DNA from: Thiolapillus brandeum
GTDB taxonomy: Bacteria > Pseudomonadota > Gammaproteobacteria > Chromatiales > Chromatiaceae
Assembly (NCBI RefSeq): GCF_000828615.1
Contig: NZ_AP012273.1
Location: 2,957,001-3,021,000 of the forward strand
Direction: 5' to 3'
Length of the DNA: 64,000 nt
The notes beneath the pieces were generated by a model. It ran no database searches and was not told the origin of the DNA. It saw nothing but the letters and a program-made list of their open reading frames with translations. The number at the start of each line of letters is the position of its first letter. Positions within the stretch are counted from its first letter, which is position 1. Positions 1 through 64,000 of this stretch are shown in pieces. The position numbers and the translations under genes were made by a program.

Positions 1-777
1 GTGAGCCGGGATCGCTGGGTTTATTGGTGGGCAGACGGCATCTACAGCGGCCTGAGGGCCGAGCGCCAGAAGCTGTGCGCCCTGGTGATCATCGGGGTCA
101 ATGAGCGGGGCGAAAAGCATTTTCTGGCCATTGAGGACGGGGTGCGGGAATCCACTCAGAGTTGGCGGGAGGTACTGCTGGACCTGAAGAAGCATGGTCT
201 TGAGGAAGCGCCGAAACTGGCCGCGGGAGATGGTGCTCTGGGCTTCTGGGCAGCGCTGGATGAGGTGTATCCCGAGACCCGTCATCAGCGCTGCTGGGTG
301 CATAAGACGGCGAACGTGCTGAACTATCTTCCCAAGGGTGTACAGCCCAAGGCGAAGAAGGCGTTGCAGGAGATCTGGATGGCCGAGAACCGGGCCTCGG
401 CCCACAAGGCCCTCGCTCACTTTGTGAAGACCTACCAAGCCAAGTACCCGAAGGCGGTGGCCTGCCTGGAGAAGGACCGGGAGGCCCTGCTGGCCTTCTA
501 CGATTTCCCGGCCGAGCACTGGGTGCATATTCGGACGACGAATCCGATCGAATCGACTTTTGCCACGATCCGTCACCGAACGGACCAGACGAAAGGCTGC
601 GTGAGCCGGAACACCATGCTGGCGATGCTCTACAAGCTGGGGATGAGTGCCGAGAAGCGCTGGCGCAGGATCCGGGGATTCAATTACCTGGCCAAAATCA
701 TCGAGGGTGTAAAATTCAGAGATGGAGTGGAAGAGGAAGTGAACAACGAAACCGACGACAGCAGGAACGTCGCCTGA
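1..777 (+). CDS. IS256-family (mutator type) transposase, C-terminal part
   Basis: This is a DDE transposase that cuts and joins the ends of its own element. The 258 visible residues cover the catalytic region: an Asp in WWADGIYSGLR near residue 12, an Asp in AAGDGALGFW near 77, and the Glu in TTNPIESTFATIRHRT near 185, which is the typical IS256 C-terminal signature. The Cys/His pair in RCWVHK lies between the second and third acidic residues, as usual in this family. Full IS256 transposases are about 400 residues, so about 140 N-terminal residues lie outside the window; the GTG at position 1 is unlikely to be the true start. The frame is intact to its stop. Confidence 0.9.
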   Translation: MSRDRWVYWWADGIYSGLRAERQKLCALVIIGVNERGEKHFLAIEDGVRESTQSWREVLLDLKKHGLEEAPKLAAGDGALGFWAALDEVYPETRHQRCWVHKTANVLNYLPKGVQPKAKKALQEIWMAENRASAHKALAHFVKTYQAKYPKAVACLEKDREALLAFYDFPAEHWVHIRTTNPIESTFATIRHRTDQTKGCVSRNTMLAMLYKLGMSAEKRWRRIRGFNYLAKIIEGVKFRDGVEEEVNNETDDSRNVA

Positions 778-808
778 TCAGGCTGTACACCAGATTTGAC
801 TATAGCTC
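1..808 (+). mobile_element. IS256-family element, right part only (left end outside window)
   Basis: The element holds the transposase reading frame up to 777 and then a short right end with the sequence tgtacaccagatttgacta before the boundary near 808. From 809 on the sequence is identical to the interior of the IS110-family element found again at 8018, so this element is inserted inside that copy. The left end and the target duplication cannot be seen. Confidence 0.8.
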
Positions 809-1648
809 CAGTTGGTGGAGCATCGCCGCACCCTGGTGGCGGATCGGGTGCGCACCACCAATCGCCTGACAGCCTGCCTGAAGCTGTATTTCCCTCAAGC
901 CCTTGATTGGTTTGAGGATAAGGCCACCCTGGTGTTCTGCGAGTTCCTGGAAAAATGGCCGACCTTACAAGCCGCGAAACGGGCTAGGAAAGGTACTTTG
1001 GAGCGCTTTTTCCATGAACACAACAGCCGCTATGCTGAGGTGATTGAGAAACGCATTCAGGCAATCAAATCAGCAATTCCATTGACCACGGATCCGGGGG
1101 TCATCGAACCCAATCAGTGGATGGTGGTGGCCCTGGTGCACCAGCTGGCTTTGCTGCTGGGGCATATCGACCATTTCGATGAGAAGATTGCTGCATGCTT
1201 CGATGATTTCAAAGATGCCGATCTGTTTCGCAATTTGCCGGGCGCCGGAAAACAACTGGCACCACGCCTGCTGGTGGCCTTTGGTGAGGATCGCTCACGC
1301 TTTGCTTCTGCACAGGCCTTGTGCTGCTACGCGGGCATTGCCCCGGTTACCGAACGTTCGGGTAACAAGTCCTGGGTCCACTGGCGCTACAGTTGCCCCA
1401 AATTCCTGCGGCAATCATTTATTGAATGGACCAACCAGACCGTGCGCTTTTCTTTCTGGGCGCGGGCCTTTTACAAGGCCCAGCGCGAGAAGGGCAAGAC
1501 CCATCAGATGGCCATTCGGGCGCTGGCCTTCAAGTGGATACGCATCCTCTGGCGCTGCTGGCAGGATCGCAAACCCTACGATGAGGCCACCTACCTGATG
1601 GCCCTACAGAAACAGGGTTCTCCGCTTGTTAAAGAGCTGGCGAGTTAG
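809..1648 (+). pseudogene. Truncated IS110-family recombinase
   Basis: This is the C-terminal two thirds of the recombinase encoded intact at 7604-8857. It keeps the Transposase_20-like half with LPGAGKQLAPRLL and the Ser-containing TERSGNKSW motif. It lacks the N-terminal DEDD RuvC-like catalytic half, so it cannot be active. An in-frame ATG at 812 gives an apparent 278-residue product, but that codon is only the interior Met or Val region of the parent gene. Confidence 0.85.
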
Positions 1649-1690
1649 TCGGTTTTTTCTTGACGGACTACCTCAGGGCGTGTGTTAGCT
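809..1690 (+). mobile_element. IS110/IS1111-family element copy 1, 5'-truncated by IS256
   Basis: This stretch matches the complete copy with a constant offset of 7209 (809 equals 8018) through to the gttagct core of an attC site at 1684-1690, and I saw no mismatch. It carries the same right-end motif gacggacta as copy 2. The left part, including the 5' non-coding end, has been separated by the IS256 insertion. The identity implies very recent transposition. The exact right boundary within the last few bases is ambiguous because element and attC sequence cannot be separated by eye. Confidence 0.85.
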
Positions 1691-2826
1691 GCTATTTGTG
1701 CCTTTTGCTCATAACGTGACAATACGGCTTCATCCATTTGTGACATCGGCAAAGTTCTAGCGACATTGACAAACTCCAACGCCTCAGCATATTTTTCAGC
1801 ATCAATTAGTGCAGATATATATATTCTGTAGTATTGAACCTCAGCAGGATCTGCCTGGATAAGTTTTTTTGCCATTTCGATATACTCATCTTGCCTTCCT
1901 TGCTCCTCCAATATACCTAGGAATGGCTTTAGAATATTTGGATCTTCCGGAGTCAATTGAAATGCTTTTTCGAAATACTCTATAGATTTATCGATTTCGC
2001 CTATATTCTTATATGAAACGGCCACCGATCTGAGAGCATATGCCTTTAACTTTGGATCTTTATCGGCCACCTTATCAATAACCGCCAATGCAAAGTCTTT
2101 TAGTTCTTCATACCGATCCATTTCCATTAAAGCATTTGCTACTGTGCTAAAAGAATTCCGAACAGGTTTTTCAAGTATTCTGCTTTTCACAGCCTTCAAC
2201 GACTCATCGCGTTTTTCTGGCATTATCACTGCCCGTAACGCCATATATTCAGAAAATGCATTAATCCTCTCTGGGTCTTTCTTGGTGGCTGCTTCGTAGA
2301 GATCCAGCGCTAAAGAATGACGGCTTTGCTTTTCCATCATATCTCCGGCCAATTCAAGATCTTTCGATGTAGCATCAGGGTGCTTCAGTATCCTTGTACA
2401 CAATTCAGCTTTTACTTGAGAGCTTTCCTTTGACTCTGCAATCGCTAAAATATCATGTGCGCTGTACTCGTCTACATTCGGAATCGCTTCTTTAAGTGCT
2501 GTTAGTTTTTGGTTGGCCTCCTGGTATAGAGATTCAACCTGCGCTGATTTCTCTTCCACGTCTTTTAAAAAACTCAGGTAGTTTTCTTCGATTTTCTTTA
2601 TTTTTGGTTCTTGTTCCTGACCAAGCACTTCAATTCGTGAGACTTCAGATTGTATTCCTGTCATTATTTCGCCAAGTTTTGCATTGACCAGACTCTTAAT
2701 GGAATCTTCAGTCTCAGACCTAACCTTCCTGTATTCTCTTAGTAGAAAAATAATTAGAAATATCACCCCCAGAGTAATCATTGTTCCTGGAAGGCTTTCC
2801 ATTAGTTTTATAACTGCTTTTTCCAT
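1645..2826 (-). CDS. Membrane-anchored TPR protein in integron cassette, 3' end altered by IS insertion
   Basis: The function is unknown. The protein has 393 residues. It opens with one transmembrane segment (about residues 16-32, MITLGVIFLIIFLL), followed by a charged coiled-coil-like stretch (about 35-120) and then repeated helical pairs of the tetratricopeptide type, clearest around NIGEIDKSIEYFEKAFQLTPEDPN. The gene lies in a cassette bounded on its start side by the attC at 2859-2933. Its own attC is interrupted by the IS110-family copy, and the reading frame runs into the element: the last 12 residues (TRPEVVRQEKTD) are encoded by IS sequence, so the native C-terminus probably ended in the attC core. 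The region is AT-rich compared with the chromosome to the right. Confidence 0.75.
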   Translation of the reverse strand: MEKAVIKLMESLPGTMITLGVIFLIIFLLREYRKVRSETEDSIKSLVNAKLGEIMTGIQSEVSRIEVLGQEQEPKIKKIEENYLSFLKDVEEKSAQVESLYQEANQKLTALKEAIPNVDEYSAHDILAIAESKESSQVKAELCTRILKHPDATSKDLELAGDMMEKQSRHSLALDLYEAATKKDPERINAFSEYMALRAVIMPEKRDESLKAVKSRILEKPVRNSFSTVANALMEMDRYEELKDFALAVIDKVADKDPKLKAYALRSVAVSYKNIGEIDKSIEYFEKAFQLTPEDPNILKPFLGILEEQGRQDEYIEMAKKLIQADPAEVQYYRIYISALIDAEKYAEALEFVNVARTLPMSQMDEAVLSRYEQKAQIAANTRPEVVRQEKTD

Positions 2827-2858
2827 GTGATACTCCGGTTTCGTTTAGCTTTGTAAGC

Positions 2859-2933
2859 AGCTAACGATTTGCGTAACCGGCTGGCAATGGAGCGCAGCGG
2901 AATTGCCAGTCCGAGTTTACGCTTTTGTTAGCC
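2859..2933 (-). other. attC recombination site (75 bp)
   Basis: Read on the minus strand the site starts with a core ending in CTAAC (ggctaac, complement of 2927-2933) and ends with GTTAGCT (complement of 2859-2865), matching the RYYYAAC and GTTRRRY cores of integron attC sites. Between them lies an imperfect inverted repeat centred on the gcgcagcgg stretch. It overlaps the stop codon of the gene at 2928. Confidence 0.85.
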
Positions 2934-3590
2934 ATTTTTTATTTCTGTAGTGCGAATAGTGGCCCTATGCCAAAATCCCCCTTGGTACGTACGGCCAAGC
3001 CAAAAGAAAGTTATACACGCCATTATACTTACAGCCACCACAGTAAAATAGAACCAGTTAATATCTGCATTGAAATCAAATTTTGGTAACGAATACCAAA
3101 TCAGCAAAGCCCATAATAAAGATACATACAAACTTATTATTTGATTGATTTTTGAAACCGACAATGGCGACGGACCTGTAATAATATGCCTTACCTTGTC
3201 TCTCCATCCATTCAGCTTATTTCTTGTTAGAACAACTTTATATAATGGACCAGTAATATTATCTTCAAGCATATCTACATGCTTTTCCCAGTTCTCTTGC
3301 CATTGCTTACTACCACGATTAACACAAAGCCAGGCAACTGAAAAAACAAAGCCTAAACAAGAAAGCAACACGGATAAATCCTGTTTATTGGTTGCATTTG
3401 ATGCCTGAATTGCAAAAAAGCCGGCAAATGTTGCGCCAATAAATGCCCAAAAATATGTGGCACGTTTCCAATATAGATTTATCTCAAATTTTCTAATGTC
3501 TAGAGCATGCTCAAGCGCCTTCTCAGTTTTCTTTTCATCTGAGAGAAAATCATTTTCATACTGCTGCTGCGAATAGTCAGATTGTGGCAT
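2928..3590 (-). CDS. Integron-cassette membrane protein, four predicted TM helices
   Basis: A 220-residue protein with a hydrophilic N-terminus (about 40 residues). A pair of membrane helices follows (about 45-65 and 72-92), then an amphipathic middle with RGSKQWQENWEKHVDMLE, and a second membrane pair near 150-200. The pattern YWKRATYFWAF followed by NRGSKQWQENWE recalls proteins I remember as the RipA-like octameric membrane family, but this is from memory and unchecked. No catalytic motif is visible. The stop codon lies inside the attC core, typical of cassette genes. It is the single gene of its cassette. Confidence 0.75.
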   Translation of the reverse strand: MPQSDYSQQQYENDFLSDEKKTEKALEHALDIRKFEINLYWKRATYFWAFIGATFAGFFAIQASNATNKQDLSVLLSCLGFVFSVAWLCVNRGSKQWQENWEKHVDMLEDNITGPLYKVVLTRNKLNGWRDKVRHIITGPSPLSVSKINQIISLYVSLLWALLIWYSLPKFDFNADINWFYFTVVAVSIMACITFFWLGRTYQGGFWHRATIRTTEIKNG

Positions 3591-3602
3591 GGCTTTTCAT
3601 AT

Positions 3603-3683
3603 GGCTAACGCCAGCCGTAACCGGCGCATTTGCAGTGAGCGCAGCGAACGAAAAATGCGTCCGAGTTAACGGCATTGTTATGC
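3603..3683 (-). other. attC recombination site (81 bp)
   Basis: On the minus strand the site runs from GCATAAC (complement of 3677-3683) to GTTAGCC (complement of 3603-3609), with an internal inverted repeat around gcgcagcgaacg. It closes the cassette that carries the ATPase/HNH pair. Confidence 0.85.
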
Positions 3684-3692
3684 ATTAGCTGC

Positions 3693-4532
3693 CTACGCAT
3701 TATTAAAACCGCCGTCACAATACCAATCGCAACTCGCCAGAGCTTGATACATAGCGGTTTGCCATGAGTTAAGATGAATAGCCGCATGAGAGTCATATAT
3801 ATCATGCAAATGGTTTTTGACACTTTCTGAGCCGCCACGAGAAAATAATTTTTCCAACATCACTTTAATAACTGCCAATTCAGCTCCAGAATGTGATGCA
3901 TAAAGACTTCCAAGCCCTAAGCCTTCAAAATGCTTTCGAATACGTGCTTTAATCACGTCATCCCATTCACCCGGGGGACTGACATAAAATCTTAGTGATA
4001 CCGGGCTTCCTATACAGACTTCCGAATAGAGCCACTGTTCCCCGTCAACGCTGTCAAAGTAAGGGTGTAAGGTTTGGTCCGAAGCATCTTCGGGTATTCG
4101 ATCTTTTTTTGATTTATTGCATTCACTGCAGGCCGCAATAAGATTAGTTGGAACTACTGATAATAATGGAAAATGTGCCTTAGGTAGATAGTGGTCGAGG
4201 GTAGATACTACTCTTTGACCGCATAATGGGCAGATTCCATGGCTTGGAATTGCCTTCAATTTATCGTAATAGAACCTTCCAGGTTGTCCTTTTTTGGCAA
4301 ATTTAGAATCATAGATACCCTTCAACTGCTCATCGGTTACAGGTAAAGCATGATTCTGAGGCATCTTAAAGAATAGGGCGGCCTGTGCTTTTGTCTCATA
4401 TTGTTCCGCTTCTGCTTCTACGGTGGCAGCAATAGATTTTAAATTGGATTTCAGAGGGCTTTCACGCATATTATCTATGCATGTTAGAAATACTACTTTC
4501 GCATCATCATCAGGTTTTTCTAATTTCCTCAT
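3693..4532 (-). CDS. HNH endonuclease, partner of the cassette AAA ATPase
   Basis: The 279-residue protein has a helical N-terminal region and a central HNH nuclease core: CPLC at 101-104, the DHYLPK motif with the catalytic His at 114, Asn at 130 in PTNL, and CSEC at 135-138 followed by NKSKKD. The two CxxC pairs would bind a structural zinc. It starts 6 bp after the ATPase stop, in the same orientation and the same cassette, so the two are co-transcribed. ATPase plus HNH nuclease is the architecture of Septu (PtuA/PtuB) and of retron-associated PtuAB effectors. The protein would cut nucleic acid when its ATPase partner senses infection, but this role is inferred. The length exceeds what I recall for PtuB. 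Confidence 0.8.
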   Translation of the reverse strand: MRKLEKPDDDAKVVFLTCIDNMRESPLKSNLKSIAATVEAEAEQYETKAQAALFFKMPQNHALPVTDEQLKGIYDSKFAKKGQPGRFYYDKLKAIPSHGICPLCGQRVVSTLDHYLPKAHFPLLSVVPTNLIAACSECNKSKKDRIPEDASDQTLHPYFDSVDGEQWLYSEVCIGSPVSLRFYVSPPGEWDDVIKARIRKHFEGLGLGSLYASHSGAELAVIKVMLEKLFSRGGSESVKNHLHDIYDSHAAIHLNSWQTAMYQALASCDWYCDGGFNNA

Positions 4533-4538
4533 GTATTA

Positions 4539-6077
4539 CTAGCCTTGGAAGTCTCGTTCAATGATTAATGCACGCAAAATAGCTCTTCCCTCAGCACCAA
4601 GCTGACCTCCAAACTGGTGTTCTACCTCTTCAAATGATTCTCCGTTTTTAATAGAATTTTCTATAAGCTTATGAAAGCCAGATCGTGTAACTTCTAACCC
4701 AAATATTTCACGAGTCAAAATCCCAACGTTTTCCCCAAATGTTTCTATTTCTGGGCGCTCAGCTATAGCGTGAAACCCCTGTCTTCTGATTTTCCAGACA
4801 CACGTTTTTGGTACCTCCTGTGCGATAACAGGTGAATGCGTTGCAATAATTCCTACACCATTTCTGTGGTTCAATAGACCAGATAACGCTCTGACGAATG
4901 CGGAAAGCAATGGAGGATGCAGGTGGGCTTCAGGCTCATCCAGGAGTACCAATGTTTTTTCTTCAACTGTTTCTATTAATCGACATAAAATAAGCAACAC
5001 TATCCCGTGTCCTGAACTCAACTTTTTAAACAATGACATACCTTCGCTTTGCAACGTTGTGGGGTCATTTGCTTCAAATAATGATGAAGGGGAGATCTCA
5101 GCAAAAAGTGGATCTGTCTCTAAAGTCTTAATTGAATTATTGAGTTGTTCAAATCTTCCCAAGCTGATACAGCTAGCGATTGACCTACCGAATTCCTTTG
5201 CCAGCATGTCATGGCTCTTTGGAGTTCCCTTCTCGCCACCTCGGTTATTTGTCCTTCTTAGGCCTATATAAGTGTACTGTGGCTCAATAGACTTATCGCG
5301 TTGTTCATCTAGTAACTCGAAATTATCGAAGGCACTGAACGAAACAGAAACCACCCTAGAAAACCCTATTTCGTCACTAATTATTTCATCGAACGAAAAG
5401 CTCCCCACCTCATGGTTTGTCTCATCATTTACTAAGGCTCTAACCATATTATTGAGTAGAAATGTCTTTCCAACACCATTTCGACCTATCAAGACATGAA
5501 TATTGGTCGGCGGGTTTGCGTCTGGTTCGACATTAAAATCTAGAGATATGCCAGCAGTTCTCCTGCTAGGGACTAGCGAATACCTAAAGGCGTATGTTGT
5601 AAGAGATGCTTGTCCTGATACTATTCGCAAAAACTGCCCTCTAATAGAGCTTGGGCTAACAGATCTCAGTAGAGAGGTTCGAGTAACATCTTCAGCAAGT
5701 ATTCTTTCAATGTTATCTTGGTTGATAACAATATCTCGAAGTGAATTGAGAAGGTTAGAGCTTAGTACTCCTCCTAAACTCATTACATTCTCGTAATATT
5801 CACTACCTTGCCCAAGAGAGAAAAATTGATCATCCAAGTCATAAAATGATGAAGGAATTGCAGCACGTCTTTGCCCTTCTTCCATATTAAACTGACCAAT
5901 TTTTATACTTCCAATGTCTTTTTTAACGCCATTTTCATCAAAGACCCAGAGATAATACATGGTCGAATATTTAAACCAGTCATCCCAGCCATCTTCAACA
6001 AGAAAAGCCTGCATTGTTCCGGAGGCTGGCATCCTCCCATTGCTTATTACACTAAATTTTAATCGCTGTTCAGTCAC
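4539..6077 (-). CDS. AAA/ABC-type ATPase of a two-gene putative defence cassette
   Basis: A 512-residue ATPase. Residues 1-150 form a distinctive N-terminal domain (KYSTMYYLWVFDENG, IGSIKIGQ). Walker A is GRNGVGKT at 198-205, the signature-like LSSGH is at 353-357, Walker B LVLLDEPEAHLHP is at 376-388, and the H-loop ATHSP is at 412-416. This is the OLD/RecF-like arrangement seen in many anti-phage ATPases. Together with the HNH gene immediately downstream it fills one integron cassette between the attC sites at 3603 and 6105. It is read leftward, away from the integrase, as expected for cassettes. Base composition is AT-rich relative to the chromosome. The specific system name is not certain. 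Confidence 0.85.
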   Translation of the reverse strand: MTEQRLKFSVISNGRMPASGTMQAFLVEDGWDDWFKYSTMYYLWVFDENGVKKDIGSIKIGQFNMEEGQRRAAIPSSFYDLDDQFFSLGQGSEYYENVMSLGGVLSSNLLNSLRDIVINQDNIERILAEDVTRTSLLRSVSPSSIRGQFLRIVSGQASLTTYAFRYSLVPSRRTAGISLDFNVEPDANPPTNIHVLIGRNGVGKTFLLNNMVRALVNDETNHEVGSFSFDEIISDEIGFSRVVSVSFSAFDNFELLDEQRDKSIEPQYTYIGLRRTNNRGGEKGTPKSHDMLAKEFGRSIASCISLGRFEQLNNSIKTLETDPLFAEISPSSLFEANDPTTLQSEGMSLFKKLSSGHGIVLLILCRLIETVEEKTLVLLDEPEAHLHPPLLSAFVRALSGLLNHRNGVGIIATHSPVIAQEVPKTCVWKIRRQGFHAIAERPEIETFGENVGILTREIFGLEVTRSGFHKLIENSIKNGESFEEVEHQFGGQLGAEGRAILRALIIERDFQG

Positions 6078-6104
6078 TAGTAGACATGCTCATCTTAATT
6101 TATT

Positions 6105-6236
6105 GCATAACGACCGGTATCACCTGACCCAAGCAGGTTTACCGACACATTTTAAAGAGGCGACAACGGTTTGATTTGTCGAGGTATTCGCCAAAACCGC
6201 GTCGTGCTTGGGGTCAGGTGAATACCATTGTTAGCC
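6105..6236 (-). other. attC recombination site (132 bp, long type)
   Basis: The cores on the minus strand are GGCTAAC (complement of 6230-6236) and GTTATGC (complement of 6105-6111). The long stem contains ggtatcacctgacccaagca near the left end and its inverse tgcttggggtcaggtgaata near the right end. It is closely similar over its length to the attC at 6790-6921. Confidence 0.87.
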
Positions 6237-6246
6237 CCCATAATAT

Positions 6247-6771
6247 TCACACACTAGAGAACAAATCGTGTTCGTATTTCAAATATCGGTAATGATGAAT
6301 AAGGGCGGCCATTCCCAGCGTTATGGCAACAACCCATATTAGCCAATGTAGATTTGTTTGATCCCATTTGTTCCAATGTCCTATTAGTTGGGCTAACACT
6401 GTTGCCCATGTAGAGCAGTAAAGGAAATGTATCTGTGACGCCCACTCTCGAAAATTGTGCTGTAAGGATTCCTGATCCTTGTTACGCATCCACCTTTTAG
6501 TATCAAGATTGAATATGTCAGCCTGCTTTTTGCCATATATGACAATGCAACCAACCTTATACATTAGCGGGTAGAGAATTGACCTATGTATGGCGTAAAT
6601 TACACTTCCCATTATCAACACAATTCCGAGCACAGAAGACGCTCCAAGCAGATTTGACGGTAAGATTTTAATCAGGGGGATTGTTTGCTTAAATGATATG
6701 AGAGAAGCAAGAAACAACAAGGCGCCCGAAAACCCGTACCTTAGCAACTCATTTATATCTAATTTCTCCAT
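6247..6771 (-). CDS. Integron-cassette membrane protein
   Basis: A 174-residue protein with predicted membrane helices near residues 12-27, 45-65 and 140-158, plus a charged loop containing KKQADIFNLDTKRWMRNKDQ. I do not recognise the family. It is the only gene of its cassette, starts close to the preceding attC and ends just before the next. A role in the cell envelope is all that can be suggested. Confidence 0.7.
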   Translation of the reverse strand: MEKLDINELLRYGFSGALLFLASLISFKQTIPLIKILPSNLLGASSVLGIVLIMGSVIYAIHRSILYPLMYKVGCIVIYGKKQADIFNLDTKRWMRNKDQESLQHNFREWASQIHFLYCSTWATVLAQLIGHWNKWDQTNLHWLIWVVAITLGMAALIHHYRYLKYEHDLFSSV

Positions 6772-6789
6772 TTTCTTGTTTCTTTCAGT

Positions 6790-6921
6790 GGCTAACGCTT
6801 GGTATCACCTGACCCAAGCAGATTTACCGACAAATTTCTGAGAGGTGACAACGGTTTGATTTACCGGGGTGTTTGCCAAAGCCGCGTCGTGCTTGGGGTC
6901 AGGTGAATACCATTGTTATAA
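6790..6921 (-). other. attC recombination site (132 bp, long type)
   Basis: The minus-strand cores are TTATAAC (complement of 6915-6921) and GTTAGCC (complement of 6790-6796), with the same long stem as the site at 6105. The two sites are nearly superimposable, which is typical of attC families that build up in one chromosomal integron. Confidence 0.87.
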
Positions 6922-6922
6922 G

Positions 6923-7285
6923 CTATTTTTGTAGCTTTGTACCGCACCATGGACAATAATCAATTTGTACCATTGATGAGCCACCATCTCTAATTGGTAT
7001 TCCGTAACCATCGCTCGTTTTTACAAGCAAAATGTCTGGGCAATTCCATGGATCAGGATGTTTTTTACAAGTTTTAGTTATGTAATAAGCAATGTGAATG
7101 CAAGGAAATTCAGTTGGATTATGACCGCGATTTATTACAACTTGCTCTATCTCCCAATCACTACAAGTATCGCAATTATGTAAGTGGTCACGCCATTCCT
7201 CATAGTCTTCCGTATCACATACCTCTTTAGATAAGGGGAATTTTGAGTATTCTTGGTACTTATTTTTAAATTCTTTGCAATTCAT
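6923..7285 (-). CDS. Cys/His-rich small protein of integron cassette
   Basis: A 120-residue protein of unknown function. An N-terminal part has the spacing HLHNCDTCSDW (about 34-44), like the zinc-binding His/Cys cluster of anti-sigma factors and related small proteins. The C-terminus carries CPWCGTKL (about 111-118), a zinc-ribbon half. Other cysteines (Cys3, Cys23, and those in PCIHIAYY and KTCKKHPDPWNC) suggest a further metal site. No transmembrane segment is seen. It lies in a cassette between the attC at 6790 and the interrupted attC at 7295. Confidence 0.7.
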   Translation of the reverse strand: MNCKEFKNKYQEYSKFPLSKEVCDTEDYEEWRDHLHNCDTCSDWEIEQVVINRGHNPTEFPCIHIAYYITKTCKKHPDPWNCPDILLVKTSDGYGIPIRDGGSSMVQIDYCPWCGTKLQK

Positions 7286-7374
7286 TGTTTTGGCTTATAA
7301 CGACCAAGCTGTGCGGCGCAAACGAAGCGCAGCGTAGTTTGCGTCCGAACGAGCGCCTTTATAGATAGTCCGTC

Positions 7375-7603
7375 CTGCTTGTTCATTCCTTTTATCCTAA
7401 GCTGTTCAAGTGGGACAGGCACCCGCCGGGGACGACTATGGAGCGCCAGGCACCTGATGCTTACTAACATACTGCCGCCCCGGCAGGTGTCATCGGTTTC
7501 GATAACGAACACTCAGGGAATGCCGCCAACGCCTTCCTATAATGCCTTCGCAGAAACCGATTGCCTGACCCTCTTCCAACTCTAGCAGATCAGGAGCGTC
7601 AAT
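7375..7603 (+). ncRNA. Candidate bridge RNA in the 5' non-coding end of the IS110-family element
   Basis: IS110-family recombinases use a structured RNA encoded in a non-coding end to recognise donor and target DNA. This 5' end has no plausible gene. It contains an inverted repeat that could form a stem: gcacccgccgggg around 7419-7431 against ccccggcaggtgt around 7478-7490. The loop between them includes cttactaacatac, whose ctaaca matches the target attC core read on the minus strand. RNA ends and guide assignments are not determined. Confidence 0.45.
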
Positions 7604-8857
7604 ATGAACCCCTTCTCCGAATATGCAGCCATCATCGGTATCGACTGGGCGGATCGCAAGCATGATCTTTGCCTGAAAACGCCCGATGATGATTCCCTTG
7701 AATATTCCGTTTTGGAACATAAGCCGGAGGCCATTGAGGACTGGGCCAATGAGCTTCGCGTTCGCTTCGAGGGAAAGCCGGTGGCCATCTGTATCGAATC
7801 CCGCAAAGTGCCGTTGATCCATGCCTTGCTCAAGTATGATTTCCTGGTGCTCTTTCCCGTCAATCCCCAGACCTTGTGCCGCTATCGCCGGGCGCTGACC
7901 CCCAGCCGGGCCAAGGATGATCCTTCCGATGCCCGTTTGTTGCTGGATCTTGTCTTCCGCCATCCGGATCAGTTCCTGCCCTGGCAACCACAAAGTGCGC
8001 AGATGCGCACCCTGGCACAGTTGGTGGAGCATCGCCGCACCCTGGTGGCGGATCGGGTGCGCACCACCAATCGCCTGACAGCCTGCCTGAAGCTGTATTT
8101 CCCTCAAGCCCTTGATTGGTTTGAGGATAAGGCCACCCTGGTGTTCTGCGAGTTCCTGGAAAAATGGCCGACCTTACAAGCCGCGAAACGGGCTAGGAAA
8201 GGTACTTTGGAGCGCTTTTTCCATGAACACAACAGCCGCTATGCTGAGGTGATTGAGAAACGCATTCAGGCAATCAAATCAGCAATTCCATTGACCACGG
8301 ATCCGGGGGTCATCGAACCCAATCAGTGGATGGTGGTGGCCCTGGTGCACCAGCTGGCTTTGCTGCTGGGGCATATCGACCATTTCGATGAGAAGATTGC
8401 TGCATGCTTCGATGATTTCAAAGATGCCGATCTGTTTCGCAATTTGCCGGGCGCCGGAAAACAACTGGCACCACGCCTGCTGGTGGCCTTTGGTGAGGAT
8501 CGCTCACGCTTTGCTTCTGCACAGGCCTTGTGCTGCTACGCGGGCATTGCCCCGGTTACCGAACGTTCGGGTAACAAGTCCTGGGTCCACTGGCGCTACA
8601 GTTGCCCCAAATTCCTGCGGCAATCATTTATTGAATGGACCAACCAGACCGTGCGCTTTTCTTTCTGGGCGCGGGCCTTTTACAAGGCCCAGCGCGAGAA
8701 GGGCAAGACCCATCAGATGGCCATTCGGGCGCTGGCCTTCAAGTGGATACGCATCCTCTGGCGCTGCTGGCAGGATCGCAAACCCTACGATGAGGCCACC
8801 TACCTGATGGCCCTACAGAAACAGGGTTCTCCGCTTGTTAAAGAGCTGGCGAGTTAG
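7604..8857 (+). CDS. IS110-family DEDD recombinase (transposase)
   Basis: This recombinase inserts and excises its element using a RuvC-like DEDD domain and a C-terminal serine domain. Visible acidic residues are Asp in GIDWADRKHD (about residue 13), Glu in CIESRKVPL (about 66) and the DDPSDARLL pair (about 105-109). The C-terminal half has LPGAGKQLAPRLL and AGIAPVTERSGNKSW, where the serine near 326 is the likely nucleophile. The length of 417 residues is in the normal range. The start ATG is preceded by aggag at 7592. The 3' two thirds are repeated identically at 809-1648. Confidence 0.92.
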   Translation: MNPFSEYAAIIGIDWADRKHDLCLKTPDDDSLEYSVLEHKPEAIEDWANELRVRFEGKPVAICIESRKVPLIHALLKYDFLVLFPVNPQTLCRYRRALTPSRAKDDPSDARLLLDLVFRHPDQFLPWQPQSAQMRTLAQLVEHRRTLVADRVRTTNRLTACLKLYFPQALDWFEDKATLVFCEFLEKWPTLQAAKRARKGTLERFFHEHNSRYAEVIEKRIQAIKSAIPLTTDPGVIEPNQWMVVALVHQLALLLGHIDHFDEKIAACFDDFKDADLFRNLPGAGKQLAPRLLVAFGEDRSRFASAQALCCYAGIAPVTERSGNKSWVHWRYSCPKFLRQSFIEWTNQTVRFSFWARAFYKAQREKGKTHQMAIRALAFKWIRILWRCWQDRKPYDEATYLMALQKQGSPLVKELAS

Positions 8858-8906
8858 TCGGTTTTTTCTTGACGGACTACCTCAGGGCGTGTGTTAGCTG
8901 AAAATA

Positions 8907-9608
8907 CTATTCGGTTTCTCCAGAAGCATTGTTCTTTTTCTGTGCTGATTTAGCCGCTGCCATATCTGCTATTTGTTTCATTTTTTCTTCTCTAACATGT
9001 TTTTCTATGTACCACTCTTCAAACAATGTTTCTATCAGCCAAATTAGCAATTCTGCTTCTTCGGGTTCAACATCAATTATGATACTCACATCCTTTTCCA
9101 TATGAGCACCAATATTTCCTACTTTTCTTACTGAGTCTATTGCGTTCCAGGTGGCAGCATCAATTTTTTCTTCTAATGCTGCTATTTCCTCAAATAGATT
9201 TTTCTTTTTTATACCCCAAAAATCTCGGATTATTCCTTGCAGGCATCTACGCGCGAGAGTTGCTGATGCTTTTGGACTTTTATCCTTTATAAGGCATGAT
9301 TCGTAATAGTCATCACGTAACTGTTCGGGAATATAGTCAGGGAATGGTTTTGCATTTGCTTCCGGTACTAGATGCCAGCCATATAGTTGTTTATTGGTAT
9401 TACCATATTGATCTGATTTAAATATATTGGCATCGATAGAAAGCTGTCTACAGTCAGGATTAGGGCAGATACGTATTTTAAAATTCCCGACTACATGGCC
9501 GTGATCTTTAGCAAGCCAAGTATGATCTTGGCACCACCGGATATCATCATCACCTAGCGTACAGTCTCTGTTGCAGTATGGACATGTCCAATGTTCTTTT
9601 GTTGCCAT
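8907..9608 (-). CDS. DUF4145-like protein of integron cassette
   Basis: A 233-residue protein. The N-terminus has CPYCNRDC (about residues 9-16), and CPNPDCRQLS (about 48-57) completes a zinc ribbon. The following helical part contains ASATLARRCLQGIIRDF and GNIGAHMEKD, which match the arrangement of DUF4145 domains found near restriction and other defence genes. The C-terminal tail is rich in Lys, Ala and Glu. It is a cassette gene whose attC is split by the IS110-family element; unlike the TPR cassette, its stop codon lies before the insertion, so the protein is intact. Confidence 0.78.
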   Translation of the reverse strand: MATKEHWTCPYCNRDCTLGDDDIRWCQDHTWLAKDHGHVVGNFKIRICPNPDCRQLSIDANIFKSDQYGNTNKQLYGWHLVPEANAKPFPDYIPEQLRDDYYESCLIKDKSPKASATLARRCLQGIIRDFWGIKKKNLFEEIAALEEKIDAATWNAIDSVRKVGNIGAHMEKDVSIIIDVEPEEAELLIWLIETLFEEWYIEKHVREEKMKQIADMAAAKSAQKKNNASGETE

Positions 9609-9622
9609 TTGTTTTCCTATTC

Positions 9623-9715
9623 AGCTAACGCCTCACATCACCGGAAGCAAAAAGCAGAGCAACGAGGAACGAGGAGCGGCGCTTTTTGCTGTCCGAGTGC
9701 ATGTGATTGTTATGC
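9623..9715 (-). other. attC recombination site (93 bp)
   Basis: The minus-strand cores are GCATAAC (complement of 9709-9715), which also supplies the stop codon of the upstream gene, and GTTAGCT (complement of 9623-9629). Inside lies the inverted repeat gcaaaaagc against gctttttgc. Confidence 0.85.
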
Positions 9716-10261
9716 CAAATTTCCATGCCTTAATTTTCGGGCATCGGTCATAAACCACTCAAGCATTGACCAGTTATCCAATTTTGTTGTCTCATTTCCC
9801 ATGCTCCGCCGAATTTCCAGCAGAAAATTACCAAGAAGAGACATCATTTCCCTCAATTTGTCATTACTTGGTGTTTCTGTTTCATCTGCATGGTTGTAGA
9901 AATACTGCATAAGATCGTTATAAGACCTCACAACCGCATCATTTCCTATTAGCGATAATTGAAAGGCCAACTTGCGATATTCAAGAGATAGCATTTGGCT
10001 TGTTGCAAGTACATTCTTATCTTTGTTCTTGTTCTTTTTATCGCTTTGCCAAGCCGCATCTGTCATTAGGAGAATAATAAATGGTTCGAGTATGGAATTG
10101 TAAATTCCAATTCGATCTTTCCTTAACTTTTCTTCTAGTTCAATTTTTCTCTCAAAGCTTTTTCGATATTTCCATCCGACTGCGGTCAATAGTAAGACAA
10201 GAATAGGTGTAGCTATTGAACCAACTGCTGATACGTACTCTATCCAGTGTTTCTCTTCCAT
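9710..10261 (-). CDS. Integron-cassette protein with N-terminal membrane anchor
   Basis: A 183-residue protein with one transmembrane helix (about residues 8-27, VSAVGSIATPILVLLLTAVG). It is followed by a long charged helical region and a mostly alpha-helical cytoplasmic part containing LREMMSLLGNFLLEIRRSMG. No known family is recognised. The membrane-anchor-plus-helices plan resembles the product at 10390-10854, so the two neighbouring cassettes may have related roles, though I see no clear sequence similarity. Confidence 0.7.
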   Translation of the reverse strand: MEEKHWIEYVSAVGSIATPILVLLLTAVGWKYRKSFERKIELEEKLRKDRIGIYNSILEPFIILLMTDAAWQSDKKNKNKDKNVLATSQMLSLEYRKLAFQLSLIGNDAVVRSYNDLMQYFYNHADETETPSNDKLREMMSLLGNFLLEIRRSMGNETTKLDNWSMLEWFMTDARKLRHGNLA

Positions 10262-10277
10262 ATGATTTCTCTATTGG

Positions 10278-10349
10278 GCATAACGACCAGCGTAACCGGG
10301 CGCTTTGGAGCGCAGCGGAAAAGCGTTCCGGTTTACGCACTTGTTAGGT
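10278..10349 (-). other. attC recombination site (72 bp)
   Basis: On the minus strand the site runs from ACCTAAC (complement of 10343-10349) to GTTATGC (complement of 10278-10284). The stem pairs gcgtaaccggg near the left with cggtttacgc near the right. It closes the cassette next to attI. Confidence 0.87.
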
Positions 10350-10370
10350 GATGTATCACGAGGAGTAAGC

Positions 10371-10466
10371 ATGAAGGCACGGTTAATAATCATTTTTTAT
10401 TATTTTTCTCTCGTATGTATTTTTGCACTAGCATACTCAATTGTCCGGAAGCTACTTTATTGAACA
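10371..10466 (+). CDS. Possible small hydrophobic peptide, opposite strand within first cassette
   Basis: A 31-codon frame begins with ATG five bases after an aggag ribosome-binding motif and encodes MKARLIIIFYYFSLV followed by more hydrophobic residues, predicted to form one membrane helix. It reads against the cassette gene at 10390-10854 and overlaps its 3' end. It could be a small membrane peptide of toxin type or chance. There is no homology evidence. Confidence 0.25.
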
Positions 10467-10854
10467 TATCATGGTTTCTTATCCCTAGATCAGCAGCAGC
10501 GGCTAACGCGATACGCTGTACAGCTTGCATTGCTTTTTCAGGATTACCCTCTGACAGTGAAAATAAATGCATCATTTCATCCTTTACATGTGACGAGTAA
10601 TACAAGGTGTTTTTAATGCCAAGTGTGAATAGAGATATTTTTGCATTAGCTATGGTTATCTTTTCTATCTCAGTAATACCATACGCCATCATTAGCACAG
10701 ACAAATCTTTTACCGAGGAAAACAACTCTTCATATGCGGTAAGTTTTCTTTTATATAGCTCAACCCTATTCTTCTCTGTTGCTATAAGCCAACCAGCTAG
10801 AAAAGCACCAAACGCTGCTAGCATTGACAATAGTATATTTAATGATGCTGGCAT
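10390..10854 (-). CDS. First-cassette protein with N-terminal membrane helix
   Basis: A 154-residue protein. It has one transmembrane helix (about residues 5-25, LNILLSMLAAFGAFLAGWLI) followed by helical cytoplasmic sequence including YKRKLTAYEELFSSVKDLS. The family is not recognised. Its start lies 16 bp from the attI/cassette junction at 10870, so it is the cassette closest to the integrase and the likeliest to be expressed from an integron promoter and to have been acquired most recently. Confidence 0.7.
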   Translation of the reverse strand: MPASLNILLSMLAAFGAFLAGWLIATEKNRVELYKRKLTAYEELFSSVKDLSVLMMAYGITEIEKITIANAKISLFTLGIKNTLYYSSHVKDEMMHLFSLSEGNPEKAMQAVQRIALAAAADLGIRNHDMFNKVASGQLSMLVQKYIREKNNKK

Positions 10855-10869
10855 GACACTTGTTTATTC

Positions 10870-10876
10870 ACCTAAC
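10870..10876 (-). other. attI/first-cassette recombination core
   Basis: The minus strand reads GTTAGGT here, a match to the GTTRRRY core at which integron cassettes are inserted. The first cassette gene begins 16 bp downstream. The attI site proper extends to the right, toward the integrase gene. Confidence 0.7.
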
Positions 10877-10889
10877 ATTGTTATTGGAT

Positions 10890-11010
10890 GGAAAATTTCC
10901 AGATAGTCCCACCTATCCGGTGTTCTAGACGGAAAATCGCCGCCTAGTCCGCTTATCCGAGCTCTAGGTGGAAAATCGCCGTCCAGATGCAGATAAGCGG
11001 AATGAGCCTG
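10890..11010. repeat. Three imperfect ~40-bp direct repeats in the attI region
   Basis: Units start with ggaaaat at 10890, 10931 and 10970 (spacings 41 and 39). Units 1 and 2 share tagtccxxctatccg-type sequence and unit 3 carries the inverse of the ccgcttatc segment (gataagcgg). They lie between the cassette junction and the integrase, where attI sites carry integrase-binding direct repeats. The rest of 10877-11167 shows no convincing gene. Confidence 0.6.
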
Positions 11011-11167
11011 TCGTTTCCAGTTCCGGCAGGTTCCATCACAACTTATTGATAATTCAACTCTATCAGAGCAAGGAACCAGTTTCCACATGGGATCAGATGT
11101 TATTCCCTTACTCACAGTAATGAGCAGTATTTTTTCTCAAGAGAATCTCAGGTTATTCGATATTGCC

Positions 11168-11197
11168 TTGACATGCTCCGGCCAGGTAGCCTATTCT
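11168..11197 (+). promoter_or_regulatory. Probable promoter of the integron integrase
   Basis: TTGACA at 11168-11173 and TATTCT at 11192-11197 are separated by 18 bp, 31 bp upstream of the integrase start, with aaggaga at 11203-11209 as possible ribosome-binding site. No LexA-type CTGT-N8-ACAG box is evident. Confidence 0.5.
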
Positions 11198-11227
11198 CTC
11201 CATAAGGAGAACAAATAGAGAACTTTC

Positions 11228-12217
11228 ATGGATGCACCGGAGTATGATTCCGCCTTTCTCACGGAAATCGCCAACGCCATCAGGCGACGTCACTACAGCA
11301 TTCGCACGGAGCAGGCTTATGTGGACTGGATCCGGCGTTTTATTCTGTTTCATGGCAAACGCCATCCACGGGATATGGGGGAAAAAGAGGTTGCCGACTT
11401 TCTCACCCATCTGGCTGTAGAACGGAACGTTGCGGCATCTACGCAGAACCAGGCCCTCAACGCCCTGGTGTTCATGTACCGCGTCGTACTGGAGCGCCCC
11501 CTGGACAGTGACATCAAGGGGATTGCTTATGCCAAGCGTCCCAAACGGCTGCCTGTGGTGCTCACGCCCGCGGAGGTTGGTACATTGCTGGGGAACCTGG
11601 AAGGTGCGCAATGGCTGATCGCCTGCCTGCTCTATGGCTCGGGGTTGCGGCTTATAGAGGCGCTGCGACTGCGGGTGATGGATCTGGATTTTCCCCGCCG
11701 GGCGATATTCGTCAGGAATGGCAAGGGGGGCAAAGATCGGGTGGTCACTCTGGCGGATGAGCTGGTGCGCCCGCTGCAGAGGCATTTGCAGACGGTGAAG
11801 ACCTGTCATGAAAGAGATCTGCAAGCGGGATATGGCTGCGTTCACCTGCCTCATGCTCTGGCTCAAAAATATCCCAATGCCTGCCGCGAATGGGGCTGGC
11901 AGTATGTTTTTCCCGCCAGCCGACGCAGCCTCGATCCCCGCACGGGACAGGAACGGCGTCACCACCTCGATGCCAGCGTCATGCAGAAAGCCGTCAGGAC
12001 AGCGGTCAGACGCTCGGGCATCCACAAAAAAGCCAGCTGCCATACCTTGCGCCATTGTTTTGCCACCCACCTTCTGGAGCGGGGCATGGATATCCGTACG
12101 GTTCAGGAACAACTGGGACACAAGGACGTGCGCACCACCCAGATCTATACGCACGTGCTCAACCGGGGTGGACTGGCGGTGCGAAGCCCCCTGAGCACCC
12201 TGCAGATCAGTACCTGA
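11228..12217 (+). CDS. intI: Integron integrase (tyrosine recombinase)
   Basis: This enzyme recombines attI and attC sites to insert and shuffle cassettes. The 329-residue protein has an N-terminal SAM-like domain ([20 protein letters not shown]) and a C-terminal catalytic domain. Visible catalytic residues are Arg in [12 protein letters not shown], Lys in [10 protein letters not shown], HxxR in [12 protein letters not shown], His in LGHKDVRTT and Tyr in QIYTHVL. The extra segment between the second and third patches ([18 protein letters not shown], then [15 protein letters not shown]) is the hallmark that separates IntI from XerC/D. It is divergent from the cassette array, the classic integron layout. 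The frame is intact, so the system may be functional. Confidence 0.93.
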
Positions 12218-12328
12218 CCAGCTGCTTCCCTGTGATTGATTTCACCTATAAGGAAATACAAAGCCCCCATTATTCCTGTCCTTCGACACCCGCTACAATC
12301 GGGTCTTTATTGTCGGCAGGACAGTCAC

Positions 12329-13495
12329 ATGCAAATCGGCCCCAGAGAAATCATCACCCCATTCCGCCCCATTCCCCTGGATGTGCCCGAAGGCATGGCG
12401 CCCAACGAGTTCTTCAACAGCACGGAAAACCTCAACGATCTGGAGAACAACAACGGTCTGCTGCGCAATCCCGAGAACCTGCTGCTCTATCGCAAGGCCC
12501 TGGGGCATACCAACCTGTTCGACACTTCCATCATCTACAACACCTCCAAGTGCATACTCAATCCCCTGGGGCGCCCGGTACGCCGCACCCAGGTGCCCAA
12601 GGACGTGAAACATGTCTGGAACCGGATGAACCAGATCATCATCGAGTACATGGTGGAAACCTTTCCCGACCCTCAGGAGACCCTGATCCTGGCCGGTGAA
12701 GCCAGCCTGGATGCCACCTGGCCCCTCACCGCCCCCGGGGTGCCCAGCATCCGTATGCTGCACAATCATTTCATGGCCTTCGATATGACACAGCTGCGCA
12801 ATGCCGAGGTGGCGGACACCAACAACCCCAACCTCACGGACGGCGGCCAGCACAGCCTGTTTCAGAAGCATATGCGGGATGTGTACCGGGACTTCTTCGA
12901 CGGCCTGGATCTGAACATTCTGAAGCTGGCCGAGGAGCGCGGCTCACGCATCGACCTGACAGGGTATCCCCAGGGACTGCCCAGCTGGGAGATACAGGGT
13001 GGCGTGGAACGCCTCAAAGACGTGTGCTTCTGGCGGGAATACGACGAGATTCTCAAGGGCTTCATCGATTTCTACCGCACCTTCTTCACCCAGGTATCCA
13101 CGCGCAACGCGCCCCTGCCAAAAGATGCCTATTTTCCGGATCGCATCGAGAAGAAGCTGCTGTTCAACAACGAGTTCCTGGCCACAGCCAAAAAAGTGCG
13201 CGACCACTGCATCACGGATGCAAAATACGCCAACGCCATCCGCTGGCAACCGGCCTTCAAGCAGCTCATCTACCGCAACGACGAAGGCAGGCTCATCGTT
13301 ACCATCAGTCAGAATTCCATCGGCAACGCCATCACGGAACTACTTGGGGTAGTGGTCAAACGGGTGCCTGACGCGGAAGCTTACGAGAAAGCGGAACCGG
13401 CGCTCATAGAAAAGCTGCTGGAAGTGCGGCGGCGGCTGATCCGGGCGGACCTGGGAGAAGGCATCAGAACGCCCTACTGGGAAGCAGAGGACTAG
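12329..13495 (+). CDS. Conserved-looking protein of unknown function
   Basis: A 388-residue soluble protein with no signal peptide and no membrane helix. I do not recognise the family. Features include an early stretch PFRPIPLDVPEGMAPNEFF, an Asn-rich ENLNDLENNNGLLRN segment, a RMLHNHFMAFDM motif with two histidines (about residues 147-152), and many conserved-looking aromatic residues. The start ATG at 12329 follows an in-frame upstream extension that looks non-coding. It lies just outside the integrase and has the GC-rich codon use of the chromosome rather than of the cassettes. The IS element at 13509 begins 14 bp after its stop. Confidence 0.7.
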   Translation: MQIGPREIITPFRPIPLDVPEGMAPNEFFNSTENLNDLENNNGLLRNPENLLLYRKALGHTNLFDTSIIYNTSKCILNPLGRPVRRTQVPKDVKHVWNRMNQIIIEYMVETFPDPQETLILAGEASLDATWPLTAPGVPSIRMLHNHFMAFDMTQLRNAEVADTNNPNLTDGGQHSLFQKHMRDVYRDFFDGLDLNILKLAEERGSRIDLTGYPQGLPSWEIQGGVERLKDVCFWREYDEILKGFIDFYRTFFTQVSTRNAPLPKDAYFPDRIEKKLLFNNEFLATAKKVRDHCITDAKYANAIRWQPAFKQLIYRNDEGRLIVTISQNSIGNAITELLGVVVKRVPDAEAYEKAEPALIEKLLEVRRRLIRADLGEGIRTPYWEAED

Positions 13496-13508
13496 GTGTC
13501 AGTCGGAT

Positions 13509-14819
13509 TTAACAGGGTGTTGAAAAACCCCTGAATTTTGGCAAGATCACCTGAGACCTTGATACGCCACATGGACAAACGATGAGAGGCCCCGATATCC
13601 AGCAAGACACGCTTTTCAGCACAGTAAGCCCGGAACAGCGGGTACCGAAGGATCATCCGCTTCGGCCCATTCGGCAGATGGTAGATCAAGCCCTCCAAGC
13701 GTTGGACGGTGAATTCGATACCTTATACGCCGATCTGGGACGGGATTCGATTCCACCGGAGAAGTTACTGCGGGCACAGTTGCTGATGGCCCTGTACACC
13801 ATCCGCAGCGAGCGGCAACTGGTAGAACAGATCGACTACAACCTGCTGTTCCGCTGGTTTGTGGGCTTCTCCATGGACGACAAAGTCTGGCACCACTCGA
13901 CCTTCACCAAGAACCGGGACCGCCTGCTCGAAGGCGAGGTCGCCCACAAGTTCTTCGCCCAGGTGCTGGAACAGGCGCAATCCGCCGATCTGCTGTCCAA
14001 GGAACACTTCAGCGTGGATGGCACGCTGGTCGAAGCGCTGGCCTCGCTCAAGAGCTATCGCCCGAAGGATGAAGAGGAGCCGCCGACCCAGGATGGCGGG
14101 CGCAATCCCACAATAGATTTCCGTGGCGAGAAGCGCCGCCGGGAAACCCATGAATCGAAAACCGACCCGGATGCGCTATTGTTCCGCAAGAGCAAAGGCA
14201 CCACTGCCAAGCTCAATTACATGGGGCACCTGTTGATGGAGAACCGCCATGGCCTGGTGGTTGATGCCAGGGTCACCCAGGCCACGGGCACGGCCGAACG
14301 GGAGGCCGCCATTGATATGGTCGAAGCGCTCACCGGCACGTGTCGGGTGACGGTGGGCGCGGACAAAAACTATGACACGAAGGGCTTCGTGGAGGCGATG
14401 CGTTGTGCCAACGCCACGCCACACGTGGCCCAGAACGACACCAACCGCTCATCGGCCATCGATGGGCGCACCACCCGCCACGAGGGTTACCGGACCAGCC
14501 TGACCATCCGTAAGCGGATCGAGGAATGTTTTGGCTGGCTCAAGACCGTCGGTGGGTTGCGCAAGAGCCGGTTCGTAGGCCAGAAGAAGCTGGACTTCCA
14601 CTTCGTGCTGGGAGCCGCTGCCTACAACCTGGTTCGGATGCGCAATCTGGGGGTGGTGACGTGTTGATGGCCGAGGTCCAAGGGGTTGGTGTACCTGGAG
14701 ACGGGAAAATCAGGCGAAATGGGGCGATTTCTGGCCAAGGGGTAGAAATCGCCGTGGTTCATCCGCTGCTCACCGCCAGGAAGGCCGCATCAGTTGGGAT
14801 ATTTTCAACGGCCTGTTAA
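13509..14819 (+). mobile_element. IS5/IS1182-type insertion sequence
   Basis: Terminal inverted repeats frame a single transposase gene: ttaacagggtgttgaaaaa at 13509-13527 and attttcaacggcctgttaa at 14801-14819 (16 of 19 positions pair). No clear target duplication is seen outside them. The element separates the unknown gene at 12329 from the YfdX/DsrC-like genes. Confidence 0.85.
13582..14667 (+). CDS. IS5/IS1182-type DDE transposase
   Basis: A 361-residue transposase. The N-terminal part has PKDHPLRPIRQMVDQAL and RSERQLVEQIDYNLLFRWFVG, typical of the DUF772-type helix region. The catalytic residues are Asp in FSVDGTLVEA (about 157), Asp in VTVGADKNYDTKGF (about 258) and Glu in RKRIEECFGWLKTVGG (about 314). 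The C-terminal AAAYNLVRMRNL is standard. The frame is intact and the element has both ends, so it may be active. Confidence 0.9.
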   Translation: MRGPDIQQDTLFSTVSPEQRVPKDHPLRPIRQMVDQALQALDGEFDTLYADLGRDSIPPEKLLRAQLLMALYTIRSERQLVEQIDYNLLFRWFVGFSMDDKVWHHSTFTKNRDRLLEGEVAHKFFAQVLEQAQSADLLSKEHFSVDGTLVEALASLKSYRPKDEEEPPTQDGGRNPTIDFRGEKRRRETHESKTDPDALLFRKSKGTTAKLNYMGHLLMENRHGLVVDARVTQATGTAEREAAIDMVEALTGTCRVTVGADKNYDTKGFVEAMRCANATPHVAQNDTNRSSAIDGRTTRHEGYRTSLTIRKRIEECFGWLKTVGGLRKSRFVGQKKLDFHFVLGAAAYNLVRMRNLGVVTC

Positions 14820-15046
14820 CGCTGTTTGGCTGCATTCAGGTAAAACATGGACGTGATCGAGGTTTTCAGGACACATCGGTTAGGGAACCTTCGGACCTAT
14901 TGAACCCTGTCCATCCCTAGCCTCTTGCGGCTCCCTGGAAATCGCCGCTGCGGCCTTCCCTGGCCTCTCGCGGCATACACTCCATCCCTGGAGATAAAAC
15001 CCGTGACGCCTGGGGCGCCACGGGCAGGGGCTTCCTTGCAGGGGGG
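14820..15046. other. Intergenic stretch without a gene
   Basis: This stretch holds no convincing reading frame. Apart from the terminator at 14994-15024 it has only short repeats of the form ccctggcctctcgcgg / ccctagcctcttgcgg (about 14916-14973). Confidence 0.5.
14994..15024 (-). terminator. Rho-independent terminator after the YfdX-like gene
   Basis: On the minus strand a stem CCCGTGGCGCC / GGCGTCACGGG with a 3-base loop is followed by TTTTAT. It lies just after the stop codon at 15047. Confidence 0.7.
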
Positions 15047-15949
15047 TTAGAACAACTCTGAAAGCTTCTCCTTCAACTCATTGAACCAACCACTGCCGCT
15101 GTTCCCATTCGCGGCCTTTTTCTTGATGGCGTCGATCTGCTTGTACAAAGGCTTGAAGTCCTTGCCATTGCCGTAACCCAGCACTTCCGCCAGCTTCAGT
15201 TCCTCACGCGCCGCCTTGAGCAAATCGTCCAGTTCCTTGTTCTCGTCTGCGGAACGATCCTTTTTCCCGGCAAGCTTCTCCGCCGCTGCCAGCATGTACT
15301 GGCTGCGCAACAGAGGCAGAGGCACAACTTCCGTCTCTACCACCAGGGTATCCAGAGCCGCCTGCAGCGCTGTCCTGGCCTTTTCGGTCTCCCCCTTGTC
15401 CAGCAAAGGAGAAATCGCCTTGATGGCCGCCGGATAAGTCGCCAGGGGAATACTGGTAGTACTGATCACTACTTCACTGGCCAGGCTGGACATGAGGCGT
15501 CTTGCATCCTGAACCTTGCCGTCATCCAGGGCTTCACTGGCTTCCTTGATGACAGCCTTCACCGTATCCACATCGGCATAGAGGTCATAAGTGACCAGGC
15601 TCACATCCACCGGCACCAGGGCCAGTTTGGGATCCCTGGCCATGATCAGCTCGAGTTTGCCTGTCACCACCTCCAGATCCTTGATGGCTTCATCGGTCTT
15701 GCCCTTGTTCAGGGCTTCCAGCGCCTTTTGGGTCTGCGCAATGGCAGCTACGGCTTCTTCGGTAATTTTCTTGCGCTGATCATTGGCTTTTAGGGCGGAG
15801 GCATTGTCCACCTGGGACTGAACCGCCTTGCTCTGGGCCGATTTATCCTGAGCCTTGTCAGGGACAGAACTTGCCAGACTTGCACCATTGGCAGCCATGA
15901 ACAATACCGGCAGCAGAATCAACAGGGGTTTGCGGAATATTTTCTTCAT
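15047..15949 (-). CDS. YfdX-family periplasmic protein
   Basis: The start chosen at 15949 places an AAGGAGG motif 8 bp upstream and gives a clean signal peptide (MKKIFRKPLLILLPVLF, cleavage near ASLAS). The mature protein is alpha-helical with the YfdX-type pattern ARDPKLALVPVDVSLVTYD and VVETEVVPLPLLRSQYML. It has no catalytic motif. YfdX proteins in enterics are linked to acid and stress responses, and their molecular role is unclear. The DsrC/TusE-like gene lies 14 bp upstream in the same orientation, so the two form a likely operon ending at the terminator at 14994. Confidence 0.8.
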   Translation of the reverse strand: MKKIFRKPLLILLPVLFMAANGASLASSVPDKAQDKSAQSKAVQSQVDNASALKANDQRKKITEEAVAAIAQTQKALEALNKGKTDEAIKDLEVVTGKLELIMARDPKLALVPVDVSLVTYDLYADVDTVKAVIKEASEALDDGKVQDARRLMSSLASEVVISTTSIPLATYPAAIKAISPLLDKGETEKARTALQAALDTLVVETEVVPLPLLRSQYMLAAAEKLAGKKDRSADENKELDDLLKAAREELKLAEVLGYGNGKDFKPLYKQIDAIKKKAANGNSGSGWFNELKEKLSELF

Positions 15950-15963
15950 CTTCATCACCTCCT

Positions 15964-16311
15964 TCACGCTTCCACATCCTGAACCGGCTTGGGCAAACCA
16001 GCCAGCTTACATACCATCTGCACGGGCCCGTCAGGAAACAGCTTGTAGAGAAAATCCCGGTAAGCATCCGTATCGCGGTAGCGTTTGCCGTGACGCCGTC
16101 CCAGAGTCAACAGGAACTCACGCATGCTGGGGTGGCGCATATGATCCTCGTAAAAATCCCGGAAGTAATAGATCAGGCCCCAATGGACATCGGTAAGCTC
16201 GATCCCTTCCTTTTCAGCCAGGGCTTCCGCCACATCTTCATCCCAGTCATCGGGATTGAGCAGGTAGCCCTCTTCATCGGTTTCGATGGTCTTTCCATTC
16301 ACGTTCAACAT
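15964..16311 (-). CDS. DsrC/TusE-family protein lacking the penultimate cysteine
   Basis: DsrC/TusE proteins carry sulfur as a persulfide or trisulfide on cysteines of a flexible C-terminal arm. The 115-residue protein has the whole fold: DEEGYLLNPDDWDEDVAEALA, then DVHWGLIYYFRDFYEDH, then LFPDGPVQMVCKLAGLPKP. It keeps the inner Cys in MVCKLAG (near residue 103) but ends PKPVQDVEA where active homologues end PKPTGCV or similar. The sulfur-accepting C-terminal Cys is therefore absent. The ATG at 16309-16311 is preceded by aaggaga. It may be a regulatory DsrC-like protein. It is probably co-transcribed with the YfdX-like gene. Confidence 0.82.
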   Translation of the reverse strand: MLNVNGKTIETDEEGYLLNPDDWDEDVAEALAEKEGIELTDVHWGLIYYFRDFYEDHMRHPSMREFLLTLGRRHGKRYRDTDAYRDFLYKLFPDGPVQMVCKLAGLPKPVQDVEA

Positions 16312-16430
16312 GGTTGTTTCTCCTTGGAGTTCGGAATTGGCGATAATCGCCATACGCACGAAAACATGGAGACAGAAGAGAATTTATCAAGAGCAGAAAA
16401 TCATCAAGGCGGGTTTGGAAAAGGACTGCA

Positions 16431-17630
16431 TCACCCCGTGCGCAATGCTTCTATGGGATCCAGTCCCGCAGCGCGGCGCGCTGGCGCCACACCTGCGGCA
16501 AGACCGATGCCCAGAGCCAGGGCTTCCGCCAGACCAACGTACAACAGGGGAGTGTGCACAGGCAGGGCGGGAATGGCGGCGTGCAGGAGCCAGGCAATCC
16601 CAACCCCCAGAGTCAGACCACTGATACCGCCGATGGCCGCCAGCACCATGGCCTCTCCCAGGAACAGGCCCAACACCTGCCCCCGGGTGGCGCCCAGGGC
16701 GCGCAACAATCCGATTTCATGAATACGTTCATTCACGGCAATACTCATGATCGTGACGATGCCGATGGCGCCCACCAGCAGGGAGATACCCCCGATGGCG
16801 GCCACGGCAAAGGTCAGGATATCCAGGATGGATCCCAGCACATCCAGCATCTGCTGCTGGGTGGTAACAGTATAGTCCTCCTTGCCATGGCGGGCCGTGA
16901 GCGCCCGCTTGATACCCGCCACCACCGTGTCCACCCGGGTTCCTTCCCGGTACAGAATGTCGATCTCGAACAGGCTGTCCCGATTGAACAGGCTCAGGGC
17001 TCTTGCAGCAGGAATATACACCGTGTCATCCAGATCGAACCCCAGTACCGTGCCCTTGGGCTCCATGACGCCGATCACCCGGAAGCGGCTGCCGCCTATG
17101 GTGATGCGCCGACCCAGGGGACTGGCATCACCAAACAGCTCCTTGCGCAACTTGCTGCCCAGTACTGCGAAAGCCCGTGGCGCGGTGGGATCATCCGCAG
17201 GCAGGAAACGTCCCGAACGCACCGTCATGCTGAAAGCCTGGGGCATCTGCGGCCCGGAACCATACACCGAAGTGCGCCGCCGCCGGTTATCCACCTCGAT
17301 CTCGGCATTGCCCTGAACGAAAGGCACCACCGCCCTGACGAACGGCAGGCGCGACAGAGCCTCGGCGTCTTCGATGCTCAACGGGCGTTCGGTGCCAAAC
17401 ACCCCCATGCTGGTACCTGCGGTGGTGGCCTTGCCGGGATTGATGGCCACCAGGGTGGTGCCGAACTGGGTAAACTCTGCCAGCACGAAACGGTGTATGC
17501 CCTCACCGATGGAAGTCAGCAGGATCACCGCCGCAATACCCACGGCAATACCCAGCGCCGTGAGCAGACTGCGCAGGCGGTGCGCCGTGATGGCGCTGGT
17601 GGTGAGCCTGAAAAAATCCCTGGCCAACAT
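16431..17630 (-). CDS. MacB/FtsX-type ABC transporter permease
   Basis: A 399-residue permease. An N-terminal helix (about residues 20-40) is followed by a large periplasmic MacB_PCD-like domain (about 50-265) and three C-terminal helices of the FtsX domain, including SIAVNERIHEIGLLRALGATRGQV, the cytoplasmic coupling motif. It lies 3 bp after its sister permease. Two permease genes with one ATPase suggest a heterodimeric channel. Confidence 0.85.
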   Translation of the reverse strand: MLARDFFRLTTSAITAHRLRSLLTALGIAVGIAAVILLTSIGEGIHRFVLAEFTQFGTTLVAINPGKATTAGTSMGVFGTERPLSIEDAEALSRLPFVRAVVPFVQGNAEIEVDNRRRRTSVYGSGPQMPQAFSMTVRSGRFLPADDPTAPRAFAVLGSKLRKELFGDASPLGRRITIGGSRFRVIGVMEPKGTVLGFDLDDTVYIPAARALSLFNRDSLFEIDILYREGTRVDTVVAGIKRALTARHGKEDYTVTTQQQMLDVLGSILDILTFAVAAIGGISLLVGAIGIVTIMSIAVNERIHEIGLLRALGATRGQVLGLFLGEAMVLAAIGGISGLTLGVGIAWLLHAAIPALPVHTPLLYVGLAEALALGIGLAAGVAPARRAAGLDPIEALRTG

Positions 17631-17633
17631 CGA

Positions 17634-18848
17634 CTATCTCCCCGACAGGGCCGTAACCGGATCCAGAGCAGCCGCACGCCGGGCGGGCAGGAGGCTGAAT
17701 ACCACTCCCGTTCCCAAGGCGACCGCCAGGGCAGCGCCCACCGCCCACGAGGGGGCATGGGCAGGCAGAACCGGGAATGCCTGACGCAATACCAGGGCGC
17801 CTGCCTCTCCCAGAATCAGGCCGGCCATGGCTCCCAGGGAAGACAACAGCAGGGCTTCTCCAACGAAAATACTCAGAATCTCCCGGCGATCCGCCCCCAG
17901 GGCCTTGAGCAGGCCGATCTCCGCGGTACGCTGAGACACCGCCACCAGCATCACGTTCATGATCAGGATACCCGCCACCACCAGACTGATGGCGGCGATG
18001 CCGCCCACGGAATAGGTCAGGGCGCCCAGGATCCTGTCAAAGGTCGCAAGCACCGCATCCTGGGTGATGACCGTGACATCCTTCACCCCCTGATGGCGGG
18101 CCTGCAAAGTACGGATGATGAAATCCCGGGCGGGCGCAATGGCGCCCCGGCTACTCGCTTCCACCAGGATGCGAAACAGGGATTCCGTATTGAACAGTTG
18201 CTGGGCCGTAGCGGTGGGAATGATCACCACGTCCTGAACATCCACCCCAATGGAGCGCCCCTCGGAAGCCAGTACGCCAATCACCCGGAAACGCCGGTCG
18301 CCAATACGCAACCACTGCCCCACGGCGGGTTCCGTACCAAACAGCTCCTGTTTCAGATGACGCCCGATCACTGCCACGGAGCGGGCCCGGCGCCAGCGGC
18401 CCCCGGGAAGGAAACGGCCCTGGCCCATATGCCAGTGGCGGATCTCCAGCAGTTCACGGGTACCGCCCATGATCACCGTATCCCGCAGCCTGCCCTGACG
18501 GCTGACTTCCACGGAGCCGATATTGAGGGGTGACACCCGCCGCACCAGACGGCTGCGGCGCAAGGCGGCCGCATCATCCAGAGTCAGAGCCCGGGGAGTC
18601 TCTCCCATGAGGGTGGAGGGGTCGAAACCTGCCGTTTCCGAGCGCCCCGGCAACACCATCAGCAAGTTGGTGCCCAAAGAAGCAAACTCACCCTTGACGT
18701 AGCGCCGCGCCCCTTCTCCCAGGGCGGTCAACATCACCACGGAAGCCACGCCGATGGACATGGCCAGGAGCATGAGCAGGGCGCGGGAGGGATAGCCACT
18801 CAAGGCGCCCCAGGAAAACCGCATTACATCCCGGGCCTGAAGGCGCAT
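17634..18848 (-). CDS. MacB/FtsX-type ABC transporter permease
   Basis: A 404-residue permease with the same plan as its neighbour: N-terminal helix, periplasmic domain, and three C-terminal helices with VSQRTAEIGLLKALGADRREI. Its start overlaps the ATPase stop by one base, so translation is coupled. It is likely to pair with the permease at 16431 in a mechanotransmission-type exporter rather than a classic import pump. Confidence 0.87.
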   Translation of the reverse strand: MRLQARDVMRFSWGALSGYPSRALLMLLAMSIGVASVVMLTALGEGARRYVKGEFASLGTNLLMVLPGRSETAGFDPSTLMGETPRALTLDDAAALRRSRLVRRVSPLNIGSVEVSRQGRLRDTVIMGGTRELLEIRHWHMGQGRFLPGGRWRRARSVAVIGRHLKQELFGTEPAVGQWLRIGDRRFRVIGVLASEGRSIGVDVQDVVIIPTATAQQLFNTESLFRILVEASSRGAIAPARDFIIRTLQARHQGVKDVTVITQDAVLATFDRILGALTYSVGGIAAISLVVAGILIMNVMLVAVSQRTAEIGLLKALGADRREILSIFVGEALLLSSLGAMAGLILGEAGALVLRQAFPVLPAHAPSWAVGAALAVALGTGVVFSLLPARRAAALDPVTALSGR

Positions 18849-19531
18849 CAGTCCCCCTGTTTCTCCACGTGGATGCGTCCATCCAGCATGTGAAGCTGGC
18901 GTCGGGCACGACCACCCAGTTCCGCATCATGAGTGACCACGATGAGGGTGATGCCCCGGGCATTCAGGAATTCGAGGATGGCCACCACATCCAGGCCGGA
19001 CTTGCGATCCAGATTGCCTGTGGGTTCGTCCGCCAGGAGTACCGCAGGTTCCATGATGGTGGCCCGGGCAATGGCCACCCGCTGACGCTGGCCCCCGGAG
19101 AGCTGATCCGGCTTGTGATCCGCCCGGTCTGTCAGGTGCAGCGACTCCAGGCTATGAGCCACCCTGCGGCGGCGCTCGGCCACAGGCATGCCCGCGAGCA
19201 TCAGGGGCAGTTCCACATTTTCGGCAGCAGTCAGACGGGGCACCAGATGAAAGGCCTGGAACACGAAGCCAATGGTGCGGTTGCGAATCGCCGCCTGTTC
19301 GGCATCGCTCAGGGAGGTGACATCCCGGCCATTGAGGACATACTGGCCGCTGCTGGCGCGATCCAGAAGTCCCAGAAGATTCAGCAGGGTGGATTTCCCC
19401 GAACCCGAAGGCCCCATGATGGACAGGTAATCTCCGGCCTCGATCTGCAGGTTCACGTCATCCAGGGCATGCACCACCTGGTCGCCCACCTGGAAATTCC
19501 GATGCACCTGACGCAATTCGATGACCGGCAT
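18848..19531 (-). CDS. MacB/LolD-type ABC transporter ATP-binding protein
   Basis: A 227-residue ATPase. Walker A is GPSGSGKST (about 40-48), the Q-loop is in GFVFQAFHLV, the signature is LSGGQRQRVAIARA (about 144-157), Walker B is VLLADEPTGNLD (about 164-175) and the H-loop is VVTHD (about 198-202). The free-standing ATPase with FtsX-type permeases is the lipoprotein-release/MacB-like class (ABC3). It is coupled to both neighbours by one-base overlaps. Confidence 0.93.
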   Translation of the reverse strand: MPVIELRQVHRNFQVGDQVVHALDDVNLQIEAGDYLSIMGPSGSGKSTLLNLLGLLDRASSGQYVLNGRDVTSLSDAEQAAIRNRTIGFVFQAFHLVPRLTAAENVELPLMLAGMPVAERRRRVAHSLESLHLTDRADHKPDQLSGGQRQRVAIARATIMEPAVLLADEPTGNLDRKSGLDVVAILEFLNARGITLIVVTHDAELGGRARRQLHMLDGRIHVEKQGD

Positions 19532-20685
19532 CAGTGCTCCCGGCTTTCGATACGCACCAGGGCGCCATCCTTCACGCCATCACGATCCACGGACAGCACC
19601 ACCTGCTGCCCGGCCTTCAGTCCGGAACGCACCTCGGTGTATTTCCAGTTGCTCAGGCCGGTCTCAACCGGCTTTTCATGGAGCCGGTTCTCCGCCCCCA
19701 GCACCAGCACCTTGTTGCCTTCCAGCACTGCCTCCGTGGGGATACGCAGGGCATCATCCTTCTGCGCCAGAATGATTTCCAGATCTGCGCTGTAACCTGC
19801 GAGCATATTGCGGGTGACTTCGGGATCCTGGAAATCCGCTTCCACTTCCACGGTGCGCGCCTGTTTTTCCCGATCCAGTACATAGGGGGCGATACGCCGC
19901 ACCCGGCCGGGAAAGACCTTGTCGGCAAAGGCGTCCAGGGAGATTCGCACCGGCATGTCCACACGAATCCTGGCCGCATCCACTTCATCCATGGGGGCGG
20001 ATACGTAGATGCAGCTGTCATCGATGAGATCCACTGCCGGAGGCGTGGGCACCCCCACCGGAGAAGGAGTGACGAATTCACCAATCTCGCCGTTCACCTG
20101 GGCGGCGATACCATCGAAGGGCGCCACCAGGCGGGTGCGATCCAGGGCGGCGCGAGCCACATCGATCTGTGCCTGGCTCACCTCCACATTGACCCTGGCT
20201 GCATCGCAGGCCGCCTGGGCCGCGCGGGTTTCACCCACGGCCTTGTCCGTGGCCTCCGCGGACGCCAGGCGCTGTTTGTGCAATTCCTGCAAACGCCGGG
20301 ATTCCCGTAACGCAGTCTCCGCCTGCACACAGGCCTGCCGGGCCCTGGCTTCAGCAGCCCTGGTCTTGCGCCGGGCCAATACCAGCTGCGCCGTCAGATC
20401 ATCGTTCCAGAATTCCAGCAGTACCTGGCCTTTTTTCACACGATCACCTTCCCTGACCGGCATATGCACGATCTGACCGCCAATGGAGGGTGAAAGCCCC
20501 GAGCGCCGACAGGCCTTGATGGTGCCGGCCCGGGTGTTGGCCACGCTGTTCTGCACCTGCCCCCTGTCCACTTCCGTTACCCGCACGGGAACCGGCCTGG
20601 GGCGCATCAGCCAGAACATGACCATGGCAATGATGCCCCCGACAACGAGAGTAAACAGAATTATTTTGGGCCAACGCTGCCTCAT
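19531..20685 (-). CDS. HlyD/MacA-type periplasmic adaptor protein
   Basis: A 384-residue membrane-fusion protein with an N-terminal membrane anchor (ILFTLVVGGIIAMVMFWLM). A lipoyl half-motif (GGQIVHMPVREGDRVKKGQVLL) follows, then a long alpha-helical hairpin rich in Ala, Arg and Glu (about 100-185), the second lipoyl half (VAPFDGIAAQVNGEIGEFV) and beta-barrel parts. It opens the operon adaptor-ATPase-permease-permease, which would expel a substrate across the envelope. No TolC-like gene is present in the window. The substrate cannot be told. Confidence 0.87.
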   Translation of the reverse strand: MRQRWPKIILFTLVVGGIIAMVMFWLMRPRPVPVRVTEVDRGQVQNSVANTRAGTIKACRRSGLSPSIGGQIVHMPVREGDRVKKGQVLLEFWNDDLTAQLVLARRKTRAAEARARQACVQAETALRESRRLQELHKQRLASAEATDKAVGETRAAQAACDAARVNVEVSQAQIDVARAALDRTRLVAPFDGIAAQVNGEIGEFVTPSPVGVPTPPAVDLIDDSCIYVSAPMDEVDAARIRVDMPVRISLDAFADKVFPGRVRRIAPYVLDREKQARTVEVEADFQDPEVTRNMLAGYSADLEIILAQKDDALRIPTEAVLEGNKVLVLGAENRLHEKPVETGLSNWKYTEVRSGLKAGQQVVLSVDRDGVKDGALVRIESREH

Positions 20686-20869
20686 ATCATCTATTGTCGA
20701 AAATCTTTTGGTATCTGTCAGTGTACTCCTTCCTGATCAGTTTGAGACCAGCGACGAGCTGGAGGAATCGAGCTGCGCGCAGAGCATCTGCAGTAATCAG
20801 TGGGAAGTGGCTGGGCCGGATTCGGTGCAGGAGCGACGCGGCCCCTTATGAGCCACTGCCTTAGCGGAT

Positions 20870-22213
20870 TCATGGCGAGCGATAGCTGTTGAGCAGCGTC
20901 TGTTCAAGCTGCCTGGAAGCCTGCATCAAGTGGTCTTTGCAACCGGCCACGCCAAACAGCGCCACGGGCTTGAACATGCGCCCTTCCAGCGCCAGGTCGA
21001 GGAGATCTTCCGCAGACAGGGCAGGCCGCCCGGCATGCTCTGAGAGATGCAGGCGCATCGGACCCAGACCATCATAGGCCCGGTACACGACCTCGGTACA
21101 TACCAGCCGGTCGCCACGAAAGAAATCGAAATCGAAATTGTAGCCCTTGCCCTCATGGCGGCAGGCGCGAGCGATGGCCCTGGCGATATCCTGCGCATCA
21201 CACTGGGGGCGCAACACCACCACGGCATCCACCGCCAGGGTGTCTTCCAGACGGCGGAACAGCACCCCCTCCTTGTCCGCCTCCAGCACACGAATGTCAT
21301 CATGCCAGCGCTGGCGGACTTCCCCGGACAGAGCCACTCCCAGAGCTTCCCTTTCCCGGGGACTGCCGATATACAGAGCGGCATGGGGCCAGAACCCCGG
21401 CAGAAACAGATTACTGGCGGCATGATCGTGGCGGGTGATGATCACATCCCCGGGCTGCAGCAGGTTCTCAAGGGCTTGCTGCACCTCCCGGACCCGGGGA
21501 GCCGTAGCCAGGCTGGCCTCTGCCACCAGGCGGCCACCCGTCTGCAATATGCGGAATACGGATTGCTGTTTCATGGAGGCTCCCCGGCGGCGCAGGGAAT
21601 GCAAACGATAGCGCAGACGGCTGGACAGGTAGCGCAACACCCCTGGATCGATGGCCTGGGCCAGGATCGGGAGTTCACGGATGAATACCCCCACCCGGGG
21701 GTCATTCCCCATGCGCCGCAGTCGGGCACGGTTTGCCCGGTAACAGTTCAGGGCGTTGCGCGCCAACAAGGCATTGTCGGGGTTGGTGAGAGACTGGAAC
21801 ACCCCGGTATACTGCTTGCGCCCGATGCCATGCACAGGGCTGGCTTCGTTGAGTTTGCGCTGGGTGAGAGGGTGCACCGCCAGGCCTTCCACCAGCAGGC
21901 GATCCAGGCGCACCAGCAGGGCCGCCGCAGTAAAACCCAGAATGAACCAGCGCCACTCCTGGCGCGTCTGGACGCTGGACAGGTCATCCTCCAGTTCCGC
22001 CGAAGCCCGGTGAATGAGCTGCCACAAGCCATCCCGAACTTCCAGGAACCCGGCGAACCAGCGCCACAGGCGCTCATCCTCATCCGGGGTGAAGTAACCC
22101 CGCCGGATGGCGTGACGGATATCCTCCCCCAGATCGGCAACTTCTTCGAGCTCCAACACCGCCCTGCGCAACCCCTCAAGGGTTTTGGCCAGGCGGGTGA
22201 AGGAGGCCGCCAC
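20870..22213 (-). CDS. YiiX-like permuted papain-fold (NlpC/P60 superfamily) hydrolase
   Basis: The start is taken as the GTG at 22211-22213, one base after the nadD stop; an upstream in-frame extension to 22306 lies inside nadD. The helical N-terminal part has a hydrophobic segment WFILGFTAAALLVRL. The C-terminal half carries a YiiX/YebB-type domain: LQPGDVIITRHDHAASNLFLP with FWPHAALYIG (a His for the catalytic site) and DRLVCTEVVYRAYDG, where the Cys is the likely nucleophile. Such enzymes act on amide bonds in cell-wall or lipid substrates; this one's target is unknown. It ends the leuS-to-nadD transcription block. Confidence 0.75.
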   Translation of the reverse strand: MAASFTRLAKTLEGLRRAVLELEEVADLGEDIRHAIRRGYFTPDEDERLWRWFAGFLEVRDGLWQLIHRASAELEDDLSSVQTRQEWRWFILGFTAAALLVRLDRLLVEGLAVHPLTQRKLNEASPVHGIGRKQYTGVFQSLTNPDNALLARNALNCYRANRARLRRMGNDPRVGVFIRELPILAQAIDPGVLRYLSSRLRYRLHSLRRRGASMKQQSVFRILQTGGRLVAEASLATAPRVREVQQALENLLQPGDVIITRHDHAASNLFLPGFWPHAALYIGSPREREALGVALSGEVRQRWHDDIRVLEADKEGVLFRRLEDTLAVDAVVVLRPQCDAQDIARAIARACRHEGKGYNFDFDFFRGDRLVCTEVVYRAYDGLGPMRLHLSEHAGRPALSAEDLLDLALEGRMFKPVALFGVAGCKDHLMQASRQLEQTLLNSYRSP

Positions 22214-22214
22214 C

Positions 22215-22838
22215 TCAGTTTTCCTGCTGCTGCAACAGGCTGAGTATGGAATCCGGCACCAGCCAGCGAATGCTCCTGCCCCGGGCCAGGCGCCGGCGGA
22301 TATCACTGGAGGAAATATCCAGCCGGGTCACGGGCTGGAACCAGATGACGCCCGCTGCCCGCTCCTTCAGTTCAGCGCCATCCCGCGCCACGCGGCCCTC
22401 CATCAATTCCCGCAACTCCGGCGCATCCGGCAGGCCATGGCCGGGCCTGTCCATGACCACCAGATGGGCCAGTTCCAGAATGCGCTCAGGCTTGTGCCAG
22501 GTATGGAAGGCATTGAAGGCGTCGCGGCCCAGGAGCAGGCACAGAGCCGGCGCCGGACCCAGCTCATCACGCAGATCTTCGAGGGTGTGAACCGTGTAGG
22601 AGGGACGCTCCCGGCGCAGCTCCCTCTCGTCCACCCGGAATCCGGGCTGAACCCCGATGGCGGCTTTCAGCAGAGCCAGGCGTTGTTCCGGCGGCGTCAG
22701 GGGCTGTTCCCGATGAACCGCCTGGCCCAGGGGAAGGAAACGCAGTTCGGTCAGCTCCAGGGCCTCGAATACATCCAGCGCGGTGCGCAGATGACCGTTG
22801 TGAACGGGATCGAAGGTGCCGCCGAAGAGGCCGATCAT
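22215..22838 (-). CDS. nadD: Nicotinate-nucleotide adenylyltransferase
   Basis: This enzyme adenylates nicotinate mononucleotide to deamido-NAD in the NAD synthesis pathway. The 207-residue protein has the nucleotidyltransferase signature [13 protein letters not shown] (about residues 5-17), the [11 protein letters not shown] motif and, near the end, [14 protein letters not shown], which corresponds to the ISSTxIR motif. It overlaps proA by four bases. In many gammaproteobacteria nadD follows holA directly; here proA lies between them. Confidence 0.95.
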
Positions 22839-24103
22839 TCGCGCACGTGGCCATCACCCAGCACGATGAACTTCACCGAGGTCAACCCTTCCAGGCCCAC
22901 GGGGCCGCGGGCGTGGAACTTGTCGGTGGAAATGCCGATCTCCGCTCCCAGGCCGTATTCAAAACCGTCGGCAAAGCGGGTGGAGGCATTGACCATGACG
23001 GAGCTGGAATCCACTTCCTGGAGGAAGCGCCGGGCCTTGGTGATGTTCTCGGTGATGATGCTCTCCGTGTGGCGGGAGCTGTGTTCCTCGATGTGATCCA
23101 TGGCCTGATCCAGGCTGTCCACTACGCGGATGGAGAGAATGGGGGCCAGGTATTCGGTATCCCAGTCTTCTTCCGTGGCGGGCACGCAGCTTTCGCCCAG
23201 AATGGCGCAGGTCTTGTCACAGCCGCGCAGCTCCACGCCTTTTTCGGAATAGGCCTTCGCCATGACGGGCAGAAAGTCTTCCGCGATGGTGTCATGCACC
23301 AGCAGGGTCTCCAGGGTGTTGCAGGTGCCATAGCGCTGGGTCTTGGCGTTGAGGCAGACATCGAAGGCCTTTTGCGGGTCCGCCTCATCGTCCACATAGA
23401 CATGGCAGATGCCGTCCAGGTGCTTGATCACCGGCACCCGGGCATCGCGGCTGATGCGCTCGATGAGCCCCTTGCCGCCACGGGGAATGATCACATCGAT
23501 GTACTCCGGCATGGTGATCATGGCGCCCACGGCTTCCCGGTCGGTGGTCTCCACCACCTGTACCGCATCTCCCGGCAGTCCGGCCTGCTCCAGACCTTCC
23601 TGGATGGCCCCGGCGATGGCCTGGTTGGAATGAAAGGCCTCGGAGCCGCCCCGCAGCACCGTGGCATTTCCGGACTTCAGGCATAGGGCGGCCGCGTCGG
23701 CGGTCACATTGGGACGGGATTCGTAGATAATGCCCACCACTCCCAGAGGCACGCGCATGCGTCCCACCTGTATGCCCGTGGGACGGTAGTTCATGTCGAA
23801 GATCCCGCCAATGGGATCGGGCAGTGCGGCGATCTGGCGCAGGCCCTCGATCATGGCGTCAATCCGTGCCGAAGTGAGTTCCAGGCGGTCCAGCAGGGCT
23901 TCGGACAAACCCTTGTCCCGACCGGCGTCCAGATCCTTGCGGTTTTCGGCCATCAGGGTTTCCCGCCGGGCGTCCAGCAGGTCAGCGATGCTGTTGAGGG
24001 CATGGTTCTTCTGCCCGGTCCTGGCAGCAGCCAGGGCGCGGGAGGCGGTGCGGGCCTTGCGGCCCACCTGGTTCATGTAAGTATTGATATCGCTGATGCT
24101 CAT
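22835..24103 (-). CDS. proA: Gamma-glutamyl phosphate reductase (proline synthesis)
   Basis: ProA reduces glutamate-5-phosphate to the semialdehyde with NADPH. The start is set at 24103 ([18 protein letters not shown]), the usual ProA N-terminus; the 20 residues before it in the open frame look non-coding. Key segments are the nucleotide-binding [17 protein letters not shown], and [20 protein letters not shown], whose Cys in GTCNTLE is the catalytic thiol. [12 protein letters not shown] closes the protein. Its 422 residues are a normal length. It lies 100 bp after holA and overlaps nadD. Confidence 0.96.
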
Positions 24104-24203
24104 GGAATCTGTTACCGCTTCAGGGCTGCGCCCAACTATTTCAGGATGTCCGTAGTTTACCAACTTTGCCCGGGATACCGGAACCGGAACACCGGCGCAG
24201 GGC

Positions 24204-25258
24204 CTACATGGATGTATTTGCGGCGGTTTTCCGGGCAGACGCCCACCCGGCCCAGGTGAGATGACAGGGGCCCACTGCCAGGGCCAGAGTGACCTGCTCC
24301 AGCATCAGCCAGGGATCACCCGGCCATCCACCCTTGATGGCGGCATCGATTTCCATACACTGCTCCAGCAGGGCGCTGCAGTCCTCGGGCTTCAGGCGCC
24401 TGAGCCCCTGGCTCACCAGGGGCGCCCGGGCCTTCCATACCCGTGCCTGATTCATGGCCTGGGATACGGACATGCCGGTGGCCATGGCGGCGGCCATGTT
24501 CGCCAGCCCGCGGATCTCCCGGGCCAGTGCCCAGAGCACCACCGGCGGCGCAATACCCTCGCCTTTGAGCCCGGACAGAATATGAGTACAACGAGCCTTG
24601 CGCCCGGCCAGGGCGGCATCCACCAGGGCATAGACATCGAAGCGGGCGCTGTCGGATACCGCATCCAGGAGTTGTTCCTGGCTGATCGCTCCCTCACCGT
24701 ACAGCAGCACCAGTTTTTCGATCTCCTGGCGGGCAGCCAGGAGATTACCTTCCGTGTGTTCCGCCAGCATCTCCGCCACACCTCTTTCCGGACGCAGGCC
24801 CGCCGCCTGCATACGCCCGGCAATCCAGCGCGGCAGCCTGCCTTCGTCGATGGGCCAGACCTGCACCAGCACTCCGGTTTTTTCCAGGGCCTTGATCCAC
24901 TTGGCGGTAAGAGGCACCCTGGGCAGGGTTACCAGGAGCAGGGTATCCGCAGGCGGGTTGCCGCAGTATTCCACCAGGGCCCTGGCCCCGGTCGTGCCGG
25001 GCTTGCCCGAAGGCAGGCGCAGGTCGATGATCTTCTGTTCGGCGAACAGGGACAGGGCGTTGGCCTCCTCTCCCAGGCGGTTCCAGTCGAAGCGGGCATC
25101 GGCTTCCATGATCTCCCGGCTCAGATAGCCCGCCTGGCGGGCTGCGGCACGCACCTGATCGGCCGCCTCGCCAAGCTGCAGGGGTTCATCGCCACTGATC
25201 ACGTACACCGGCGCCAACCCCTTGTTCAGGGAAGACGCCAGTTGTTCCAGGCGCAGCT

Positions 25259-25262
<4 letters not shown>
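24204..25262 (-). CDS. holA: DNA polymerase III delta subunit
   Basis: Delta opens the beta clamp as part of the clamp loader. The 352-residue protein has the N-terminal AAA-like half with [20 protein letters not shown] (the degenerate P-loop region), [17 protein letters not shown], and helical C-terminal parts ([17 protein letters not shown]). It overlaps lptE by four bases, giving the standard leuS-lptE-holA operon. Confidence 0.95.
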
Positions 25263-30253
<4,991 letters not shown>

Positions 30254-30283
30254 GAGCAACCTGGATTGATGAACCATTCAGAT

Positions 30284-30628
30284 TCAATTGACGGGAAAAG
30301 CCTGTTTCAGCGCATCCTCTGCTTCACCGACATGCTCGGCGAACTCTGCCGGTGAGGGACAGGGTTTGGCCGCCTTGGTAAAACGCAGGAAAGAGGCGTT
30401 GGTCTCATCCTCGAAGATCTGCCCCAGTTCCCGCTGCTTCGGCAGGTTGTCGATCATGATCCGCTTGATGCGCTGTGCCTGATCGAAAAACCGGCAGTTC
30501 AGGGCAACACCGTTCAGGCGCCCCAGCTCCTCGACAGCCTGGTAGCCTTCGTTCTCGATGGGTTCTGCGGACGAGACAAGGGGCAGACTCAACAGTAGCG
30601 GCAATACCGCGTAAACCAGGATTTTCAT
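30284..30628 (-). CDS. Small secreted protein of unknown function
   Basis: A 114-residue protein with a signal peptide (MKILVYAVLPLLLSLPLVSSA). The helical mature part has two cysteines, in LNCRFFDQAQRIKRI and KPCPSPAEFAEHV, which could form a disulfide. It lies 30 bp upstream of the metal-binding/SCO1 fusion and reads the same way, so it is probably co-transcribed. No family is recognised. Confidence 0.7.
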   Translation of the reverse strand: MKILVYAVLPLLLSLPLVSSAEPIENEGYQAVEELGRLNGVALNCRFFDQAQRIKRIMIDNLPKQRELGQIFEDETNASFLRFTKAAKPCPSPAEFAEHVGEAEDALKQAFPVN

Positions 30629-30749
30629 ACGTTCATGATGATCAAAGCAGACAATGCCGCGAAGTATACCCCGTTGCTCGCATCGGCGGTTTGATCTAGG
30701 GCATCTTGAATACCCTTATGACAAAATGGTTTTTACGCCGCCCGCGGGG

Positions 30750-31709
30750 TCAGGCGGAATCCGTCAGTCCGTGCATCTGCTGCAAGCCGGCCTCCAACAG
30801 TTCCCGCACACGCTCCGGTTTGGTGTGATAGCCGGAGCGCCTGGTGGTGTGCTGGCGTATCACCAGCACCTCTACGCCATCCTGATTGCGCAACTCCACG
30901 ACCATGCCCTCCGGGGGATCAAAGGCTCTCGCCAACGCCCGTATGCCATTGCCTGGCCGCGCCACCAACACCACATAGAAATAGGGATAGGACTTTCCCT
31001 GCACCGCGTTGATGACCACCTGACCGTACAGCCCCAGAAAACCCTCCGGCCCATGGGCAGGCTCGATCTTTATCTTGATATCATCCGGCAACTTGCTGTC
31101 CTTGCCCTTGAGCAACATGAGTACCTCCACCTTGTCACCCCGGCTTTCAGGGTCCACTTCCCGCAGGACCCGGGACAGAACATCACTCTTGATCATCAGG
31201 CCGGGCAGACGAAGTACGCGCCGGGTTCCGGTGAACCAGTGAGGCAGAAACAGGATTGCCATATCCACAGGAATGGCGTCCAGCAACCGATACTGGCGGG
31301 ACTCAGTGAATCCCACATGCATCAGCATCAACAGGAAAACCAACAGAACGAAGGTGAATATGCCCCAGCCATTGGTGATATCAATAAAACTACGATCCCA
31401 GCGCCGTACTTTCCTGTCGAAATCCTTCAGTTCAGCAAGGCGGCTGCGTTCCACCTTCTGCCACTGGCTGGAGGGGCTGAAACCGGCAAATTCCACCCGG
31501 TTGTCATAGCCCTTGACCAGCAACAGGGCATTCCCGGCAATGAGGGGAAATACACCGGCAAACACCTCGCCGGAGTACCACTGCAGCAGCAACCCCAACA
31601 GGATCAGGCCGAAAGCCATGAGCATACGCCGGGAATAGTTCATACCGGGCAAAACCCAGAACACTACCGCGTCCCGGACATTGCTGACGCTGGAGGCTTC
31701 GTGTTTCAT
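30750..31709 (-). CDS. Four-helix membrane protein of the radical SAM operon
   Basis: A 319-residue protein. Two hydrophobic pairs (about residues 27-70 and 112-155) form four predicted membrane helices, followed by a cytoplasmic C-terminal domain (about 170-319) with VEVLMLLKGKDSKLPDDIKI and ending VRELLEAGLQQMHGLTD. I do not recognise the family. Its start overlaps the radical SAM stop by four bases, so the genes are translationally coupled and very likely work together, for example in holding, exporting or using the modified product. Confidence 0.72.
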   Translation of the reverse strand: MKHEASSVSNVRDAVVFWVLPGMNYSRRMLMAFGLILLGLLLQWYSGEVFAGVFPLIAGNALLLVKGYDNRVEFAGFSPSSQWQKVERSRLAELKDFDRKVRRWDRSFIDITNGWGIFTFVLLVFLLMLMHVGFTESRQYRLLDAIPVDMAILFLPHWFTGTRRVLRLPGLMIKSDVLSRVLREVDPESRGDKVEVLMLLKGKDSKLPDDIKIKIEPAHGPEGFLGLYGQVVINAVQGKSYPYFYVVLVARPGNGIRALARAFDPPEGMVVELRNQDGVEVLVIRQHTTRRSGYHTKPERVRELLEAGLQQMHGLTDSA

Positions 31710-33109
31710 TGCTCAGCCTCCGGTTCCGGTCTGACGTAACCCAGAGCTTGCGCGGGAGCAAACCCGTTGTGCGCTTCCAGCTCATCGAATCCGAGTTCCC
31801 GCCAGTACAGGGGGCAGGCGCCGTTGCAGATATCGAACTGGCTGCAGTCCCGGCACTGGGGATGGGCCAGCGCCTTGTCCCGGTACCCCCTGGCCTTATC
31901 CCCATTCCATACATCCACCAGATTGTTCTCCAGCAGGCTGCCCACTTCATCATCATAGGATGCGCAGGGAATCACCGAGCCATTGGGAGCCACGGATATC
32001 AACCCGTCACAGGCGCTGCAACCATGATTTCCAAGGCCCGCCGGAATCGGATTGAACAGGCACATGGGGGTCGGGGAATACCAGAGAAATTCCACGCCAT
32101 GCTCCTTGCTCCGGGCCTGGATCTTTTCCAGCCAGGCGCCGATTTCCGAATAGCGCACGATAAGATCCGGGTGTACTACGGCGCTGCCCGTGGGCACCAG
32201 CAGGTTCATGCTGAAGCGCTCATTGTCCAGAACCTGGCGCACGAAGCGCGGCATGTCCGGCATCTCGTGGACATTCATGCGATTGATGGTGGTGTTGGTA
32301 TGCACACGGATACCCACGGTTTTCAGATGCCCCACCGCTGCTACGGTCCTGTCGAAGGACGACTGGCCCTGGGTGACCAGGTTGTGAATCTCCGCGCTGG
32401 TGCCTTCCAGGCTGACCTGAGCAGAATCCAGACCGGCATCCTTGAGCCGCTGGGCCAGCAAGGCATCGATGCGTGTACCGTTGGTAATGAGGTTGACGCG
32501 CATGCCCAACTCTTTGGCGTAAGCAATCAGATCCGGCAACTGCTTGTGCAGGGTGGGCTCACCCCCGGTAAAGCTCACGGAAGGCACCCGGCCCTCGTGC
32601 CAAAGCTTGTGCAGCACGGTCTCGATCTCTCTGACCGTCATCACCTTCTCATCATTTACCGGCTGGGTGGTGCAGTTGCATCCCGCATAACAGAACACAC
32701 AACGCAGGTTGCACTTGTAGGTGATGGCCACCTCGGAAAGAATGGGCAGCTCGGAAAAATGCCGGTCGAAGACCTCCACTTCCACGCCGGGATGACCCGA
32801 GTCGGCGCTGATGCTGCCCTCCAGAAACCCCCGCACCCCATGCAGAAACAAAGCCACCTGCTCCAGTTTACTGCCATCGCCGCCCAGCCCCCGGATGACA
32901 CCGGCGATCCTGCCGCCATCGAGAAGGAACTTGAGGATCTGAGCGCCCTGGGGGTTGAGTTTCTGCGCCTGATTGGGACGCTTGATGAGAATGTTGTCCT
33001 CGGTGCGCACATAGATATAGGGACCGACATTGGCAATGAACTCATCCACCCAGGAAAGATCAGGACCCTCAGCAGGCACCCTGCGGCGGGACAGCAGTTT
33101 GCTCAGCAT
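31706..33109 (-). CDS. Radical SAM/SPASM peptide-modifying enzyme with PqqD-like N-terminus
   Basis: The 467-residue protein (start set at 33109) begins with a PqqD-like region, NILIKRPNQAQKLNPQG then ILKFLLDGGRI (about 39-70), of the type that recognises leader peptides. The radical SAM core has CNLRCVFC (Cys 133, 137, 140) for the 4Fe-4S cluster and TGGEPTLH (about 181-188). The C-terminus is a SPASM domain with Cys 350, 364, 367, 382, 419, 422, 428 and 432, able to hold auxiliary clusters. This is the architecture of RiPP maturases that build thioether or C-C bonds. The gene follows the CHSA-tail protein by 115 bp and overlaps the next gene, so the tail is the obvious candidate substrate. 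Confidence 0.85.
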   Translation of the reverse strand: MLSKLLSRRRVPAEGPDLSWVDEFIANVGPYIYVRTEDNILIKRPNQAQKLNPQGAQILKFLLDGGRIAGVIRGLGGDGSKLEQVALFLHGVRGFLEGSISADSGHPGVEVEVFDRHFSELPILSEVAITYKCNLRCVFCYAGCNCTTQPVNDEKVMTVREIETVLHKLWHEGRVPSVSFTGGEPTLHKQLPDLIAYAKELGMRVNLITNGTRIDALLAQRLKDAGLDSAQVSLEGTSAEIHNLVTQGQSSFDRTVAAVGHLKTVGIRVHTNTTINRMNVHEMPDMPRFVRQVLDNERFSMNLLVPTGSAVVHPDLIVRYSEIGAWLEKIQARSKEHGVEFLWYSPTPMCLFNPIPAGLGNHGCSACDGLISVAPNGSVIPCASYDDEVGSLLENNLVDVWNGDKARGYRDKALAHPQCRDCSQFDICNGACPLYWRELGFDELEAHNGFAPAQALGYVRPEPEAEQ

Positions 33110-33224
33110 GACAAAACCTCCCCCGCAGGCCAGGCCACAGCCCGGCACAATGGCCGTTCAATACCGCCCTGGCGCCCCCTTGTCACGGAAATCCATTGCT
33201 TCCATCTCATGTTGCCCCCTTTCA

Positions 33225-34826
33225 TCAATGCGACCCTCCACTCACGCAAGCCGAATGGCAGGCACTGTGACAGGCGGAATGGCAGGCTGAGTGACAAGCC
33301 GAATGACAGGCCGAGTGACAGGCGTCATGACAGACGTTCAGTTCCAGGGCGATGTCCGTATCCAGAGGGCCATGGATGATATGATCCACAGTAACCGGCA
33401 TATCCGTGGCTAGGCGGGCCGGATCATTGTCATAGTTCCAGTGCCGCTGGTAATAAGGATGCTGGTTGTGATACCAGAAATACCAGTTTATGGCATCCGA
33501 TTGCTCTTTGATGGCCGCCCCATCACCCGCCTGGTGGATAAAGTCGTTAACCTTCTTGCGGTAGTAATCCTGAGTGGCTTCGACATCCGCATCCCAGGCT
33601 TTGAGCTGCACCTTCTTGACTGCCGTGTTCATCAAATCCTCCAGCTCTGCCTGGGAAAGCTCGCCATCATCCCGCAGGGCCTCCCAGAACATGCGCTCGT
33701 ATTCATCCAGCTCATGAAGATTGGGGGGATTGAGCACCTTCACCTTCAGAGGTGATTCGGACTCGATCTCCACGAAACCTTCCAGCACCATGGAATTGAG
33801 CATGGAAGAAACAATGACCTTGAAAGGAATCTCCAGGTAGAAAGCCGCCTCCAGTGAGGTCAGATCCTTGCACACCTTGCCGGGCTTGCGGAACTCGGAA
33901 AGAATCAGCTTGGGCGGTGTCCAGTCCAGATTCTCCCAGCGAATCTCGTCCAGTCCTTCCCTGGCCTTGAGCATGGAACGCTGCTTGCCTTTGACCACAC
34001 CAAAAAACGCCCCCACCACGGCCAGCCCCAGGACCAGCAGCAGGGAATTCGGACTCGAAGCAGAAGCCCGCCTTTGCGTGGGCAGGGTTGAAACCGCCTG
34101 GGCAGGCAACGCATTGAGCTGGAACCAGTCGGCAGGCATGTAGAACTGCACTTGCATATGGAAGCGGTTGCCGGGATTGTTCTTGTGGAAAACCAGCAGC
34201 AGGCGGTTGTTGGGACCACGCTGGTAATCGATGAGATATTTCTCGTTCACCCAGGGCTCGGTGAGAATCAGCCGTTCCGTATCCACCACGCTGCGTGGAT
34301 TGACGGATTCATCCGGTAACCGGTAAGGCGTGAGTATCTTAAGCGTGTAATGATCCTGACGAGAGGCTTCATCCCACTGCACCGGCGCCCAGTTGAAGAA
34401 CACCAGTTCCCGGCCATCTTCCGCCGTGGTCGGCCCCAGATAACCCGCAGCATGAAAGTCTGTCCTGAAGGGCAGGTTGAAGGTAACACTCTGTCCGGCA
34501 GGCACACCCTGGCCATCGGCCAGCAGGACATCCCACTTGCCTCCCGAGAGCTTGCGCAGATCGAGCCGATACTGGTTGCCGCGGCTGTCCACGGCGCCGG
34601 CCTGATCCACGGCCATGGCCACCTTCAGACGGTCGTTGCCCTGGAAATAGAAACCATGCATCTGTCCGGAAGCAACCTTCCACTGAACCTGATATAAAAC
34701 CACCGCGCTGCCATCTGCCTTGAGATCCACGATGGTTTCGACGAAATGAATATTCCCCTTGCCGGCCTGAACCCCCATAGGGAGCAGCAAAAGAAACAGC
34801 AGAAGCAGTCGCCATACAGAAAGCAT
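33225..34826 (-). CDS. DUF2207-like membrane protein ending in a (CHSA)n cysteine-rich tail
   Basis: The protein has 533 residues; start set at 34826 (MLSVWRLLLLFLLLLPMG). Residues 1-21 are a signal peptide. Residues 22-255 form a beta-rich ectodomain of the DUF2207 kind (WKVASGQMHGFYFQG; LVFFNWAPVQWDE). A membrane helix lies at about 259-279, then a cytoplasmic helical region to about 495. The last 35 residues contain eight cysteines spaced every four residues: CHDA once, CHSA six times, then CVSGGSH. With N-terminus outside and C-terminus inside, the tail would be cytoplasmic, where the radical SAM enzyme encoded next could modify it. Some DUF2207-type proteins have Cys/Gly-rich low-complexity tails, as I recall. 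Confidence 0.8.
   Translation of the reverse strand: MLSVWRLLLLFLLLLPMGVQAGKGNIHFVETIVDLKADGSAVVLYQVQWKVASGQMHGFYFQGNDRLKVAMAVDQAGAVDSRGNQYRLDLRKLSGGKWDVLLADGQGVPAGQSVTFNLPFRTDFHAAGYLGPTTAEDGRELVFFNWAPVQWDEASRQDHYTLKILTPYRLPDESVNPRSVVDTERLILTEPWVNEKYLIDYQRGPNNRLLLVFHKNNPGNRFHMQVQFYMPADWFQLNALPAQAVSTLPTQRRASASSPNSLLLVLGLAVVGAFFGVVKGKQRSMLKAREGLDEIRWENLDWTPPKLILSEFRKPGKVCKDLTSLEAAFYLEIPFKVIVSSMLNSMVLEGFVEIESESPLKVKVLNPPNLHELDEYERMFWEALRDDGELSQAELEDLMNTAVKKVQLKAWDADVEATQDYYRKKVNDFIHQAGDGAAIKEQSDAINWYFWYHNQHPYYQRHWNYDNDPARLATDMPVTVDHIIHGPLDTDIALELNVCHDACHSACHSACHSACHSACHSACHSACVSGGSH
33237..33332 (-). repeat. Twelve-base tandem repeat encoding CHSA units
   Basis: Eight consecutive 12-base units encode Cys-x-x-x steps: CHDA, six CHSA, CVSG. 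Codons vary between units, so the amino-acid repeat has been kept despite synonymous drift rather than being a fresh DNA slippage product. Confidence 0.85.
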
Positions 34827-35044
34827 GAAATCAGTCCGGTCACAGGATATGACCTGATTCTGGACTGAAGCCCAACATATTTCCAGTACTCTCAACAGGG
34901 AAACTACCGGGAGGACCATCAAGGACTTGTATTTTGTTCACGAAAAATACATCCTTGGCAGGATTAATGCATAGGAGTATTTCGCGCTGACAGGGAAACG
35001 ATGATGATATTGCATTCCATAGCGGCAACGCTAAAAAATCCGTA

Positions 35045-37102
35045 ATGCTCACAGTTGGCCGCTTCCTGCTCTGTCTGATGCTGCTCATGCCGGCCGCCAC
35101 ACCTGGCCTGGCGGGAGGCCAACCGAGTGAAAATCCCGACAAGCTGGAATTGGCCCAGCGCTACCTGGACCAGGGCCAGGCCCTCAAGGCGCTGGAAATT
35201 TCTGACAATGTTCTGAAAACCCCCGGTTTGACCGTGGCGCAACAGGCCCGCGCCATGGCGTACTACCTGCAGGCCATGAAGGAACTCGACCGCAGGAATC
35301 TTGAACCCTCGCGCAAGCAGCAGGCCCTGGTACTGGCAGACACCGCAGCGGATCAGACGCAGCGAATGAAGATCTGGTGGAACCTCGGCGTAGTGACCTA
35401 CAACCAGGGGGAGCTGGCGGAAGCACAGCATTATTTTGAGAGAGCCCTGGAAAACCGTCCTCCAGAAGATTTTCAAAGCCAGTACAAGCTACTCATGAGT
35501 ATCGGCGCCACCCAGATACAGCTGGGCGATTATGCCGATGCCACGGAAAGCATGCTCAAGGCCGAAAAGATCCACGAAAGCGCGGGCCTGCCCCCTGACA
35601 ATGCCCTCTACCAGAACCTGTCCGGCCTGTTCTATTACCTGAAAGACTGGGACAAGACCATTGAATACGGGCAAAAAGCCCTGGCGATCACGGACAAGGA
35701 CAGCGTGGAATACACCTGGATACTCTCCGACCTGGGCCTGGATTACCGACACAAGAACGATTACAAGAATGCGTATCGCTACCTGAAGGCAACCCTGGAC
35801 AGGGCGCCGGATGATGCCCACAACTGGTTGAACCTGGGTTACGTGCTGCTGGAGGAGGCACGCTACGCCGAAGCCCTGGACACCTTGAACAAGGCCCTGG
35901 AACTTTACAAAAAGCAGGGGACACCCAAAGACCTGGGAGTGGTGCAGCAATACCTGGGCCGTGCATGGAGCGGCTTGGGAGACAGCAGGAAAGCCATGGA
36001 CCACTTCCACCAAGCCTTGGCGAAATACGATCAACAGGACAACCCGCCGGAACGCCTGCGCCTGTACGAGCACCTGGCTGTCGAGCTGGAAAAAAACGGC
36101 CGTTACGCCGAAGCCCTGGCCATCATGAAGAAACACCAGGCCTTGCATGACGAGTTGTTCAACGCCGACACCCAGGCGCGCATTGCAAGGATCAGGAGCG
36201 TTGCCGAACTGGAGAAGAAAAAAAGAACCCTCACAGCCCTGGAGCAGGAACGCAAGCTGGACCGGCAAACCATAGAACGCCTGGAACTCCAGGCCACCCA
36301 TGAACGCACCGTGCGTAGTTTTCTGCTGGGGGGGCTGCTGCTCACCGGTTTCACCTTGGTGCTGTTGATCGGCGTGGCGCGACTGCGCAAGCGCCTGCAC
36401 CAGGAACTCGCCCGGCAGCACCAGGACATCGCGACCCTGAACCGGAAGCTGCAGGAAACCAGCGTCCGGGATCCCCTCACCGGCCTCTACAACCGTCGTT
36501 ACCTGACCGAGTACATCGATACCTTCGCGGCAAACCAGCGGAATCTGCCAGAGGACGAAAAAAATCCGCAGGCCCTGGTCATTCTTGCCGACCTGGATCG
36601 ATTCAAGGACATCAACGATACCTGGGGACATTCCGCTGGCGACCTGGCGCTGAAAGAATTCGCCCGGGTTTTCAGCACCTGCGCCAGAAAGGACGACATA
36701 CCGGTGCGATGGGGAGGCGAGGAGTTCCTGCTCTTCTGCAAGGACATGGACAACCATCAGGGTGCGGCCCTGTGCACGCGCATCCAGCAAAAACTTCACG
36801 CCCTTGCAATCGCAGTCGGAGACAGGGATTTGCATATCACCTGTTCCTTTGGCATTGCCCCCTTCCCCATCCATCCGGCACTGCCACTACGCTGGAGCTG
36901 GACCATCATGCTGGCGGATGCGGCACTGTATGCCGCCAAAGCCGCCGGCCGGGATCGCTGGGTGGCTTATGCGCTCCGGGACATTCCCTCCTGGCTGGAC
37001 GAGGACAGGCTGGATATTCCCCGGCTCCTCTCCAGTGGGCATATCGAAGTAACGGAAAGCGATACCCGCAGCGGGGATGAACAACAGAACCTGATACAGT
37101 AA
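35045..37102 (+). CDS. TPR-domain membrane diguanylate cyclase (GGDEF)
   Basis: A 685-residue protein that would make cyclic di-GMP. A signal peptide (residues 1-24) is followed by about nine tetratricopeptide-like repeats in the periplasm (about 35-370; for example ARYAEALDTLNKALELYKKQG). A coiled coil (about 375-415), one membrane helix (SFLLGGLLLTGFTLVLLIGVARL, about 422-443) and a cytoplasmic GGDEF domain with DPLTGLYNRRYL and the active-site GGEEF (about 557-561) follow. GGEEF is an active variant. No RxxD inhibitory site five residues before it is evident. Confidence 0.9.
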   Translation: MLTVGRFLLCLMLLMPAATPGLAGGQPSENPDKLELAQRYLDQGQALKALEISDNVLKTPGLTVAQQARAMAYYLQAMKELDRRNLEPSRKQQALVLADTAADQTQRMKIWWNLGVVTYNQGELAEAQHYFERALENRPPEDFQSQYKLLMSIGATQIQLGDYADATESMLKAEKIHESAGLPPDNALYQNLSGLFYYLKDWDKTIEYGQKALAITDKDSVEYTWILSDLGLDYRHKNDYKNAYRYLKATLDRAPDDAHNWLNLGYVLLEEARYAEALDTLNKALELYKKQGTPKDLGVVQQYLGRAWSGLGDSRKAMDHFHQALAKYDQQDNPPERLRLYEHLAVELEKNGRYAEALAIMKKHQALHDELFNADTQARIARIRSVAELEKKKRTLTALEQERKLDRQTIERLELQATHERTVRSFLLGGLLLTGFTLVLLIGVARLRKRLHQELARQHQDIATLNRKLQETSVRDPLTGLYNRRYLTEYIDTFAANQRNLPEDEKNPQALVILADLDRFKDINDTWGHSAGDLALKEFARVFSTCARKDDIPVRWGGEEFLLFCKDMDNHQGAALCTRIQQKLHALAIAVGDRDLHITCSFGIAPFPIHPALPLRWSWTIMLADAALYAAKAAGRDRWVAYALRDIPSWLDEDRLDIPRLLSSGHIEVTESDTRSGDEQQNLIQ

Positions 37103-37120
37103 GTTGGGTTGCGCTGTCGC

Positions 37121-37150
37121 CCACCCGGCCTGCAAACGCAAGCCGGGTGG
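37121..37150. terminator. Possible bidirectional terminator hairpin
   Basis: ccacccggc and gccgggtgg form a 9-bp stem with a 12-base loop between the stop of the GGDEF gene and the stop of the SLH-repeat gene. There is no T tract directly after it, so it may be a weak or Rho-assisted terminator. Confidence 0.4.
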
Positions 37151-37167
37151 CAACGCCTTTTCACGGA

Positions 37168-39150
37168 TTATTCCTGCATGGCCGGTGTTTCGATTTTATG
37201 TACCGCCGGATCAAACTCCTCGATCTTGTCCAGCAGGGCGGCGGCCCTGACCATTTGGCTCTTCACCGCTTCCCGGGTGCTGCCCTGCATCCGGGCATAG
37301 CGGCTCAGGGCCGTGTACCGGGCCAGCTCGGGATGCGCCTCGATGGCCTTGCGGTGATCCGCCATGGAAGGAATCCGGGCTTCCCGGGTTTTCTTCTGCA
37401 CCACGGTAACGTCCTCGAAGCCAATACGCAGGCCATAGACGATATAGTCGAATGCCACACTGGAAGAACAGTTATCCGAACCTTTCACCACCAACTCGCT
37501 GGTGGATTTTTTCTCCAGATATAACAGGCAGGGCTCACCTATGGGCGTCAAGTGCGCAGTAAGCCCGATATCCGGATTGGTCACCCACTTGAAGGTCTCG
37601 CCCAGAGCAATATGCGCCTCGCCATTGACCAGTTTGGCGCTGCCGCGGGTGTAGGTGGCTACCTCATCACCTTCAGGAGCCGTATAGGCAATGACCTCAT
37701 CCGGGTTTTCCGGGTGATTCTGAACGAAGTTTACCGTGCCCGTGCCATAGATCTTGTAGGTGGAATAACCCACCCGGGCCCGGATGCCGCTGTCCAAATC
37801 TCCGAAATACCCACCCCCGGTGTTGCCATAAGCCGAAATGCCATAATCACCATTGCCCACAAAGGCGTAGCCACTGCTATCCAAATCCTTGAAATAGCCA
37901 CCCGTACCATTGCCGTAAGCCATAATGCCGTCCTCCCCAGAACCAACATACGCGTAGCCGCTGTTGTTCAAATCCTTAAAATAGCCACCCCAATAGTTAC
38001 CTTCGGCATGAATGCCTTCATGGCCATAGCCAACATATGCATAACCGGTGCCGTCAGCATCCTTGAAATAGCCGCCCGTGGTGTTGCCGTAAGCCACAAT
38101 ACCATTGTCCCCAGAACCTACATACGCGTAGCCGCTGTCGTTGGCATCCCTGAAAAAGCCCCCCCAACTATTACCTAAGGCATGAACACCTTCATTAATA
38201 TAGCCAACATAGGCATAGCCGCTGCTGTTCGAGTCCTCGAAATAGCCACCGGCATTTTTTCCAATGCCCTCCACGCCATAGCTAGTACCACCCGTACTCG
38301 TATTGGTGCCCTTGAGAATCCCCCCGGATGCCACACCGCTCAGAGCCAGGGGGACAGCCACGTTCAAGGTCGCATCGCCACTGGCCGCGCCGCCGTTTAG
38401 GCCGGTGCCTGCAATCACAGCGGTGATATCGCCCCCGGCATTGTCATCAGTCTCGCAGGTCACAGTGCCATCTGCGGCAATGGCCCGGATGCTGCTGCCC
38501 ACCGCGCAACTGCTGCTCACCCGGCGTTGCAAGTAGCTGGTATCGGCACTGAGAGTCACGTCGCCCGACGCACCGCCGCCCGACAGGCCCGTGCCGGCGT
38601 TCACGGCAGTGATGTCGCCACCACTGCCCGCATCATCCGCCGCGCAGGCCCAGGCGCTGCCGTTCCACTTGGCCACCTGGCCGCTGGCGCAGCTCAAAGA
38701 GGCCAGGGTGTCGTTGTCGCCGTCCAGCAGGTCGGCGGGAATCCCCACGAAGTTATCCCAGTCCAGGTAATAGCTGCTGTCCTGGCCATCCAGAAGATCC
38801 GCATCCAGACCGGAACCGGCACCATCGAGCTGGTTATACAGGGTTTCCTCCAGGCCTCTTACGAAGAACACTGCCATCTGGGCCCGGGTGACATTGTCCT
38901 CGGGGCAGTAGTTGTTGGCATCACAACCAGAGGTGATGCCCAGGTTGGCAAATTCCTCGATATAACCGCAGGCCCAGTGGGTCGCCGGCACGTCGTCGAA
39001 CAGGGTGCCGGTACAGACATAGGCTGCCGCTTCGACAAAGGCCGCGTAGTCCGGTGATGGGGGTTCATTGGCCCAAACTGACCCATTGCTTATGGCCGTG
39101 ACCATGAGCAGAGGCAGAAGACGTTTCTTGAAATGATTTCTTGTTTGCAT
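37168..39150 (-). CDS. Secreted SLH-domain repeat protein, paralogue 1
   Basis: A 660-residue secreted protein. A signal peptide (about 1-27) is followed by an SLH-like domain (about 45-100; [35 protein letters not shown]). A linker ([20 protein letters not shown]) and two GGDITAV-type repeats come next. Eight units of about 20 residues of the type [20 protein letters not shown] lie at about 280-470. The C-terminal region has [19 protein letters not shown] and an Ala/Arg-rich helical end. The architecture resembles S-layer or appendage proteins with collar and beta-helix repeats. Its C-terminal 180 residues are nearly identical to those of the paralogue at 39388. Confidence 0.75.
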
Positions 39151-39342
39151 TGCGGATACCTCTTGAACACAGATAAACCATTCGGCTCCGGAAAATCGTT
39201 TTCCGAATATTTTCTATCCTGCCTCCTATTATGATTGCGAAATGCCAATTCAGAGATAACAAAGGGTCTTTTGTTTGATCTGAGGCAAGAAAGGAAAGAG
39301 GGAGGCATAGTCAGCCCGGCAGACAGGCTGACGTGATTGATG

Positions 39343-39368
39343 ACCCGACCTGCAAATGCAGGCCGGGT
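39343..39368. terminator. Possible terminator hairpin between the two SLH-repeat genes
   Basis: Nested inverted repeats cctgca / tgcagg, extended by acccg / cgggt, lie just after the stop of the paralogue at 39388. The sequence gccgggtggcaacgcctttt is shared with the end of the first paralogue at about 37142, so the duplication included the 3' end. Confidence 0.4.
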
Positions 39369-39387
39369 GGCAACGCCTTTTCGCGGA

Positions 39388-41478
39388 TTATTCCTGCATG
39401 GCCGGCGTTTCGATTCTATGCACCGCTGGATCGAACTCCTCGATCTTGTCCAGCAGGGCGGCAGCCCTGACCATTTGGGTCTTCACCGCTTCCCGGGTGC
39501 TGCCCTGCATCCGCGCATAACGGCTCAGGGCCGTGTACCGGGCCAGCTCGGGGTGTGCCTCGATGGCCTTGCGGTGATCCGCCATGGAGGGAATCCGGGC
39601 CTCCCGGGTTTTCTTCTGCACCACGGTCACGTCCTCGAAGCCGATTCGCAGGCCATAGACGATGTAATTGAAGCGTGCCCCCTGGGAACAACTTTGCCCA
39701 CCTTTTACCAACAATTCACTGGTACTGGTTTCAGCCACATAAAGCACGCAAGGCTCCCCAATAGGGGTCAAATGCGCCGTCAGGCCGATATCCGGATTGG
39801 TCACCCACTTGAAGGTCTCACCCAGGGGGATGCGCGCCTCGCCATTGACCAGCCGGGCGCTGCCCCGGGTGTAGGTGGCCACTTCGTCACCTTCGGGAGA
39901 AGCATAGACAATTACTTCATCCGGATTTTCCGGGTGGTTCTGCACGAAGCTGACAGCACCCGAGCCAATGATCTTGGCGGCGCCAGTACCCACCTGGGCC
40001 CAGCCGCTACTGTTCGAATCCTGGAAGTAGCCACCCGCGGTATTGCCGTAAGCCGCAATGCCTAAATCACCATAGCCCACATGGGCGTAGCCGCTGTTGT
40101 TGCCATCCCTGAACTTGCCACCCCACGTATTACCTATGGCAAAAATACCTTCATCTCCGTACCCCACATAGGCAACGCCGCTGTCGTTCGAATCCTTGAA
40201 ATAGCCACCGGCGGCTTGGCCAACCCCCTCTACACCATAACTCGATGATCCCGTATCCGTATTGGTGCCTTTGAGAATCCCCCCGGATGCCGCGCCGCTC
40301 AGAGCCAGGGGAACAGCCACGTTCAGGCTCACATCCCCTGTGCCACCGCCACCGGACAGACCCGTGCCTGCGTTCACGGCAGTGATATCTCCTCCGGCAT
40401 CGTCATCGGTTTCGCAAGTTACGGTGCCGTCCGCGGCAATGGCCCGGATGCTGCTGCCCGCAGTACAACTGCTGCTCACCCGGCGCTGCAGGTAAGTGGT
40501 ATCGGCACTCAAGGTGACATCGCCGGAAGCGCCGCCACCGGACAAGCCCGCGCCGACGTTCACTGCGGTGATATCACCCCCGGCATTGTCATCAGCCTCA
40601 CAGGTCACGGTGCCGTCCGCGGCAATAGCCCGGATGCTGCTGCCCGCGGTACAACTGCTGCTCACCCGGCGCTGCAGGTAGCTGATATCAGCGCTGAGGG
40701 TCACGTCCCCTGACGCGCCGCCGCCGGACAGGCCCGTGCCCGCATTCACCGCAGTGATATCACCACCAGTATCATCATCAGTTTCACAGGTCACGCTACC
40801 ATCTGCAGCAATGGCCCGGATGCTGCTGCCTGCGGTACAACTGCTGCTCACCCGGCGCTGCAGGTAGCTGGTATCCGCGCTGAGGGTCACATCCCCCGTG
40901 GTGCCACCACCCGACAGGCCCGTGCCTGCGTTCACAGCAGTGATGTCGCCGCCACTGCCAGTGTCATCCACGGCGCAGGCCCAGGCGCTACCACTCCACT
41001 TGGCCACTTCCCCACTGGCGCAGGTCAAGCCTGCCAGGGTGTCGCTGTCCCCGTCCAGCAGGTCGGCGGGTATACCCACGAAGTTGTCCCAGTCCAGGTA
41101 ATAGCTGCTGTCCTGGCCGTCCAGAAGATCCGCGTCCAGGCCCGAGCCGCTGCCATCCAGTTGGTCATACAGGGTTTCCTCCAAGCCTTTGACAAAGAAC
41201 ACCGCCACCTCCGCCCGGGTGACATTGTCCCCCGGACAGTAATTGTTGGCGCCACAACCAGAGGTGATATCCAGGTTGGCGAACTCCTCGATATAGCCAC
41301 AGGCCCAGTGGCTAGCCGGCACGTCATTGAACAGGGTGCCGGTACAGACATAGGCCGCCGCTTCGACAAAGGCCGCGTAATCCGGTGATAGGGGCGCATT
41401 AGCCCACGCTGACCCATTGCCGATGGCCGTGGCCATGAGAACAGGCAGCAAGCGTTTCTTTAATTGGGTTTGTTTCAT
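39388..41478 (-). CDS. Secreted SLH-domain repeat protein, paralogue 2
   Basis: The start at 41478 follows gaggaggagt and gives a signal peptide (KKRLLPVLMATAIGNGSAWA). The 696-residue protein has the SLH-like domain ([20 protein letters not shown]), the same linker, then five [17 protein letters not shown] units, four of them followed by a block ending VTCETDDD. Only about three [12 protein letters not shown]-type units follow, so it has more of one repeat type and fewer of the other than its paralogue. The C-terminal region ([19 protein letters not shown] onward) is shared almost residue for residue. Tandem duplication with repeat-number change is clear. Surface role inferred. Confidence 0.77.
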   Translation of the reverse strand: MKQTQLKKRLLPVLMATAIGNGSAWANAPLSPDYAAFVEAAAYVCTGTLFNDVPASHWACGYIEEFANLDITSGCGANNYCPGDNVTRAEVAVFFVKGLEETLYDQLDGSGSGLDADLLDGQDSSYYLDWDNFVGIPADLLDGDSDTLAGLTCASGEVAKWSGSAWACAVDDTGSGGDITAVNAGTGLSGGGTTGDVTLSADTSYLQRRVSSSCTAGSSIRAIAADGSVTCETDDDTGGDITAVNAGTGLSGGGASGDVTLSADISYLQRRVSSSCTAGSSIRAIAADGTVTCEADDNAGGDITAVNVGAGLSGGGASGDVTLSADTTYLQRRVSSSCTAGSSIRAIAADGTVTCETDDDAGGDITAVNAGTGLSGGGGTGDVSLNVAVPLALSGAASGGILKGTNTDTGSSSYGVEGVGQAAGGYFKDSNDSGVAYVGYGDEGIFAIGNTWGGKFRDGNNSGYAHVGYGDLGIAAYGNTAGGYFQDSNSSGWAQVGTGAAKIIGSGAVSFVQNHPENPDEVIVYASPEGDEVATYTRGSARLVNGEARIPLGETFKWVTNPDIGLTAHLTPIGEPCVLYVAETSTSELLVKGGQSCSQGARFNYIVYGLRIGFEDVTVVQKKTREARIPSMADHRKAIEAHPELARYTALSRYARMQGSTREAVKTQMVRAAALLDKIEEFDPAVHRIETPAMQE
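40340..40960. repeat. 186-bp tandem repeats inside the second SLH-repeat gene
   Basis: The segment cacccggcgctgcaggta recurs at about 40477, 40663 and 40849, a period of 186 bp (62 codons). Each unit encodes [17 protein letters not shown], then a variable step, then [20 protein letters not shown]. High identity between units makes the copy number likely to vary. Confidence 0.8.
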
Positions 41479-41765
41479 GCCAGACTCCTCCTCTAGTGCA
41501 AGTAAATTATCGTTTTTGTTCGCATAAAATTTATATGAAAAGCTCCGCAGAGAGTCAAGTACAGGCTGGGCATGATCTGGATGCTGGCAAGGCGAAACGG
41601 TTCTTAGGCCCACATACATAATATATTTGTTTTTGTTGGGAACTTAGCAGTATGCTGGTGAGTGGATACGCGCTCACAGCTCATGTAAGGCTTTGCCCAC
41701 GCCGGTGAAGCTTTGACAGGCGGTGTATAATTCGCTTTTGTTCCCTTACCTGACAGCGCTTTATC

Positions 41766-44700
41766 GTGAGTTCACATTCCCTGCAGCAAGTCCTTAAAAA
41801 ACGCATCCTCCTTCTCGATGGCGCCATGGGCACCATGATCCAGCGTCACAAGCTGACGGAGGAAGACTACCGGGGCGAGCGCTTCGCGGACTGGCCGACG
41901 GACGTGAAAGGCAACAATGACCTGCTGGCCCTTACCCAGCCGGACATCATCCGCGGCATCCACGAGCAGTACCTGGACGCCGGGGCGGACATCCTGGAGA
42001 CCAATTCCTTCAATGCCACCCGCGCCTCCATGGCCGATTACGGCATGGAAGCACTGGTGTACGAGATCAACGTGGCGGCGGCGCGCCTGGCGCGCGAAGC
42101 GGCGGACAAGTTCAGCACAGATGACAAGCCGCGCTTCGTGGCCGGGGTGCTGGGCCCCACCAGCAAGACCCTGTCCATTTCCCCCGACGTGAACGATCCC
42201 GGCTGCCGGGCCATCACTTTCGATGAACTGGCGGAAAACTACCGGGAAGCCACCCGGGGACTCATGGAAGGCGGGGCCGACGTCATCCTCATCGAGACCA
42301 TTTTCGACACCCTAAACGCCAAGGCCGCCATCTTTGCCGTGCAGGACGTGTTCCGCGAATCCGGCACCGCGCTGCCCATCATGATCTCGGGCACCATTAC
42401 GGATCAATCCGGCCGCACCCTGTCGGGCCAGGTCACCGAGGCATTCTACAACAGTCTGCGCCATGCCAACCCTCTGTCCATCGGCCTGAACTGCGCCCTG
42501 GGGCCGGACCTTTTACGCCAGTATGTGGAGGAATTGTCCCGGGTCAGCGAATGTTTCGTGTCCGCCCACCCCAATGCCGGCCTGCCCAACGAGTTCGGTG
42601 AATATGACCTTACCGCCGAACAGATGGCCGCCTCCGTGGGCGAGTGGGCGGCATCGGGTTTCATCAATATCGTGGGCGGCTGTTGCGGCTCCACGCCCGA
42701 GCATATCCGGGCCATCCATGAGCAGGTCAAGGACAAGGCCCCGCGCCCGTTGCCACCCATTGAACCTGCCTGCCGCCTGTCCGGACTGGAGCCGTTGAAC
42801 ATCACCGAAGATTCCCTGTTCGTGAACGTGGGGGAGCGCGCCAATGTCACTGGCTCGGCCAGGTTCAAGCGCCTGATTCTCAATGAGGAATACGAAGAGG
42901 CCCTGGACGTGTGCCGCACCCAGGTGGCCGAAGGCGCCCAGGTAGTGGACGTGAACATGGACGAGGGCATGCTGGATGGCAAGGCCGCCATGATCCGCTT
43001 CCTCAACCTGTGCGCCGCCGAGCCGGACATTGCCAAGGCGCCCTTCATGATCGATTCCTCCAAGTGGGACATCATCGAGGCGGGCCTGCAATGCGTGCAG
43101 GGCAAGGCCATCGTCAACTCCATCTCCATGAAGGAAGGCGAAGACAAGTTCCGGGAGCAGGCCAGCCTGTGCCGCCGTTATGGCGCCGCGGTCATCGTCA
43201 TGGCCTTCGACGAACAGGGCCAGGCCGATACCTACCAACGCAAGATCGAGATCTGCGAGCGTGCCTACCGCATCCTGGTGGACGAGCTGGACTTTCCTCC
43301 TGAGGACATCATCTTCGACCCCAATATCTTTGCCGTGGCCACGGGTATCGAGGAACACAACAATTATGCCGTGGACTTCATCGAAGCCACGCGCTGGATC
43401 AAGAACAATCTGCCTCATGCACTGGTATCCGGCGGCGTGTCCAATGTGTCCTTTTCCTTCCGCGGCAACAACCCCGTGCGCGAGGCCATCCATGCGGTGT
43501 TCCTGTATCACGCCATCCAGGCGGGCATGGACATGGGGATCGTCAACGCCGGGCAGCTGGTGGTGTACGACGAAGTACCGGAAGAACTGCGCCAGGCGGT
43601 CGAAGACGTCATTCTCAACAAGGACCCGCAAGCGGGCGACCGTCTGGTGGAGATTGCCCCAAAATACGCCGGGGACGGCAGCGCCCCGGAGAAGAAGGAA
43701 GACCTGGAGTGGCGCGCCTGGCCCGTGGAAAAGCGCCTGGAACATTCCCTGGTGAAAGGCATCACCGAGTTCATCGACGAGGACACCAGGGAAGCCCTGG
43801 AAAAACTGGGCCGCCCCATCCATGTCATCGAAGGGCCCCTCATGGACGGCATGAACGTGGTGGGCGATCTGTTCGGCGCAGGCAAGATGTTCCTGCCCCA
43901 GGTGGTCAAGTCCGCCCGGGTGATGAAGAAATCCGTGGCCTGGCTGGAGCCCTACCTGGAAGCCGAAAAAGCCGAATGCCCGGCGGAGAACGCGGGCAGG
44001 ATACTCATGGCCACAGTGAAGGGCGACGTGCATGACATCGGCAAGAATATCGTCGGCATCGTGCTGCAATGCAACAGCTATGAGGTCATCGACCTGGGGG
44101 TCATGGTGCCTGCGGACAAAATCCTGCAGACCGCCAAGGAAGAACAAGTGGACATCATCGGTCTTTCCGGTCTCATCACCCCGTCCCTGGACGAGATGGT
44201 GCATGTGGCGAAGGAAATGAAACGCCAGGGGTTTGAAATCCCCCTCATGATTGGCGGCGCTACCACCTCCAAGGCCCATACCGCGGTGAAGATCGAGCCC
44301 CAATACGAACATGGCGCGGTTTATGTGGCGGATGCCTCCCGTGCCGTGGGCGTGGCCAGCGCCCTGCTCTCCGCCGATCAAAAGCCCGCTTTTCTGGCCG
44401 AACTGAAAACCGAGTATGAAGCCCTGCGCCAAAGCCGCGGCAGGAAGAACGCGGCGCGCAACCTGGTGTCCCTCCAGGAAGCCCGCGCCAATGCCACGCC
44501 CATCGACTGGGCCCGGTGGCAGCCCACAGGTCCCAGGGCCCTGACCCAGGCTCCCGGCGGGGTAAAGCTCATTCCCAAGGGCGCAGGACTGCTGGCGGTA
44601 TATGAAGACATCCCCCTGGATGAACTGATTCCCTGCATCGACTGGACCTTCTTCTTCCATGCCTGGCAGCTCAAGGGGCGCTATCCCAAAATCCTCGACG

Positions 44701-45494
44701 ACCCGGAAAAGGGCGAGGAAGCCCGCAAGCTGTTCAAGGATGCCCAGACCATGCTGGAGCAGATCAAAAAGGAAAAATGGCTGCGCGCCCGGGCTGTGGT
44801 GGGACTGTTTCCCGCCAATGCCATGGGTGACGACATCGAGCTGTATGAGGACGAAGAACGTAAGCGAGTGCTTACTACCTTTCACAACCTGCGCAAACAG
44901 GGCAAGCAACCCACGGGCAAATACAACGAATGCCTGGCGGATTTCATCGCCCCGGTGGACAGCGGCAAGGCCGACTGGCTGGGCGCCTTTGCCTGTACCG
45001 CCGGCGAAGGCATCGACGCCAAAATCGCCGAATTCGAGAAAGACCACGACGATTATTCCAGTCTCATGCTCAAGGCCCTGGCGGACCGCCTGGCCGAAGC
45101 TCTGGCAGAATGGCTGCACCAGCAGGTTCGCACCCGACTATGGGGCTATGCCAGTGAGGAAGCACTCACCAACGACGATCTCATCGCGGAAAGATATACG
45201 GGCATACGCCCGGCCATGGGCTACCCCGCCAGCCCGGATCACACCGAGAAAGACCTGCTCTGGGAGCTGCTGGACGCCGAAGCCAACACAGGTATCTGGC
45301 TCACCGAAAGCAAGGCCATGGTGCCCACGGCGGCAGTGAGCGGGCTGTATTTCTCCCACCCGGATTCCCGCTATTTCGCCGTGGGCAAGATCAACCGGGA
45401 TCAGCTCGAAGACTACGCCAAGCGCAAAGGCATGGAGCCAAAGATACTGGAGAAATGGCTGGGACAGAACCTGGCCTACGAGCCGGAGGAATAG
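41766..45494 (+). CDS. metH: Cobalamin-dependent methionine synthase
   Basis: MetH moves a methyl group from methyltetrahydrofolate to homocysteine through cobalamin. The 1242-residue protein has all four modules. The homocysteine domain has [15 protein letters not shown] and the zinc cysteines in GLNCALG and [11 protein letters not shown]. The pterin-binding domain has [14 protein letters not shown]. The B12 domain has [19 protein letters not shown], with the DxHxxG His that ligates cobalt. The activation domain has [11 protein letters not shown] near the end. The start is GTG at 41766. TATAAT at 41726-41731 may be its -10 box, but no good -35 is placed. No cobalamin riboswitch is recognised upstream. 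Confidence 0.97.
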
Positions 45495-45507
45495 ACTCGG
45501 CGGATGT

Positions 45508-45931
45508 TGGTGGGTTTCGTTCCTCAACCCACCCTACGCTATCTATAGCGTATGTTTAGCTTGCGAAACGCACCAGGCCCCACAGCGCCCGTAGGGTGCA
45601 ATGAACGCATGTAAATTGCCCCACCCTTGAAAAATCCTTCAAAGCCCGAAACAGTCCCACCGTAGGGTGCGTTGAGCCTGCGAAACGCACCAGGCCCCAC
45701 ACCGCCTGTAGGGTGCAATGAACGCATGTAAATTGCACTCCCACCTTTGAAAAATCCTTCAAAGCCCGAAACAGTCCCACCGTAGGGTGCGTTGAGCCTG
45801 CGAAACGCACCAGGCCCCACACCGCCTGTAGGGTGCAATGAACGCATGTAAATTGCACTCCCACCTTTGAAAAATCCTTCAAAGCCCGAAACAGTCCCAC
45901 CGTAGGGTGCGTTGAGCCCGCGAAACGCACC
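45508..45931. repeat. REP array: 120-bp tandem repeats with GTAG hairpins
   Basis: The unit starting cgtagggtgcgttgagc recurs at 45661, 45781 and 45901 (period exactly 120 bp), with a degenerate first copy from 45547. Each unit has two hairpins: ggtgcgtt/aacgcacc and ggtgcaat/attgcac, each preceded by GTAG. A further palindrome ggtgggtt/aacccacc lies at 45510-45534. GTAG before a hairpin is the mark of REP elements moved by RAYT enzymes, and a RAYT gene follows at 46055. The region holds no real gene. Confidence 0.85.
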
Positions 45932-46054
45932 GGAATTCCACACCAACCGTCCTCGTTTGCAAAATTCCGAATACTCCGAAACAATAGCAAGCTCACAGGA
46001 CGTGACATCAACCTGAATCCGTGGGTTCAGGATCAATACAAGGAGGTTATCCCC

Positions 46055-46578
46055 ATGTCGGAATACCGCCGTCTCCGGGTACCCGGCGGCACCTGGTTTT
46101 TCACGCTCAATCTGCACTCAAGACGGAACAACGACCTGCTGACTCGGCACATCGATATTCTGCGCACCACCGTTCAGGAAATTCGAACACGCCATCCATT
46201 CCGGATTCACGCCTGGGTGGTATTGCCGGAACACATGCACGCCATCATCGAACTGCCCCCCGACGACGATGACTACAGCCTGCGCTGGCGGCTCATAAAG
46301 CAGGCTTTTCACGTCGTCTGCCTGCCGGAGAAACACGCAGTCCATCGAGGCGACGCCGGGGGGAACGCGGCATCTGGCAGCGCAGGTTCTGGGAACACCT
46401 GATCCGGAATGAAGCCGACTATCAGGCTCATCTGGATTACCTGCATTACAACCCGGTGAAGCATGGCTGGGTTAAGCAGGTGGCCGATTGGCCCTGGTCC
46501 ACCTTTCATCGATGGGTGCAAAAGGGTGTTTATCCGATGGATTGGGGTGTGGACGTGGATATCCAGGCGGGAGAGTAA
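46055..46578 (+). pseudogene. REP-associated tyrosine transposase (RAYT), frameshifted
   Basis: RAYTs are single-strand Y1 (HUH) transposases that act on REP hairpins. The first frame encodes MSEYRRLRVPGGTWFFTLNL and WVVLPEHMHAIIELP, whose HxH is the HUH motif. At the G-run near 46359 (gacgccggggggaacgcgg) the frame must shift to continue as [19 protein letters not shown], then [19 protein letters not shown] to a stop at 46578, the usual RAYT C-terminus with its Tyr. Unshifted, the protein stops at 46402 after 115 residues. The shift at a homopolymer could be real decay, slippage or a sequencing error. Confidence 0.85.
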
Positions 46579-46587
46579 TGATGACCG

Positions 46588-46664
46588 CCTGATGGTGCAA
46601 TTCGCGTACGCTCATTGCACCCTACGGTGGGAGCGTAGGGTGCGTTGAGCCTGCGAAACGCACC
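46588..46664. repeat. REP hairpins downstream of the RAYT gene
   Basis: ggtgcaattcgcgtacgctcattgcacccta is the inverse of the second hairpin type of the upstream array, and cgtagggtgcgttgagcctg at 46634 matches the first type. The RAYT gene is therefore bracketed by REPs, which is the layout of a mobile REP unit. Confidence 0.8.
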
Positions 46665-46671
46665 ATCTCCC

Positions 46672-46953
46672 TCAGGCCGGTAGATTCAACCCGGCCACCC
46701 TGGCCTGCTCGATAATCCCATCGAACATGACTGCCAACTCATCGGCTTCCTTGCGCGGCAGTCCCCGGCCAAAATCCCGGATCATGTTGGACAGTTCCTG
46801 GTCCTGCTTTTCCCGGGCAACCGCCGGATAGAGTTTCATGCACAGCTGGTCCAGCTCCAGGGCAGCCATGACACCCGGAGAATCCAGATACTGCCTGGCC
46901 ATGGGAACAAACTGATCAAACAGCGACTGGCAATCGTCATTCAGCATGGTCAT
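46672..46953 (-). CDS. Small helical protein of unknown function
   Basis: A 93-residue cytoplasmic protein, almost all alpha-helical, with LDQLCMKLYPAVAREKQDQELSN-like charged helices and no motif I recognise. The start is preceded by gaggag. An alternative start two codons further in is possible. It reads away from the gene at 47089. Confidence 0.6.
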   Translation of the reverse strand: MTMLNDDCQSLFDQFVPMARQYLDSPGVMAALELDQLCMKLYPAVAREKQDQELSNMIRDFGRGLPRKEADELAVMFDGIIEQARVAGLNLPA

Positions 46954-47088
46954 CTCCTCGTGTTTTCAAAAACGGAATCATCGTCCTTTGATATGATGCC
47001 TGTCAGGGACATCCGGTCGCCTATTTTAATCAGGGCGTTCTGATGTTGCCAGATGTCTGACCTGCTACCAAACGGAAAGAACAGTCTC

Positions 47089-47445
47089 ATGGAAAGCCCT
47101 AACGATAATGAAAAAGTGCTCAAGGATGCTGCCCTGTTGCAACTGCAGAAAAGCAACGCCCTGGAACAACAGCTCAAGGCCATCCGCGACCATTCCGAAG
47201 CCATGGAAACCAGCCTGCTGGAAATGCAGAAGGAGCTGAAGCGGGTGCGGCGCAACGTACGCATCTTCTGGGTGGCGGAACTCCTGGGCCCCATGCTCGC
47301 CATCGGCCTGATTCTGGGCGGCGCCTGGTTTGCCCTGAAGTACGTGGAACAGCACTATCTGGGCGGCGAATCCCTCATCGACAAGGTGCTGATAAAGGAC
47401 AGCAGCCCGATGAAAAAGCCCCCGGCGCCCACTCCCAAACCATGA
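47089..47445 (+). CDS. Membrane protein with coiled coil, upstream of tmcA
   Basis: A 118-residue protein when started at 47089 (MESPNDNEKVLK, ggaaag upstream); a 12-residue longer form from 47053 lacks a ribosome-binding site. A coiled coil (about residues 10-60) precedes one membrane helix (LLGPMLAIGLILGGAWFALKY, about 68-90), and the C-terminus is Pro-rich (PPAPTPKP). It overlaps the tmcA start by four bases, which is notable because TmcA is cytosolic. The function is unknown. Confidence 0.65.
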   Translation: MESPNDNEKVLKDAALLQLQKSNALEQQLKAIRDHSEAMETSLLEMQKELKRVRRNVRIFWVAELLGPMLAIGLILGGAWFALKYVEQHYLGGESLIDKVLIKDSSPMKKPPAPTPKP

Positions 47446-49421
47446 CCCGGCCCCCCCGCCACCTGTGGCGGCAGTTTCACATCATCAGCAGCACCCCCGA
47501 CGATTGCCGCAACCAGGCCATGGGCCAGCTCCAGGGCCGACCTGCCCTATGGGTCAGCCCTGATCCTCCCGACGGCGTACCCGGCATTGCCCCGGATCAG
47601 GTGGCCCGATACCTGGGCCAGGACATCGATCATCTGGTCTTCGATGCCCGGGAAGACCTGGATCCCGATGCCCTGGCCATTGCCGCGGGCCTGGTACGCG
47701 GCGGTGGCTTGTTCCTGCTCCTCACGCCGAACCTGCGCACCTGGGGACAACAGCCCCAAAGCCTGTTCCTGCAACGCATGGCCCGGCTGTGCCGGCAACA
47801 GGAGCAGCCACAAGAGCCTCCCGCCATCGCCCGTTCCACGGCAGCCCTCACCCGGGAACAGGTACAGGTCATCCAGGCCCTGGACAAGACCGCCACAGGG
47901 CACCGTAACCGCCCTTTGGTGGTCATTGCCGACCGGGGCCGGGGAAAATCCTCTGCCTTGGGTATCGGGGCCGCAAAACTGTTGACCCGGGGCATACAGG
48001 ATATCCTGGTGACAGCACCCCGTCTCGACGCCACCAACACCCTGTTCCAGCAGGCCGCCCGGGAGTTGGGTGGCGTAAAACACAGCAGGGGAGAACTGCG
48101 CCATGGGGAGGCAAGGTTGCATTTCATGGCGCCGGACAAACTTCTGGAGCAACTGCCGGACACCCGGCTGTTGCTGGTGGATGAAGCTGCCGGGATTCCC
48201 CTTCCCATGCTGGAGAAGCTGCTACAGCACTATCACCGCATAGCCTTTGCCAGTACCGTACACGGTTATGAAGGCAGCGGACGGGGATTCAGCCTGCGCT
48301 TTTCCCAAACCCTGGACCGGCATTGCCGCCAATGGAAAAAGCTCACTCTTATGGAGCCCGTGCGCTGGGCACCGGGAGACCCTCTGGAGGCTTTCATCTT
48401 CCAGACCCTGCTTCTGGACGCCGAACCTGCCCCTGTCACCATCGGTCCAGGCCGTTTGGATACCAGCAGGCTGGAGATCAGCCCCCTGGACAGGAAGGCC
48501 CTGGCACGGGACGATGCACGCTTGGAGCAGTTGTTCGGGCTGCTGGTGGATGCCCATTACCGCACCACACCCACGGATCTCAGACACCTGCTGGATGCTC
48601 CCGGCCTGTCCATTCACACCGCTGGCCAGGATGGCACTATCGTCGCAGCACTGCTGGTGGTCAGGGAGGGCCGCCTGCCCACCGCTCTGCATCCCGGTGT
48701 GCTGGCCGGCCAACGCCGACCCCGGGGCCAGTTGCTGCCCACCATTCTCGCCAGCCACTGCGGATTTCCCGAAGCCCTGGATCTGGACTGGGAGCGCGTA
48801 CTGCGCATTGCCGTGCATCCCCGGCTACAGGGACAGGGAATCGGCAGCCATATGCTGTCGTACCTCAAAAAGGACGCCGCCGCGCGGGGCGTGGATCTCC
48901 TGGGGGCAAGCTTCGGCGCCACTACGGATCTCCTGGACTTCTGGCAGGGTAATGGCTATGTCCCGGTGCGCCTCGGCCAACGCCGAGAAGCCAGCAGCGG
49001 CGCCCATGCCGCCACCTGGCTGCAGGGCCTCAGTGCCGCCGGTCAGAAGCTCCAATCCCGGGCTCAGGGAGCCTTCCAGAAATTGTTCCCTGTACAACTG
49101 GGAGAACCCTTCAGCAAGCTGCCTCCCCCCCTGGCCAGACGCCTGTTCCGGGAAGAACCCGGGCTGGGGATCGGGAACCGCCATCGCCGGATTCTCGAAT
49201 CCTTTGCCGCGGGACAGCGCCAGTACACGGATGCCCTGGGCGCGTTGCATGAATTGGCGCGCACGGATGCCGCCGTCCAGCCGGTGCTGATTCTCAAAGT
49301 GCTGCAGGGGCGCAACTGGTCCGAAACCGCGGATATCCTGGGGCTTCCCGGCAAAAAGGCGGTTCTGAAAAGCCTGCGGGCAACAGTGGCCACCTGGCTG
49401 CAGGCACATCCTTTGGAATAA
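47442..49421 (+). CDS. tmcA: tRNA(Met) cytidine acetyltransferase TmcA
   Basis: TmcA adds an acetyl group to the wobble cytidine of elongator tRNA-Met, using ATP/GTP hydrolysis and acetyl-CoA. The 659-residue protein has an N-terminal domain (about 1-130), a helicase-like ATPase part with Walker A ADRGRGKSSALG (about 164-175) and LLVDEAAGIPLPML for Walker B (about 245-258). A GNAT acetyltransferase domain follows (LRIAVHPRLQGQGIGSHML, about 455-473), with a tRNA-binding C-terminus. Length matches the family. Confidence 0.94.
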   Translation: MTRPPRHLWRQFHIISSTPDDCRNQAMGQLQGRPALWVSPDPPDGVPGIAPDQVARYLGQDIDHLVFDAREDLDPDALAIAAGLVRGGGLFLLLTPNLRTWGQQPQSLFLQRMARLCRQQEQPQEPPAIARSTAALTREQVQVIQALDKTATGHRNRPLVVIADRGRGKSSALGIGAAKLLTRGIQDILVTAPRLDATNTLFQQAARELGGVKHSRGELRHGEARLHFMAPDKLLEQLPDTRLLLVDEAAGIPLPMLEKLLQHYHRIAFASTVHGYEGSGRGFSLRFSQTLDRHCRQWKKLTLMEPVRWAPGDPLEAFIFQTLLLDAEPAPVTIGPGRLDTSRLEISPLDRKALARDDARLEQLFGLLVDAHYRTTPTDLRHLLDAPGLSIHTAGQDGTIVAALLVVREGRLPTALHPGVLAGQRRPRGQLLPTILASHCGFPEALDLDWERVLRIAVHPRLQGQGIGSHMLSYLKKDAAARGVDLLGASFGATTDLLDFWQGNGYVPVRLGQRREASSGAHAATWLQGLSAAGQKLQSRAQGAFQKLFPVQLGEPFSKLPPPLARRLFREEPGLGIGNRHRRILESFAAGQRQYTDALGALHELARTDAAVQPVLILKVLQGRNWSETADILGLPGKKAVLKSLRATVATWLQAHPLE

Positions 49422-49519
49422 ACCCCTGGATTTCAGGATTCACCGATTGACATTCCTCAAAGCCAAGACCGGATATTGGGAGTGTAATTTCCCTTCGAGA
49501 ATCATCTGGAAGACAGGCC

Positions 49520-49954
49520 ATGTCAGAACAACACCCCGTATTGGCACCCGCGGACATACCCAGTATCGCCGTGGGTTCCATGAACGACACCCATCACCAG
49601 GAAGTCGCTCTGGTCAACACCCTGGGCGCCTTGCTGCTGCAGGCCCGGGACGGCAACCCCGATCCGGACGCCATTGGGCGGGCCCTGGATGAATGGGTCA
49701 GTCACACGGAAGCCCATTTCGAGCGGGAGAACCGCCTGATGCAGGAACACGGCTTCCCCCCCTACCCGGTACATGCCCAGGAACATACCAGCGCCCTGGA
49801 TAATCTTCACCGGATTCAAGCCGGCTGGCATGACAGGCACGATCCGGATGAACTGGGCGACTATGTTTTCAACACCTGGCCCCAGTGGTTCCAGATGCAC
49901 GTCAACAGCATGGACAACGTCACCGCCCAGTTTCTTTCCAATTTTGTGGACTGA
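49520..49954 (+). CDS. Bacteriohemerythrin
   Basis: A 144-residue four-helix di-iron protein that binds oxygen. The iron ligands are His in DTHHQEV (about 25-26), His in WVSHTEAHFERENRLM (the HxxxHFxxE pattern, about 61-69), His in VHAQEHTSALD (about 84-88) and the HVNSMD pair near 129-134. Its stop overlaps the nei start (TGATG), so the two are coupled. Roles in oxygen handling or sensing are known for the family. Confidence 0.92.
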   Translation: MSEQHPVLAPADIPSIAVGSMNDTHHQEVALVNTLGALLLQARDGNPDPDAIGRALDEWVSHTEAHFERENRLMQEHGFPPYPVHAQEHTSALDNLHRIQAGWHDRHDPDELGDYVFNTWPQWFQMHVNSMDNVTAQFLSNFVD

Positions 49955-50772
49955 TGCCCGAAGGGCCGGAGATCCGCCGGGCCAGGGATGAGCTGGCAGC
50001 CGCCGTCGAGGGACAAACCGCCCACCGGGTGGAATTCCACCTGCCCGCCCTGAAATCCTGGAACGGCCGGTTCGACGGCGCCTTGGTGGAATCCGTGATC
50101 TGCCGGGGCAAGGCCATGATCAGCCGCTTCAGCAACGGCCTCAGCATCTACAGTCACAATCAGCTGTACGGCCGCTGGATGATGGTTCCCCCTGGCCGCT
50201 TACCCGAGACCCGGCGGCAACTGCGCCTGGCCATCCATTGTGAACGACGCTGGGCGCTGCTCTATAGCGCTTCGGATATCGAAGTCTGGCCGTCGGACAA
50301 GCTCCATGAGCATCCTTTTCTCAGCAAACTGGGGCCGGATCTGCTGGCCCCGGATACTACCTCTGGCGCAATATTTGAACGCCTGGAAAGCAAGGGCTTT
50401 GCTTCCCGGAGCCTGGGCGGCCTGCTCACAAACCAGTCATTTGTCGCCGGCCTGGGCAACTATCTGCGCTGTGAAATCCTGCATTGGGCAGGCCTGCATC
50501 CCAAACGGCGCCCCGGGGAACTCACCTCTCAGGCCCTCGACAGACTGGTGGAAGGCATGCTGCAGCTGCCCCGTCAGTCCTATGCGACCGGAGGCATCAC
50601 CAATGACCTGCTGCGGGCCGAAAAACTCATGCAGGAAGGCGCGGGTTTCGAGGATGCCCGTTTCCAGGTGTTTCGCCGGGCCGGACTGCCTTGCTACCGG
50701 TGCGGAGAAACCATCATCCACGAACCCCAGGGCGGGCAGGGATGCTACCTCTGTCCGAACTGTCAGTACTGA
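49954..50772 (+). CDS. nei: Endonuclease VIII (DNA glycosylase/AP lyase)
   Basis: This enzyme removes oxidised pyrimidines and cuts the DNA strand. The 272-residue protein begins PEGPEIRRARDEL, with catalytic Pro after the initiator Met and the Glu next to it. It has GRWMMVPPGRLPETRR in the middle, the helix-two-turn-helix VAGLGNYLRCEILHWAGLHP, and a C-terminal zinc finger CYRCGETI ... CYLCPNCQY. The start at 49954 (coupled to the hemerythrin stop) is fixed by the need for N-terminal Pro. Its last bases overlap the convergent gene at 50763. Confidence 0.93.
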   Translation: MPEGPEIRRARDELAAAVEGQTAHRVEFHLPALKSWNGRFDGALVESVICRGKAMISRFSNGLSIYSHNQLYGRWMMVPPGRLPETRRQLRLAIHCERRWALLYSASDIEVWPSDKLHEHPFLSKLGPDLLAPDTTSGAIFERLESKGFASRSLGGLLTNQSFVAGLGNYLRCEILHWAGLHPKRRPGELTSQALDRLVEGMLQLPRQSYATGGITNDLLRAEKLMQEGAGFEDARFQVFRRAGLPCYRCGETIIHEPQGGQGCYLCPNCQY

Positions 50773-51317
50773 CCCGGTACCAGGCGGGCCGACTGTCCCT
50801 GAAGCTCAGCATAGTCTCCCAGAGCCACAGCAATCTCCTCCAGGGTGGGGTACTCCGCCTCCCAGGGCTCGGCGAACACGCCCCGGCAGGTCATGCGCAG
50901 TACATCCGGCTGGTTGTCCGAATGCAGCCAGAAATGATAGCCGAGAAAGATGTCAGCGGGACTGGTATCCACCGCTGCATCCGCCAATGACAAGGAGGCC
51001 AACATCACCGGGCGCCAGGCAGCCACCTCTTCACGCAGAGGCTGAATGCGGTTCACGATGAAACCGTCTGCTTCGATGGTGCGGGGCTGGGGGGCCAGCT
51101 GGCGCACTTCCAGGTTGCAGGCGGGTTTGTACTGATTGAACCCCAGGGCCGGCAGCATTTTGCCGTCCTGGAGAAATACCCGGGTGTTTTCCCCTGCCAC
51201 GGTGAGAGGCTTGTGCAACACCAGCCGCCAACCACTGTCCTGGTTGGAATAATCCGGCAGCCAGCTGGAGCAGCCCGCCAGCAACAACACAATGATTCCC
51301 GGGAAAAGCCATTTCAT
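50763..51317 (-). CDS. Lipoprotein of unknown function
   Basis: A 184-residue lipoprotein (lipobox LLAGCSS, Cys near 16). The mature part is beta-rich, with WRLVLHKPLTVAGENTRVFLQDG and LPALGFNQYKPACNLEVR. No known domain is recognised. It is the third gene of the cytochrome b561/YceI operon, its start overlapping the YceI stop by four bases. Confidence 0.78.
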   Translation of the reverse strand: MKWLFPGIIVLLLAGCSSWLPDYSNQDSGWRLVLHKPLTVAGENTRVFLQDGKMLPALGFNQYKPACNLEVRQLAPQPRTIEADGFIVNRIQPLREEVAAWRPVMLASLSLADAAVDTSPADIFLGYHFWLHSDNQPDVLRMTCRGVFAEPWEAEYPTLEEIAVALGDYAELQGQSARLVPGQY

Positions 51318-51895
51318 TGGCGCACCCCCTCGATGGACAGGTAGATATGGATTTCCTCGGCAGCCGGCCCCAGAATCTTTGCTTCCTTCATGTTCCAGTC
51401 GGACAACTTGAGCACCGTGCGCCCTTCAAAGCCACGCCGGTAGCCGCCCCAGGGATCCCGGCCGTTGCCCACATCACTGACATCGATACTGATGTTTTTG
51501 GTAATGCCGCGGAGGGTCAGGTCGCCTTTCAATACCGCCTTGCCCTCCCCCTTTTCTTCCCAGGCGGTACTCATGAATGATGCCTTGGGGTATTTTTTCA
51601 CATCAAAGAAACGGGCGCTGCGCAAGTGTTTGTCCCGCTCGGCATGATTGCTGTCCAGGCTGGCAATATCGATTTCCACCTGCACATGGTTCCTGTCCGG
51701 ATGCTGCCCGTCATAGCTGAAATCCCCCTTGAAACGGTCAAAACGTCCCAGCAGCCAGCTGTAACCCAAATGCTTGATCCTGAATTCGATGAAGGCATGC
51801 ATGCCCCTGGTATCGATTTCGTAGTCCACGGCCGCCACGGAACCGGCCCCCAGGATTGCCATGCCAAACAGCATGGCCGTGATGGTTTTTTTCAT
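51314..51895 (-). CDS. YceI-family periplasmic lipid-binding protein
   Basis: The 193-residue protein has a signal peptide (about 1-22). The YceI beta-barrel follows: YEIDTRGMHAFIEFRIKHLGYSWLLG, then DIASLDSNHAERDKHLRSARFFDVKKYPKA split across two blocks, then GDLTLRGITKNISIDV. YceI proteins bind polyisoprenoid or amide lipids. It overlaps the cytochrome b561 stop by four bases; YceI and b561 genes are often paired. Confidence 0.92.
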   Translation of the reverse strand: MKKTITAMLFGMAILGAGSVAAVDYEIDTRGMHAFIEFRIKHLGYSWLLGRFDRFKGDFSYDGQHPDRNHVQVEIDIASLDSNHAERDKHLRSARFFDVKKYPKASFMSTAWEEKGEGKAVLKGDLTLRGITKNISIDVSDVGNGRDPWGGYRRGFEGRTVLKLSDWNMKEAKILGPAAEEIHIYLSIEGVRQ

Positions 51896-52452
51896 TGCTC
51901 TCTCCTTACGGGATTCATGCCCAACATACGGCTTAGGGTGTGATCCCTGTCTATGATTTGATGCTTGAGTGCTGCGGCCACATGCAGCGCCAGCATGGCG
52001 GCCAGCAACCAGGTCAGGAACCAGTGCACGGTCCCCGCCCGATCCTCAAGATTAGCCACTCCGGACACCAGGGCAGGAACCTCGATGCCGCCATAAAGCG
52101 CCAGGGGATGACCATCGGCCGTACTGATCAGATAGCCACTGGCCACGATGGCCAACATCACCAGATAAAACAGCCGGTGCATGAGCAAGGCCAAAAAACG
52201 CTCTCCGGACCGGGCCTGGATCACCGGCAGGGGATTGCTCCAGCGCCATATCAGACGCCACAGAAGCAGCAAGGCAAACATCACGCCCAGACTTCGATGC
52301 AGATCCGGCAAACGCTGGTACAGGGGGTGGAAATAGTCCAGGGTAATCATGTACTTGCCCAGGACAAACAGGCCGATGGCCAGCAGGGCCATGATCCAGT
52401 GAAGGCCAATGCTCACCAGCCCCCAGTCGGCGTTGTCGTTCTTCCACTTCAT
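51892..52452 (-). CDS. Cytochrome b561-family membrane protein
   Basis: Start at 52452 (MKWKNDNADWGLVSIGLHW), 186 residues. Four membrane helices carry the paired heme-ligand histidines, including His in GLHWIMALLAIG, HRSLGVMFALLLLW, HRLFYLVMLAIVASGY and TVHWFLTWLLAAMLALHVAAA. It would move electrons from the quinone pool or from the partner YceI protein. It is the first gene of a three-gene operon b561-yceI-lipoprotein. Confidence 0.9.
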   Translation of the reverse strand: MKWKNDNADWGLVSIGLHWIMALLAIGLFVLGKYMITLDYFHPLYQRLPDLHRSLGVMFALLLLWRLIWRWSNPLPVIQARSGERFLALLMHRLFYLVMLAIVASGYLISTADGHPLALYGGIEVPALVSGVANLEDRAGTVHWFLTWLLAAMLALHVAAALKHQIIDRDHTLSRMLGMNPVRREQ

Positions 52453-52545
52453 GGTTTCATGGCTCCCCTGCTGTCGGGGCATTCTCCAAGGTTGATCCGG
52501 ATATCTGTTCAAAGACTAGCAAAAGAAGTCCAGACTGCCGGAATT

Positions 52546-52812
52546 TCAACCCTGGCGCACCAGTTCATCCATGCGTGCCTTGGCGGCCTCCCAGGCATCC
52601 CCGCAGTTGCCTCCCTCGGCCATGAGCTCCATGAGGGCATAGGCCAATGATCGGCCCCGGGCATCCAGGTCCCGCAGTTTGGTGAGTTTGAACAGGCAAC
52701 CAGCGGCTTCATATTCCAGGGTATTCACCAGGGCATACAACACCAGGGAATTCGCAGAATGTGGCGCCAGCCGCATCAGCTCAAGGATATCGTCCAGTAC
52801 AGAAGTTGACAT
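52546..52812 (-). CDS. Small helical protein of unknown function
   Basis: An 88-residue protein, all-alpha, with cysteines in EAAGCLFKLTKLRDL and EGGNCGDAW. No membrane helix or signal peptide. It lies next to the cytochrome b561 operon, same orientation. No family is recognised. Confidence 0.6.
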   Translation of the reverse strand: MSTSVLDDILELMRLAPHSANSLVLYALVNTLEYEAAGCLFKLTKLRDLDARGRSLAYALMELMAEGGNCGDAWEAAKARMDELVRQG

Positions 52813-52937
52813 ATTTGTTCCTTATGGCCATGCTCAGGGGTGAGATTGTCCGGTCTGGTACTGTATCAGACCGGGATGTGCCCGCGTGAAGCGGTGCGCC
52901 CATCCAAAAAAATAATACCATTGCACAGGAGGAGCCG

Positions 52938-53024
52938 ATGAGTCGCCAGTCTGCAAACACAATACCTTTGCGGGCAAGAATGATTCACTCGTTCATCCAG
53001 AATCCCCTGGGATTCACCAAATAA
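52938..53024 (+). CDS. Possible 28-residue small protein or leader
   Basis: The ATG is five bases after aggagg, a strong ribosome-binding site. It encodes MSRQSANTIPLRARMIHSF and a short tail ending NPLGFTK. It ends 20 bp before the start of the Pro/Ala-rich protein at 53045. It could be a leader peptide, a small protein, or chance. Confidence 0.4.
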   Translation: MSRQSANTIPLRARMIHSFIQNPLGFTK

Positions 53025-53044
53025 TAACTACGGAGGATCCGGTT

Positions 53045-53962
53045 ATGACCGTACACAAGCCCATCATGATAGCCTTCGGTCTGATGCTTTCCGGCACCAG
53101 CCTGTCGGCATCCACCCCGCAGCAAAACAATGATTTCCGTTTACTCACTACAGAAGAAGCCGCCGCCCTGAAGCAAAAACTTGGCAGTGTACAAGGCGCC
53201 GAGCGGGAAGCCCTGCGTCAGGCGGAATACGAAAAGCTGCGGCAGCGTGCCCTGGATGCGGGCTATACCGTGCCACCCCTGGCCAAGGCCAGCGAGCCTG
53301 CCATCGACCCGGTACGTGCTGCACCCGTACCCCCCATCCCCGTGACACCAGTGGAGCCACCAGCAGCTCCCGCGCCCGAGGCGACACCCCCGGCCTCACC
53401 TGCCGAACCTGCTCCCGCGGCTCCGCCGGCCCCAAGCATTGCTCCCACCCCCAAGGCAGAATCCAGCGCAGCACCTCCCGCCGAGACGGCGAGCGAGCCC
53501 GTTGCATCGACGGCTGCAAGTGCCACCGCACAAGATTCAGCTCCGGCAGAAGAAGCCCCGGCTCCCGCTCAACCGGCTGCCGCCGCATTGCCTACCATCA
53601 GACCGGCGCCCCCTGCCTATGGAGCACCTTACCAGACTACTCGCCAATCCCACGAGGAGCTGCTGAAGTCCATGCAGGCCCGACGGGATGCCTTGCGTGA
53701 AAAAATGCGCAAGCGCCGCGAAGAGATGGATAAACAACGACAGGCTGACAGAGCGTCCCGGCAAAAGCAGCAGAAACAGGAGATTCAGGCCCATCGAGAA
53801 GAAATGGAAGCCCGCCGCAAGGCCATTGAAGCCCGGATCAACAATGCCATCAACGGCATTGGTCGCCCGCCTGCAGCAGCCCCCTACTATCCTGCCTACC
53901 CTCCTTATGGGGCCTATGCTCCCTACGGATATCCGCCAAGACCCGTATATCCGGTTCGCTGA
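53045..53962 (+). CDS. Pro/Ala-rich secreted protein with coiled coil
   Basis: A 305-residue protein with a signal peptide (about 1-22, MIAFGLMLSGTSLSAS). A short helical start (TTEEAAALKQKLGSVQGAERE) leads to a long Pro/Ala/Glu-rich low-complexity region (about 75-195), then a charged coiled coil rich in Arg, Lys, Glu and Gln (about 205-265) and a Pro/Tyr-rich tail (YYPAYPPYGAYAPYGYPP). It has the look of an envelope-spanning or matrix-linked protein with no enzyme domain. A gga-rich motif (cggaggat) precedes the ATG. Confidence 0.75.
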   Translation: MTVHKPIMIAFGLMLSGTSLSASTPQQNNDFRLLTTEEAAALKQKLGSVQGAEREALRQAEYEKLRQRALDAGYTVPPLAKASEPAIDPVRAAPVPPIPVTPVEPPAAPAPEATPPASPAEPAPAAPPAPSIAPTPKAESSAAPPAETASEPVASTAASATAQDSAPAEEAPAPAQPAAAALPTIRPAPPAYGAPYQTTRQSHEELLKSMQARRDALREKMRKRREEMDKQRQADRASRQKQQKQEIQAHREEMEARRKAIEARINNAINGIGRPPAAAPYYPAYPPYGAYAPYGYPPRPVYPVR

Positions 53963-54027
53963 TTCGGGATTGTCCCGGTAAATCGGTCGTGTTGCGCCCG
54001 GACAGGCCCCTCCTGTCCGGGTAACGA

Positions 54028-54678
54028 TCAAGGCTCTTCATTTCCCCTTCTTTCCAGTTCACGGGCCTGCTCCCGGTTCAGGTTTCTCCAGGGGAGGGGA
54101 AACAAGCCCGGCACCCGCTGCCGGTATTCCCCATAGGCATCGCCATAGTAAGCCAGCAACTTACGTTCTTCGAGAAGGGAACCGATGATGAAATACAGAG
54201 TCATCATTACCGATGAAAGCAGCATGGGCGCGGTCATGTCCCGGGTCCAGAGGAGAATCAGACCCAGAAAATACCAGGGGTGGCGCACATGACGATGCAG
54301 GGGTGATATGCGAAAACGCTCCTGATCTTCCACCCTGCGTTCTCCGTCGCGCAATTGACGCAATCCCAGAAATTCTGAACCATCATAATGGCGCAGAGAG
54401 TAGAGAAAACCCGCCAGGGCAGCTATCGCCAGTCCATTCCCCAGCCACCACCAGGCGCCTTTCCAGGCAAATACCGTCTCTCCCCCCAGAAACCAGGTGA
54501 GCCAGAGGGGAACCACCAGCAGCACTGTGGCAACGGTATTGAAAAACAGCCGGTACCAGGGCATGAAGCCCGGCCATTTTGTTGCCACCAGGTACTTGAC
54601 CTTCAGGGAAGCCAGCAGCGAATGAACCGCAAAATACCCCAGCCAGGAAGCTGCCAGCCACCACAGTCCGGTGTCCAT
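54028..54678 (-). CDS. NnrU/isoprenylcysteine methyltransferase-like membrane protein
   Basis: The start at 54678 overlaps the stop of the transglycosylase gene (TGATG), so translation is coupled. The 216-residue protein has about five membrane helices and ends in the typical RHVRHPWYFLGLILLW ... LEERKLLAYYGDAYGEYRQRVP block, which is the SAM-binding signature of membrane methyltransferases of the ICMT/phospholipid methyltransferase type. The substrate is unknown. Confidence 0.82.
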   Translation of the reverse strand: MDTGLWWLAASWLGYFAVHSLLASLKVKYLVATKWPGFMPWYRLFFNTVATVLLVVPLWLTWFLGGETVFAWKGAWWWLGNGLAIAALAGFLYSLRHYDGSEFLGLRQLRDGERRVEDQERFRISPLHRHVRHPWYFLGLILLWTRDMTAPMLLSSVMMTLYFIIGSLLEERKLLAYYGDAYGEYRQRVPGLFPLPWRNLNREQARELERRGNEEP

Positions 54679-55247
54679 CAAAGTATGGCGCTCATCAACT
54701 TGCGGATGCGCTTGACATAGTGCCGTGTCGCACCTGGCACGAACCCTTCGACCATCTCCCACTCATTGACGACTTCATGCTGTTTCAGGCTCTTGTTGTA
54801 AGCCTGTCGAACCCGGCGGAAACCCGCGTTGTAACTGCCAAAGGCGAACAACAGCCGCTGTTGCGCAGAGGCGTCCAGGAAATCCCATTTTTCATAAAGA
54901 TACCGGTCATAGTAGATCCCGGCAGCAATGTTCCATTTGGGGGCTTCCAGACTCTTCAAAGAAGCATTCTTCTTGCGAATATACTCGAAGGTTTTGGGCA
55001 TTATCTGCATCACACCCACTGCGCCAACCCTGCTGCGGGCCTTGGGGTTCAGCCCCGATTCGGCGATACCCTGGGCCTTGAACCAGCGCCAGTCCACCAG
55101 GGGACCGAAATAATGTTTGCTGTTCTTGCGGAAATAGGGATCGTACTTGTCCGTCCAATGTTTGTGATCGACATGCTTGAACCCCTCGCCCGCCCACGCA
55201 AGGGCCGGAAGCACCAACACCAGCCAGGGCCAGGAAGGCCAGCGCAT
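54678..55247 (-). CDS. Secreted lytic transglycosylase-like protein (SLT domain)
   Basis: The 189-residue protein has a signal peptide (about 1-19). The SLT domain has the catalytic Glu in KAQGIAESGLNPKARSRVGAVGVMQIMP (split as AQGIAESGLNP and GAVGVMQIMP), followed by WNIAAGIYYDRYLY and FAFGSYNAGFRRV. It would cut peptidoglycan glycan strands. It lies directly after the DUF350 gene with no gap, so the genes 56210 to 54028 look like one operon. Confidence 0.85.
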   Translation of the reverse strand: MRWPSWPWLVLVLPALAWAGEGFKHVDHKHWTDKYDPYFRKNSKHYFGPLVDWRWFKAQGIAESGLNPKARSRVGAVGVMQIMPKTFEYIRKKNASLKSLEAPKWNIAAGIYYDRYLYEKWDFLDASAQQRLLFAFGSYNAGFRRVRQAYNKSLKQHEVVNEWEMVEGFVPGATRHYVKRIRKLMSAIL

Positions 55248-55478
55248 TCAGTTGAGACCCAGGCCAATGACCAGGCCCATGGCGGTGCCGATGCCAATGA
55301 ACATGCCCATGATCATAAGGCCCACAGCCTGATTGCCCTGCGCCAGTTGTTCGGGGATACTGAAATTGACGATATGGCTGAATACCTTGCACCCCAGCCA
55401 CATGAATGACAGAGTGAGTACGCCACCCATGCAGGCATAGAGCACATTGAGTATTACGGGATCGATGGACGTGGTCAT
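55248..55478 (-). CDS. DUF350-family small membrane protein
   Basis: Start at 55478 (MTTSIDPVILNVLYACMGG), 76 residues with two membrane helices (about 10-30 and 50-72), the second glycine-rich (GLMIMGMFIGIGTAMGLVIG). The pattern fits DUF350/YjfL proteins, which occur in pairs with other membrane proteins. It abuts the lytic transglycosylase gene. Confidence 0.75.
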   Translation of the reverse strand: MTTSIDPVILNVLYACMGGVLTLSFMWLGCKVFSHIVNFSIPEQLAQGNQAVGLMIMGMFIGIGTAMGLVIGLGLN

Positions 55479-55544
55479 TAAGCTCTCCTGGTGGGATGGA
55501 TACCAGAGAATAGTAATGACCCCGGCCCTCACAGGCAAGAAGCC

Positions 55545-56210
55545 TCATTTCCCGTGCAGGTATTCCTCATCACTGAAGGACCCCACCCAGTCGGGCTTGA
55601 AGCCCACCAACATGGCAATGATCCAGCCATTGAGCATACACTCGGGAAAGAACATCATGGGCGAGACATTGAGAAAGTTGTGCCGCAGATCCCACCAGGG
55701 GTAGGCATCCATGAGCACCAGTCCCCCGGTGATCAGGCTGGCCATGATGACGAACACCAGCCCCCCGGCAAGAAAGGCATTCACCAGCACATAGACGAAA
55801 AAATGCTTGGGGGCATTCACCCGGGTGATGCCCAGAAGCGCCTGGGTGATGGAAGCAGGAATGAGCACACACAGAACAACCGAAGGAAACCAGCCGCTCC
55901 AGTCGTTCAGCCCCGCCAGCATGATCCCCAGCAACGCCAGGCTTCCGGCGACCAGAGCCAGTGACCAGCCAAACATCAGGGTCACGATAACCATGCCGGA
56001 AAGATGCCAGTAAAATCCCGGCAACAATTCCACACGCATATTCCAAAGGAAGAACAGAAATACCACGGCCCCAAGAAACACGTGTTGCTGGCTCTTTTCC
56101 CTGAGGCGGCTCCAGTTGGCCCAACGCAGGGCAAACCACAAGGCAAAGAAAAACAGGCCGGCGAACAACACCTGCCAGTAAGGATGGAATAAACTACCGG
56201 ACAACTCCAT
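55545..56210 (-). CDS. CbiM-like energy-coupling factor membrane protein
   Basis: Start at 56210 (MELSGSLFHPYWQVLFAG), 221 residues, about six membrane helices. The VNAPKHFFVYVLVNAFLAGG and PECMLNGWIIAMLVGFKPDWVGSF segments fit the CbiM/energy-coupling factor permease fold. No ATPase or CbiQ-type partner is nearby, so substrate and function (cobalt, nickel or other) are open. The start lies 21 bp from the start of the divergent aldo/keto reductase gene. Confidence 0.75.
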   Translation of the reverse strand: MELSGSLFHPYWQVLFAGLFFFALWFALRWANWSRLREKSQQHVFLGAVVFLFFLWNMRVELLPGFYWHLSGMVIVTLMFGWSLALVAGSLALLGIMLAGLNDWSGWFPSVVLCVLIPASITQALLGITRVNAPKHFFVYVLVNAFLAGGLVFVIMASLITGGLVLMDAYPWWDLRHNFLNVSPMMFFPECMLNGWIIAMLVGFKPDWVGSFSDEEYLHGK

Positions 56211-56231
56211 ACCCACAATACCTATATCAAT

Positions 56232-57275
56232 ATGGAATACAGACTTCTTGGAAACAGCCGCATCCGCGTAAGCGCGCTGTGCCTTGGCACCATGACCTGG
56301 GGCGAACAGAATACCGAGGCACAGGCCCATGAACAGCTGGACTACGCCCTGGACCAGGGCATCAACTTTCTGGACACTGCCGAAATGTACCCGGTTCCCG
56401 CCCGTGCGCAAACCCAGGGTGCCACGGAAACCATCATCGGCAACTGGCTGAAACAGCGCAACCGCCGCGACCGGATCATTCTGGCCACCAAGGTTGCCGG
56501 GCCTGGCCGCGACTGGCTGACCCACTTCCGTGGTGGCAACAACCGTCTGGATCGGGCCAATATCGAGAGTGCAGTGGACGAAAGTTTACGCCGCCTGCAA
56601 ACCGATTACATTGATTATTACCAACTGCACTGGCCGGACCGCCAGACCAACTATTTCGGCAAGCGGGGCTATCCCTGGCCTGAGCAGGACGACAGCATTC
56701 CTCTCGAAGAAACCCTGGCGGTGCTCGCAGACCTGGTGCGGGCCGGAAAGGTACGGGAGATCGGCGTTTCCAACGAAACGCCCTGGGGCGTGATGCGCGG
56801 TCTGTGCCTGTCAGAAAACCGCAGGCTGCCTCGTATTCAGGGCATACAAAACCCCTACAGCCTGCTCAACCGCAGTTTCGAAGTGGGACTGGCGGAGATT
56901 TCCCACCGGGAGCAGGTGGGCCTGCTGGCCTACTCTCCCCTGGGGTTCGGTGTGCTCAGTGGCAAATACCTGGACGGAGCCCATCCGGCTGGCGCCCGCC
57001 TGACCCTGTTTCCCGACTACAACCGCTATTCCAATGTTCAGGCCAGGGCCGCCACCAAAGCCTATGTGAAACTGGCCCGGGATTATGACCTGGATCCGAC
57101 CCAAATGGCTCTGGCCTTTGTCACCAGCCGCCCTTTTGTCACCAGTAACATCATTGGCGCCACCAGCCTGAAACAGCTGCGCAGCAATATCGCCAGCCAG
57201 GAGATACGCCTGCCAGGGGAATTGCTGGCCGCTATCGACAGGATATACCAGCGCTATACCGACCCCGCCCCCTGA
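56232..57275 (+). CDS. Aldo/keto reductase (Tas-like)
   Basis: A 347-residue NAD(P)H-dependent oxidoreductase with TIM-barrel fold. The motif ALDQGINFLDTAEMYP holds Asp and Tyr of the catalytic tetrad (about 48 and 53), Lys is in ILATKVAGPG (about 84), and His in YQLHWPDRQT (about 138). The C-terminal NIIGATSLKQLRSNI binds the cofactor. The Tas subfamily pattern LGTMTWGEQNTEAQAHEQLD at the start is clear. The substrate is unknown. It runs convergently with and overlaps the EAL gene's 3' end. Confidence 0.92.
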   Translation: MEYRLLGNSRIRVSALCLGTMTWGEQNTEAQAHEQLDYALDQGINFLDTAEMYPVPARAQTQGATETIIGNWLKQRNRRDRIILATKVAGPGRDWLTHFRGGNNRLDRANIESAVDESLRRLQTDYIDYYQLHWPDRQTNYFGKRGYPWPEQDDSIPLEETLAVLADLVRAGKVREIGVSNETPWGVMRGLCLSENRRLPRIQGIQNPYSLLNRSFEVGLAEISHREQVGLLAYSPLGFGVLSGKYLDGAHPAGARLTLFPDYNRYSNVQARAATKAYVKLARDYDLDPTQMALAFVTSRPFVTSNIIGATSLKQLRSNIASQEIRLPGELLAAIDRIYQRYTDPAP

Positions 57276-59455
57276 CCGGCCGCCAGCAGGAATTCTCTTG
57301 CCTCATCGGGTTCCAGGGCGCGTGCATAGAAATAACCCTGTACTTCATCGCATTGTTCCTGGCGCAGCATTTCCTCCTGCTCCTCACCCTCGACACCCTC
57401 AGCAATGATCTTCAGATTCAGGGTCTTGCCCAGGGCGATGATGGCACGCACGATGGCCACGTCATTCTCATCTTCCGGAATCCCCGTGATAAAGGAACGG
57501 TCGATTTTCAATTTGGACAAAGGCAATTGTTTCAGATAGGCCAGGGAGGAATAGCCGGTACCAAAGTCGTCCACCGCCAGGGAAACCCCCAGTCCGCGCA
57601 ACTCCGTCATCACCGATATGGCCTGCTGGGTATGGCTCATGATGAAACTTTCCGTCAGTTCGAGTTCCAGCCAGTCCGTCTGGAACCCGGTTTCCCGCAC
57701 CACGTCACGCACCATATCCAGTAGTGCATAGCCGCGCAGTTGCAGGGCGGATATGTTCACCGATACCAGGCCCGTATCCATTCCCTCCTTGCGCCATTGG
57801 GCGAACTGCCGGCACGCCGTGCGCATCACCCACTCACCCAGCGCCAGAATCAGCCCGGTATCCTCGGCCAGAGGGATGAACTGGCCCGGCGGAATCTCGC
57901 CATGTTGCGGATGATGCCAACGGGCAAGAGCTTCAAATCCAACGACCCTGCCAGTACGCAGGCAGATCTGGGGCTGATAGCAAACCCGGAACTGGCCTTC
58001 CTGCAAGGCCCGGTGCATATCCGCTTCCATTCTGCTACGTTCGATGGCAGCGCGGGTCATTTCTTCCACATAGTATTGGAAGGTGCTGCGACCGGCTTCC
58101 TTGGCTTTGAACATGGCCGTGTCGGCATTGCGCAAAAGAGTATGCGCATCCTGTCCATCCTGGGGATAAAGACTGATACCAATGCTGATGGTGACAATGA
58201 ACTGATACGGCTCTACACCCAGAGGCTCGTCCAAGGCTTCCTGCAGGCGTTTCACACAGTACATGGTGCTTTCCGGCTCCTTGAGAGCTTCCATTACTAT
58301 GGCGAATTCATCCCCTCCCAACCGGGCAATGGTGTCCTGCTCCCGTATTGAGGCCCGCAAGCGCTTGCTGACCTCCTTGAGCACATCGTCACCCACCTCA
58401 TGACCAAAACTGTCGTTGATCTGTTTGAACTGATCCAGGTCTATATACAGAACCGCCAGCAAATCTCCACTACGGCTGACCCGGCGCAATGCCTGCTTGA
58501 GGCGGTCAAAAAACAGTTTTCTGTTCGGCAGGCCGGTCAACAGGTCATGATTGGCCAGGTGTTCCAGGCTGCGGGCCTTATCCTCGAGTTCCCGGGTCTT
58601 GAGCTGAACCAGGGAACGAAAAAGCAGTACCAGAAACAGGAGCACCAGACCCGCGAGAAAGGCTATGCCGAACAGCCATTTGATCCAGACCGGCAGAACC
58701 CTGCCCTCTTCCAGCGGGCTGAACCAGTCATGCAAGTTCTGATAGTAGAAGGAATCCGGATCATCCTTCCAGGCACGAACCCGGGCATCCAGTGCATTCA
58801 GCAACGCCTGCCTGCCTGGCGCAGCGGCAAACATCAACAAGGACGGCTTGGCCAGAATGTTGGTCATCTGAAGACCAAATTCATCGGCATGGCGACGGCC
58901 AAAATAGATATTCACCAGTCCTGCATCCACCCAGCCTATCTTGACCAGGCGAAACACATCACCAAAACCATTCACTTCATGGAAGGTCACATGCACACCC
59001 AGCTTACGCAACCTGAGCGCCAACGCCTGGTACTGAATACTGCCCTTGACCACTGCCAGGCTCTTGCCCTGCAGCTCTTTGAGACTGGGTACATCCACGC
59101 CTTTGCGCACGTACACCACAGACCAACTGGAAAGCACCACCTCCTTGCTCAGGAGAAAACGCCCGGCTCGTTCATTGGAATAAGCCACATCGGGCATCAG
59201 GTCGATTTCGCCTCTCTGGAGCTTATCCAGACAGTCGTCCCATTGGCAGGGAACATAGTCCAACGTCCAGCCTTCCTGCTCCGCTGCCCGATCCAGAAGC
59301 CTGGGAAAGAAGCCATCAGCCTGGCCTTCCCTGTTCAGAAAAACCTTGGGCTCATTCTGGTAGATGCCGACTTTTACCGCTGTTTCCGCCCATGCAGCGG
59401 ACAGTTGGCTACAAAAAAACACCAACAAGCAATAGCGCACTACCAGCGAAAACAT
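57254..59455 (-). CDS. Membrane sensor with SBP, GGDEF and EAL domains
   Basis: The 733-residue protein (start at 59455) has a signal peptide (1-23). A periplasmic extracellular-solute-binding (SBP_bac_3) domain follows (about 25-245: KVGIYQNEPKVFLNREGQADGF is the hallmark, split here for length as KVGIYQNEPKVF). A membrane helix (WLFGIAFLAGLVLLFLVLLF, about 262-282), a GGDEF domain (LTGLPNRKLFFDRL, LGGDEFAIV) and an EAL domain (VVGFEALARWHHPQHG, about 500-515; VDDFGTGYSSLAYL) come next. Both catalytic motifs are intact, so it could make or break cyclic di-GMP in response to a periplasmic ligand. Confidence 0.92.
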   Translation of the reverse strand: MFSLVVRYCLLVFFCSQLSAAWAETAVKVGIYQNEPKVFLNREGQADGFFPRLLDRAAEQEGWTLDYVPCQWDDCLDKLQRGEIDLMPDVAYSNERAGRFLLSKEVVLSSWSVVYVRKGVDVPSLKELQGKSLAVVKGSIQYQALALRLRKLGVHVTFHEVNGFGDVFRLVKIGWVDAGLVNIYFGRRHADEFGLQMTNILAKPSLLMFAAAPGRQALLNALDARVRAWKDDPDSFYYQNLHDWFSPLEEGRVLPVWIKWLFGIAFLAGLVLLFLVLLFRSLVQLKTRELEDKARSLEHLANHDLLTGLPNRKLFFDRLKQALRRVSRSGDLLAVLYIDLDQFKQINDSFGHEVGDDVLKEVSKRLRASIREQDTIARLGGDEFAIVMEALKEPESTMYCVKRLQEALDEPLGVEPYQFIVTISIGISLYPQDGQDAHTLLRNADTAMFKAKEAGRSTFQYYVEEMTRAAIERSRMEADMHRALQEGQFRVCYQPQICLRTGRVVGFEALARWHHPQHGEIPPGQFIPLAEDTGLILALGEWVMRTACRQFAQWRKEGMDTGLVSVNISALQLRGYALLDMVRDVVRETGFQTDWLELELTESFIMSHTQQAISVMTELRGLGVSLAVDDFGTGYSSLAYLKQLPLSKLKIDRSFITGIPEDENDVAIVRAIIALGKTLNLKIIAEGVEGEEQEEMLRQEQCDEVQGYFYARALEPDEAREFLLAAGQGAGSV

Positions 59456-59642
59456 CAATACTCCCGGCCTCGGAGACACCCCATGGTTACAGACATGCCC
59501 TGCATACATTTCAGAATGGCAAAAACACCTTGCGTACAAATGCCAATCACATCACATTTTATCCCAGTATCGCACTTATGATCTCGATAACCCATTAAAA
59601 ACCCAAAAAAATACCCGCCATTATGTGGTGCCGGTTTCCCGG

Positions 59643-59648
59643 TATAAT
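59643..59648 (+). promoter_or_regulatory. Possible -10 box of the PP-loop/TusA/CDF operon
   Basis: TATAAT lies 39 bp upstream of the start codon at 59688. The -35 region is poor (attatg around 59620), so confidence in a sigma-70 promoter is low. Confidence 0.3.
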
Positions 59649-59687
59649 GACCGCCCGACCTTCTTCGAGCAGGAACACCCAACGACC

Positions 59688-60725
59688 ATGCAACGCAAAG
59701 CTGTAGCCCTGATTTCCGGCGGCCTGGATTCCCTGCTGGCGGTTCGTGTCATGCAGGAACAGGGAATATACGTGGAGGGCATCAATTTCTTCACCGGTTT
59801 CTGCGTGGAAGGGCATACCCATGCCATTCGCAAAAAGGATCAAAAAAAACCAAAACGCAACAATGCCTTATGGTGTGCCGAACAGCTTGGAATCAAACTT
59901 CATATCATCGACATCGTGGAAGAATACAAGGACGTTGTGTTCAACCCCCGGTATGGCTATGGCGCCAATCTCAACCCCTGCCTGGACTGCAAGATCTTCA
60001 TGGTCAAAAAAGCCAGGGAATGGATGGAAGCCCATGACTTCGACTTCATCATCACCGGGGAGGTGGTCGGACAGCGCCCCAAATCCCAGCGCAAGGACAC
60101 CATGCCTGTGGTGCAGAAGGACTCCGGTATCGAAGATCGTCTGCTGCGCCCCCTGTGCGCCAGAAATCTCCCCCCCACCCTGCCCGAGCGCGAAGGCTGG
60201 GTGGACAGGGACAAGCTCTACGACTTCTCCGGCCGCAGCCGCAAACCGCAGATGGCCCTGGCAAAAGCATTCGGCTTCGCCGATTACGCCCAACCTGCCG
60301 GAGGCTGCTGTTTTCTCACTGATGAGCAGTATTCCATCAAACTCCAGGATCTGTGGCAGGCCCGGGGGAACAAGCAGTATGAAATGGATGACATCATGCT
60401 GCTCAAGGTCGGGCGCCATATCCGGCCGGAGCCGGGCTACAAGCTCATCATTTCCCGGGAAGAAGGCGAGGGCAAATTCCTGCAGGGTTATCGCAAGCAG
60501 TATCCCAGCCTCAAAACCACCAGCCATGCCGGCCCTCTGTGTCTCATCGATGGCGATTTTGCCGAGGAACAGATCGAGCAGGCGGCACGCATCGTAGCCC
60601 GCTACAGCCAGGGCAAGAACGCTCCTGAGGTAGAGCTGGAATTCCGGGATACCGAAGGTAATACCCGTCTGCTGACCGTGCCCCCTCTGCCGCCCCATGA
60701 GCTGAAGAAGGAGTGGGTGGTATGA
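59688..60725 (+). CDS. PP-loop thiolase-like protein (MnmA/ThiI superfamily)
   Basis: Start at 59688 (MQRKAVALISGGLDSLLAV), 345 residues. The N-terminal SGGLDS PP-loop binds ATP to adenylate a substrate. Cysteines sit in NPCLDCKIFMVKKAREW (about 105-108) and PAGGCCFLTD (about 205-208), like the cysteines used in tRNA 2-thiolation, though the arrangement differs from standard MnmA. The C-terminal half has LLKVGRHIRPEPGYKLII. A TusA-like sulfur carrier overlaps its stop codon, which suggests that it receives sulfur for a thiolation reaction, perhaps on tRNA. The substrate is inferred only. Confidence 0.8.
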   Translation: MQRKAVALISGGLDSLLAVRVMQEQGIYVEGINFFTGFCVEGHTHAIRKKDQKKPKRNNALWCAEQLGIKLHIIDIVEEYKDVVFNPRYGYGANLNPCLDCKIFMVKKAREWMEAHDFDFIITGEVVGQRPKSQRKDTMPVVQKDSGIEDRLLRPLCARNLPPTLPEREGWVDRDKLYDFSGRSRKPQMALAKAFGFADYAQPAGGCCFLTDEQYSIKLQDLWQARGNKQYEMDDIMLLKVGRHIRPEPGYKLIISREEGEGKFLQGYRKQYPSLKTTSHAGPLCLIDGDFAEEQIEQAARIVARYSQGKNAPEVELEFRDTEGNTRLLTVPPLPPHELKKEWVV

Positions 60726-60958
60726 GCCGCACCATCCTGGATTGCCGCCGCCTGCTCTGTCCCATGCCCGTGATCCGGGTCCAGGATCGCATTGCTGAAC
60801 TGCAGGCCGGCGATGAACTCCAGGCCATCTGCACCGATCCCGGCGTGATGCAGGACATTCCCGCCTGGTGCCGTATCAACGGTCACGAGATCCTTGAGCA
60901 AAGGCTGGAGGACGACGAATACATTCTGCTCATACGTGTACAGGACACTGAAGGATGA
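60722..60958 (+). CDS. TusA-family sulfur-carrier protein
   Basis: A 78-residue protein with the CPMPVIRVQDRI motif (Cys near residue 13) that carries persulfide sulfur in TusA proteins. The rest fits the small alpha/beta fold. It starts in the overlap with the PP-loop gene (ATGA) and its own stop overlaps the CDF gene (ATGA), so three genes are translationally coupled. Sulfur transfer to the PP-loop protein is the straightforward inference. Confidence 0.88.
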   Translation: MSRTILDCRRLLCPMPVIRVQDRIAELQAGDELQAICTDPGVMQDIPAWCRINGHEILEQRLEDDEYILLIRVQDTEG

Positions 60959-62151
60959 AGGACACACCCCCAATGGATGCTCAACAGCACCGGGAACTGC
61001 GCAAGCAGGAATCCGGCCGGGTGGCCATCGTGGGAGCCCTGGTCAATGTCATTCTCAGCGCCGTCAAGGTGACCGTCGGCATCATCGGCAACTCCCAGGC
61101 CCTGATTATCGACGGCATTCATTCCCTGTCCGACCTGTTGACCGATATCCTGGTGCTGGTGGCCTCACACCAGGCCTCTCATGGCCCGGATGAAAACCAC
61201 CCCTATGGCCATGGCCGGTTCGAAACCGCCGCCACCCTGGCCCTGGGCGCTTTCCTGGTACTGGTGGCCGGCGGCATCATGTGGGACTCCTTCGAACGCC
61301 TGTTCCAGGCAGAGCACGTCAACCCCCCAAGGGCTATCGCCCTGTATGCCGCCCTGTTTTCCATACTGGCCAACGAAGCCCTGTACTGGTACACCATCAT
61401 CGTGGCCCGCCGCATCAACTCGGAACTGCTGCGCGCCAATGCCTGGCATCACCGCTCGGACGCCGTCTCCTCCATCGTGGTACTCATCGGTGTCGGCGGC
61501 GCCATGCTGGGCCATGGCTGGCTGGACCTGGCCGCCGCCCTCATCGTCGGCGCCATGGTGGCCAAAATCGGCTGGGATCTCGGCTGGAGCGCCATGCGCG
61601 AGCTGGTGGACGAGTCCCTGGAGGAAGACAAGGTAGAGAAGATCCGGCACATCATCACCGATATTCCAGGCGTCAGCTCCCTGCACATGCTGCGCACCCG
61701 CCGTCAGGGCCACGAAGCGATGGCGGATGTGCATGTGCAGGTGAATCCCCGGATCTCCGTATCCGAGGGGCACATGATCGCCATTGCCGTAGAAGAGGAG
61801 ATCAAGGCGGAAATCGAGGAAATCTCCGACGTTACCGTCCATATCGACCCGGAAGACGACGAAACCATGCCAACCTGCAAAGGGCTTCCCCTGCGGGAGG
61901 AGGCCGAGGCCCGCCTCAAAGATGCCTGGAAAGACCTCAGTTGCCTGGGCAGGCAGGACGGCATCCTGCTGCACTATCTGGGAGGAAAAATCGATCTGGA
62001 TATATTCTTCCCTCTGGATTGCTATATCAGCCGGGAAGCCGCAGAGAAACTGCAGGCCACCATGCAACTGTCCCTGGAGAACTACCCCGAGTTTGGTGAA
62101 GTGAAACTGTATTTTGGCGGCGCAGCGCACCCGAATGGTGCGCAGCCCTAG
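60955..62151 (+). CDS. CDF-family cation efflux protein (FieF-like)
   Basis: A 398-residue protein with six membrane helices: SGRVAIVGALVNVILSAVKV is the first, and IIDGIHSLSDLLTDILVLVA carries the HxxxD metal-binding site of the family. HHRSDAVSSIVVLIG holds the second HxxxD. A cytoplasmic C-terminal domain (about 220-290) and an extra 100-residue C-terminal extension (DETMPTCKGLPLREEAEARL onward) follow. The extension is longer than in typical FieF and is not recognised. Substrate (Fe, Zn or other) unknown. It is coupled to the TusA-like gene. Confidence 0.9.
   Translation: MKDTPPMDAQQHRELRKQESGRVAIVGALVNVILSAVKVTVGIIGNSQALIIDGIHSLSDLLTDILVLVASHQASHGPDENHPYGHGRFETAATLALGAFLVLVAGGIMWDSFERLFQAEHVNPPRAIALYAALFSILANEALYWYTIIVARRINSELLRANAWHHRSDAVSSIVVLIGVGGAMLGHGWLDLAAALIVGAMVAKIGWDLGWSAMRELVDESLEEDKVEKIRHIITDIPGVSSLHMLRTRRQGHEAMADVHVQVNPRISVSEGHMIAIAVEEEIKAEIEEISDVTVHIDPEDDETMPTCKGLPLREEAEARLKDAWKDLSCLGRQDGILLHYLGGKIDLDIFFPLDCYISREAAEKLQATMQLSLENYPEFGEVKLYFGGAAHPNGAQP
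62125..62143. promoter_or_regulatory. NtrC-type binding site upstream of glnA
   Basis: gcgcacccgaatggtgcgc is a palindrome fitting the NtrC consensus TGCACC-N5-GGTGCA with the core GCACC/GGTGC. It overlaps the 3' end of the CDF gene. Confidence 0.75.
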
Positions 62152-62156
62152 TCCCA

Positions 62157-62171
62157 GCACCATTATGGTGC
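62157..62171. promoter_or_regulatory. Second NtrC-type binding site upstream of glnA
   Basis: gcaccattatggtgc is a near-perfect palindrome close to TGCACCATAATGGTGCA. Its centre is 30 bp from that of the first site, about three helical turns, as in paired glnA enhancers of enteric bacteria. Confidence 0.8.
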
Positions 62172-62226
62172 GCCCCGGCAATCACCCTGAACCGTGCACC
62201 ACCCCCCTGCGCTATTGGTATTCCTG

Positions 62227-62512
62227 ATATTAACCCGGCGACCAAATATATCGTCCTCAGCCGCCCTGTCTGCGTGGGTGGCAAGGCATCAACGCGCCGC
62301 TGTAGCCACTCTACAGCAAGTGTTGATAACGCAGTCCACCCGCGCAGACAGGGCAGCCTTCCTTTTTATTTTCAATTTGTTAGGTGCTTCAAACAGAGCA
62401 CGTATCGGTGTTGCGGCTTTTGACAAGGGCTTGCCATTGCCTGCAAGCCGCGCCTTGATACGCGCCCTGTTTGAAGCACTGAGGGCGACATATTTGGTCG
62501 CCGGGTTAATAT
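62227..62512. repeat. 286-bp palindromic two-armed element between NtrC sites and glnA promoter
   Basis: The outer inverted repeat is 62227-62260 against 62479-62512 (34 bp, two mismatches). Inside are two arms: 62263-62281 against 62336-62354 (one mismatch), with inner stems gctgtag/ctacagc; and 62384-62396 against 62467-62479, with inner stems cgtatc/gatacg and gcggctt/aagccgc. All three mismatches in the stems replace A-T by a G/T (G-U) pair. No gene fits it. It could be a MITE with 34-bp ends, or a structured RNA. The remaining sequence (62152-62226 and 62513-62565) holds only the regulatory sites. Confidence 0.8.
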
Positions 62513-62566
62513 ATAGCGCTTATGCGCCACTCAAGCATTTCTCCTTGACCTGCGCGCCTCCCTGAT

Positions 62567-62580
62567 GGCATGGTTCATGC
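62567..62580 (+). promoter_or_regulatory. Sigma-54 promoter of glnA
   Basis: tggcatggttcatgca has GG at 62567-62568 and GC at 62579-62580 with the required 10-bp spacing, fitting the -24/-12 consensus TGGCAC-N5-TTGCA. Transcription would start near 62592, about 80 bp before the glnA start codon. Confidence 0.8.
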
Positions 62581-62672
62581 ACTAAAAATCGGGACTTGAG
62601 ACCAAGGCGCGCCGGAACTGAAGCTTCCCAACGGTCGCCTTTTATTTTTTGTTAACCATATTGGAGGGGCAA

Positions 62673-64000
62673 ATGTCCGCAAAAGACGTCCTCAAAATGA
62701 TCAAAGACAACGACGTGAAATTCGTCGATTTACGCTTCACCGACACCCGCGGCAAGGAACAGCACGTATCTCTGCCGGTCAGCCAGATCGATGAAGACAT
62801 GTTTACCGAAGGCAAGATGTTCGACGGTTCATCCATTGCCGGCTGGAAAGGCATCAACGAATCCGACATGATTCTCATGCCCGATGCCGATACTGCGGTC
62901 ATCGACCCCTTTGCCGATGAGACCATGGTCAACATCCGCTGCGACATTCTCGAGCCCTCCACCATGGAAGGCTACGAGCGCGATCCCCGCTCCGTGGCCA
63001 AGCGCGCCGAAGCCTATCTCAAGTCCACCGGCATTGCCGACACGGCCTACTTCGGTCCCGAGCCCGAGTTCTTCATCCTCGACGATGTGCGCTGGGGATC
63101 TGACATGTCCGGCTCTTTCTACAAGATCGACTCCGAAGAAGCCGAATGGAACTCCGAGCGTGTCTATGAAGACGGCAACATCGGTCACCGCCCCGGCCTG
63201 AAGGGCGGCTATTTCCCGGTACCTCCCGTCGATTCCCTGCACGATCTGCGTGCTGCCATGTGCCTGGCCCTGGAAGAGATGGGAGTACCCGTCGAAGTGC
63301 ATCACCATGAAGTCGCCACTGCCGGTCAGTGTGAGATCGGCACCATGTTCGACACCCTGGTAAAACGCGCCGACCAGAACCAGATCATGAAGTACGTCAT
63401 CCAGAACGTCGGTCACGCTTACGGCAAGACCGTGACGTTCATGCCCAAGCCTCTGGTAGGCGACAACGGCTCCGGCATGCACGTGCACCAGTCCCTGTCC
63501 AAAGATGGTGAAAACATCTTCGCCGGCGACCAGTACGGCGGCCTGTCCGAGACTGCCCTGTATTACATCGGCGGCATCATCAAGCACGCCCGCGCCCTGA
63601 ATGCCTTCACCAACGCCTCCACCAACAGCTACAAGCGCCTGGTGCCCGGCTTTGAAGCGCCCGTCATGCTGGCCTATTCCGCCCGCAACCGCTCTGCATC
63701 CATCCGTATTCCCTGGGTACCCAGCCCCAAGGGACGCCGTATCGAAGTGCGCTTCCCGGATCCCACCGCCAACTCCTACCTGGCCTTCGCTGCCATGATG
63801 ATGGCCGGCCTGGACGGCATCCAGAACAAGATCCATCCCGGCGACGCCATGGACAAGGACCTGTATGACCTGCCCGCAGAAGAAGCCGCCGCCATCCCCA
63901 CTGTCTGCCACAGCCTGGACCAGGCTCTGGAAGCCCTGGACGCGGATCGCAGCTTCCTCACCGCAGGCGGCGTGTTCACCGATGATCTCATCGATGCCTA
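62673..64000 (+). CDS. glnA: Glutamine synthetase, type I (3' end outside window)
   Basis: GlnA makes glutamine from glutamate, ammonia and ATP and is the main nitrogen assimilation enzyme. The visible 442 residues start [17 protein letters not shown] after a ggaggg motif. It has [18 protein letters not shown] (residues about 48-65), the metal-binding EPEFFILDD and [11 protein letters not shown] with Glu and His of the active site, VHQSLSKDG, and KDLYDLP (about 396-402), whose Tyr is the adenylylation site of type I-beta enzymes. The gene continues past 64000. Upstream are two NtrC sites and a sigma-54 promoter, so it is nitrogen-regulated. Confidence 0.97.

Follow-up and report, generated by a model that had tools for sequence, protein, structure and literature searches.

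In the 64,000-nucleotide stretch of the Thiolapillus brandeum genome analysed here (the window), the gene for a membrane protein that ends in a regular cysteine repeat is followed by genes for a radical SAM/SPASM enzyme and for a further membrane protein (Table 1). This raises the question of whether the enzyme modifies the repeat tail and, if so, what it makes of it. The sequence-only reading had proposed that the enzyme modifies a full-size membrane protein at its tail, and this proposal is strongly supported by the conservation and co-occurrence described below. Taken as a whole, the locus is best explained as a substrate-maturase pair in which the tail would be crosslinked unit by unit in the cytoplasm, a reading to which we give a probability of roughly 55%.

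Table 1. Features of the locus and of sister loci (positions are those of the window unless a locus is named).
Feature	Position	Strand	Basis or context
Tail-bearing membrane protein, 533 aa	33225..34826	minus	sequence, homologues, model
Tail, C-[HxAC]7-VSGGSH, residues 499-533	33228..33332	minus	sequence
Putative tail maturase, 467 aa, radical SAM/SPASM enzyme with PqqD-like (RRE) domain at the N-terminus	31706..33109	minus	PF04055, PF13186
Coupled membrane protein, 319 aa, four predicted membrane helices and C-terminal alpha/beta domain	30750..31709	minus	ATGA overlap, model
ZnuA-like metal-binding and SCO1/SenC domain fusion	28820-30277	minus	
Secreted-looking protein, 660 aa, many imperfect repeats	37168-39150	minus	
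(Cys-Ala)n-GGGR membrane protein	L143:5642-7327	plus	beside sister enzyme and methyltransferase
(Cys-Ala)n-GGGR membrane protein	L144:5318-6997	plus	beside sister enzyme and methyltransferase
(Cys-Ala)n-GGGR membrane protein	L145:9523-11424	minus	beside sister enzyme and methyltransferase
(Cys-Ala)n-GGGR membrane protein	L146:8713-10212	minus	beside sister enzyme and methyltransferase

The tail protein starts at the ATG at 34826, and its last 35 residues consist of CHDA, six CHSA units and CVSGGSH. The eight Cys residues (499, 503, 507, 511, 515, 519, 523 and 527) thus follow a strict four-residue spacing, as had been noticed from the sequence alone; when the Cys-rich last 60 residues were shuffled 100,000 times, an eight-Cys run occurred 0 times and the longest run was six. 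A reading of the tail as CXXXCH heme-binding sites was set aside, since units packed this closely leave no room for a heme at each. The protein scored under the curated cut-offs of both TIGR04222 (near_uncomplex; 18.8 bits against 43) and TIGR04117 (Syntroph_Cxxx; 9.6 bits against 50), and had no match to DUF2207 (PF09972) at E<=0.1. At this same threshold, TIGR04222 matched 11 of 53 homologues (best 2.7e-7) and DUF2207, a distant relative, matched 24 (best 8e-6).

The predicted layout comprises a signal peptide, a beta-sandwich ectodomain (residues 22-234), one membrane helix (~260-292), a cytoplasmic winged-helix region and the C-terminal tail. In the structure model (mean pLDDT 82, the tail part being without a confident model), the ectodomain resembles ribophorin I of oligosaccharyltransferase and the N-domain of M1 aminopeptidases (Z 15.6, 2.6 A, 179 residues). 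The occurrence in a bacterial protein (33228-34826, minus strand) of an ectodomain like that of a eukaryotic oligosaccharyltransferase subunit or an aminopeptidase N-domain is an observation in its own right. After the membrane helix, the model continues with helical domains predicted to be cytoplasmic, and in most homologues examined the positive charge is higher on the C-terminal side of the helix. Because of the signal peptide, the ectodomain, the single membrane helix and the positive-inside charge, the tail probably lies on the cytoplasmic side of the membrane, and not at the surface as had been suggested, which would place it in the same compartment as the enzyme.

In the enzyme, the radical SAM core (PF04055, E 6.4e-29) carries a CxxxCxxC motif at Cys 133/137/140 that is invariant across 54 sequences, and the SPASM domain (PF13186, E 7.2e-9) is also evident, so the radical SAM and SPASM Cys sets picked out by the sequence-only reading were both confirmed. 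The PqqD-like N-terminus holds for the family, with PF05402 (PqqD) matching 13 of 33 homologous N-termini (best E 2.1e-9), but the window enzyme taken alone falls below threshold. In a sequence search of this RRE-like region against the PDB, the RRE protein TfuB1 was matched at a merely suggestive E of 0.069; HIV protease constructs, which made up the top rows, were regarded as spurious. All NCBIfam models listed score far under their cut-offs, and hence none of the curated models shown covers the enzyme.

The ATG of the third gene overlaps the stop codon of the enzyme gene as ATGA, and the structure model of its product (pLDDT 89) shows four membrane helices together with a C-terminal domain, in accordance with the coupled four-helix protein described earlier. 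This domain has a T3S-chaperone/YbjN-like fold (Z 8.0, 114 residues), a weak likeness at the level of common chance arrangements, and a Foldseek fold search of the protein gave no match below E 0.001. The third gene was not found in four Asgard genomes tested, and the core of the system is therefore the tail protein and the enzyme. In the window's genus, the ZnuA-SCO1 fusion lies downstream of these genes, and the window further encodes the 660 aa repeat protein (Table 1). Beyond the three genes, no neighbour family common across phyla was found, and the loci do not share a nearby peptidase, exporter or released peptide. For this reason, and with a 533 aa membrane protein as the substrate, the system is not a RiPP in the strict sense.

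A scan for homologues with one genome per species gave 59 loci, which span over a dozen bacterial phyla or groups of similar rank as well as Thor- and Lokiarchaeota. The bacterial groups include Pseudomonadota, Calditrichota, Cloacimonadota, Aminicenantes, Acidobacteria, Planctomycetota, Bacteroidota, Victivallales, Chloroflexi, Omnitrophota, Auribacterota, Clostridia, Elusimicrobia, Hydrogenedentota, Spirochaetota and Nitrospirota. The tail was present in every tail-protein homologue not cut by a contig end, and the enzyme gene adjoins the tail gene in 57 of the 59 loci, in agreement with the co-occurrence anticipated by the sequence-only reading. The two others are L028, on a truncated contig, and L017, in whose genome the enzyme and the third gene are both present but sit elsewhere, unlinked to the tail; apart from L017, the third gene occurs wherever a bacterial contig extends to it.

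Over the whole protein, median column identity to the window member is 33%, as compared with ~93% in the tail. The codons of the tail are fully diverged among homologues, both Ser codon blocks being used; with codons shuffled and residues kept, it is the protein sequence that selection keeps, and by this comparison the tail is under protein-level purifying selection. No other part of this otherwise fast-evolving protein is kept nearly so strictly, and the tail must therefore do something precise.

Tail and enzyme were found together in the same 8 of 15 genomes of the window's genus, the other 7 having neither. Among 199 Planctomycetota genomes, ten encode the enzyme (E <= 1e-60) and the same ten the tail protein. 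The system is nonetheless sparse and patchy, since only the window's own genome among 398 from Pseudomonadota has the enzyme at E <= 1e-50. In 148 Asgard genomes, a near-full close-type enzyme was found in 24, the tail in 26 and both in 23. A 25th genome (G402) has an enzyme fragment at a contig end, and the tails of G402, G354 and G360 are on short contigs that end nearby. Asgard genome G393 (L140:7856-10195, minus strand) has an intact (HxAC)n tail and no enzyme of this family; the first 276 residues of its tail protein are unlike those of relatives, and the locus has N runs. Homologues lacking the tail in the same operon were looked for and no clear case was found, the nearest being Asgard genome G372 (L139:1588-3229, minus strand), where the tail gene stops after 82 residues next to recombinase-like ORFs and the enzyme is intact. 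G393 and G372 both count against the substrate-maturase reading. Two Planctomycetota matches to the pattern only (G249 and G163, with CHAA and CHFA runs) were set aside as other repeats without a matching enzyme, and a tail match in the related genome G016 (L009) came from the antisense strand of a repeat within an unrelated gene. Because the tail has hardly changed between marine bacteria and Asgard archaea and is rarely seen without this enzyme, the enzyme very probably modifies the (HxAC)n tail.

The repeat array stands as first described, but CHSA is not its unit. In the Asgard tails, HxAC is kept in 81 of 81 His-units, a Cys directly precedes the unit in 63 of 81, and the VS or VC spacers that split the arrays fall after a Cys and never within HxAC; H-x-A-C, and not C-H-S-A, is therefore the true conserved unit. 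Bacterial tails mostly contain eight or nine Cys residues (ten in a few), with HSAC the commonest unit and HDAC preferred at the tail start. Across units, H and A are nearly invariant and x is S, D, N, G, A, Q or T; the His of the first unit is rarely replaced, and its replacements include Tyr. This pattern would suit three-residue cyclophanes in which His C2 is bonded to the Ala C-beta of the same H-x-A; the Cys thiols would then stay free and form a ladder for metal binding. The same bond is reported for HaaB and ScaB on His-Ala-Ala motifs (PMC11002830). However, a His-Ala bond alone leaves the invariant Cys unexplained, and the enzyme is not specially close to a curated family of that kind, so it is our second choice of chemistry and an unlikely one.

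A second tail code bears on the same point. Another 31 enzyme matches, one set per Asgard genome, were more remote (E ~1e-70 to 1e-101; partial genes account for the weakest), and 22 of the 26 such loci examined include an adjoining membrane protein of the same general kind, which ends in a Gly-rich segment followed by CACACACACACAGGGR or CACACAGCACACAGGGR, i.e. a (Cys-Ala)n tail. At the other four of these loci, no adjoining (CA)n tail gene was found, which likewise counts against the substrate-maturase reading. The distant enzymes form their own clade (support 1.0), sister to the CHxA-type enzymes, and a SAM-dependent methyltransferase is encoded by the next gene in both sister loci scanned. 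Sister loci L175 and L176 carry the enzyme and a methyltransferase-like gene with no adjoining (CA)n tail gene. As the (CA)n tails contain no His, a His-Ala bond cannot be the chemistry common to both codes; they do offer Ala at i+3 from Cys. Tail type tracks enzyme subfamily, as predicted by a substrate-enzyme relation. At about even odds, the two sets would belong to a widespread group of bacterial and Asgard membrane proteins whose permanent cytoplasmic tails are made into polycyclic rods by dedicated radical SAM enzymes. Such a group would use two or more tail codes, with one enzyme subfamily for (HxAC)n and another for (CA)n, the latter joined by a methyltransferase.

The tail could also be a plain metal site (e.g. 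for Cu(I), Zn or an Fe-S cluster), the enzyme acting elsewhere or on cluster chemistry only. Cys at i and i+4 with His at i+1 would suit metal binding, and the ZnuA-SCO1 fusion points to metal handling nearby. However, this gene is not conserved outside the window's genus, and a plain metal site needs neither one-to-one pairing with a SPASM enzyme that bears a peptide-recognition domain nor a tail switch that follows the enzyme subfamily, which makes this explanation decidedly improbable.

For crosslinking of the tail, a thioether from Cys to the residue at i+3 is our first, though tentative, choice of chemistry, because in bacterial tails that residue is Ala in 367 of 435 cases (Gly in 52 and Ser in 10, these two adding 62) and because of a change in the SPASM region. 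There, the window enzyme has eight Cys residues, of which seven are invariant and C367 nearly so. The seven canonical SPASM Cys residues common to the CHxA-type and CA-type enzymes are all invariant, and the last C-terminal SPASM Cys is missing from the CHxA-type and kept in the CA-type. Free iron on a SPASM cluster can be bound by a substrate Cys, as in CteB (PMC8326336), and the absent Cys may similarly leave an open iron site for a substrate thiolate. This favours thioether chemistry only weakly, since C367, found in 91% of CHxA-type enzymes, may fill the vacant ligand site. The VS and VC spacers of the Asgard tails also count against the thioether geometry, as they break the Cys-to-Ala(i+3) spacing.

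The SPASM family includes the formylglycine-forming anSME, and Cys oxidation to formylglycine, C-alpha epimerisation or desulfurisation would be further options, which sequence alone cannot separate. To our knowledge, however, epimerases usually lack full SPASM domains, and the formylglycine sites that we know of have a motif different from that of the tail; modification of this sort is accordingly rated as quite unlikely.

In the preferred reading of a substrate-maturase pair, the chemistry and cellular role that we infer would be as follows. On insertion into the membrane, the ectodomain of the tail protein would face outward and the (HxAC)n tail would stay in the cytoplasm, as the sequence and model suggest. 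The enzyme would dock via its PqqD-like domain and work along the tail repeat by repeat, as suggested by co-occurrence and conservation, with one crosslink per unit via the Cys sulfur as the likeliest chemistry. Such crosslinking would turn the tail into a short, rigid rod, rich in Cys and His and anchored at the cytoplasmic side of the membrane, where it would probably serve an envelope-spanning protein in metal binding or in redox chemistry or sensing. As a guess, the third gene product may hold or read the tail in bacteria. If this is true, radical SAM maturation would not stop at small secreted peptides but reach a permanent portion of an integral membrane protein, and would do so in both bacteria and Asgard archaea. 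Its outcome would be a structural or metal-binding device built into the membrane instead of a secreted peptide. The two tail types and two enzyme clades further provide a natural experiment on substrate recognition.

A literature search for the tail motif, DUF2207 with radical SAM enzymes, and CXXX-repeat maturases, which covered few subscription journals, found no description of a SPASM enzyme paired with a permanent, predicted cytoplasmic membrane-protein tail, in two codes. The closest known analogues of the system are the radical SAM RiPP maturases and the MNIO/TIGR04222 proteins. Like the putative tail maturase, the ranthipeptide maturase PapB of freyrasin is a radical SAM enzyme acting on evenly spaced motifs, forming several thioethers on Cys-X3-Asp (PMC9413430), but its substrate is a short peptide with Asp/Glu acceptors, whereas the tail here belongs to an integral membrane protein and most of its units have no acidic acceptor. 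The triceptide enzymes HaaB and ScaB join His to an Ala two residues on, the same three-residue pattern as in each tail unit, but act on small precursor peptides, and the review (PMC11002830) mentions no repeated Cys ladder in connection with them. The TIGR04117 target, going by its NCBIfam name, shares a four-residue Cys spacing and a radical SAM partner, but the model has 98 positions and describes a small target. In the TIGR04222/MNIO theme, a Cys-tailed membrane protein is encoded beside an MNIO proposed to modify the tail (PMC12452194), and the likeness extends to a C-terminal, Cys-bearing low-complexity tail, a neighbouring metalloenzyme and remote sequence similarity. That theme, however, joins an MNIO to a Ser/Gly-rich tail predicted to be periplasmic, whereas here a radical SAM/SPASM enzyme is paired with a strict HxAC tail predicted to be cytoplasmic.
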